Below are positions 1 to 33,269 of a stretch of DNA of 33,269 nucleotides, in pieces. The DNA comes from an uncultured Lachnospiraceae bacterium (GTDB lineage: Bacteria > Bacillota > Clostridia > Lachnospirales > Lachnospiraceae), in assembly GCA_944380025.1 (NCBI GenBank), contig CALWGL010000004.1, positions 1 to 33,269 of the forward strand, written 5' to 3'. How positions within the stretch are numbered: position 1 is the first letter of the stretch; every line of letters begins with the position of its first letter. A program made the position numbers and the translations under genes. The notes under the pieces were generated by a model, which was not told the origin of the DNA, did not search any database, and saw only the letters and a program-made list of their open reading frames with translations.

Positions 1-423
1 GAACATCCGGGCAAAAAAGGAGCGGATGGGCGGCTCTCCCTTTCTGGAAACCCTTCTGGTCGACACGGAATCATAGCCCTCATGGATATGGGAAAACATC
101 TCCGGAAGCAGGGCGGGGGGATCCTGCAGATCCGCGTCCATCATCACCACGTAGTCTCCCCGTGACTTTTCCAGTCCGGCGTAGATGGCCGCTTCCTTCC
201 CGAAATTCCGGGAAAAGGAGATCAGCCTGACGCCGGCGTCCCTTTCCCGCAGCTTCTTCACCTCGCGCACGGTCCCGTCCTTTGACCCGTCATCAATGTA
301 CAGGATCTCCACCTCCAGCCCTTCCTTTTCAAAGAAAGGCCGGTTCTTCATCAGCTCCTCATAAAAACAGGCGACATTTTCCTCCTCATTATAACAGGGG
401 ACAATGACACTCAGCAGACCCAT
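1..423 (-). CDS. Family 2 glycosyltransferase, DPM1/GtrB-like (C-terminus cut by window edge)
   Basis: Only the first 141 codons are in the window; the gene runs off the left edge. The visible part is a GT-A glycosyltransferase domain. It has the N-terminal strand and loop VIVPCYNEEENV (residues 6-17), the nucleotide-binding IDDGSKDGT (43-51), SFSRNFGKEAAI (69-80) and the metal-binding region MMDADLQDPP (94-103). This set is typical of polyprenyl-phosphate hexosyltransferases (GtrB/DPM1/ArnC type), which load a sugar from a nucleotide donor onto undecaprenyl phosphate at the inner membrane face. Two ATGs lie two codons apart. The second is chosen because AGGAGG then sits 7 nt upstream, whereas it almost touches the first. 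The gene follows the Spo0A-like gene closely on the same strand, after the GDP-mannose genes, which fits polysaccharide assembly. The missing C-terminus (membrane helices or not) prevents a finer call. Confidence 0.88.
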   Translation of the reverse strand, partial: MGLLSVIVPCYNEEENVACFYEELMKNRPFFEKEGLEVEILYIDDGSKDGTVREVKKLRERDAGVRLISFSRNFGKEAAIYAGLEKSRGDYVVMMDADLQDPPALLPEMFSHIHEGYDSVSTRRVSRKGEPPIRSFFARMF

Positions 424-464
424 TCCCATTCCTCCTGATCCACTGCCGGGATCCCGCTTTTCTT

Positions 465-842
465 TCAGGATACGGAAAGATCCAGCCGTACCCGGTCCGC
501 GATCCTGGCAATATATTCACTGTTGGTCGGGCGGGGCGCGCCCGACGCGCTGCTGTAGCCGAACAGCTCCTCGAATACCGCCGGATTCCCTCTCTCCCAG
601 GAAACCTCTATGGCATTGCGGATGGCCCTTTCCACCCTCTGGACATTGGTGCGGGCGCGCTTCGCGATCCCCGGATACAGCAGCTTTGTCACGCTCCCCA
701 CCAGCTCCATATCGCGGGCCGCCAGCACGATGGCCTCGCGCAGGTAATAATACCCTCTCAGATGGGCCGGCACTCCCAGCTCAAGCATCAGAGCGGACAC
801 ATAACGCTCCATCTGCGTTTCCGTTGCTTCTATGGTGATCAT
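465..842 (-). CDS. Free-standing Spo0A C-terminal (effector) domain protein
   Basis: This 125-residue protein aligns by eye along its whole length with the DNA-binding C-terminal domain of the sporulation regulator Spo0A. Recognisable stretches are ELGVPAHLRGYYYLREAI (21-38), VGSVTKLLYPGIAK (48-61), the recognition-helix region RVERAIRNAIEVSW (69-82), LFGYSSASG (93-101) and RPTNSEYIARIADRVRL (104-120). The phosphoacceptor receiver domain that normally precedes it (about 130 residues) is absent, and the frame is not open upstream, so this is a small independent protein and not a fragment at the window edge. An AGGAGG lies about 9 nt before the ATG. Without a receiver it cannot be switched by a Spo0B- or kinase-type phosphorelay directly. 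It may bind 0A-box-like DNA constitutively or compete with Spo0A. It sits inside a polysaccharide gene run, so a local regulatory role is possible but unproven. Confidence 0.88.
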   Translation of the reverse strand: MITIEATETQMERYVSALMLELGVPAHLRGYYYLREAIVLAARDMELVGSVTKLLYPGIAKRARTNVQRVERAIRNAIEVSWERGNPAVFEELFGYSSASGAPRPTNSEYIARIADRVRLDLSVS

Positions 843-929
843 ATTCTGCTTCCTCCTGCGTTTCGATTCCGGAAATTCTTTCCAGAACCTATCTTACCAT
901 GTCCGCAGGAAAAAGCAGAACCGGAATCC

Positions 930-945
930 GTCGAGAATTTTCGAC
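930..945. promoter_or_regulatory. Palindrome with two 0A-box-like cores upstream of the Spo0A-like gene
   Basis: GTCGAGAATTTTCGAC is a 16-bp inverted repeat with a single mismatched pair. Read on the minus strand it contains GTCGAAAA, the core of the classical 0A box recognised by Spo0A. On the plus strand it contains the close variant GTCGAGAA. It lies about 90 bp upstream of the Spo0A-like start. A possible minus-strand -10 element (TAAGAT, 891-896) would place the palindrome near the -35 region. Binding is inferred, not shown. Confidence 0.35.
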
Positions 946-1028
946 CGGAAATCCCGGAATACGGCATTCTTCCGCACATGCCCGTCCGCGCTCCGGGCGC
1001 TGCCGCCATGCGGCTGCAGGCCGCCCCT

Positions 1029-2090
1029 TCACAGATAGGCGTCTTCTCCCTTTTCCGCCAGCGTTTCCACGATCTCCTTCACCCGCTGCGCCTGGGACGC
1101 AGGGCAGACCAGAACAGACTCCCCGGCCTGCACGATGATGAGATCCTTCACCCCTACCGCCGCGATCAGCCTGTCTACAGAATACGCGGTACAACCGCGG
1201 CTGTCAAGCAGCAGCGTCTTTCCCACGGTGATGTTGCCGTTCTCATCCCGCTCCTTCAGAGCGTCAAAGGCATCCCAGCCTCCCACGTCGCTCCAGCCGA
1301 AATCTCCGGGGATCATCAGCACATCATCCGCTCTTTCCATGATACCATAATCCACGGAGATTTTGGGGATCTTCGGATAAATTTCCCATAAAACCTCTTC
1401 TTCCCTCTCCGTTCCGAAGCTCTCCGCAAGCCTTTCCAGATACGCATGGATATCGGGGAGCAGCTTTTCAAACCAGGAAAGGATGGTGGAAGCGCGCCAG
1501 ATGAACATGCCGCTGTTCCAGGCGTAGCCCTCCGCCAGATACCGCTTCGCCGTTTCCTCATCCGGCTTTTCCACAAATTCCTCCACCCTGCGCCAGGCTT
1601 TTCCCTCCACGGCGGTATTTTTGATATACCCGTAGCCGGTGGACGGAAAAGTGGGACGGATGCCTATGGTCACCAGGGCGTCCGTTTCCTGTGCCGCCGC
1701 CGCCGCTTCCCGCAGAGTCTGCCGGAAGCCTTCCTCATCCCGGATATAGGGATCGGAAGGGACCACGCACAGGATCCCGTCTCCGTACTTTTTCAGGATG
1801 GTCATCGCCGCATATCCGATGCAGGCCGCCGTATTCCTGGCCGCGGGCTCCCGGAGGATATGATCCTGCGGCACCCGCCCCGCGGTCTGGGAGAACATCT
1901 CCTGCGCCTGCGCGGCGTTCGTAACGATAAAGGTTTCCTGCGCCACACCGGAAAGCCGGTCCAGCGCCTCGTTCACCAGCGTCTCCCTTCCCGAAAGGTT
2001 CAAAAACTGTTTGGGCTTTTTGCCGGTGGAAAGCGGCCACAGCCTGGTACCTCCGCCGCCCGCCATTACCACACCATATATTTTCATCAT
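1029..2090 (-). CDS. manC: Mannose-1-phosphate guanylyltransferase
   Basis: The enzyme makes GDP-mannose from mannose 1-phosphate and GTP in the cytoplasm. At 353 residues it is the single-domain nucleotidyltransferase form, lacking the C-terminal isomerase cupin of bifunctional ManC/AlgA. Diagnostic stretches are the signature VVMAGGGGTRLWPLS (7-21) with the catalytic Lys region KKPKQFL (24-30), REPAARNTAACIGYA (about 80-94), FVEKPD, the sugar-binding AWNSGMFIWRA and the C-terminal PGDFGWSDVGGWDA. The gene begins with two ATGs, and a purine-rich GGAAAGGCGG lies just upstream. It lies 44 nt behind the GT-C-like membrane gene and downstream of gmd on the same strand. It therefore probably feeds Gmd and mannosyltransferases from one transcript. 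Confidence 0.93.
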   Translation of the reverse strand: MMKIYGVVMAGGGGTRLWPLSTGKKPKQFLNLSGRETLVNEALDRLSGVAQETFIVTNAAQAQEMFSQTAGRVPQDHILREPAARNTAACIGYAAMTILKKYGDGILCVVPSDPYIRDEEGFRQTLREAAAAAQETDALVTIGIRPTFPSTGYGYIKNTAVEGKAWRRVEEFVEKPDEETAKRYLAEGYAWNSGMFIWRASTILSWFEKLLPDIHAYLERLAESFGTEREEEVLWEIYPKIPKISVDYGIMERADDVLMIPGDFGWSDVGGWDAFDALKERDENGNITVGKTLLLDSRGCTAYSVDRLIAAVGVKDLIIVQAGESVLVCPASQAQRVKEIVETLAEKGEDAYL

Positions 2091-2134
2091 GATTCCGCCT
2101 TTCCTTTCTCTGATGACAGAACTCCCCGGCCGGA

Positions 2135-3952
2135 TCAGCTTTCCGACGGGCGGAATCCCGCACGCAGATTTCCCTTTTCCCGAAGCTCAATGTCCTGTAT
2201 CCGGGGCGCGGAAGGAAATCGGTCATATCCGATCTTCCCGCCGTCCGCAGGAACATAGACCGTGATCCCATTCAGCTCCCAGACGTTTGCTTCGTATTCC
2301 CCGTATCCCTGCTGCCGGATATAACAGGGCTGCCCGGCGGACGCCCGTACCGCCGCCGAAAGATCCGCGGCCTTATACAGGAGAAAAACGCCCGCGCACA
2401 GCAGAAAAATGCTTTCCGGCATCCCGTGCCTTCCTCTCTTTCCGGAGGTTACGTCCTTTCCGGAGGTTACGTCCTTTCCGGCGATTCCGTCCTTTCCGAA
2501 GGTCCCGTCCTCTCCGGCGCTTTGGGCCTTCCGGTCTCCCGCTTTCCCCCTGCCTGGCGCTGTCAGAAAGCAGAACCAGAAACCGGCCGTTCCCGCGGGA
2601 AGGGCTATGACATAGGCATACCCGTAACGCACAAGGGGGGCCGAAAACTGCCAGAACAGGTAGCCGACGAGCAGGACCGCTCCGTACAGCAGCCAGTCTC
2701 CGGCGGGAATGCCCGTCCTGTTTTCTCTCCGTTTCCCTGCTCCCGCGGCGCAGACGGGAAGCGACGCCGCATCGGCTGCCGCGCACACGGCGCAGGAGAG
2801 GATCCAAAGCTTTTCCATGCCGCGCAGCCGCAGGAACCAGTTCTTCACCCATCCGGAAAACGGCGTATCATACAGATTCACGTCATACAGCCCCCTGGCG
2901 AAGACCTGGATCTCCTTGGCGTCGGAATCCGCATACCCCTTTTCCATCTTCCAGTCCACGGAAAACAGATCCGGGAAGGTGAACGGATAAAACAGCCACC
3001 CGGAGATCAGCACGCCCCGGATCATCCAGGGCAGGCCGATCAGAAGTCCCAGGCCCAGGTACAGGCCGATCTGCTTCCACCTTCTTTCGGAAAGCAGCAT
3101 CGCCGCCGGCTTCAGCGCAAGCACCAAAAGCACCGCCGCGGAAAGCTTCACGGTCACCGTAAATACCAGCAGCAGGGAAAGGAGCGCATAGGGCACGGCG
3201 CTTTTCTCCCCGGCTTCCAGCGCATCCAGCCAGGCGATCAGCACGTAAAACACCAGCAGCATGGCGAAATAGTCAGTGGCCGGAGATACGATCTCCCCGA
3301 ACAGCACCGTCAGATAATAAACCGCACCCAGCCGCATGAAATCCGAGATCCGCACGCGCCTTCCCTTTCCAAGCGTCAGAAGCCCGCAGGCACACTGCAT
3401 GGCCACGATCAGCGCAAGGAAGCCCTGCACCGCGTGCATGGGCTCTCCGAAAAGCCATTTCATGGAAAACAGGGCGCAGAGCGCAAAGGCAGCGCTGTTA
3501 TAGGCGAACCTGCTGTGCAGATTTCCCAGCCCGGGAACCACGCCGTATTCCTCGATCCAGCGGATCGCCTGCGCATGGTACAGATCCGTGTCCACATGCA
3601 TGAAGCCCCGGGATGTGCCGTATGCCAGAAGGAGCGTCAGCGCGGCCAGGATCAGAAACTTCGTCCGGGACAGCTCCCCTGACTGCCGTTTCCAGAACTC
3701 CGCCAGCTTTTTCCGCAGGAGCACAGCCGCCGCAGCGCAGAAAAGGACGAGAAGCAGATCCGCTCCCGCCCCCACGCCGCCGAACAGGCTGAAGATCTGC
3801 GCATATACCGTAAGCGCCGCCAGCCCTGCCATCCACACGCCGCCGGCTTTTTCCGGGCGGTATCCCAGCCGTTCAAAGGGCGCAAGAAAAGCGAAGCCGG
3901 CAAGAAACGCCGTTATTGACAGACAGCACCAGTTCAGCAGCACATACAGCAT
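2135..3952 (-). CDS. Polytopic membrane protein, LIC_10190-like / GT-C-like
   Basis: This 605-residue protein has roughly a dozen hydrophobic segments. After an N-terminal group of helices it carries FMHVDTDLYHAQAIRWIEEY and VVPGLGNLHSRFAYNSAAF in the region of residues 116-155. That acidic-loop arrangement is characteristic of the LIC_10190-type membrane family, which resembles GT-C glycosyltransferases that take sugar from a lipid-linked donor on the outer membrane face. Assignment to the family is from memory of these motifs. The enzymatic role is inference, supported by neighbours gmd and manC. The soluble segment near residues 480-510 is interrupted by a low-complexity run of GKDVTS-type hexapeptides encoded by a tandem 18-bp DNA repeat; this is atypical and probably strain-variable. 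A GGAGG and a GGAAG lie within 20 nt before the ATG. Confidence 0.72.
   Translation of the reverse strand: MLYVLLNWCCLSITAFLAGFAFLAPFERLGYRPEKAGGVWMAGLAALTVYAQIFSLFGGVGAGADLLLVLFCAAAAVLLRKKLAEFWKRQSGELSRTKFLILAALTLLLAYGTSRGFMHVDTDLYHAQAIRWIEEYGVVPGLGNLHSRFAYNSAAFALCALFSMKWLFGEPMHAVQGFLALIVAMQCACGLLTLGKGRRVRISDFMRLGAVYYLTVLFGEIVSPATDYFAMLLVFYVLIAWLDALEAGEKSAVPYALLSLLLVFTVTVKLSAAVLLVLALKPAAMLLSERRWKQIGLYLGLGLLIGLPWMIRGVLISGWLFYPFTFPDLFSVDWKMEKGYADSDAKEIQVFARGLYDVNLYDTPFSGWVKNWFLRLRGMEKLWILSCAVCAAADAASLPVCAAGAGKRRENRTGIPAGDWLLYGAVLLVGYLFWQFSAPLVRYGYAYVIALPAGTAGFWFCFLTAPGRGKAGDRKAQSAGEDGTFGKDGIAGKDVTSGKDVTSGKRGRHGMPESIFLLCAGVFLLYKAADLSAAVRASAGQPCYIRQQGYGEYEANVWELNGITVYVPADGGKIGYDRFPSAPRIQDIELREKGNLRAGFRPSES
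2439..2528. repeat. 18-bp tandem repeat inside the membrane protein gene
   Basis: The unit TTTCCGGAGGTTACGTCC occurs twice exactly (2439-2456 and 2457-2474). Two diverged copies follow (2475-2492 and 2493-2510), then a weak fifth (2511-2528). Because 18 is a multiple of three, copy-number change keeps the frame and adds or removes a GKDVTS-like hexapeptide. There are no spacers, so it is not a CRISPR array. Confidence 0.85.
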
Positions 3953-4022
3953 CTTCCGTCTCTTCCTCCATGCCGGAGCGCTTTACACCGGGTATCCGCC
4001 GCGCTCCGGCCGCTTCCGGCGA

Positions 4023-5093
4023 TCATTTCCGATCCCGGTTCCGATATTCCTCGCAGCTCATTCCGGCCACCGCCTTCATGTCCGCGTTCATCATCATAGC
4101 CACAAGGCCCCTGAAATCCACCCTGCGCTTCCAGCCCAGCTCCCGCTCCGCCTTTTCGCAGTTGCCCCAGAGGAACTCCACTTCGGCCGGGCGGTAGAAT
4201 TCCGGATTCACGTCCACCAGCAGGCGTCCCGTTTCGGAATCATAGCCCTTTTCCCGCACGCCCTCGCCTTCCCAGCGGATGAGGATCCCCACCTCGGCGA
4301 ATGCGGCTTCCACAAACTCGCGCACCGTATGCGTCTCATTGGTGGCGAGCACATAATCTCCGGGCTTTTCCTGCTGCAGCATCAGCCACATGCCTTCCAC
4401 GTAGTCCCCGGCAAAGCCCCAGTCCCGCTTGGCGTTCATGTTGCCCAGAGAAAGCTTTTCCTGTTTTCCCGCCAAGATATTGGCGATGGCCAGCGTGATC
4501 TTCCTGGTCACGAAATTCTCTCCTCTTCTGGGAGATTCGTGGTTGAACAGGATCCCGTTGCAGGCGAACATGTTATAGGATTCCCGGTAATTCACGGTGA
4601 TCCAGTAGGAGTACAGCTTTGCCACGCCGTAAGGACTCTTGGGGTAAAACGGCGTTTTCTCGCTCTGGGGAGCGGTCTCCGGCAGACCGCCGAACAGCTC
4701 GGAGGTCGACGCCTGGTAAAAGCGGCAGGGACCGCCGTTGATGCGGATCGCCTCCAGCAGCTTCAGCGTGCTGATGCCCGTGGCGTCCGCCGTATATTCG
4801 GGTACCTCAAAGGAAATTCCCACATGGGACTGCGCCGCGAGATTATAGACCTCCGTCGGCTTGATCTCCGCCATCAGCCGCATCAGGCCGCTGGAATCCG
4901 TGGTATCCGCATAGTGCAGGAAAAACTTGACATTATTATAGGGGGAATGGAGCAGATGGTCAATCCTCGCCGTCACGGAAATGCTGTGCCGTCTCACAAG
5001 ACCGTGCACCTCATACCCTTTTTCCAGCAGGAATTCCGCGAGATAGGAACCGTCCTGCCCGTTTACTCCCGTTATCAGAGCCACATTATTCAT
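4023..5093 (-). CDS. gmd: GDP-mannose 4,6-dehydratase
   Basis: Gmd converts GDP-mannose to GDP-4-keto-6-deoxy-mannose, the precursor of GDP-fucose, GDP-rhamnose and related sugars. The 356-residue protein is an extended short-chain dehydrogenase. It has the NAD(P)-binding [14 protein letters not shown] (7-20), [12 protein letters not shown], the catalytic STSELFG with the YGVAK Tyr-Lys pair, and the family-typical [16 protein letters not shown] and [20 protein letters not shown]. The frame is open further upstream, but the start is set at MNNVALITG because AAAGGAG lies 10 nt before it. The longer form would overlap the promoter. No fcl or rmd reductase is in the window, so the final sugar is not determined. 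It appears to be the first gene of the manC-containing minus-strand operon. Confidence 0.95.
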
Positions 5094-5145
5094 ATTTTTT
5101 ATTCTCCTTTCCGAAGCATTGCTTTCCGCCGTCAGGCCATTGCCA

Positions 5146-5174
5146 ACTATAACATGCCGGCCCCCGGCTGACAA
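5146..5174 (-). promoter_or_regulatory. Housekeeping promoter for gmd
   Basis: On the minus strand TTGTCA (plus 5169-5174) is followed after exactly 17 nt by TATAGT (plus 5146-5151), about 50 nt upstream of the gmd start. A perfect inverted repeat, GCCGG-CCC-CCGGC (5156-5168), fills most of the spacer and could be a repressor or activator site. Confidence 0.7.
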
Positions 5175-5204
5175 TTTATTATCTTGCCGACAAATGGGAA
5201 TTTA

Positions 5205-5233
5205 TTGCTATCAGCCTTTTTTTGCAGTATAAT
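5205..5233 (+). promoter_or_regulatory. Housekeeping promoter for the AraC-type regulator
   Basis: TTGCTA (5205-5210), a 17-nt spacer, and a perfect TATAAT (5228-5233) form a strong sigma-A-type promoter, divergent from the gmd promoter about 30 bp away. Its position rules out the upstream ATG at 5222 as the regulator's start. Confidence 0.75.
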
Positions 5234-5293
5234 AGGAAAAACCTTGCAGAAATCAGGAAAACGATCCTGTATCTTTCTGCGGAAAGGAGCCGG

Positions 5294-6130
5294 ATGGCAA
5301 AATCTGTATCGGACCGGGTGCTGGCGACGCCCTCCGCCCACGCAAGAGCGCGTTATCTTTACGTGCAGGAGATCGGCACGCTGACCTCCATGGAACCTCA
5401 TATCAGCTCCCGTGAAAATCTGAGCTCCTATCTGTTCCTGACGGTGCGCAGGGGCGAGGGCTATCTGACCTACCGCGGAAAACGTCATTTCATCAAGGCC
5501 GGAGACTGCGTGTATATCAACTGCCGGAATCAGTATGCCCACGAAAGCACGGCGGAGCATCCCTGGACGCTGATGTGGGTGCATTTCAGCGGAAACGGGG
5601 CCGATGATTTCTATAAAACCTATCAGGAGCAGGAACGAAGCTCCATTTTTCATCCGCCGGATACCTCCCCCTTTACAGACAGTTTAACCGCTCTGTACAG
5701 TCTGATGCGTGAGAAGCCCTCGCTGATGGAGCTGTACGCCCATCGTTATCTGACGGATCTGATCACCCTGTGCTTTACTCTGGGACGCCCGGAAAGCGGG
5801 CAGGAGGATCCCCTTTCCCCCAAGCTGCTTTCCGTCAGACAGTATCTGGAGGAGCATTATATGGAAAAGATCACGCTGGAGGCGCTGTCCTCGCGCTTTT
5901 TTATCAGCAAGTACCATCTTTCCAGAGAATATAAAAAACACTACGGCATCACCATCGGAAACGATCTGACCGCGAGAAGGCTGTCCCACGCCAAGTCTCT
6001 CCTGCGTTTTTCGGACGGCTCCATAGAAGGGATCGCCGCCGCCTGCGGCTTTTCGGACGCAGGCTACTTCATCAAGGTATTCCGCAGATCAGAGGGAATG
6101 ACGCCTCTGGAATATCGCCGGAATTGGTAA
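5294..6130 (+). CDS. AraC-family transcriptional regulator with N-terminal cupin
   Basis: The 278-residue protein has the standard AraC layout. An N-terminal cupin-like sensing domain includes GEGYLTYRGKRHFIKAGDCV and HPWTLMWVHFSG, and the C-terminus has two helix-turn-helix units. The first is EALSSRFFISKYHLSREYKK; the second is IEGIAAACGFSDAGYFIKVF followed by the family-typical GMTPLEYRR. Such proteins usually bind a sugar or related ligand and activate neighbouring genes. The start is placed at MAKSV, where GGAAAGGAG stands 4-5 nt upstream; the earlier ATG lies upstream of the promoter's -10 element. It is divergent from gmd and 22 nt upstream of a membrane protein with which it is probably co-transcribed. 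Either could be a target; the ligand cannot be told from sequence. Confidence 0.92.
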   Translation: MAKSVSDRVLATPSAHARARYLYVQEIGTLTSMEPHISSRENLSSYLFLTVRRGEGYLTYRGKRHFIKAGDCVYINCRNQYAHESTAEHPWTLMWVHFSGNGADDFYKTYQEQERSSIFHPPDTSPFTDSLTALYSLMREKPSLMELYAHRYLTDLITLCFTLGRPESGQEDPLSPKLLSVRQYLEEHYMEKITLEALSSRFFISKYHLSREYKKHYGITIGNDLTARRLSHAKSLLRFSDGSIEGIAAACGFSDAGYFIKVFRRSEGMTPLEYRRNW

Positions 6131-6152
6131 GCCGGCAGGAAAGGAAGCTCCC

Positions 6153-7988
6153 ATGACAGAAAAAATGAATTTATGGAAGATCCCGGCCGCACTGGAAGCC
6201 TGGTTTTCCTCCTTCGCCCTCGCCCGCGTCTGCGGGCTCGAAACGACCAGCGTCTTTACCCTCGTCCTCTTTTTTTTCTGCTTCCAGATCTTTCTTCTGG
6301 GCGCCGGCAGAGAACGGGAGGATCTCCTGACTAAGGACGGGAGCCGGCTGGTGCTCTCCCTTTCCGCGGGAAAACGGCGGAAGGCTTCCGCCGCGCTCGG
6401 TCTGTTCTTTGCGCTCCTCTGCCTTGCCTGCGAGCAGGAAAAGCTCACCGAAGGGCTGACAAGCTCCCTGTTTCAGGCAGTCATCCTGCTGTGCTGCACG
6501 GCCGGATTCTTTTTTCTGTTTTTCCGCGGGCTCCGGCTCCTGTTCTTTTATCTGGAAAAACGGACGAAGCGTATCCTCGGCCTGAAGAATCCCAGCTTCC
6601 AGGATCAGAAGCTTCCCCGGCAGATGAAGCTTCTGATCCCGATCATCCTGCTGTGCTGCTGGCTTCCCTGGTTCCTCTATCAGTTTCCCGGCGTCATGAC
6701 GCCGGACAGCCTCAGCCAGTACAGCCAGGCCATGGGGCTTTCTCCCTTCAGCGACCATCATCCCTTTGCGCACACGCTGCTCATCCGGCTCCTTCTTTCC
6801 CTCGGGACGGCGCTCTTTCACAACGTATATGCGGCGATCGCCTGCTATACCGCCTTTCAGATGCTTCTGATGGCAGTGATCCTTTGCCGCTGCCTGTGCG
6901 TCCTGTACCGGTACGGCGCGGGCAAAAAGCTCTGCTTTCTTTTCCTGCTCTTCTATGCCTGCGTTCCCTATAACGGAAACTTTGCCGTGACAATGTGGAA
7001 GGACGTACTGTTTTCCGGTTTTCTGCTCCTGTTCGCCCTTTCCGTCTACCAGCTGCTCCATCTGTATTCCTCGCAGGAAAGGCTGCGTAAAAAGCCGGGC
7101 CTTCTCGTCCTGCTTCTGCTCTCCGGCCTGCTGGTCTGCCTTTTCCGCTCCAACGGCCTGTATGTGTTCCTGCTTTCCCTTCCCCTTCTGGCGTTCGCCT
7201 TCCGGCGGGAATGGAAGCTTCTGCTCCCGGGCCTGCTCCTTACGGCGGCCCTCGCCCTGTGCATAAAAGGGCCCGTTTATGATGCCATCGGCGTGGCAGA
7301 ACCGGCTTTTTCCGAATCCCTCTCCATCCCCGCCCAGCAGATCGCCCGGGTGGTATACGAGGGCCGGGCGCTGACGCGGGAACAGACCGACCTGCTGAAC
7401 CAGACGGTGGACAGCGCTTCCATTGCGGACTATTACCAGCCGGAGCTCTCCGATCCCGTCAAGGCCCTCATTCAGTACGGACATCCGGAATATCTGGAAT
7501 CCCACAAGGGAGAGTATCTGAAGCTCTGGCTGCAGCTCGGCCTGCGCTACCCCGCGGACTACTGGAACGCTTTCGTCGATCAGACCCGCGGCTACTGGTA
7601 TCCGGGCGAACCCGATCTCACCGTAAACGAAAGCATATCCCCCAATGAACTCGGGCTCTCCGGCCAGTCCGTTCTCGCCGGCACGCCGGCCTGGAAGGCT
7701 GTGGAGATCCTGAACAAGCTCTATACCATCCTTCCTCTTTACGGTCTTCTGTACAGCATCGGCTTTTTCGCCTGGGCGGCCGTTTTCTGGTGCGTGAACT
7801 GCGCGCTGAACGGCCGGAAACGAAACTGCGTCCTTTTCGTCCCGTTCTTCGCCCTGATCCTGACGCTGTGCCTGGCCACCCCCGTGGCGGCGGATCTGCG
7901 CTATGGCTATCCGCTGATCCTCTCCATGCCGGTGCTCCTGTGCGCCGGGCTGGAGGTCCCGGCAGATGACCGGCCGCGCGCCGCCTGA
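6153..7988 (+). CDS. Polytopic membrane protein, DUF6020-like
   Basis: This 611-residue protein has about a dozen hydrophobic helices. Motifs in the first extracellular loop, FPGVMTPDSLSQY (178-190) and SDHHPFAHTLLIRL (200-213), and the later TMWKDVLFSGFLLLFAL match what I know of the DUF6020 family in Firmicutes. That family resembles GT-C or dolichyl-phosphate-mannose-type glycosyltransferases, with acidic and His residues in the first outer loop. A long extracytoplasmic region (about residues 370-500) precedes the last helices. A GGAAAGGAAG ribosome-binding region lies before the ATG. Following the AraC-type regulator and near GDP-sugar genes, it may decorate a surface polymer. Substrate and enzymatic activity are unknown, and the GT-C relation is inference. 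Confidence 0.72.
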   Translation: MTEKMNLWKIPAALEAWFSSFALARVCGLETTSVFTLVLFFFCFQIFLLGAGREREDLLTKDGSRLVLSLSAGKRRKASAALGLFFALLCLACEQEKLTEGLTSSLFQAVILLCCTAGFFFLFFRGLRLLFFYLEKRTKRILGLKNPSFQDQKLPRQMKLLIPIILLCCWLPWFLYQFPGVMTPDSLSQYSQAMGLSPFSDHHPFAHTLLIRLLLSLGTALFHNVYAAIACYTAFQMLLMAVILCRCLCVLYRYGAGKKLCFLFLLFYACVPYNGNFAVTMWKDVLFSGFLLLFALSVYQLLHLYSSQERLRKKPGLLVLLLLSGLLVCLFRSNGLYVFLLSLPLLAFAFRREWKLLLPGLLLTAALALCIKGPVYDAIGVAEPAFSESLSIPAQQIARVVYEGRALTREQTDLLNQTVDSASIADYYQPELSDPVKALIQYGHPEYLESHKGEYLKLWLQLGLRYPADYWNAFVDQTRGYWYPGEPDLTVNESISPNELGLSGQSVLAGTPAWKAVEILNKLYTILPLYGLLYSIGFFAWAAVFWCVNCALNGRKRNCVLFVPFFALILTLCLATPVAADLRYGYPLILSMPVLLCAGLEVPADDRPRAA

Positions 7989-8001
7989 CAGGCACAGCAA
8001 A

Positions 8002-8037
8002 CGGCGTCCGGAAAGGGATGCTCCCTTCCGGACGCCG
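8002..8037. terminator. Bidirectional terminator between convergent genes
   Basis: A 16-bp stem (CGGCGTCCGGAA arms with one bulged A) around a TGC loop lies between the stops of the DUF6020-like gene and rmlD. Short T-rich tails on each strand (CCGTTT and CGTTTG) fit termination from both directions. Confidence 0.75.
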
Positions 8038-8057
8038 CCGTTTCCCGGCCCGGCTTC

Positions 8058-8909
8058 TCAGGCCAGTTCTTCCTTCATATATTCCGCGATCGCGTCATGC
8101 CAGTCCGCGAACATGAAATCCGTGGTCAGCTTGAACATCCGGTTTTCCAGGATGCTGTAGGCCGGCCGGGGAGCAGGCGCGCCGTATTCCTCGGTGGTCA
8201 CATCCACGATCCGCGTTGTCTTTCCCGCCAGCCGCAGCACCTCTCTGGCGAAATCCGCCCAGCAGCAGCTTCCCTCACAGGTAGCGTGGAACAGTCCGTA
8301 ATTCTCCGTAAACAGCAGAGCGTCGATGGCCTTCGCCAGCTCCGACGCGCTGGTGGGAGAACCCACCTGGTCGTTCACCACCGTGATCTTATCATGGGTC
8401 TCGGAAAGCCGGAGCATGGTCCTGGCAAAATTCTTCCCGTCTCCGTACAGCCACGCCGTGCGCAGGATAAAATACCGGTCCGCGAAATCCTTCACGAAAT
8501 TTTCCCCTGCCAGCTTGGTACTCCCATAGGCGCTCTGAGGATCCACCGCGTCCGTCTCCACATAGGGCATTTCCCTGTTTTTCCCGTCAAATACATAATC
8601 CGTGGAAATATGCACCAGCTTCGCCCCCGTCTCCCGGGACGCGATGGCAAGGTTCCTTGCGCCGATGGCGTTGATCTTAAAGGCGTTGTCATAATCGGTC
8701 TCGCATTTATCCACATTCGTATGCGCCGCGCAGTTGATGATGGCGTAAGGCTCCACCTGTCTTGCCAGCTCCATCACGCTGTCGATCTTCGTGATATCCA
8801 GCTCTCCCACATCCGTATTCACAAGGCTCAGATCTTCTCTTCCCTGATAAAGCCGGTTCACAGCCCGTCCCAGCTGTCCGTTGCATCCGGTCACAATGAT
8901 TTTTTTCAT
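8058..8909 (-). CDS. rmlD: dTDP-4-dehydrorhamnose reductase
   Basis: RmlD performs the last step of dTDP-L-rhamnose synthesis, NADPH reduction of dTDP-6-deoxy-L-lyxo-4-hexulose. The 283-residue protein shows the Rossmann loop IIVTGCNGQLGRAV, the LDITKIDSV segment, INCAAHTNVDKCE, STDYVFDG and the catalytic YGSTKLAGE. These are followed by RTAWLYGDGKNFARTML and the NDQVGSPT substrate-binding stretch, all typical of RmlD. The start is MKKIIV, four codons inside the longest open frame, because GGAGG lies 6 nt before it. rmlA, rmlB and rmlC are not in the window, so they must be elsewhere. The usual length is about 280-300 residues, so the gene is intact. A weak minus-strand promoter (TGGAAA, 17 nt, TAAAAT near 8950-8980) is possible. 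Confidence 0.93.
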   Translation of the reverse strand: MKKIIVTGCNGQLGRAVNRLYQGREDLSLVNTDVGELDITKIDSVMELARQVEPYAIINCAAHTNVDKCETDYDNAFKINAIGARNLAIASRETGAKLVHISTDYVFDGKNREMPYVETDAVDPQSAYGSTKLAGENFVKDFADRYFILRTAWLYGDGKNFARTMLRLSETHDKITVVNDQVGSPTSASELAKAIDALLFTENYGLFHATCEGSCCWADFAREVLRLAGKTTRIVDVTTEEYGAPAPRPAYSILENRMFKLTTDFMFADWHDAIAEYMKEELA

Positions 8910-9126
8910 GGCTTCCTCCATCTCATGAACATCAATCTCAGATTCCGTTTTATTTTATCACACCTCCTGACGCTTTTCCATGATATTTTCAGACATGCGC
9001 TCCTGCCGGATGCTTCCTGCCTGTACGTTTTCGTACGGTCTGCGCAGCAAACGCGCAGACCTGGCTGAACAGCAACCGCTCAAATCTTAATTTTTCTTAA
9101 TTTTCCCCAAATCCACATTTTCCATA

Positions 9127-9156
9127 GTGACAACCTCCCTTTCGGTAGACTATAAT
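9127..9156 (+). promoter_or_regulatory. Housekeeping promoter for the DUF3048 lipoprotein gene
   Basis: GTGACA (9127-9132), an 18-nt spacer and a perfect TATAAT (9151-9156) are preceded by an A/T-rich stretch resembling an UP element. Transcription would begin near 9163, just before the leader hairpin. Confidence 0.72.
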
Positions 9157-9164
9157 AAGAGACA

Positions 9165-9232
9165 GCGCCGGCGGGCAGAGCCGCGTAAAGATCCGGGAAG
9201 TTTCCCTTTTGCGCTGTTCTGTCCGCCGGTGC
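9165..9232 (+). promoter_or_regulatory. Long leader hairpin (68 nt) upstream of the lipoprotein gene
   Basis: The outer arms 9165-9179 and 9218-9232 pair over all 15 positions (two G-U). Pairing continues inward at 9180-9181 with 9216-9217, then at 9183-9190 with 9207-9214, then at GGGA/TTCCC around 9195-9206. Nearly the whole 5' untranslated region is therefore one rod. There is no U-tract, so it is not a plain terminator. It ends about 30 nt before the start codon, leaving the ribosome binding region (AGGAAAGAGAGG) free. Confidence 0.6.
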
Positions 9233-9263
9233 GGACTGATTTTCAGGAAAGAGAGGTATACAG

Positions 9264-10418
9264 ATGAAAAAACTGAGCGTAATGCTTTTGCTTGGGCTTT
9301 CCGCCGTCATGCTCCTTGCGGGCTGCGGAGAAAAGGAAACCGCTCCGGAAGAGATCCCGTCCATAACCGGAGAAACCATTCCGGAAAGCGCTCCTGCCGA
9401 AACGGAAGCGGAAACTGAAACCGCGGCGGAGGATGTCCCGCCTCAGGAAGGCATGGTACGCAGCACCCTGACCAATGAATGGATCGACGGCGCCATTGCC
9501 GACCAGAGGCCCATCGCCGTCATGGTCCCCAACAATTCCGCCGCGCTTCCCCACTACAGTCTCTCCAAAGCCGATATCCTGTATGAATGCCCCGTGGAAG
9601 GCGACATTACCCGCCTGATGGCTGTGATCAAGGACTGGGACAGGGACGATATGACCAGGATCGGAAACGTACGGAGCCTGCGTGATTACTTCGCATACTG
9701 GTCCTTTGAATGGGATTCCGTCCTTTTTCATTACGGCGGTCCTTTCTATATTGAAGATGTCATAGAGAAGAGCAGCACGGAGAACGTGACCGGAGCAGGC
9801 TACGGAGAATCCGGAAGGAAGGGTCTCTTTGACGGCGCCTATTACCGTTCCAACGACAGAAAAGCTCCGCACAATGCCTACCTGAGCGCGGAAGGCGTCA
9901 ACAAGGCCCTCGAACACTTCGGCTACTCCAAAACCTACCGGGAGGATTACTATAATCCGGATCATTTCCAGTTCGCGTCCGAATCCTCGCCGAACACCCT
10001 GGAGCAGTACGAAAATTCCTTTGCCGTGAAGAAGATCGACATGTCCGCCTGCTACCCGATCTCTGACACCTATTTTGAATACAACGAAGAGGACGGCCTG
10101 TTCTACCGGTACGAATACGGCGAGCCCCATGTGGACGCCGCCTTCGACAATCAGCAGCTTGCCTTCAAGAACGTGCTGGTACAGTTCGCCTATTATGAGC
10201 AGAGGGACGACAACGGATATCTGGCCTTCCAGGTACACGACGACACCAGGGACGGCTACTTCTTCACCAACGGCCGGGGCATTCATGTCACCTGGGAAAA
10301 GACCGCGGACTACGAGCCCACCAGATATTATGATGATAACGGAAATGAGATCGAACTCAACACCGGAAAGACCATGATCTGTATCGTGGAGGACGGAGAC
10401 GAGTTCGGATATGATTGA
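9264..10418 (+). CDS. DUF3048 (YerB-like) lipoprotein
   Basis: The 384-residue product starts with a lipoprotein signal peptide: MKK, a hydrophobic stretch and the lipobox LLAGC with Cys21. It should therefore be lipid-anchored outside the membrane. An acidic Glu/Thr/Pro/Ala-rich linker extends to about residue 60. The body matches the DUF3048 (YerB) family: RPIAVMVPNNSAALPHYSLS, DILYECPVEGDITRLMAV, IGNVRSLRDYFAY, and the C-terminal half with GRGIHVTWEK and TGKTMICIVED. Family members are widespread in Firmicutes; their biochemical function is not established, though an envelope role is assumed. The gene is monocistronic, with its own promoter, a structured leader and a strong terminator. The length is ordinary for the family. 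Confidence 0.9.
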   Translation: MKKLSVMLLLGLSAVMLLAGCGEKETAPEEIPSITGETIPESAPAETEAETETAAEDVPPQEGMVRSTLTNEWIDGAIADQRPIAVMVPNNSAALPHYSLSKADILYECPVEGDITRLMAVIKDWDRDDMTRIGNVRSLRDYFAYWSFEWDSVLFHYGGPFYIEDVIEKSSTENVTGAGYGESGRKGLFDGAYYRSNDRKAPHNAYLSAEGVNKALEHFGYSKTYREDYYNPDHFQFASESSPNTLEQYENSFAVKKIDMSACYPISDTYFEYNEEDGLFYRYEYGEPHVDAAFDNQQLAFKNVLVQFAYYEQRDDNGYLAFQVHDDTRDGYFFTNGRGIHVTWEKTADYEPTRYYDDNGNEIELNTGKTMICIVEDGDEFGYD

Positions 10419-10481
10419 ACGGATATGACGGAACAGGGACGACCGGACAGATAATGACCGGCGAAACGCTTTACGCAGAAT

Positions 10482-10529
10482 GGGGCTGCCAGGCGCCGTA
10501 TGATCACGGTGCCTGGCAGCCCCTCTTTT
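10482..10529 (+). terminator. Rho-independent terminator after the DUF3048 gene
   Basis: A GC-rich stem with arms GGGGCTGCCAGGC and GCCTGGCAGCCCC (10482-10523) is followed by TCTTTTC. It closes the lipoprotein transcript and also marks the left border of the low-GC island. Confidence 0.9.
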
Positions 10530-10589
10530 CTCCGGACAGGCTGCATATAATAAGTTTATAAGTTTAACCTGCTAAATCCGAGAAGCATC

Positions 10590-10618
10590 TTTCCATCTGA
10601 AACAAAACAGACTATAAT
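10590..10618 (+). promoter_or_regulatory. Promoter of the three-gene accessory cassette
   Basis: TTTCCA (10590-10595), 17 nt, and a perfect TATAAT (10613-10618) lie 40 bp before the first start codon. A GGAAGGA ribosome binding site (10644-10650) follows 8 nt before that ATG. Confidence 0.7.
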
Positions 10619-10658
10619 AAATGAGACTGTTTATTTGTAAATTGGAAGGATCGTGTAC

Positions 10659-11375
10659 ATGGCATCAAAGACATTCTTATGGATAGAAGACAGAAAAGGC
10701 AAAGCAGGCTACATTTTCTGGGAATCTTTGCTAAGACAGTTATGCCCGGACATTCAGGTTGAGAGTTAAAAAAACAGCAGCGAGCTAGTAAAGTCAGTTA
10801 AAAATATAAACGATGAGGCTAATAAATACATTATTGTACTTGATAATTCTTTCGATAACCTTCAGGTTATAATGGAGCAAAAGCTTTTAAAACAGTATTC
10901 CATCAGAAAAGAGAATGTTGTATTGATGAATATTATTTGTTTCGAGTATATCCTGCTGGAATTTAAGGGCCTGCTTGACTGGATTTATGCTCCGGATGAT
11001 GAATTTCTTATTAAAAGAGCGTCAGCTATAGCCGCCAGAGAAAAACTGATTACCTGCATTGATACCGGAAATATGAGTTACAAAGATATTAAAGAGATCC
11101 TGAAATATGATGAGCATATTGAAGAGCATAATATTGAGCAGCTCGCAGCCAGGCTGTTGTTTGATTTAACGAGAAACACCGGCTTTGAAGTTTCAAAGGG
11201 AAAGCTGGGCGAATGTTGGATCCAATCCTGTTGCGAGTGGACAGAACGTCAGGAAGATGATATTTGCGGACTTGATAACAGCGGACTGTCCGTACATGAT
11301 AAAATGAAAAGTATTTATGAGGGAACCAGCCTGAAAGAACAGTTTCGTGCATCAGGATTGGAGGTGGCATCATGA
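10659..11375 (+). pseudogene. TOPRIM-like protein gene interrupted by one in-frame stop (cassette gene 1)
   Basis: An ATG with promoter and ribosome binding site opens a frame that would encode 238 residues, but codon 37 is TAA (10767-10769). The frame stays open on both sides and the downstream half looks fully protein-like, so this reads as one gene with a nonsense mutation (CAA, GAA or AAA to TAA would explain it). The N-terminus TFLWIEDRKGKAGYIFWESL has a Glu in a strand-loop context like TOPRIM or OLD/DUF4435 nucleases. Residues around YIIVLDNSFDN resemble the TOPRIM acidic motif but as DxxxD. NIICFEYILLEF resembles the following conserved helix. The fold is inferred from motif spacing and is uncertain. 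If only the downstream part is made, the first internal ATG is at 10872. It overlaps the next gene by ATGA. Confidence 0.55.
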
Positions 11376-11815
11376 TTACCATTTTTAAAAATAAACTGGA
11401 TATTCCAAATGACATGGAGTATATAGAATTAAATGATTTATTTTTTAATCAGAACACCTCAGTTTTAATAGATAAGCGTGCGGAGAAATTCATTGAAACC
11501 ATTGATGACGCCAAACTCATTGGAAAATATAAGATTTTGTCAAGGTTTGATGATGTCGCCATAGATATTGACAGGCTTTCATCCGGATGTAAAACAGTAT
11601 TGAATGTGCTGTATTATCCAGACAAAGTGTTTTGTCTCAAAGAATGCGGAAATAACGCATTAGAAATATTATATCACCTTGAAAAAGGCTATGTGTACAG
11701 CGAATACGCTTTGATTCCTTTTACCATCGATTCTGTCATGGTAGAGACGAGATCCATGAAAAAGATAATCAGTGATTATGAAGAATTAAAGGAGTGGTGG
11801 GAAGATGAAAAGTAA
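11372..11815 (+). CDS. Small protein resembling DUF4869 (cassette gene 2)
   Basis: This 147-residue soluble, acidic-to-neutral protein has no signal peptide or membrane segment. The middle, LSSGCKTVLNVLYYPDKVF followed by KECGNNALEIL, resembles the 'S-G-x-K-T-L ... cGdN' core that I associate with DUF4869 proteins of Clostridia. The C-terminus ends in a Glu/Trp-rich helix (SDYEELKEWWEDEK). Function is unknown, and the family link is from memory. The ATG overlaps the stop of gene 1 (ATGA), indicating translational coupling, with GGAGGTGG just upstream. The next gene begins inside its last four codons. Such tight packing shows the three products are made together and probably act together. Confidence 0.6.
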   Translation: MITIFKNKLDIPNDMEYIELNDLFFNQNTSVLIDKRAEKFIETIDDAKLIGKYKILSRFDDVAIDIDRLSSGCKTVLNVLYYPDKVFCLKECGNNALEILYHLEKGYVYSEYALIPFTIDSVMVETRSMKKIISDYEELKEWWEDEK

Positions 11816-12233
11816 ACCGGTCGTGATGAAGCATTTCTATACAGTCCACTCTGCATTTATTGTCGATTTTATATTTCAGAACAATATTACGCTTCTGATG
11901 GGTGACTCTGGTACTGGCAAGACGGCAAGTTTTTCGTTTATCAAAGAGTGTATGGCAGTGAATCCCAGAATTTTATGCCTGAATTATCTGGATTATCAGA
12001 AGAACGTAAAAGAAATTATCAGGCATACAGAGGGAAAGCTGATCGTAATAGATAATGCGGACATTCTTTTGGACGATGATACAAGAAAATACATCTCTCT
12101 TGATGATAAAAATCAGTATCTGATTATCGGAAGAAATCCCAGGAATCTGTTCGCGACGAAAGAGAATCTGTATGAACTGGCAAGTGAAAAGGTGGGAGAG
12201 CAGACAAAATTTACCATTCATCCTTATTTGTAA
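11805..12233 (+). CDS. Minimal P-loop NTPase (cassette gene 3)
   Basis: The 142-residue protein has a clear Walker A motif GDSGTGKT (around residue 34) and a Walker B strand KLIVIDNADILL (around 77-88), where Asp-Asn replaces the usual Asp-Glu. The remainder, YLIIGRNPRNL, resembles a sensor-type strand of AAA/STAND-like ATPases. At this size there is only the nucleotide-binding core and no lid or effector domain, so a partner is needed; the two overlapping genes upstream are the obvious candidates. It overlaps gene 2 by 11 nt, with AAAGGAG about 10 nt before its ATG. A defence or stress role is inference from architecture and from the accessory location. The sequence itself shows only a nucleotide-binding fold. 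Confidence 0.7.
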   Translation: MKSKPVVMKHFYTVHSAFIVDFIFQNNITLLMGDSGTGKTASFSFIKECMAVNPRILCLNYLDYQKNVKEIIRHTEGKLIVIDNADILLDDDTRKYISLDDKNQYLIIGRNPRNLFATKENLYELASEKVGEQTKFTIHPYL

Positions 12234-12234
12234 G

Positions 12235-12259
12235 CTGCCCCTGCGTTTATCAGGGGCAG
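12235..12259. terminator. Hairpin between convergent cassette and miaA-like gene
   Basis: CTGCCCCTG and its complement CAGGGGCAG enclose a 7-nt A/T-rich loop across the ends of two convergent genes and include the miaA-like stop codon. There is no clear T-tract on either strand, so termination efficiency is uncertain. Confidence 0.45.
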
Positions 12260-13173
12260 GCGGTATTCTGCAGGAAACGATCGATCAGCGCACACGCCTG
12301 GTCAAAGTATTCCTGTTCCATATTGAGCCAGCGGATCGTCGCATCTCTTCTAAACCACGTCATCTGTCTTTTTGCAAACCGTTTAATGGCCTGGGACAGA
12401 TTATCATAAAACTCTTCAAATGAAGAATATTTTCCGTCCAGATATTCTGATATATAGCGAAATTCCAGGCCAAGCCGATACAGATGTTCAGGAGGATTGC
12501 CCGAAAGCAGATATGACCGTACTTCTTCTATCATCCCCTGATTCAGCCTTTTCTTCAGCCTTTCATCGATCCTGCGATGTAAAATATCTTTTTCCCATAT
12601 AACTCCAAGCTGTAATGTTTTAAATCGGGGACAATTTTGCGCTGTCAGTTTTTCTCCATTCCTGGCCTTTTCCAACAGCCTGATCAGCCGCCTCTTATTG
12701 TTTCTGTCAGAATTGTTTTCACCCAAAAACTCTTTTGTCTCTGCCGAAAGCATATCCTGAAGTTCTTCCACCGATTTTTTCTCCAGTTCATTTCGATATG
12801 TAAAATCTATCGTTTCTTTCTGAAAATGGTATCCTCGCACGACAGAAGATAAATAGAGTCCAATCCCCCCGACCAGAAAAGGAACATGCCCTCTCTGGAG
12901 GATCTGAGTGATCGCCGCATATGCTGCTTTCTGATAATCCACAACGGAATAAGGTTCTTCTATATCGCAAACATCAAGAAGATGATGCGGAATCTGATCC
13001 CTCTCTTCCTTTGTTACCTTTCCACTGCACAGGTCAAAGCCTCTGTAAACCTGTCTTGAATCTGCAGAAACGATTTCCCCGCCATACTTTTTTGCCAGAT
13101 CAATGGCCAGGGAGCTTTTTCCCGATGCATTTGTACCTGCGATTACTACGATTTTCCCTAAATAACTGCTCAT
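12250..13173 (-). CDS. miaA: MiaA-like tRNA dimethylallyltransferase, divergent form
   Basis: MiaA transfers a dimethylallyl group to N6 of A37 in tRNAs reading UNN codons. The 307-residue protein has the P-loop GTNASGKS (13-20), the catalytic-Asp segment EIVSADSRQVYRG (33-45), HHLLDV, VGGIGLYLSSVV, NNKRRLIRLLE and the C-terminal IKRFAKRQMTWFRRD. It departs from the standard type in that the usual GTAKPT is CSGKVT and the usual A-I-G-Y-K-E motif is RLGLEFRYI. It therefore belongs to a side branch, probably an extra or horizontally acquired copy; a canonical miaA may lie elsewhere (commonly beside mutL). AGGTG lies 6 nt before the ATG. The gene sits in the accessory island, convergent with the three-gene cassette and back-to-back with a transposase remnant. 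Confidence 0.82.
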   Translation of the reverse strand: MSSYLGKIVVIAGTNASGKSSLAIDLAKKYGGEIVSADSRQVYRGFDLCSGKVTKEERDQIPHHLLDVCDIEEPYSVVDYQKAAYAAITQILQRGHVPFLVGGIGLYLSSVVRGYHFQKETIDFTYRNELEKKSVEELQDMLSAETKEFLGENNSDRNNKRRLIRLLEKARNGEKLTAQNCPRFKTLQLGVIWEKDILHRRIDERLKKRLNQGMIEEVRSYLLSGNPPEHLYRLGLEFRYISEYLDGKYSSFEEFYDNLSQAIKRFAKRQMTWFRRDATIRWLNMEQEYFDQACALIDRFLQNTACP

Positions 13174-13197
13174 TTTTCACCTGTTATATATTTTCTA

Positions 13198-13869
13198 ATG
13201 CCCTGTACTGTTTCCATCCGTATCCTGCTGCATCACGATGAGGAAAGCGGGGTCTTTGTTTATCCCGAAGAAAAGACGCAGATGATCGATAACGAGCTGG
13301 ATCACTGCGGGTACTTTGTGATTGTCACTTCAGAAAAGATGACCGCAAAAGAAGCCATAGAACTGTACAAGAGCCGGGACGCATCCGAAAAACTGTTCCG
13401 AGGCGACAAGTCCTATCTGGGCGACAAGAGTCTGCGGGTATACTCAGACGAAGCAGCGGCATCAAAAATCTTTATCGAATTCATAGCCTTGATCATTCGC
13501 TGCAGGATGTATACAGGGCTTAAGGATGCCGTAAAAGAGATGGAGCACAAGCCGAATTACATGAATGTACCGGCTGCCATCAGAGAACTGGAAAAGATAG
13601 AGATGGTACGACAGCTTGACGGAGTATACCGGCTCGATCATGCAGTGACGGCAACCCAGAAAACAATACTGAAAGCATTCGGCCTAAATGCCGAAGATGT
13701 CAGATACAGGGCAGGATATATCAGTGAAGAATTGAAGAAACTGCTGGATAAACGGGATGCCATTCGAAGCCGGGAACTTATGAAGGCTGTAGCGGAAAGC
13801 CCGCTATCGTACGAAGATATCATAGCGTTGATCCGGGCTGCCGGACAATCTCCGAGGGAAGATGAGTGA
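13198..13869 (+). mobile_element. IS4-superfamily (IS1634-like) transposase, C-terminal fragment
   Basis: The open frame (223 residues) is only the C-terminal third of a DDE transposase. It carries the YREK signature of the IS4 superfamily with exact spacing: Y57-x2-R60-x3-E64-x6-K71, inside AIELYKSRDASEKLFRGDK. This is followed by the typical helical tail (IFIEFIALIIRCRMY and NYMNVPAAIRELEKIEM). The two upstream catalytic Asp residues and the whole N-terminus are missing. The first dozen codons do not look like transposase, so the true break is near 13230 and the ATG is fortuitous. The element must be inactive. No left inverted repeat was found. It shows that insertion and deletion have shaped this island. 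Confidence 0.85.
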
Positions 13870-13911
13870 TCAAAACGGTCAAAACTGCTATGGTAAAAAT
13901 GACGAAAGAAT

Positions 13912-13950
13912 GAGCCCATTCACGCTGGTGAATGGGCTCGGATTATTTTA
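13912..13950 (+). terminator. Terminator-like hairpin after the transposase fragment
   Basis: A perfect 12-bp stem, GAGCCCATTCAC and its complement (13912-13939), with a 4-nt loop is followed by GGATTATTTTA. It may be the transposase terminator or part of the element's right end. Confidence 0.65.
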
Positions 13951-14081
13951 GGTTCAAAAAAGTCTGGAAGTTAACAACTTTATATTCTTTTTAGATAAGC
14001 TGGGAATCCGGTTCTGAGAGGTATAAAAAATTTGCGGATATGGTAAAATTATGATAATATCAAGCCATAGGAGGCGATATT

Positions 14082-14319
14082 CTGCACAATATTCGTCCTG
14101 TCTCGGATCTGCGAAACCGCTTTTCTGAGGTCGAAAATGATGTCCTGTCAAAAGGGGAACCGGTTTTTAGAGCCAAAAAGCGGCTATGGTTCTATGGTGC
14201 TGCTCAGTCTGGAGCAATATGAAGAACTGACCAACGATGTGGAGCTTGCGTTGGATGAAGCGAATCGCGCTGCCGCTCTCTCCGATACCCGTTATTCTGC
14301 CGACGAAGTCTTTGGCCGG
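14082..14319 (+). pseudogene. Phd/YefM-type antitoxin, frameshifted
   Basis: The first frame from a CTG (14082) reads HNIRPVSDLRNRFSEVENDV and LSKGEPVF, the start of a Phd/YefM antitoxin that binds operator DNA and a RelE/ParE-type toxin. At a T5 run (14164-14168) the sense moves to another frame. There it continues with SGYGSMVLLSLEQYEEL and RYSADEVFGR, the expected rest of the family. Restoring two T residues would join them. A good AGGAGG lies 7 nt before the CTG, where an ATG would be expected, so the start codon may also have decayed. The shifted frame stays open to 14532 but family similarity ends near 14319. No intact toxin follows. The antitoxin is very likely non-functional. Confidence 0.7.
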
Positions 14320-14417
14320 GAGCATCAATCTCCTTATTACCATATCCAGATACGGAATTTCACTAATTTTTATGTGGTAAAAGGAGATGTCATGGAGATT
14401 CGCGGAATTCTGTGTCA

Positions 14418-14592
14418 TCGCCGCAACTGGAAAAATACATTTAGAATAGCACGTCCGGAATATCCCCTCTGGCGAAAACCGCATTCTTCTTGTCGTTCCA
14501 GTCAGAAGACTGCAGGATCCACTCTACTATGAATATAAAATTATCATGGCTGACGGGAAATGTTATATATGTCTCCTCTTCGAGAGGAGAAT
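14418..14592 (+). other. Short unidentified coding remnant after the antitoxin
   Basis: Two short out-of-phase pieces look protein-like: SPQLEKYI (from 14418, ended by TAG) and, in another frame, IPSGENRILLVVPVRRLQ with DPLYYEYKIIMADG (14462-14563). They could be fragments of one small decayed gene, perhaps the antitoxin's partner, but I do not recognise the family. Confidence 0.3.
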
Positions 14593-14634
14593 CACTCCCT
14601 CTCTCAGCCGAAAAATATCACCAGGAGAAAAGAA

Positions 14635-16335
14635 TTGGACAAATTTGACGCATACAGAGAGATCAACATTTTTGAGGATATGGATATGCCGATCCATGGC
14701 AGGGACACGGATTGGAAGGATATGTTGGGGGGATCCTCTCCCATGTCCTGGAGCGATCTGCCCGATCATCTGCGCCGGCATCTTAAGACCCGTGAATTTA
14801 ACGGCCCGAAGCCGGAAACAGCCGGAACAGATATGTATTTTATCCATAATTTTGTGACTCCGGACATGGAATTGGATTTTGAGAGGATAGAGGCGGATTT
14901 TCTGAAGCATTGCTATACAAGGCTCCGTGAATTTGCCGAAGTACAGTGGTATGCCTATGAGGAAGCCAAATTTTCCTCGCCGGAGGTTTCTCATCAGCAC
15001 CTGATCGTCGGCTTGATGCTCAACGGTACCAGGACCGGTGACGAGTATTGCATGGCATTGATACGCTATCTGTTTAAGACCTATCACAAGCCCCTGTACC
15101 GGCAGCTCAAGCGATTCAAGAGCCTGACAGGGGACGAGGTCCTCAGCCTGTGTCTCCATGAGGGAGAACTGGATCTGGGCCATGTGGCCATCATCCTTAC
15201 CATGTGCGTCATAGACCAGATCCCTGTAGCAGACAGCTGCGGATTTTTCTATGAATACATGGATGATCTGCGAAAGGACAGAGAAAAACGCTGCGAGGAA
15301 AAATCGGAATTTGAAGTTCTGGATGGCGACCTCTTTAAGGAATGTGAAGCCCTTGCAGAGCAGTGGTGCGACGCAGAAACAGAAAATGGGCGAAACATTT
15401 TTAAATGGTATAAAAGCTGGCAAAATGAAGATAAGTTTGTAAAAGTATGCCTGAAGGATCAGGGATATCCGGAAGATTATGTACTGAGATCCGCAGGTAC
15501 TTTTCTCGGATATGCGGTGGAATTCGGACGGACTCTGGCCATACTGCGCACGGCATTTCCCAAAAAAGATTTCAGCTTTGAAGAGGTACAGCGATATGCC
15601 CATCTTTACAGCGCCATATCCGCCCTGATCCATGTCAGCGAAGAGCTTGACGAGGTCAACAAAAACCTGCTGGGATTATATGAAAACGCTGACTGGTATG
15701 AGGAGACGCTGTTTCATCCGGAAAATATCCTGATCCCAAAACACAGAGAGCCGGAAACCAACACAGCTTCCGCTCTGGCCTCCGTTCACACGAAAGCAAA
15801 AACAGAAGATGGACAGCCGCCGGCCGATACCGAAGACCTGAAGGCCATGCTTGCCAGAAAAACGACAGAGCTGAAAAGTCTCCGACTCCAGTACGCTTCG
15901 GCCATGAGAGCACGTAAGGAAGCCGAGGCGATTCTGGAAAAGGCCCAGGCTGACAGGCAGGAGCTCATTGCTCTCAGGGAATTTGTATACAATATGGAGC
16001 ACAGCATACCGGAGCCGGATCAGCTCAGCACAGAGCGCATGAAGGAAGCCATCTCTTCAAAAAGGTATGTGATCATAGGCGGCCATGTCAACTGGATAAA
16101 CAAGCTCCGGGCCGAGTTCCCGGGCTGGACATACATACCTCTTACATCCTATAACACAGCGGATCCTTCCGTCCTTGACAATAAGGACATGATCTTCTTC
16201 TTTACCGACTATATCAGCCACACGGCCTATACAAAATTTATCCATATCGCCCGGGACAGGAAAATGAAATTTTCTTATCTCCATGGAGTCAACATGGACC
16301 AGGTGATAAAGCAGATCTATCAAAACGGCGTTTAG
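14635..16335 (+). CDS. Large helical protein with coiled coil and C-terminal DUF2325 domain
   Basis: The C-terminal 90 residues match DUF2325: VIIGGHVNWINKLRAEFPGW, then DMIFFFTDYISHTAYTKF and FSYLHGVNMDQVIKQIY, a small Rossmann-like domain of unknown role. Before it, about residues 400-455 form a Lys/Glu-rich coiled coil. The N-terminal 350 residues are soluble and mostly helical with several Cys and no family I recognise. A linker of Thr/Ala/Glu/Pro separates the parts. The start is placed at TTG because AGGAG lies 7 nt before it; the frame is open for 25 more codons upstream, but those overlap the decayed antitoxin region and look non-coding. An ATG at about 14680 is an alternative. It converges on leuA, the two stop codons overlapping. 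Function is unknown; the location suggests accessory, possibly defence-related. Confidence 0.75.
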   Translation: MDKFDAYREINIFEDMDMPIHGRDTDWKDMLGGSSPMSWSDLPDHLRRHLKTREFNGPKPETAGTDMYFIHNFVTPDMELDFERIEADFLKHCYTRLREFAEVQWYAYEEAKFSSPEVSHQHLIVGLMLNGTRTGDEYCMALIRYLFKTYHKPLYRQLKRFKSLTGDEVLSLCLHEGELDLGHVAIILTMCVIDQIPVADSCGFFYEYMDDLRKDREKRCEEKSEFEVLDGDLFKECEALAEQWCDAETENGRNIFKWYKSWQNEDKFVKVCLKDQGYPEDYVLRSAGTFLGYAVEFGRTLAILRTAFPKKDFSFEEVQRYAHLYSAISALIHVSEELDEVNKNLLGLYENADWYEETLFHPENILIPKHREPETNTASALASVHTKAKTEDGQPPADTEDLKAMLARKTTELKSLRLQYASAMRARKEAEAILEKAQADRQELIALREFVYNMEHSIPEPDQLSTERMKEAISSKRYVIIGGHVNWINKLRAEFPGWTYIPLTSYNTADPSVLDNKDMIFFFTDYISHTAYTKFIHIARDRKMKFSYLHGVNMDQVIKQIYQNGV

Positions 16336-18017
16336 GAAATCTTCCCGCCCAGCTCCAGCCTGTTCACCGCCGAGAAGATCGCTCTGACAGAAGCGCGGGT
16401 GATGTTGGAGCTCACGCCCACGCCGTAGGTCACGCGGCCGGTATCCGCATCCAGCAGGTGGATGTATGCCGCCGCCTGAGAGCCCGCGCCGCTCTGAAGG
16501 GCGTGCTCTTCGTAATCCAGGATCTTGGTCCGCACGCCAAGCTCCATCTGCAGTCCTCTCTGCACCGCGTCAATGGGACCGTTGCCCACCGCGACAAAGG
16601 TCTTTTCTTTTCCGTGATCCGTATAAAGGACCGTAACCTTCGTATCGAAATCGGAGCTGGTCTCTCCGGTCAGGTCGTCGATCTTCAGCCTGCGGAAATG
16701 GATGGGCTCCTTTTTGTCCAGGTATTCCTTCCGGAACGCGTCCATGATCTGATCCGGCGACACCTCTCCCTGCTTTTCGGAAATGGCCTGGATCACATTG
16801 GCAAATTCGCGGTGCATGGCCTTCGGCAGCTTGAAGCCGAAATAGGTATCCATGATGAACGCCACGCCGCCCTTTCCGGACTGAGAGTTGATGCGGACGA
16901 TGGGCTCGTATTCCCTTCCGATATCCGCCGGATCGATGGGCAGATAGGGCACCTGCCAGATCTCCGACTTTCTCTCCTGCATGGCGTGTACGCCCTTGTT
17001 GATCGCGTCCTGATGGGAACCGGAGAACGCGGTGAACACCAGCTTGCCCGCATAAGGATGTCTGGCGTCGATGGGCATCTTGCAGCATCTTTCATAAATC
17101 TCGATGATATCATTGATGTGCTCGATATTCAGCTGCGGATCGATTCCCTGAGAAAACATATTGTAGGCGATGGTGAGCACATCCACGTTTCCGGTGCGCT
17201 CGCCGTTTCCGAAGAGGGTTCCCTCCACGCGCTCCGCTCCCGCCAGAAGCGCCAGCTCCGCGCTCGCCACGCCCGTCCCCCGGTCATTATGGGGATGCAC
17301 GCTCAGGATGATGCTCTCCCTGTCCTTAAAGTGCCGGTTCATCCATTCGATCTGATCCGCATATACATTGGGGGTATTCATTTCCACCGTGGAAGGAAGG
17401 TTAATGATCATGGGGTCCTCCTTCGTCGGCCCCCAGGTCTCCTGGACGGCGGTGCAGATCTCCAGCGCGAAATCCAGCTCCGTTCCCGTGAAGCTCTCCG
17501 GTGAATATTCCAGAATGATCTTTCCTGGGAATTTCGCCGCCCGCTCCTTCACCATCTTCGTTCCGTTCACGGCGATCTCAATGATCTCTTCCTTCGACGC
17601 ATGGAAGACCACATCCCTCTGCAGGGTGGAGGTGGAATTATAGATGTGCACAACGGCCTGCTTACAGCCTTCAATCGCTTCAAAGGTGCGGTCGATCAGC
17701 TCTTCCCTGCACTGGGTCAGCACCTGAACGCATACATCGTCCGGGATCAGTCTTCTGTCCACCAGCTGTCTGAGAAAATCAAACTCGATCTGGCTCGCCG
17801 CCGGAAATCCGATCTCGATCTCCTTAAATCCCAGCTTGACCAGGTACTGGAACATCTCCACCTTTTCTTCCACGATCATGGGATCGATGAGCGCCTGATT
17901 TCCGTCCCGCAGGTCCACGCTGCACCACACAGGCGCCTTCTCGATTTCCTTATTGGGCCATTCTCTCTCCGGATAATGAACCACCGGATTCTTCCGATAT
18001 CTCCTGTAATTAAGCAT
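16332..18017 (-). CDS. leuA: 2-isopropylmalate synthase (long, type 2 form)
   Basis: LeuA condenses acetyl-CoA with 2-ketoisovalerate, the first committed step to leucine. The 561-residue protein has the TIM-barrel metal and substrate motifs CSVDLRDGNQAL (32-43) and the HxH metal ligands in LSVHPHNDRGTG. LFGNGERTGNVDVLT and the typical FSGSHQDAINKG follow. The C-terminal LeuA regulatory domain, which binds leucine as feedback inhibitor, begins near residue 430. Its N-terminal extension YRRYRKNPVV and overall length place it in the type 2 group known from actinobacteria and many Clostridia. It lies 78 nt behind the HPr gene with a terminator in between. There is no room for a T-box or leader peptide. 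The 3' end overlaps the convergent DUF2325 gene by 4 nt. Confidence 0.96.
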   Translation of the reverse strand: MLNYRRYRKNPVVHYPEREWPNKEIEKAPVWCSVDLRDGNQALIDPMIVEEKVEMFQYLVKLGFKEIEIGFPAASQIEFDFLRQLVDRRLIPDDVCVQVLTQCREELIDRTFEAIEGCKQAVVHIYNSTSTLQRDVVFHASKEEIIEIAVNGTKMVKERAAKFPGKIILEYSPESFTGTELDFALEICTAVQETWGPTKEDPMIINLPSTVEMNTPNVYADQIEWMNRHFKDRESIILSVHPHNDRGTGVASAELALLAGAERVEGTLFGNGERTGNVDVLTIAYNMFSQGIDPQLNIEHINDIIEIYERCCKMPIDARHPYAGKLVFTAFSGSHQDAINKGVHAMQERKSEIWQVPYLPIDPADIGREYEPIVRINSQSGKGGVAFIMDTYFGFKLPKAMHREFANVIQAISEKQGEVSPDQIMDAFRKEYLDKKEPIHFRRLKIDDLTGETSSDFDTKVTVLYTDHGKEKTFVAVGNGPIDAVQRGLQMELGVRTKILDYEEHALQSGAGSQAAAYIHLLDADTGRVTYGVGVSSNITRASVRAIFSAVNRLELGGKIS

Positions 18018-18047
18018 CTCTTTTCTTTCCTTTCCAAATAAAGCCTG

Positions 18048-18086
18048 AAAAAACGGGCCGTCCGGCGTTCCCGTCCGGCAGCCCGT
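18048..18086 (-). terminator. Rho-independent terminator between the HPr gene and leuA
   Basis: On the minus strand, ACGGGCTGCCGG pairs with CCGGACGGCCCGT over 12 bp with one bulged A. Six U residues follow directly. It ends 30 nt before the leuA ATG, too close for a separate leuA promoter downstream, so it may act as an attenuator. Confidence 0.82.
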
Positions 18087-18095
18087 CGTATCTTC

Positions 18096-18359
18096 CTATT
18101 CCCCGAGGCCGCTTCCGATCGCGCTGACAAGAGCCTTCAGCGCTTCCTCCTCGTCCGCTCCTTCGCAGGTAAGCTCTATCTCGTCTCCGCACTTCACACA
18201 TGCTCCAAGTACGCTCAGAACGCTCTTGGCGTTCGCCGTATTGTCCCGGAATGTAAATGTGATCAATGATTTAAACTGCATGGCCTCCTTGCAAAGATTT
18301 CCCGCCGGCCTCAAATGAAGCCCGGTCGGGTTCTTGATTACTACCTTCTGGCTTACCAT
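18096..18359 (-). CDS. ptsH: HPr-family phosphocarrier protein
   Basis: HPr relays phosphate from Enzyme I to sugar-specific EIIA domains. In Firmicutes it is also phosphorylated on Ser46 to act with CcpA in catabolite control. The 87-residue protein has GLHLRPAG with His15 in place, followed by Leu where the textbook protein has Ala. It also has Ser46 in NAKSVLSVLGACVKCGDE. Both phosphorylation sites are thus present. No ptsI is next to it, as is common in Clostridia, so it could be the general HPr or a specialised paralogue. Its own promoter lies upstream, right after glmM, and a terminator follows, so it can be expressed alone or as part of a glmM-HPr-leuA readthrough transcript. AGGAGG lies 8 nt before the ATG. 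Confidence 0.92.
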   Translation of the reverse strand: MVSQKVVIKNPTGLHLRPAGNLCKEAMQFKSLITFTFRDNTANAKSVLSVLGACVKCGDEIELTCEGADEEEALKALVSAIGSGLGE

Positions 18360-18446
18360 GACATCAACCTCCTGTTTTCCTGTGCCCGTTCTCAGTCCGA
18401 ACCTCCGGCATCTCTTTCTCTCTATTCAGCCGTTTTCATTAGAACC

Positions 18447-18475
18447 AGTATACCATTATTCCATAGATATCTCAA
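18447..18475 (-). promoter_or_regulatory. Housekeeping promoter for the HPr gene
   Basis: On the minus strand TTGAGA (plus 18470-18475), a 17-nt spacer and TATACT (plus 18447-18452) form a strong promoter starting within a few bases of the glmM stop codon. Confidence 0.78.
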
Positions 18476-18478
18476 GGC

Positions 18479-19828
18479 TTACAGCATGATATTCTGAATC
18501 AGGTCGGCGAGCTTTTTCGCCTCTTTTTCGATCATCTCCTGATCCTTTCCTTCGATCATGACCCGGACCTTCGGTTCCGTTCCCGACGGACGGATCAGCA
18601 CTCTTCCTTCCCCGTCAAACTTCCGGTTCAGCTCATCGATCGCTTTCGCGATCTCCGGATATTCCATATAGCGGTCCTTCTTGTGATTCGGCACCTTCGC
18701 GTTGACCAGCGCCTGCGGCATCACAGTCATGACCTTCGCCAGCTCGGAAAGAGGCTTTTTCGTATCCACCATGACCTGAAGCAGATGAAGCGCGGACAGG
18801 AGGCCGTCTCCGGTGGTATTCTCATCCAGGAAGATGATGTGGCCGGACTGCTCGCCGCCCAGGCTGGCGCCGATCTCCCGCATGCGCTCCAGCACATACC
18901 TGTCTCCCACCTTCGTCTGCTCCATGTTCAGATGCTCCCTCTCTCCCATCTTGAAGAAGCCCAGGTTGCTCATCACCGTGGCGACGATCGTGTCTTTCTT
19001 CAGCTTCCCCTGATCCCGCATGTGAACGCCTACGATACCCATGATCTGGTCTCCGTCCACGATCTCTCCGTTTTCATCCACAGCAAGAAGACGGTCAGCA
19101 TCACCGTCGAAGGCAAGTCCCACGTCCGCCTTTTCATACACCACCCTGGCCTGAAGCTCTTCCATATGAGTGGAGCCGCAGTTCGCGTTGATATTGGTGC
19201 CGTCCGGCATATTGTGGATGGGGACCACCGTCGCTCCCAGCTCTCTGAGCGCCTCCACGGAAGTGTAATGAGCGGCGCCTTCCGCGCAGTCCACCACGAT
19301 CTTCATGCCGGTCAGATCCACAGGCACCGTCTGAACCGCGTGGTTGATGTATTCTTCCTTCGCGTCCGTCCGGTATTTGATCTTTCCCACCATGGTTCCG
19401 GTAGGAAATTCCACGCCGTGCATGCCGTTTCTGATCAGCGCCTCGATCTCATCCTCCAGACTGTCCGGAAGCTTGTAGCCGTTTCCGTCGAAGAATTTGA
19501 TGCCGTTGAATTCCACCGGATTATGGGATGCGGAGATCACAACGCCCGCCTCCACCTTGTACTTCTTCGTCAGATAAGCCACCGCCGGGGTAGGGATGAC
19601 GCCCACATAGACCGCGTTCGCACCCACGCTGCAGATACCCGCCATCAGGGCGTTTGCCAGCATATCCCCCGAAATACGGGTGTCGCAGCCCACCATGATC
19701 GTGGGACGGTGATCGTTTTCCCTGGTCAGCACCGTGGCTCCCGCCTGTCCGAGCTGCATTGCAAGGAGGGGCGTCAGCTCTTCATTCGCAACCCCTCTTA
19801 CACCGTCTGTTCCAAATAATCTTGCCAT
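18479..19828 (-). CDS. glmM: Phosphoglucosamine mutase
   Basis: GlmM interconverts glucosamine 6-phosphate and glucosamine 1-phosphate, feeding UDP-GlcNAc and peptidoglycan synthesis. The 449-residue protein has the usual length. It shows the N-terminal RLFGTDGVRGVAN, the active-site phosphoserine loop ISASHNPVEFNGIKFFDGNG (catalytic Ser101), the metal-binding FDGDADRLLAVD (Asp240, Asp242, Asp244) and the C-terminal phosphate-binding RPSGTEPKVRVMIEG. It follows cdaA and cdaR, the conserved Firmicute arrangement in which CdaR and GlmM modulate the c-di-AMP synthase CdaA. It is 119 nt downstream of cdaR, and that gap contains a hairpin. No terminator was seen after it. Confidence 0.97.
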   Translation of the reverse strand: MARLFGTDGVRGVANEELTPLLAMQLGQAGATVLTRENDHRPTIMVGCDTRISGDMLANALMAGICSVGANAVYVGVIPTPAVAYLTKKYKVEAGVVISASHNPVEFNGIKFFDGNGYKLPDSLEDEIEALIRNGMHGVEFPTGTMVGKIKYRTDAKEEYINHAVQTVPVDLTGMKIVVDCAEGAAHYTSVEALRELGATVVPIHNMPDGTNINANCGSTHMEELQARVVYEKADVGLAFDGDADRLLAVDENGEIVDGDQIMGIVGVHMRDQGKLKKDTIVATVMSNLGFFKMGEREHLNMEQTKVGDRYVLERMREIGASLGGEQSGHIIFLDENTTGDGLLSALHLLQVMVDTKKPLSELAKVMTVMPQALVNAKVPNHKKDRYMEYPEIAKAIDELNRKFDGEGRVLIRPSGTEPKVRVMIEGKDQEMIEKEAKKLADLIQNIML

Positions 19829-19875
19829 ATTCCTTCTGATCCTTTCCTGCTGCCTCCAAGATGCAGTATTCTATG

Positions 19876-19912
19876 CGGCAGGGACCGGGCGTATGCGCGT
19901 CCGTCCCTGCCG
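19876..19912 (-). other. Hairpin between cdaR and glmM
   Basis: CGGCAGGGAC and its perfect complement (10 bp) enclose a 17-nt GC-rich loop in the cdaR-glmM gap. There is no following T-tract, so it is more likely an mRNA-stability or processing element than a terminator. Confidence 0.45.
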
Positions 19913-19947
19913 TCTGTATACACGGCCCGCTCACACGGACGCTGTTC

Positions 19948-21318
19948 TCAGCCTGCCGTCTGAGCCGGTGTTCCTGTTCCGGCATCCGCTGTCCCGGCCG
20001 CCGCTTCTCCTGCCGCTCCGTGGACCGCGGACACGTCCGCCGCCACGATCACCGATGCTCTGGCGGTTCCCACCTGGGATACCGTATCCGGAACGGAAAC
20101 GGAAACCTCCATTTCCACATTTCCTTCCGTCAGCACACTCACACCGTTCTCTCTCATCCAGGCTTCCACATCGATGATCCCCGACAGCTGAGACACATCC
20201 ACCGCCGCCAGATCCTGCTGCAGCCCTCTCAGGCGGACATACACCGGATCGTCCGGATCCAGCGACACCTGCCAGCCCTGCGGCACATTCTCGATCCGGA
20301 TCTGTCCCTGATCGAGCCGTCTCGTGGCATCCTCCAGAGGCTCCACCGCGGCAGTGACGGTCACCCGGCCGTTGAAGCCGTCCGAAGAGGTATTGGTCAG
20401 GCTCACGCCGTCCGGCAGATACTCCCGGATATCGATCAGCTCCACAACATTTTCTTCGGCATCCGTCAGATCCAGCGCCTCAGGAGGGATGACGACAGCC
20501 TCCAGGTTCGCCAGGACGCTGCTTCTGCCCGCCACCGTCACGCGGTCCGGCGCGCAGGTGACCTCTCCGGTCGCCGCGTATCCCTCCGCCGGCACTCCGG
20601 AAGCGGAAGCCGTCACAGGTACCTCCTTCGTCTGAAGAATGGATATGGACACGCTGGAGCTGCTGACGCTCTTGGTGATCCTGCTGCTCTTGATCTCATT
20701 GCCCTCCGCATCATACAGCCGGATGGGCTCGCTGATATTGATGCTTTCCGTCAGGCCCTCCACGTTCGCTTCCACAACGGCCCTGTCCACGCCGGACACC
20801 AGAGATTCCGGTCCGGAGATCCGCAGCGCGTTTCCATCCGTCGTCAGCACTCCGCTGACGATATAGCCGTCTGCCGGCGTGCCGACCTGGTCGATCTCGA
20901 TCACCAGCTGGCGCTCCATGCGTTCTTCCACTTCAAGGCGGACCATATCGATGTTTCCGCTGACCTCCACCTGGCTTCCCGCGGTACGTCCCACCGACAG
21001 CCGGATGGGCACCGTATTCGTAAAGGAAAGCTCGGAAAAATCCGCCGTGGCCGCAACGTCCGAAGCGCTGATATTCTCCAGCACGGAGCGGTTTGCCCGC
21101 ACCGTTACGGTCACACGGTCCGTATCATCCAGCACTGCCCAGGTCATTCCCTCGTCGGTCAGAAGGCCCGTGTTTTCCAGCTCCACGGGAATATTCCGGT
21201 AAACCTCCGTATCCACGGGATCGTTGATGTTCACCGAAACCAGCCACAGAAGCACGGAAAAAATAACAGCCAGGATCTTCAGACCGATATTGTTAAAAAG
21301 CTTACCTGTTTTTTTCAT
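19948..21318 (-). CDS. cdaR: YbbR-domain protein, CdaA regulator CdaR
   Basis: The 456-residue protein has one N-terminal membrane anchor (about residues 12-28, LKILAVIFSVLLWLVSVNI). A long extracytoplasmic part follows, made of repeated YbbR beta-rich domains, visible as recurring segments such as VTVTVRANRSVLENI, ISGPESLVSGVDRAVVEANV and VTVAGRSSVLANLEAVVI. CdaR proteins bind CdaA and tune c-di-AMP production. The tail is Ala/Gly/Thr-rich low complexity. The gene overlaps the end of cdaA by 17 nt, indicating coupled translation, and is followed by glmM. This is the classic cdaA-cdaR-glmM order, which is why the name is given despite the low conservation typical of YbbR domains. Confidence 0.92.
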   Translation of the reverse strand: MKKTGKLFNNIGLKILAVIFSVLLWLVSVNINDPVDTEVYRNIPVELENTGLLTDEGMTWAVLDDTDRVTVTVRANRSVLENISASDVAATADFSELSFTNTVPIRLSVGRTAGSQVEVSGNIDMVRLEVEERMERQLVIEIDQVGTPADGYIVSGVLTTDGNALRISGPESLVSGVDRAVVEANVEGLTESINISEPIRLYDAEGNEIKSSRITKSVSSSSVSISILQTKEVPVTASASGVPAEGYAATGEVTCAPDRVTVAGRSSVLANLEAVVIPPEALDLTDAEENVVELIDIREYLPDGVSLTNTSSDGFNGRVTVTAAVEPLEDATRRLDQGQIRIENVPQGWQVSLDPDDPVYVRLRGLQQDLAAVDVSQLSGIIDVEAWMRENGVSVLTEGNVEMEVSVSVPDTVSQVGTARASVIVAADVSAVHGAAGEAAAGTADAGTGTPAQTAG

Positions 21319-22198
21319 GCTTCGGCCGTCCTTTCCAGATCCTGCCCTTCACCCTGCTGACCTTGCCCTTCTTTTCCTTCGCTCCGTCGGGCTTATTCTG
21401 GATCTTTTTCAGCTCTTCCTCCAGTTCGGCGCCGGTCAGGCCGCGCGTCAGTCTTCCTTCATAGGCAACGCTGATCTGCCCGGTCTCTTCGGACACGATC
21501 ACAGTCATGGAATCCGTCGCCTCGGACACGCCCACGCCCGCCCTGTGCCTGGTTCCCAGCTCCTTGCTCAGGGACATGTTGTCGGAAAGAGGCAGATAGC
21601 AGGTGGCCGACGTGATCCGGTCGCCTCTGACGATCACCGCCCCGTCATGAAGAGGCGTATTATGCTCAAAAATATTGATCAGCAGCTGGCTGGTGACGAT
21701 GCCGTCCACGGCGATTCCGGTCCTCTCGTACTCTGTCAGCGGCTCATTCTGCTCCACCACGATCAGAGCTCCCGTCTTCACCTTTCCCATCTCCACGCAT
21801 GCCTTGGAGATCTCATGGATCGTTTTGTCGGAAAAGCGTCCGTCCGTTCCCCTGCTCTGGTCAAAGGGAAACAGAGAGGAAAGAAACTCCTTCTTTCCCA
21901 GCTGCTCCAGCGCCCCCCGCAGCTCCGGCTGCAGGATGACCAGAAGGCCGAACGCGCCGTAGATCAGAGCGTTCTGCGCGATCCAGAGAATGGTATTCAT
22001 TTCAAAAATGGCCGCGATGAGAATGAATACCATGATGAAGATCACGCCTTTTACAAAGACCCACGCCTTGGTATTCCTGATCCACACCATGATGTGATAC
22101 ACCACAAAGGAAATGATGAGGATCTCAACAATATCCGTTATTTTCAGCGACGGCACATGTGCCAGATAATTGTCCGCAAAGGATCTGATCAGTTCCAT
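21302..22198 (-). CDS. cdaA: Diadenylate cyclase CdaA (DacA)
   Basis: CdaA makes c-di-AMP from two ATP at the membrane; the messenger controls potassium and osmolyte transport and cell-wall homeostasis. The 298-residue protein has three N-terminal membrane helices within residues 20-90. The DAC domain carries both signature motifs: DGA in TPLHDGAVIVRGD (Asp185-Ala187) and RHR in ELGTRHRAGVGVSE (Arg217-Arg219). A strongly basic tail (KKGKVSRVKGR and onward) extends beyond the domain and may contact lipid or nucleic acid. It lies 6 nt after an unknown polytopic membrane gene and overlaps cdaR. Catalytic residues are intact, so activity is expected. Confidence 0.97.
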   Translation of the reverse strand: MELIRSFADNYLAHVPSLKITDIVEILIISFVVYHIMVWIRNTKAWVFVKGVIFIMVFILIAAIFEMNTILWIAQNALIYGAFGLLVILQPELRGALEQLGKKEFLSSLFPFDQSRGTDGRFSDKTIHEISKACVEMGKVKTGALIVVEQNEPLTEYERTGIAVDGIVTSQLLINIFEHNTPLHDGAVIVRGDRITSATCYLPLSDNMSLSKELGTRHRAGVGVSEATDSMTVIVSEETGQISVAYEGRLTRGLTGAELEEELKKIQNKPDGAKEKKGKVSRVKGRIWKGRPKHEKNR

Positions 22199-22204
22199 TT
22201 TCCC

Positions 22205-23194
22205 CTATTCCCGCTGTCTGCCTGCAGCGTCCCGCGTGTTCACATGCTTCACTCTGCGGTTTCCGCGCTGCGTGGTTATTTTCTTTACCTTCTTTTCCGG
22301 CGTGGATACCGTCATCTTCGGCACCGCCTTCACATAATAATAATACTCGTCATCCTCAAACTGAACCTTTTCCGTCCGCGAATAATCCAGATTAAACCGG
22401 AAAAACTGTACCAGGAACGCGATGACCGCGCCGCCGACGCTTCCCAGCAGCAGTCCCGGGATGGAAAAATCCGCGTCATAGATCAGATCTCCCACCAGAA
22501 TCACCACGATATCCAGAAGCGCCCCGGAAACGATCGCGATCGTCCAGGAATAGTCCACGGAAAGCCGCCTCACCAGGTAGACCAGGATCGTCGTCACGGC
22601 AAACGCGGCGGCAACGATCACCATTTCCCTGCTTCCGAATACGCCGTCCAGGATCTCCCTGACTCGAACGAGTACCGACTCCGCCGCAGCAGCGCTCAGC
22701 AGAGACGCGTTCATGCTCATATAGCTGACAAGATAATAGACGATCACCCCGCAGACCACCGTAACGGCGGAAAGCGGACTGCCCAGAAGCCCTGCCAGGA
22801 TCGGCGCCGCGTAAGGGATCCGCAGGACGAACAGCAGCGGCGTGATCAGGACCAGCACCGACCCTCCCGGCGAAAACCGGAAGTACAGAAGGAAGAGCAG
22901 GAGAAAGATCACCAGCGCCACTCCCGCGCATTCCAGCGATACCTCGTACAGATGCAGGGTCACAAAGCCCGCGGCCGCGAACAGCGTAAAGTTCTTCGGC
23001 ATGAAAGAACAGACCAGCGCCACGATCAGAACCGCGGCCGCCCCGTTGAGCTGCCCCATATAACCGAGCTGCCCGTTGATCACCAGCAGACTCACCAGCG
23101 CGAGAAGGAACTTCAGCGCCGGTATGGCGTATTCCTCATATTTTACATAAAAATTGCGGATATATTCCCGCACCACAAGCAATGATGTCGTCAT
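22205..23194 (-). CDS. Unknown polytopic membrane protein upstream of cdaA
   Basis: This 329-residue protein has about eight or nine hydrophobic helices between residues 25 and 265. A charged cytoplasmic tail follows, rich in Lys, Arg and Tyr (EDDEYYYYVKAVPK, then basic repeats such as KKVKKITTQRGNRRVK). I do not recognise a named family or catalytic motif. Its 6-nt spacing from cdaA and position ahead of the cdaA-cdaR-glmM set imply co-expression with c-di-AMP synthesis. It could be a partner or scaffold of CdaA, or a transporter. It is 33 nt after the preceding two-TM gene. The tail's high basic content resembles that of CdaA and may be a lipid- or nucleic-acid-facing region. Confidence 0.75.
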   Translation of the reverse strand: MTTSLLVVREYIRNFYVKYEEYAIPALKFLLALVSLLVINGQLGYMGQLNGAAAVLIVALVCSFMPKNFTLFAAAGFVTLHLYEVSLECAGVALVIFLLLFLLYFRFSPGGSVLVLITPLLFVLRIPYAAPILAGLLGSPLSAVTVVCGVIVYYLVSYMSMNASLLSAAAAESVLVRVREILDGVFGSREMVIVAAAFAVTTILVYLVRRLSVDYSWTIAIVSGALLDIVVILVGDLIYDADFSIPGLLLGSVGGAVIAFLVQFFRFNLDYSRTEKVQFEDDEYYYYVKAVPKMTVSTPEKKVKKITTQRGNRRVKHVNTRDAAGRQRE

Positions 23195-23227
23195 AAATGT
23201 TCCTCACAGAAATGCAGGCGCCGGCCT

Positions 23228-23629
23228 CTATTCCTCTTCCTCCTCATTCCCGCCGATCTCCGTCAGCATCCGGTCGAAGGCGGCGGACGCCTTATGAGCC
23301 TTCGCATAGACAATGTGCGCCGCCACCCATGTGATAAGAAGATACCCTCCGCACAGGACCGCATAGGCGGCCAGAGCCCTTTTCCCCAGCGTAAAAAACG
23401 CATCCGCATCCGTTGCATAAAAGATGGCAGTGACCTCATCCAGCCTGTAAAGCAGCCAGATCCCGGCAAGGATGCAGAACGCGGCCGTAACCGCGATCCA
23501 GGTCTTCAGAAGCTGAAAGCCCACGAAATCGCTTCGGAAAAAGCCGCAGACCGCCCGGTCCTTCTTTCCGTTTCCCGCCTCGTACGCCGCCATCCTGGTC
23601 ATGACCGCGACCTTCTTCTCATTGATCAT
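23228..23629 (-). CDS. Small two-helix membrane protein of unknown function
   Basis: The 133-residue product has two clear membrane helices, WIAVTAAFCILAGIWLLY and AAYAVLCGGYLLITWVAAHI, and an acidic end (EIGGNEEEEE). A charged N-terminus with a Lys-rich MINEKKVAVMTRM precedes them. The start is set at the ATG just after the comF stop codon (the frame is open further into comF but without a suitable ribosome binding site). No family is recognised. It lies between comF and the membrane protein ahead of cdaA, and is probably part of the same long transcript. Confidence 0.65.
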   Translation of the reverse strand: MINEKKVAVMTRMAAYEAGNGKKDRAVCGFFRSDFVGFQLLKTWIAVTAAFCILAGIWLLYRLDEVTAIFYATDADAFFTLGKRALAAYAVLCGGYLLITWVAAHIVYAKAHKASAAFDRMLTEIGGNEEEEE

Positions 23630-23633
23630 CCGT

Positions 23634-24485
23634 CTACAGCCCCTTTCCAATCGCGAGAGCGATAAAAAATACACGCTGTACTCCTGCTTTCCGGCATTCC
23701 AGCGCGGCAGCATCGATCGTACTGCCCGTGGTATAGATATCATCAATGATTACAATCGTATTTAATTTTACATCATCCTGCACTATTTTAAAAGCCTTTT
23801 TCAAATTATTTTGACGCGCCGCCCCTTCCAGCTCCTTCTGCGGACGGGTGTTTTTCACCCTGGCCAGATACCCGGAACGGACAGGGATCCCAAGCCTTTT
23901 CCCAAGCTCTCCCGCCAGCAGCTCCGCCTGGTTGTAGCCTCTTTCCCGCTCCCTCTCCCTGTGAAGGGGGATGGGAACAAGAGCGTCCGGATGCCAGGAA
24001 CGGATCAGGCTTCCCAGGTTTTCCGCAAGCGCGCGCCCCAGGAAGGAAGCATATTCCCTGCGGCCCTTGTATTTGAAGCGATAGATCGTCTGCCGGATAC
24101 AGGCATAGGTATACAGGGCGGCTCCCCTGTCATAGACATGTCTCCTGTGTCCGCAGTCGTAGCAGTATTCCGCGCCCTCATCCCGCAGCTGCTTTCCGCA
24201 TTTCAGGCACCTGGGCTCCCGGATCCGCACCAGCATCCCTTCGCATTCGCTGCAGATGTCCCTTCCGAAGGGCTTCACCGGTCTGTCGCAGACCGGGCAC
24301 CTCGGCGGGAACAGCAGATCCGTCAGGATCCGGCCCGCCCGGCGCGCGCCTTCCGGAAGCTCCTTTTCCCGGCGCACGCCTTCCGGAAGTTTCTTCTCCT
24401 GCCGCGTAGCTTCCGGAAGCTCCTTTTTCGCCCCGGCGAGGCTTTTTTTCAGAAAATAAGGAAATTTCTTTTCATGCTCTTTCAT
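23634..24485 (-). CDS. comF: ComF family protein with zinc finger and phosphoribosyltransferase domain
   Basis: ComF proteins take part in handling incoming single-stranded DNA during natural transformation. This 283-residue protein has an N-terminal zinc-ribbon region with four Cys pairs: CPVC (63-66), CSEC (78-81), CLKC (93-96) and CYDC (108-111). The phosphoribosyltransferase-like domain follows, with IRQTIYRFKYKGRREYA, VPIPLHRERERERGYNQAEL and the PRPP-binding loop VIIDDIYTTGST. The start is at MKEHEKK, 14 nt inside recD2, because AAAGGAG stands 4-5 nt before it. Residues 21-50 are an added run of three 10-residue repeats (KKELPEATRQ type), encoded by a 30-nt tandem repeat, not seen in typical ComF. 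Overlap with recD2 implies coupled translation. Confidence 0.9.
   Translation of the reverse strand: MKEHEKKFPYFLKKSLAGAKKELPEATRQEKKLPEGVRREKELPEGARRAGRILTDLLFPPRCPVCDRPVKPFGRDICSECEGMLVRIREPRCLKCGKQLRDEGAEYCYDCGHRRHVYDRGAALYTYACIRQTIYRFKYKGRREYASFLGRALAENLGSLIRSWHPDALVPIPLHRERERERGYNQAELLAGELGKRLGIPVRSGYLARVKNTRPQKELEGAARQNNLKKAFKIVQDDVKLNTIVIIDDIYTTGSTIDAAALECRKAGVQRVFFIALAIGKGL
24341..24430. repeat. 30-bp tandem repeat in the comF N-terminal extension
   Basis: Three contiguous 30-bp units (24341-24370, 24371-24400, 24401-24430) share CTTCCGGAAG at a fixed position. Because the unit is a multiple of three, they add 10-residue blocks (ELPEATRQEK-like) without breaking comF. The shared CTTCCGGAAG is itself a palindrome. 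Confidence 0.82.
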
Positions 24486-26751
24486 CCGGCTCCTTTGCCG
24501 CCATGATTTCCCGGATCCTCGCATCCAGCCCCGTAAAGCGCTTCGCCTCGCTTTCGTTGCGGATCATGTCAAGGACCACCTGTCTGCTCCCCAGAATCAT
24601 CACGCAGTCCCTGGCTCTTGTCACTCCCGTATAAAGGAGATTCCTGTTGAAAAGCATCCTCGGCCCGCCCAGAAGGGGCATGATCACCGCCGGATACTCG
24701 CTTCCCTGGGATTTGTGGATGGTGATCGCATAGGCCAGCTCCAGCTCCGCCGTCTGTTCAAAGGAATAGGTGACCCGGCGCTGTTCGTCGAACTCCACCG
24801 TCAGGGTCCTGGCATATTCATCGATCTGCCGGACGATCCCCATATCCCCGTTGAAGATCCCCACTCCATGATCCACCGGGATCCCGTAACGGCTCACCAC
24901 CTCCCATTCCAGCTGATAGTTGTTCTTCGTCTGCATCACCTTGTCGCCTTCCCGGAAAAGCGTATCGGGAGACTGATATTCCTTTTTGGAATCCGTCTTC
25001 GGGTTCAGGTAAGCCTGCAGGATCCCGTTCAGAGTCTCCGCCCCCAGATTCCCCTTGCGCATGGGCGTGAGCACCTGGATGTCAAAAGGGCCGGCATGCA
25101 CATAGCCCGGCAGTTTTTCCCGGATCAGAAGGATCATGTGCTTGTAGATCACCTGCACATGATCCCTCTGCAGGAAAAAGAAATCGCGGCTCCTGTTGTC
25201 CAGGGCGATCTCCTTTCCCTCGTTGATCCTGTGGGCATTGACCACGATATCGCTTTCTCCCGCCTGGCGGAAGATCTTTTTCAGCTCCACCACGGGAAAC
25301 GCCCGGGTTTCGATCAGATCCCTCAGCACCTGGCCGGGACCAACGGAGGGCAGCTGGTTCACATCTCCTACCAGGACCAGCCTGGTTCCCGGAGATATCG
25401 CCTTCAGGAGCGACTGGAACAGCTGAATATCCACCATGGACATTTCATCCACGATCACCACATCCGCTTCCAGCGGATTGTCTGCATTGCGTTCAAAATG
25501 CGCCCGGCTCATGGAAAGCCCGCCGTTTCCGTTTTCCTCCGGGAGCCCGGAAAGCTCCAGCAGCCTGTGGATGGTGCGGGCCTCGTACCCTGTGGCCTCG
25601 GTCATGCGTTTTGCCGCCCGGCCTGTGGGAGCGGCCAGCAGAAGGTCCCTCCCCTCCGCTTCAAAATAACGGATGATCGTGTTGATCGTGGTGGTCTTTC
25701 CCGTGCCCGGGCCTCCGGTCAGGATCATCACGCCGTTTTTCACGCATTCCAGGACAGCCTGCTGCTGCAGCGTCTCCAGACCGATCCCGGAGCCTCGGGC
25801 CAGCTTCTCAATATCGCAGAGCAGCTTCTCCTCTTCCGCCGGCAGAAAACCTCCCGGAGGGGCGAAGCTCACATTCAGGTCCGCGAGCAGCCTGGCGCAG
25901 GACAGCTCCGCATAATACAGAGAAGCCGCGTAGACAAGATCCTTCCCTTCCGTCTGCCGGATCACCAGCTTCCGCTCCATCGCCAGGTTGGGGATCTGGA
26001 TGCTCACGTATTCCGCGGAAAGCCCCAAAAGCTGCGCCGCCCGTTCCTCCAGCACTTCCTTCGGCAGACAGGTATTCCCGTCCGCCGCAGCCAGCTGCAG
26101 GGTATAAAGGATGCCGCTGCGGATGCGGAAATCCGAGTCCGTATGGATCCCGATCCGGGCCGCCAGCTCATCCGCCCGCCGGAAGCCGATGCCGTCGATA
26201 TCCTCCGCCAGACGATAGGGATTTTCCTCCAGGATATGATAAACCTCTTCCCGGTAGGTCTGATAGATCCGTATAGCAAGCGCGTTGGAGATCCCGTATT
26301 TCTGCAGGTAGATCATCGCTTCGCGCTGCTCCTTTTTCTCTTCCAGCTGCGCGCCGATCTCCATGGCCTTCCGTTCGCTGATCCCCTTCACCTCGGCCAG
26401 TCTTTCCGGCTCCTGCTCCACGATGCGGAAGGTATCCTTTCCGAACTTCTTCACGATCCGGGCCGCCAGCGACGGCCCCACCCCCCGGACAGCGCCGGAT
26501 CCCAGATACCGTTCGATGCTCTGCTCATCCTCCGGCAGAGTCTCCTCATAGCTTTCCACCTTAAACTGACTGCCGTACACGGCATGCTCCACATAGCCGC
26601 CGGAAAGCTCCAGCCCCTCTCCCTCGTCTATGGCCTGAAAGCTTCCGACGCAGGTGATCTCCTCCCCGTCCGCGATCAGTTCAAAAACGGTGTACCCGTT
26701 CTCCGCATTTCTGTATATGATGTGCTCCACATATCCGGATACCTTCTCCAT
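24472..26751 (-). CDS. recD2: RecD2-type ATP-dependent DNA helicase
   Basis: RecD2 is a superfamily 1B 5'-3' DNA helicase found in bacteria without RecBC; it acts in repair and replication-fork maintenance. The 759-residue protein starts with an OB-like N-terminal domain (VSGYVEHIIYRNAENGYTVF). Tandem helix-hairpin-helix motifs follow (GSGAVRGVGPSLAARIVKKF and AEVKGISERKA). The helicase core has Walker A GGPGTGKT (346-353), Walker B VIVDEMSMVD, GDVNQLPSVGPGQVL and the C-terminal AITIHKSQGSEYPAVIMP and YTGVTRA. The frame is open 30 codons further upstream. The start is set at MEKVSG, where the RecD2 homology begins and GGGGGTG precedes it. The upstream codons cover a repeat and hairpin. It follows mreB and overlaps comF. 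Confidence 0.94.
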   Translation of the reverse strand: MEKVSGYVEHIIYRNAENGYTVFELIADGEEITCVGSFQAIDEGEGLELSGGYVEHAVYGSQFKVESYEETLPEDEQSIERYLGSGAVRGVGPSLAARIVKKFGKDTFRIVEQEPERLAEVKGISERKAMEIGAQLEEKKEQREAMIYLQKYGISNALAIRIYQTYREEVYHILEENPYRLAEDIDGIGFRRADELAARIGIHTDSDFRIRSGILYTLQLAAADGNTCLPKEVLEERAAQLLGLSAEYVSIQIPNLAMERKLVIRQTEGKDLVYAASLYYAELSCARLLADLNVSFAPPGGFLPAEEEKLLCDIEKLARGSGIGLETLQQQAVLECVKNGVMILTGGPGTGKTTTINTIIRYFEAEGRDLLLAAPTGRAAKRMTEATGYEARTIHRLLELSGLPEENGNGGLSMSRAHFERNADNPLEADVVIVDEMSMVDIQLFQSLLKAISPGTRLVLVGDVNQLPSVGPGQVLRDLIETRAFPVVELKKIFRQAGESDIVVNAHRINEGKEIALDNRSRDFFFLQRDHVQVIYKHMILLIREKLPGYVHAGPFDIQVLTPMRKGNLGAETLNGILQAYLNPKTDSKKEYQSPDTLFREGDKVMQTKNNYQLEWEVVSRYGIPVDHGVGIFNGDMGIVRQIDEYARTLTVEFDEQRRVTYSFEQTAELELAYAITIHKSQGSEYPAVIMPLLGGPRMLFNRNLLYTGVTRARDCVMILGSRQVVLDMIRNESEAKRFTGLDARIREIMAAKEPDERA

Positions 26752-26766
26752 CTTCACCCCCGGCGT

Positions 26767-26834
26767 CCTGATACCGGCTGCAGTTTGGCGATCCGCCCTG
26801 ATACCGGCAGGGGCTGCTCCCACGGAGCAGCCCC
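26767..26834. repeat. Direct repeat and hairpin in the mreB-recD2 gap
   Basis: CCTGATACCGGC occurs at 26767-26778 and again at 26797-26808, exactly 30 bp apart. Immediately after, GGGGCTGCTCC and its perfect complement form an 11-bp stem with a CAC loop (26810-26834). There is no T-tract on either strand. It may be an mRNA processing site or a REP-like element. Confidence 0.5.
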
Positions 26835-26887
26835 AAATCATTCTGTTCTGCCGCGTCCCGGCCTGCGGCCGATCTGCGGTTCTTTTT

Positions 26888-27883
26888 TCAGATCTCGTCC
26901 TTATATCCGCCCAGAAACTCCACGTATTTTCCGGTGCCGATGGCGACGGCCGTCATCGGATCCTCCGCCGTCATGGTATTGATCCCGGTCCGTTCGCTGA
27001 TCAGCTCCTCCAGCCCGCGCAGAAGGCTTCCGCCTCCCGTCAGAACGATGCCTCTGTCAGCGATATCCGCCGCGAGCTCCGGAGGCGTCCGCTCCAGAAC
27101 GCCGTGGATGGCTTCCACGATCTGCAGCGTGGGCTCCTTCAGCGCTTCCTCCGTTTCCTCGGAGGACACCTTTACCGTCTTGGGAAGGCCCGTTACCAGA
27201 TTCCTTCCTCTCACATCCATATAATCCGGCTCCGGCCTCTTATAGGCGGAACCGATCTTGATCTTGATATCTTCTGCCGTCCGTTCGCCGATGAGCAGAT
27301 TATGCTTCTTTCTCATATAGCGCACCAGGGCTTCGTCAAAGTCGTCTCCCGCGATCTTGATGGAGGCGCTCACGACCGTGCCTCCCAGGGAGATCACCGC
27401 GATATCGGAGGTGCCGCCGCCGATGTCCACGATCATGTTTCCGCAGGGACGGGAGATGTCGATCCCCGCTCCGATGGCCGCGGCGATGGGCTCCTCGATG
27501 ATGGAGACCTCCCTTGCGCCGGCCTGGTAGGTGGCGTCCTCAACCGCCTTCTTTTCCACCTCGGTAACGCCGCTGGGAACACAGACCGCGATCCTGGGCT
27601 TGCGGAAGGTCTTGCGGCCCAGCGCCTTCTGAATGAAATGCTTCAGCATCTTCTCCGTAACGGTATAATCGGAAATGACGCCCTGGCGCAGAGGTCTGAC
27701 CGCCACGATGTTTCCCGGCGTACGTCCCAGCATCAGCCTGGCGTCCTCGCCGATCGCCTTGATCTTGTTCGTATCCCGGTCGAAGGCGACCACGCTGGGC
27801 TCCTTCAGAACAACGCCTTTTCCTCTGATGTATACCAGTATGCTGGCCGTGCCAAGGTCAATTCCAATATCCGTGTACTGCAT
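26888..27883 (-). CDS. mreB: MreB/Mbl-type actin-like cell shape protein
   Basis: MreB forms membrane-associated filaments that guide lateral peptidoglycan synthesis. The 331-residue protein has the actin-fold nucleotide motifs: phosphate 1 IGIDLGTASILVY (6-18), connect 1 near PSGVTEVEKKAVEDA, phosphate 2 MIVDIGGGTSDIAVI and the adenosine loop IVLTGGGSLLRGLEELI. The start is MQYTDIG, preceded by GGAGGAG about 5 nt upstream; 19 further open codons upstream are not MreB-like. mreC and mreD are not adjacent, so this could be the Mbl or MreBH paralogue. The gene has a promoter beyond uvrA's end and a leader of about 260 nt. It is followed by recD2 after a 136-nt gap. Confidence 0.93.
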   Translation of the reverse strand: MQYTDIGIDLGTASILVYIRGKGVVLKEPSVVAFDRDTNKIKAIGEDARLMLGRTPGNIVAVRPLRQGVISDYTVTEKMLKHFIQKALGRKTFRKPRIAVCVPSGVTEVEKKAVEDATYQAGAREVSIIEEPIAAAIGAGIDISRPCGNMIVDIGGGTSDIAVISLGGTVVSASIKIAGDDFDEALVRYMRKKHNLLIGERTAEDIKIKIGSAYKRPEPDYMDVRGRNLVTGLPKTVKVSSEETEEALKEPTLQIVEAIHGVLERTPPELAADIADRGIVLTGGGSLLRGLEELISERTGINTMTAEDPMTAVAIGTGKYVEFLGGYKDEI

Positions 27884-28195
27884 AATCTCCTCCATTTCCA
27901 AACAAGGACAGCAGGACGCCGGCCTCCGGCCGTTCTGCAAAAAACGCTCTCCGTCTCTTTCCCGAAACGGGTCCGAACGTTTTCCTCCGATCAGCCTTCC
28001 GCCTCTCCTGCACTCTGTCCTCTCTATATATTATGGACCAGTCCGACATGAATCAGGCATGAACATTCTGCATCCGAAGTGTGTTCAGAATAATGTGCCG
28101 TTTAAATCAAAATAATGTTTCTTCTTTTCATGCAGAATATACCGTCTGTTATTATAACCCAAAAGCACGGCCTTGCAAAGCTTTTTCATAAAAAA
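27884..28195 (-). other. Long mreB leader / uvrA-mreB intergenic region
   Basis: No gene is seen in these 312 bp. Downstream of the promoter the RNA could form competing pairings: ATTCTGCAT with ATGCAGAAT (plus 28130-28138 and 28064-28072), or GAACA with TGTTC between them. A GC-rich CCGG-AGG-CCGG hairpin and a T6 run lie nearer the start codon. I match none of this to a known riboswitch. Confidence 0.4.
28151..28178 (-). promoter_or_regulatory. Promoter for mreB
   Basis: On the minus strand TTGCAA (plus 28173-28178), a 16-nt spacer and a perfect TATAAT (plus 28151-28156) lie just after the uvrA stop codon. This suggests mreB is transcribed independently of uvrBA. Confidence 0.65.
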
Positions 28196-31078
28196 TTAAG
28201 AGTTGCCCTTTCCTTCCCTTTCCTTCTCCCTCTCCAGCATTTTCTTCACGTAATATCCGGTATAGGAGGCCGGATCTTCCGCCACCTCCTCCGGCGTCCC
28301 CTGGGTCACCACGGTTCCGCCGCCGTCTCCGCCCTCGGGGCCCATATCGATGATATAATCCGCCGTCTTGATCACATCCAGGTTATGCTCGATGACGATC
28401 ACCGTATTCCCGCCGTCCGCCAGACGGTGAAGGATATCCACCAGCTTGTGCACGTCCGCGAAGTGCAGGCCCGTGGTGGGCTCGTCCAGAATGTAGATGG
28501 TCTTTCCCGTACTGCGGCGGCTCAGCTCCGCCGCCAGCTTGATCCGCTGCGCCTCGCCGCCGGACAGGGTGGTGGAGGGCTGGCCCAGCTTCACATAGGA
28601 CAGTCCCACATCATAGAGGGTCTCTATCTTTCTGCGGATGGAGGGCACATTTTCAAAAAAGGTCACCGCCTCCTCCACGGTCATGTCCAGCACGTCAAAA
28701 ATGCTCTTTCCCTTGTATTTCACATCCAGCGTTTCCCGGTTATACCGTTTTCCGCCGCAGACCTCGCAGGGCACATACACGTCCGGAAGGAAATGCATCT
28801 CGATCTTGATGATGCCGTCTCCGCTGCAGGCCTCGCACCTGCCGCCCTTCACGTTGAAGCTGAACCTTCCCTTTTTATATCCTCTCGCCTTGGCGTCCGG
28901 CGTGGAAGCGAACAGATCCCGGATCATGTCGAATACGCCGGTATAGGTGGCAGGGTTGGAGCGGGGCGTACGGCCGATGGGGGACTGATCGATATCGATC
29001 ACTTTGTCCAGCTGTTCGATCCCTTCGATCCCCTTATTTTTCCCGGGAATGGTCCTGGCACGGTTCAGATCCCTGGCAAGGGTCTTATACAGGATCTCGT
29101 TCACCAGGGAGCTCTTTCCGGAGCCGGAAACGCCGGTCACACAGGTCATCACGCCCAGCGGAAAACGGACGTCGATGTTTTTCAGGTTGTTTTCCGCCGC
29201 TCCCTTTACTTTGATCCATCCCGCCGGCTCCCTGCGGGTCTTCGGAACCGGGATGAACAGTTCTCCGCTCAGGTATTTTCCCGTGACGGAGGCCGGGTTC
29301 TTCATCAGCTCCTGCGCCGTGCCGCAGGCCACCACCTCTCCTCCGTGGGAGCCTGCGCCGGGACCGATATCCACGATGTAGTCCGCGGCAAGCATGGTAT
29401 CCTCGTCATGCTCCACCACCAGCAGGGTATTTCCCAGGTCCCGCAGGCTCTTCAGCGTGTTCAGGAGCTTATCATTATCCCGCTGATGCAGGCCGATGCT
29501 GGGCTCGTCCAGGATATAGCAGACGCCCACTAGGCCGGAGCCGATCTGAGTGGCCAGGCGGATCCGCTGCGCCTCGCCGCCGGACAGGGTTCCCGTGGCC
29601 CGGGACAGGGACAGATAGTCCAGCCCCACATCCACCAGAAAGCCCACCCGGGCTTTGATCTCTTTCAGGATCTGCTTCCCGATCAGAAGCTGCTGAGGCG
29701 TCAGCTCCATCGCATTCAAAAATTCCTGCAGCTTCCGGATGGAAAGGGAGGTGATCTCATAAATGTTCTTCCCGCAGACCGTAACGGCGAGCGCCCCCTT
29801 CTTCAGGCGCATTCCCTTACAGGCCGGACAGGGCGTGATGCTCATGAAGGTCTCGTATTCCTGCTTGGAGATCTCCGAGGCGGTTTCCCGGTACCTTCTC
29901 TCCACGCTTTTCACCAGGCCCTCAAAGGCCACGGGATAGACGCCGGTCCCCCGCTGTCCCTTATAATGGACCTGCACCTCTCTGCCCCCGGTTCCGTTGA
30001 TCAGAATGTTTTTCACTTTGTCGCTGTACTGTTCAAAAGGGGTATCCAGGCTGAAATCATATTCCTTCGAAAGCGCGCGCAGGATGGCGTTGGTAAAGCT
30101 TCCCGGATCATTGCAGGACTGCCAGCCCATCACCGCGATAGCCCCCTGATTGATGCTCCGGCTCTTGTCCGGGATCATCAGATCCACGTCAAATTCCATC
30201 TTATAGCCCAGGCCATAGCACTCCGGACAGGCGCCGAAAGGATTGTTGAAGGAAAAGCTTCTCGGCTCGATCTCATCGATGCTGATCCCGCAGTCCGGAC
30301 AGGCAAAACTCTGGCTGAAGGTCATGGGTTCCCCGCCGATCACATCCACCAAAAGCAGCCCCTCCGTGAGCGCCAGCACGCTTTCAATGGAATCCGCAAG
30401 CCTTCTGTCGATTCCGGGCTTCACCACCAGGCGGTCCACCACGATCTCGATATTGTGCTTGATATTTTTATCCAGCCTGATCTCTTCCGTCAGCTCATAC
30501 AGGCTGCCGTCCACGCGCACGCGCACGTAGCCGCTGCGCTTCGCCCGTTCCAGCACCTTCGCGTGTTCGCCCTTCCTTCCACGGACCACCGGGGCCAGGA
30601 GCTGGATCCGGGTTCCCTCCGGCAGCGACAGGATCTGATCCACCATCTGATCCACGGACTGCTTTCTGATCTCCTTGCCGCACCTGGGGCAGTGAGGGAT
30701 GCCGATGCGGGCATAGAGCAGGCGGAAATAGTCATAGATCTCCGTCACTGTGCCCACCGTGGAACGGGGATTCCGGTTGGTGGATTTCTGGTCGATGGAA
30801 ATAGCCGGGGACAGCCCCTCGATCTTCTCCACATTGGGCTTCTCCATCTGTCCCAGAAACTGCCTCGCGTAGGAGGACAGGGATTCCATATACCGCCTCT
30901 GCCCTTCCGCGTAGATCGTGTCAAAGGCGAGCGAGGATTTTCCCGAGCCGGACAGGCCGGTGAGGACCACCAGCTCGTTCCTGGGGATATCCACGCTCAG
31001 ATTTTTCAGATTGTGTTCGCTGGCCCCTCTGACTCTGATGTACTCCCGGGGCCGCATCTTTATGCTTTCCTGCTCCAT
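28196..31078 (-). CDS. uvrA: Excinuclease ABC subunit A
   Basis: UvrA is the damage-sensing ATPase of nucleotide excision repair, working with UvrB. The 960-residue protein has two ABC modules: Walker [10 protein letters not shown] (41-49) and [13 protein letters not shown] in the second half, each with an LSGGEAQRI signature and DEPSIGLH or DEPTTGLH Walker B. Zinc-binding pairs are CPRCGKE, CPDCGIS with CPEC, CPACKGM, and CEACSGDG with [28 protein letters not shown] at the start is typical. The frame is open 20 codons upstream, but those lie over inverted repeats; the start MEQES is preceded by GAGAGG about 7 nt away. It follows uvrB by about 170 nt holding three hairpins. Confidence 0.97.
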
Positions 31079-31093
31079 GATTACCTCTCTCCA

Positions 31094-31166
31094 GCCGCCG
31101 CAGGCGGCATTTATTCGCAAAAGAATGGCGCGAGCCATTCTTTGGCACGAACCTTCGGTTCGTGCC
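31094..31166. repeat. Three consecutive hairpins between uvrB and uvrA
   Basis: Three inverted repeats follow one another: GCCGCC-GCA-GGCGGC (31094-31108), AAAGAATGGC-GCGA-GCCATTCTTT (31120-31143) and GGCACGAACC-TTC-GGTTCGTGCC (31144-31166). The last two abut exactly. On the minus strand TTCTTTTG follows the middle one, so it could partly terminate uvrB transcripts. The arrangement resembles dispersed palindromic repeats. Confidence 0.7.
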
Positions 31167-31251
31167 CCTCTGCTCTTTCCTTTTGGAAACGCGCGCCGTC
31201 AGGCGCAGGCTTCCATCCGTCGTCCTGCCGGAGCATTCATGCCCCGGCAGC

Positions 31252-33240
31252 TCAGTCCTTTATTTTCTGCAGCGTCTTTTTCAGCTCCACCATCCTGTCG
31301 CGCAGCTCGGCGGCAGCCTCGAAGTTCAGCTCCGAAGCGGCCTTCTTCATCTTTTTCTCCACGTCCGCGATGAGCTTCGCAAGCTCCTTCTCGTCCATGG
31401 ACTCCGGATCCTTCTCGAAGCGCACCTCTTCCTTCGCGATCTCCTTCGAGATGCTGATGAGATCCCGCACGCTCTTTTTGATGGTCTGGGGCGTGATGCC
31501 GTGTTCTTCGTTGTATTTCTGCTGGAGCTCGCGTCTGCGGTTCGTTTCGTCGATGGCAGCGCGCATGGAATCCGTTATGGTATCCGCGTACATGACCACA
31601 TGGCCTTCCGCGTTTCTCGCGGCGCGGCCGATGGTCTGGATCAGGGAGGTTTCCGAACGCAGGAAGCCCTCCTTGTCCGCGTCCAGGATGGCCACCAGGG
31701 AGATCTCCGGAATATCCAGGCCCTCTCTCAGCAGATTGATGCCCACCAGAACATCGAACACATCCAAGCGCATGTCCCGGATGATCTGGGAACGTTCCAG
31801 CGTATCGATATCGGAATGCAGATATTTGACCCGGATCCCGACCTCCCTCATATAATCGGTCAGGTCCTCCGCCATCCGCTTGGTCAGCGTGGTCACCAGC
31901 ACCTTATTGTGCTTCCCGGTTTCCTTTCTGATCTCTCCGATCAGATCGTCGATCTGGCCCTCAACGGGACGCACCGACACCTCTGGATCCAGAAGCCCGG
32001 TGGGGCGGATGATCTGCTCCACCCGGTTCAGCTCATGCGCCGCCTCATACTCCGACGGCGTGGCGGACACGAACAGCATCTGATCGATATGGGATTCAAA
32101 CTCTTCAAAATTCAGCGGCCGGTTATCCAGCGCGGAGGGAAGCCGGAAGCCGTAGTCCACCAGCGTGGTCTTCCGGGAACGGTCTCCCGCGAACATGCCC
32201 CGGATCTGAGGGATCGTCATATGGGACTCGTCCACGATGATCAGAAAGTCGTCCGGGAAAAAGTCCAGCAGCGTCATGGGCGGCTCTCCGGGCGCGGTCC
32301 CGTTCAGGTGGCGGGAATAGTTCTCGATCCCGGAGCAGAACCCCGTCTCCCGCAGCATCTCGATGTCGAAATTGGTCCGCTCCGAGATCCGCTGCGCCTC
32401 GATCAGCTTATCCTCTCCCCTGAAGTAACGGATCCTCTCCTCCAGCTCCTTTTCTATATTTTCGCAGGCAATGTTGATCTTATCCTGAGAAACCACATAA
32501 TGCGACGCCGGAAAGATCGCGACATGCTCCAGCGTGGAGACCAGCCGTCCGCTTAACGGATCCACCTCGGCGATGCGGTCGATCTCATCTCCGAAAAATT
32601 CCACCCGGATCAGGCAGTCGCCGCCCTGGGCCGGATTGATCTCCAGCACGTCCCCGCGCACCCGGAAGCAGCTTCTTCCCAGATCCATATCGTTCCTGTC
32701 ATACTGGATATCGATCAGCTCCCGGATCACCGCGTCCCGATCCTTCTCCATTCCCGGCCTGAGGGAAACGATCTTGTCCTTATATTCGTCCGGACTGCCC
32801 AGGCCGTAGATGCAGGATACGCTGGCGACCACCACCACATCCCGCCGCTCCGCCAGGGATGCCGTGGCCGAAAGGCGCAGCTTGTCGATCTCGTCATTGA
32901 TGGAGGAATCCTTCGCGATATAGGTATCCGAGGAAGGCACATAGGCCTCCGGCTGATAATAATCATAGTAGGAGACAAAATACTCCACCGCGTTCTCCGG
33001 GAAGAACTCCTTAAACTCCCCGTAGAGCTGGCCCGCAAGGGTTTTATTGTGGGCGATCACCAGCGTGGGCCGGTTCAGCGCCTGGATGATGTTCGCCATG
33101 GTGAAGGTCTTGCCGGACCCGGTCACGCCAAGCAGCGTCTGGAATTGATAGCCTTTTTGAAAGCCGTCCACCAGGTTTGCGATGGCGGCGGGCTGATCGC
33201 CGGTGGGCGCATATTCGGAATGTAATTCAAAATGGTCCAT
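31252..33240 (-). CDS. uvrB: Excinuclease ABC subunit B
   Basis: UvrB is the damage-verifying helicase-like subunit that loads from UvrA and recruits UvrC. The 662-residue protein is complete. It has the N-terminal [17 protein letters not shown], Walker [11 protein letters not shown], the beta-hairpin region [18 protein letters not shown], the DESH motif in [35 protein letters not shown] and QTIGRAARN. The C-terminal UVR domain that binds UvrC ends the protein ([20 protein letters not shown] and AAELRDRM). AAAGGAG lies 11 nt before the ATG. The promoter would be outside the window. It is followed by uvrA on the same strand, the usual pairing in Firmicutes. Confidence 0.97.
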
Positions 33241-33269
33241 AGGAACTTTTACTCCTTTTCTGCTTCCAG

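Follow-up and report, generated by a model that had tools for sequence, protein, structure and literature searches.

The leader of the DUF3048 gene in the stretch of DNA analysed here carries a 29-pair rod hairpin (9165-9232, + strand) at the predicted 5' end of the mRNA, and we tentatively read this hairpin as a 5'-terminal stabiliser of that mRNA, with a probability of about 0.44. Coordinates are those of the window, by which we mean the whole stretch of 33,269 nucleotides. On our reading, the rod is a selected yet dispensable, clade-specific RNA element. As a stabiliser it would act through its position. Transcription would start within about 3 nt of the stem, so that the nascent 5' end would be held next to the 29 pairs of the rod. 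The pyrophosphohydrolase RppH acts poorly on a 5' end that is short or paired, as does RNase J in 5'-to-3' degradation, and the rod, together with the conserved Shine-Dalgarno sequence downstream, would give the single-gene DUF3048 mRNA a longer life. In this scheme the transcription start, the effect on decay and the enzymes involved are what we infer. The window's own genome contains a gene matching TIGR00649 (625.8 bits against a cut-off of 400; listed as MG423), which we take to be RNase J, and a gene for RNase III (247.7 bits, cut-off 166.25).

By RNA folding, 9165-9232 forms one single rod with a minimum free energy of -50.1 kcal/mol. Dinucleotide shuffles of the same bases have a mean of -24.6 (sd 2.66), giving the rod a z of -9.59, and 0 of 200 shuffles fold as low. 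Five of the 29 pairs are G-U; the interruptions are one 1x1 mismatch and one 4-nt bulge, and the terminal loop is 4 nt long. The extent and the approximately 29-pair stem given in an earlier, sequence-only reading of this DNA thus proved exact. Alignment and divergence of the leaders divide the hairpin into a conserved lower stem, with a 5' arm at 9165-9184 (+; alignment columns 15-34) and a 3' arm at 9213-9232 (+; columns 103-123), and a fast-evolving apex at 9185-9212 (+). Directly 3' of the stem comes GGACTGATTTTC, which contains no T-tract, again as first described. An intrinsic terminator or attenuator was rejected on this ground, and the rod itself is absent from the list of predicted terminators.

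Upstream lies a promoter match with 11 of 12 consensus letters, consisting of a -35 box GTGACA (9127-9132, +), an 18-nt spacer and a -10 box TATAAT (9151-9156, +), the last also seen in the leader alignment. Because the promoter ends at 9156, transcription would start 6-8 nt past the -10 box, at about 9162-9164 (+), which is 1-3 nt before the stem. In all seven aligned leaders (leader lengths 105-149 nt) the stem base lies 8 nt past the -10 box and therefore near the predicted transcription start, although the minimum-free-energy rods of two loci, L046 and L043, start 2 nt further in than the aligned stem base. With the position constant in the seven leaders, the claim that the stem begins right after the transcription start stands as a prediction. 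Two CTTAAT repeats (9086-9101, +) with a spacing of 10 bp are placed at -41 and -31 relative to the -35 box. A [CT]TTAA[TAG] motif is found no more than 60 nt upstream of the -35 box in 25 of the 30 leaders with a recognised promoter (a count that carries no shuffle control), mostly at -10, -20/-21, -31, -36/-37 and -41, several of which are one helical turn apart. The CTTAAT repeats could be an activator site, a response-regulator site that is perhaps kept more widely than the hairpin.

The DUF3048 gene (9264-10418, +) encodes a protein of 384 aa that matches both Pfam DUF3048 domains (PF11258, 9.2e-47; PF17479, 9.3e-32) and is presumably a lipoprotein, from its LLAGC lipobox. A terminator-like hairpin of 18 pairs followed by TCTTTTCTCC lies past the gene (10482-10523, +), so the transcript is probably single-gene. 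The upstream neighbour is an RmlD-type gene on the opposite strand, and thus no annotated gene reads into the hairpin from that side. The Shine-Dalgarno sequence GAGAGG (9251-9256, +) lies outside the rod, whose stem ends at 9232, and mean divergence around it is 0.09 (last 19 alignment columns before the start codon). The ribosome binding site had been described as free; it is indeed free of the rod, but its mean unpaired probability is just 0.43 in the window, and 0.19-0.52 in 13 genus leaders, when 60 nt of coding sequence are included in the fold.

The window also holds a copy of a high-copy dispersed repeat (9005-9078), in the gap that separates the DUF3048 promoter from the divergent rmlD-type gene. 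This repeat has 31 matches in 832 kb of the window's own genome, 30 of them of at least 60 bases, with the window copy included. Its consensus is about 97 bases long and contains several hairpins; the window copy is without the first part. A first look gave 164 candidates in the genome, 40 of which were scored, and matches at E <= 1e-5 occur in 10 of 13 genus genomes. A Y1 transposase (PF01797) was not found in the window's genome, which is 84% complete.

The window belongs to Eisenbergiella: its best relatives are in that genus, and of 55 distinct loci the closest is from Candidatus Eisenbergiella pullistercoris (94% identity). The DUF3048 gene occurs in all 13 genus genomes searched, the window's own included, with best matches of at least 71% identity. 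Across the family, 14 of 150 sampled genomes have a match at E <= 1e-100, two of these 14 being from the genus. A protein tree places the window in an eight-species clade with support of 100/99; the genomes that represent the clade in this analysis are metagenome assemblies. The rod is intact in six of the eight species (the window, G001, G002, G003, G008 and G010), with z values from -4.87 to -9.59 and 0 of 200 shuffles as low in each case. Absence of the pairing from close relatives had been named as a reason to abandon the element, and two relatives do depart: G005, the nearest, retains a lower-stem remnant that is no more stable than its shuffles (z -0.17), and the leader of G011 is short and lacks the rod (z -0.40). 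Both retain the gene, the promoter and the Shine-Dalgarno sequence, and the rod is therefore dispensable. The simplest reading of its history is one origin before the clade followed by two losses.

Where the rod is kept, its parts evolve at different rates. The lower stem has a mean divergence of 0.154, against 0.379 at fourfold sites of the same genes, and is the lower of the two in 21 of 21 species pairs, which are not independent; the comparison covers seven alignable leaders, the eroded G005 row included, and leaves the species without the rod (G011) outside the alignment. Divergence reaches 0.553 in the apex, a value that depends on a gappy alignment, and 0.364 in the spacer after the stem. 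With a slow lower stem beside a faster apex and spacer, conservation falls on a long 5'-end stem rather than on a loop.

The covariation analysis that had been proposed gave a divided answer: pairing survives substitutions, but compensatory changes are few and near shuffle level. Twelve of the 24 stem pairs are invariant, five vary on one side only and two have changed on both sides (18/120 and 29/109); the remaining five depart through unpaired cells alone, with 32/105 and 35/102 unpaired in six of seven rows. Overall, 88.7% of cells are paired, and sliding the partners by 1-3 columns lowers this to 31.5-50.0%. In a set of 500 shuffles, the observed covariation score is reached by 21 and the paired share of cells by 23. 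Double-sided changes are reached by 230 shuffles when counted as pairs and by 84 when counted as cells, and the tally of further pair types is reached by 409. With seven sequences and counts this close to the shuffles, covariation alone proves little. RNAalifold also arrives at this lower stem; of its 25 pairs, 3 show double-sided changes in one sequence or more.

The non-Watson-Crick cells are 24 G-U and 5 A-C over 22 pairs, a count that leaves out the mismatch positions 32/105 and 35/102, the latter being A-C in five rows; with all 24 pairs counted, they are 24 G-U and 10 A-C. This bias tilts the balance towards selection for the transcribed strand rather than arm-to-arm copying, but it is partly built in because the stem was defined on the transcribed strand. 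The transcribed strand also folds more stably than its complement, by 9.3-18.4 kcal/mol in five of the six intact copies and by 2.2 kcal/mol in the sixth; the difference is 0.1 in the eroded copy, and 0.9 in the opposite direction in a further rod, found in CE91-St56 and described below. Among 18 control hairpins, drawn from 27 other compact ones, 15 lean to the same strand by 1.4-16.5 and three to the opposite strand. As these controls were picked on that strand, the energy difference gives weak support. The G-U bias and the strand difference together make a DNA cruciform or operator somewhat less likely.

Two scans gauge how rare such a hairpin is in the genome. With the limits E <= -36 and E per nucleotide <= -0.60, 28 compact strong hairpins occur in 433,269 bases (the window plus 20 other stretches of its genome); ranked by energy per base, the rod shares fourth place. 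Six of 315 upstream regions have a lower-energy structure, spanning 110-120 nt against the rod's 68; these regions come from 832,026 bases (the window and 40 stretches) and from a crude gene model that lets coding sequence in. Further compact strong hairpins of the same genome lie at 5502-5585 of L132 and 5233-5316 of L130, both intergenic by the crude gene model.

We also scored leaders with a recognised promoter, using 60 shuffles for each z, in 29 rows comprising 13 genus orthologs, two genus paralogs and 14 others (L055, among the others, is labelled Eisenbergiella), together with 10 control leaders of the window's genome. A z below -3 was obtained for 8 of the 13 genus leaders, namely the six intact rods, CE91-St56 (G006) and G004. 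It was also obtained for 1 of the 14 others (L061) and for none of the 10 controls, the lowest of which was -2.72. We rejected wide conservation of such a structure, 13 of the 14 leaders from outside the genus set having z above -3.

Copy searches give no sign of a repeat. In its own genome the 164-base leader is matched in full once, and so is the 68-base hairpin across the genus; the best partial match to the hairpin is the orthologous leader of G003 (E 2.1e-4). A covariance model built from the seven leaders recovers, in 13 genus genomes, those seven (by construction) and one weak hit at E 0.36, with 150 of 610-1393 candidates scored per genome and some genomes being partly incomplete drafts; six of the seven places are matched on the opposite strand too, as expected of a palindrome. 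The many unrelated copies that a dispersed palindrome would leave, for which a search had been suggested, were thus not found in the genomes searched, and with a single full match and no strong second site a dispersed palindromic (REP/MITE-like) repeat was rejected.

Known RNA classes fare no better. Rfam gives no match at gathering score in the 33,269 bases, and at 8950-9330 just one chance miRNA match (E 4.2). We accordingly set aside a riboswitch or other Rfam family, in agreement with the sequence-only reading, which had recognised no riboswitch. That reading had also raised a response to temperature, which now looks unlikely: neither the ribosome-binding site nor the start codon lies in the rod, so an RNA thermometer was rejected, and the six intact rods, at -43 to -54 kcal/mol, should not melt physiologically.

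Protection of the 5' end is our preferred function because a long stem at a fixed distance from the -10 box, with apex and spacer free to change, is the layout expected of a 5'-end blocker. The review PMC3997798 states for B. subtilis that long stretches of downstream RNA can be stabilised by a hairpin, a ribosome-binding site or a bound protein located at the 5' end or close to it; BsRppH, by the same account, needs a minimum of two unpaired nucleotides at the 5' end and favours three or more. Some features sit less well with a stabiliser. Neither 29 pairs nor a kept stem sequence is needed for one, and the 12 invariant pairs would also fit a partner that recognises sequence. The evidence from outside the clade points both ways, with the structures of G006 and G004 not at the 5' end.

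An unlikely alternative, though one with substance, is that an RNase III-like endonuclease cuts the rod and that the cleaved leader alters mRNA life or translation. The rod is a near-perfect duplex of more than two turns, the genome has the RNase III gene, and the two mismatch positions are each unpaired in six of seven rows. The Ruminiclostridium cip-cel stem-loops, according to PMC10311766, are both cleavage signals and stabilisers; they are, however, intergenic and not 5'-terminal. The proposal is also unspecific, any long duplex being a potential substrate, and it has no need of the fixed place at the predicted transcription start.

Slightly less probable in our view, though also to be taken seriously, is a neutral and transient quasi-palindrome that template switching produced and that is now decaying, without function. 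Erosion in G005 and loss in G011 fit such a fate, as does covariation near shuffle level, and structures of this type evidently do arise, 28 compact hairpins being present in 433 kb. The leader of strain CE91-St56 counts on this side too: there the same gene has a different rod (L047, 2895-2961) of 26 pairs, unrelated in sequence to the window rod and with a single full match in 13 genus genomes; compared with the leader of E. tayi, it amounts to a single additional 69-base block. Against neutrality, the stem is slower than fourfold sites in all of the non-independent pairs while apex and spacer are not, and its register to the -10 box is fixed in seven of seven leaders. Arm-to-arm copying would moreover remove G-U pairs, yet these have been kept, outnumbering A-C on either count.

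The CE91-St56 rod also enters a broader proposal, to which we give a little less credence again: that the lipoprotein-gene leader is a hot spot where long hairpins arise repeatedly and independently within the genus (the window type, the CE91-St56 rod and the paired stems of G004). The gene's output would then be tuned through a leader structure for which any sequence will serve and which disappears when unneeded, a fast-turning control of mRNA life. The unpaired probability of nucleotides 4-12 is 0.45 in G006 and 0.55 in G004 against 0.00 in the window. The structures of G006 and G004 thus do not begin at the predicted 5' end and do not share the layout of the window rod.

More doubtful still is a regulatory site, in which an RNA-binding protein would read the conserved lower stem and control stability or translation. 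Both arms keep their sequence and not just their pairing, half of the pairs being invariant, and the apex is free. On the other side, no loop or bulge motif is kept apart from the two mismatch positions, the one extra match in the 13 genomes is weak (on the share of candidates scored), and the stem is absent or eroded in two of eight species.

Transcription pausing or attenuation, with a switch between the rod and a short hairpin, is very improbable. The short hairpin (GTCCGC-CGGT-GCGGAC, 9221-9236, six pairs) overlaps the 3' arm of the rod and is on the terminator-like list. It is followed by no real T-tract, its stem is mismatched in the six other aligned leaders, judged by eye, and no leader peptide with a Shine-Dalgarno sequence was seen, also by eye. 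A dispersed repeat or mobile palindrome is scarcely credible in spite of the high-copy repeat just upstream, since the hairpin lies outside that repeat, is matched in full just once in the genome and offers no strong second site to the stem model.

Should the stabiliser reading be right, a gut Lachnospiraceae genus would offer a 5' stabiliser that is natural and under selection, with natural variants (intact, eroded, missing and replaced) suited to testing how mRNA life depends on the structure of the leader. In this host the enzyme at work would probably be RNase J, not RNase E. The reading would also draw attention to how a DUF3048 protein is controlled.

Several known systems resemble the rod. 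One is the B. subtilis aprE leader, with ermC and cryIIIA as wider kin, in which a structure at or near the 5' end is followed by a Shine-Dalgarno sequence (PMC3997798, which cites work on the aprE leader); the window stem differs in having 29 pairs, and its effect on half-life is a prediction. The 5'-terminal stem-loops of E. coli ompA and papA likewise sequester the 5' end by pairing, but decay in E. coli proceeds via RppH and RNase E, whereas this genome has an RNase J-type gene. In Ruminiclostridium cellulolyticum, the cip-cel stem-loops are GC-rich clostridial mRNA structures that affect stability and cleavage; according to PMC10311766 they are intergenic within an operon and tied to processing, whereas the rod is in a single-gene leader at the predicted transcription start. 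Stabilising stem-loops at the 5' end are thus already known, and by its anatomy the window rod most likely joins them, at a new place.
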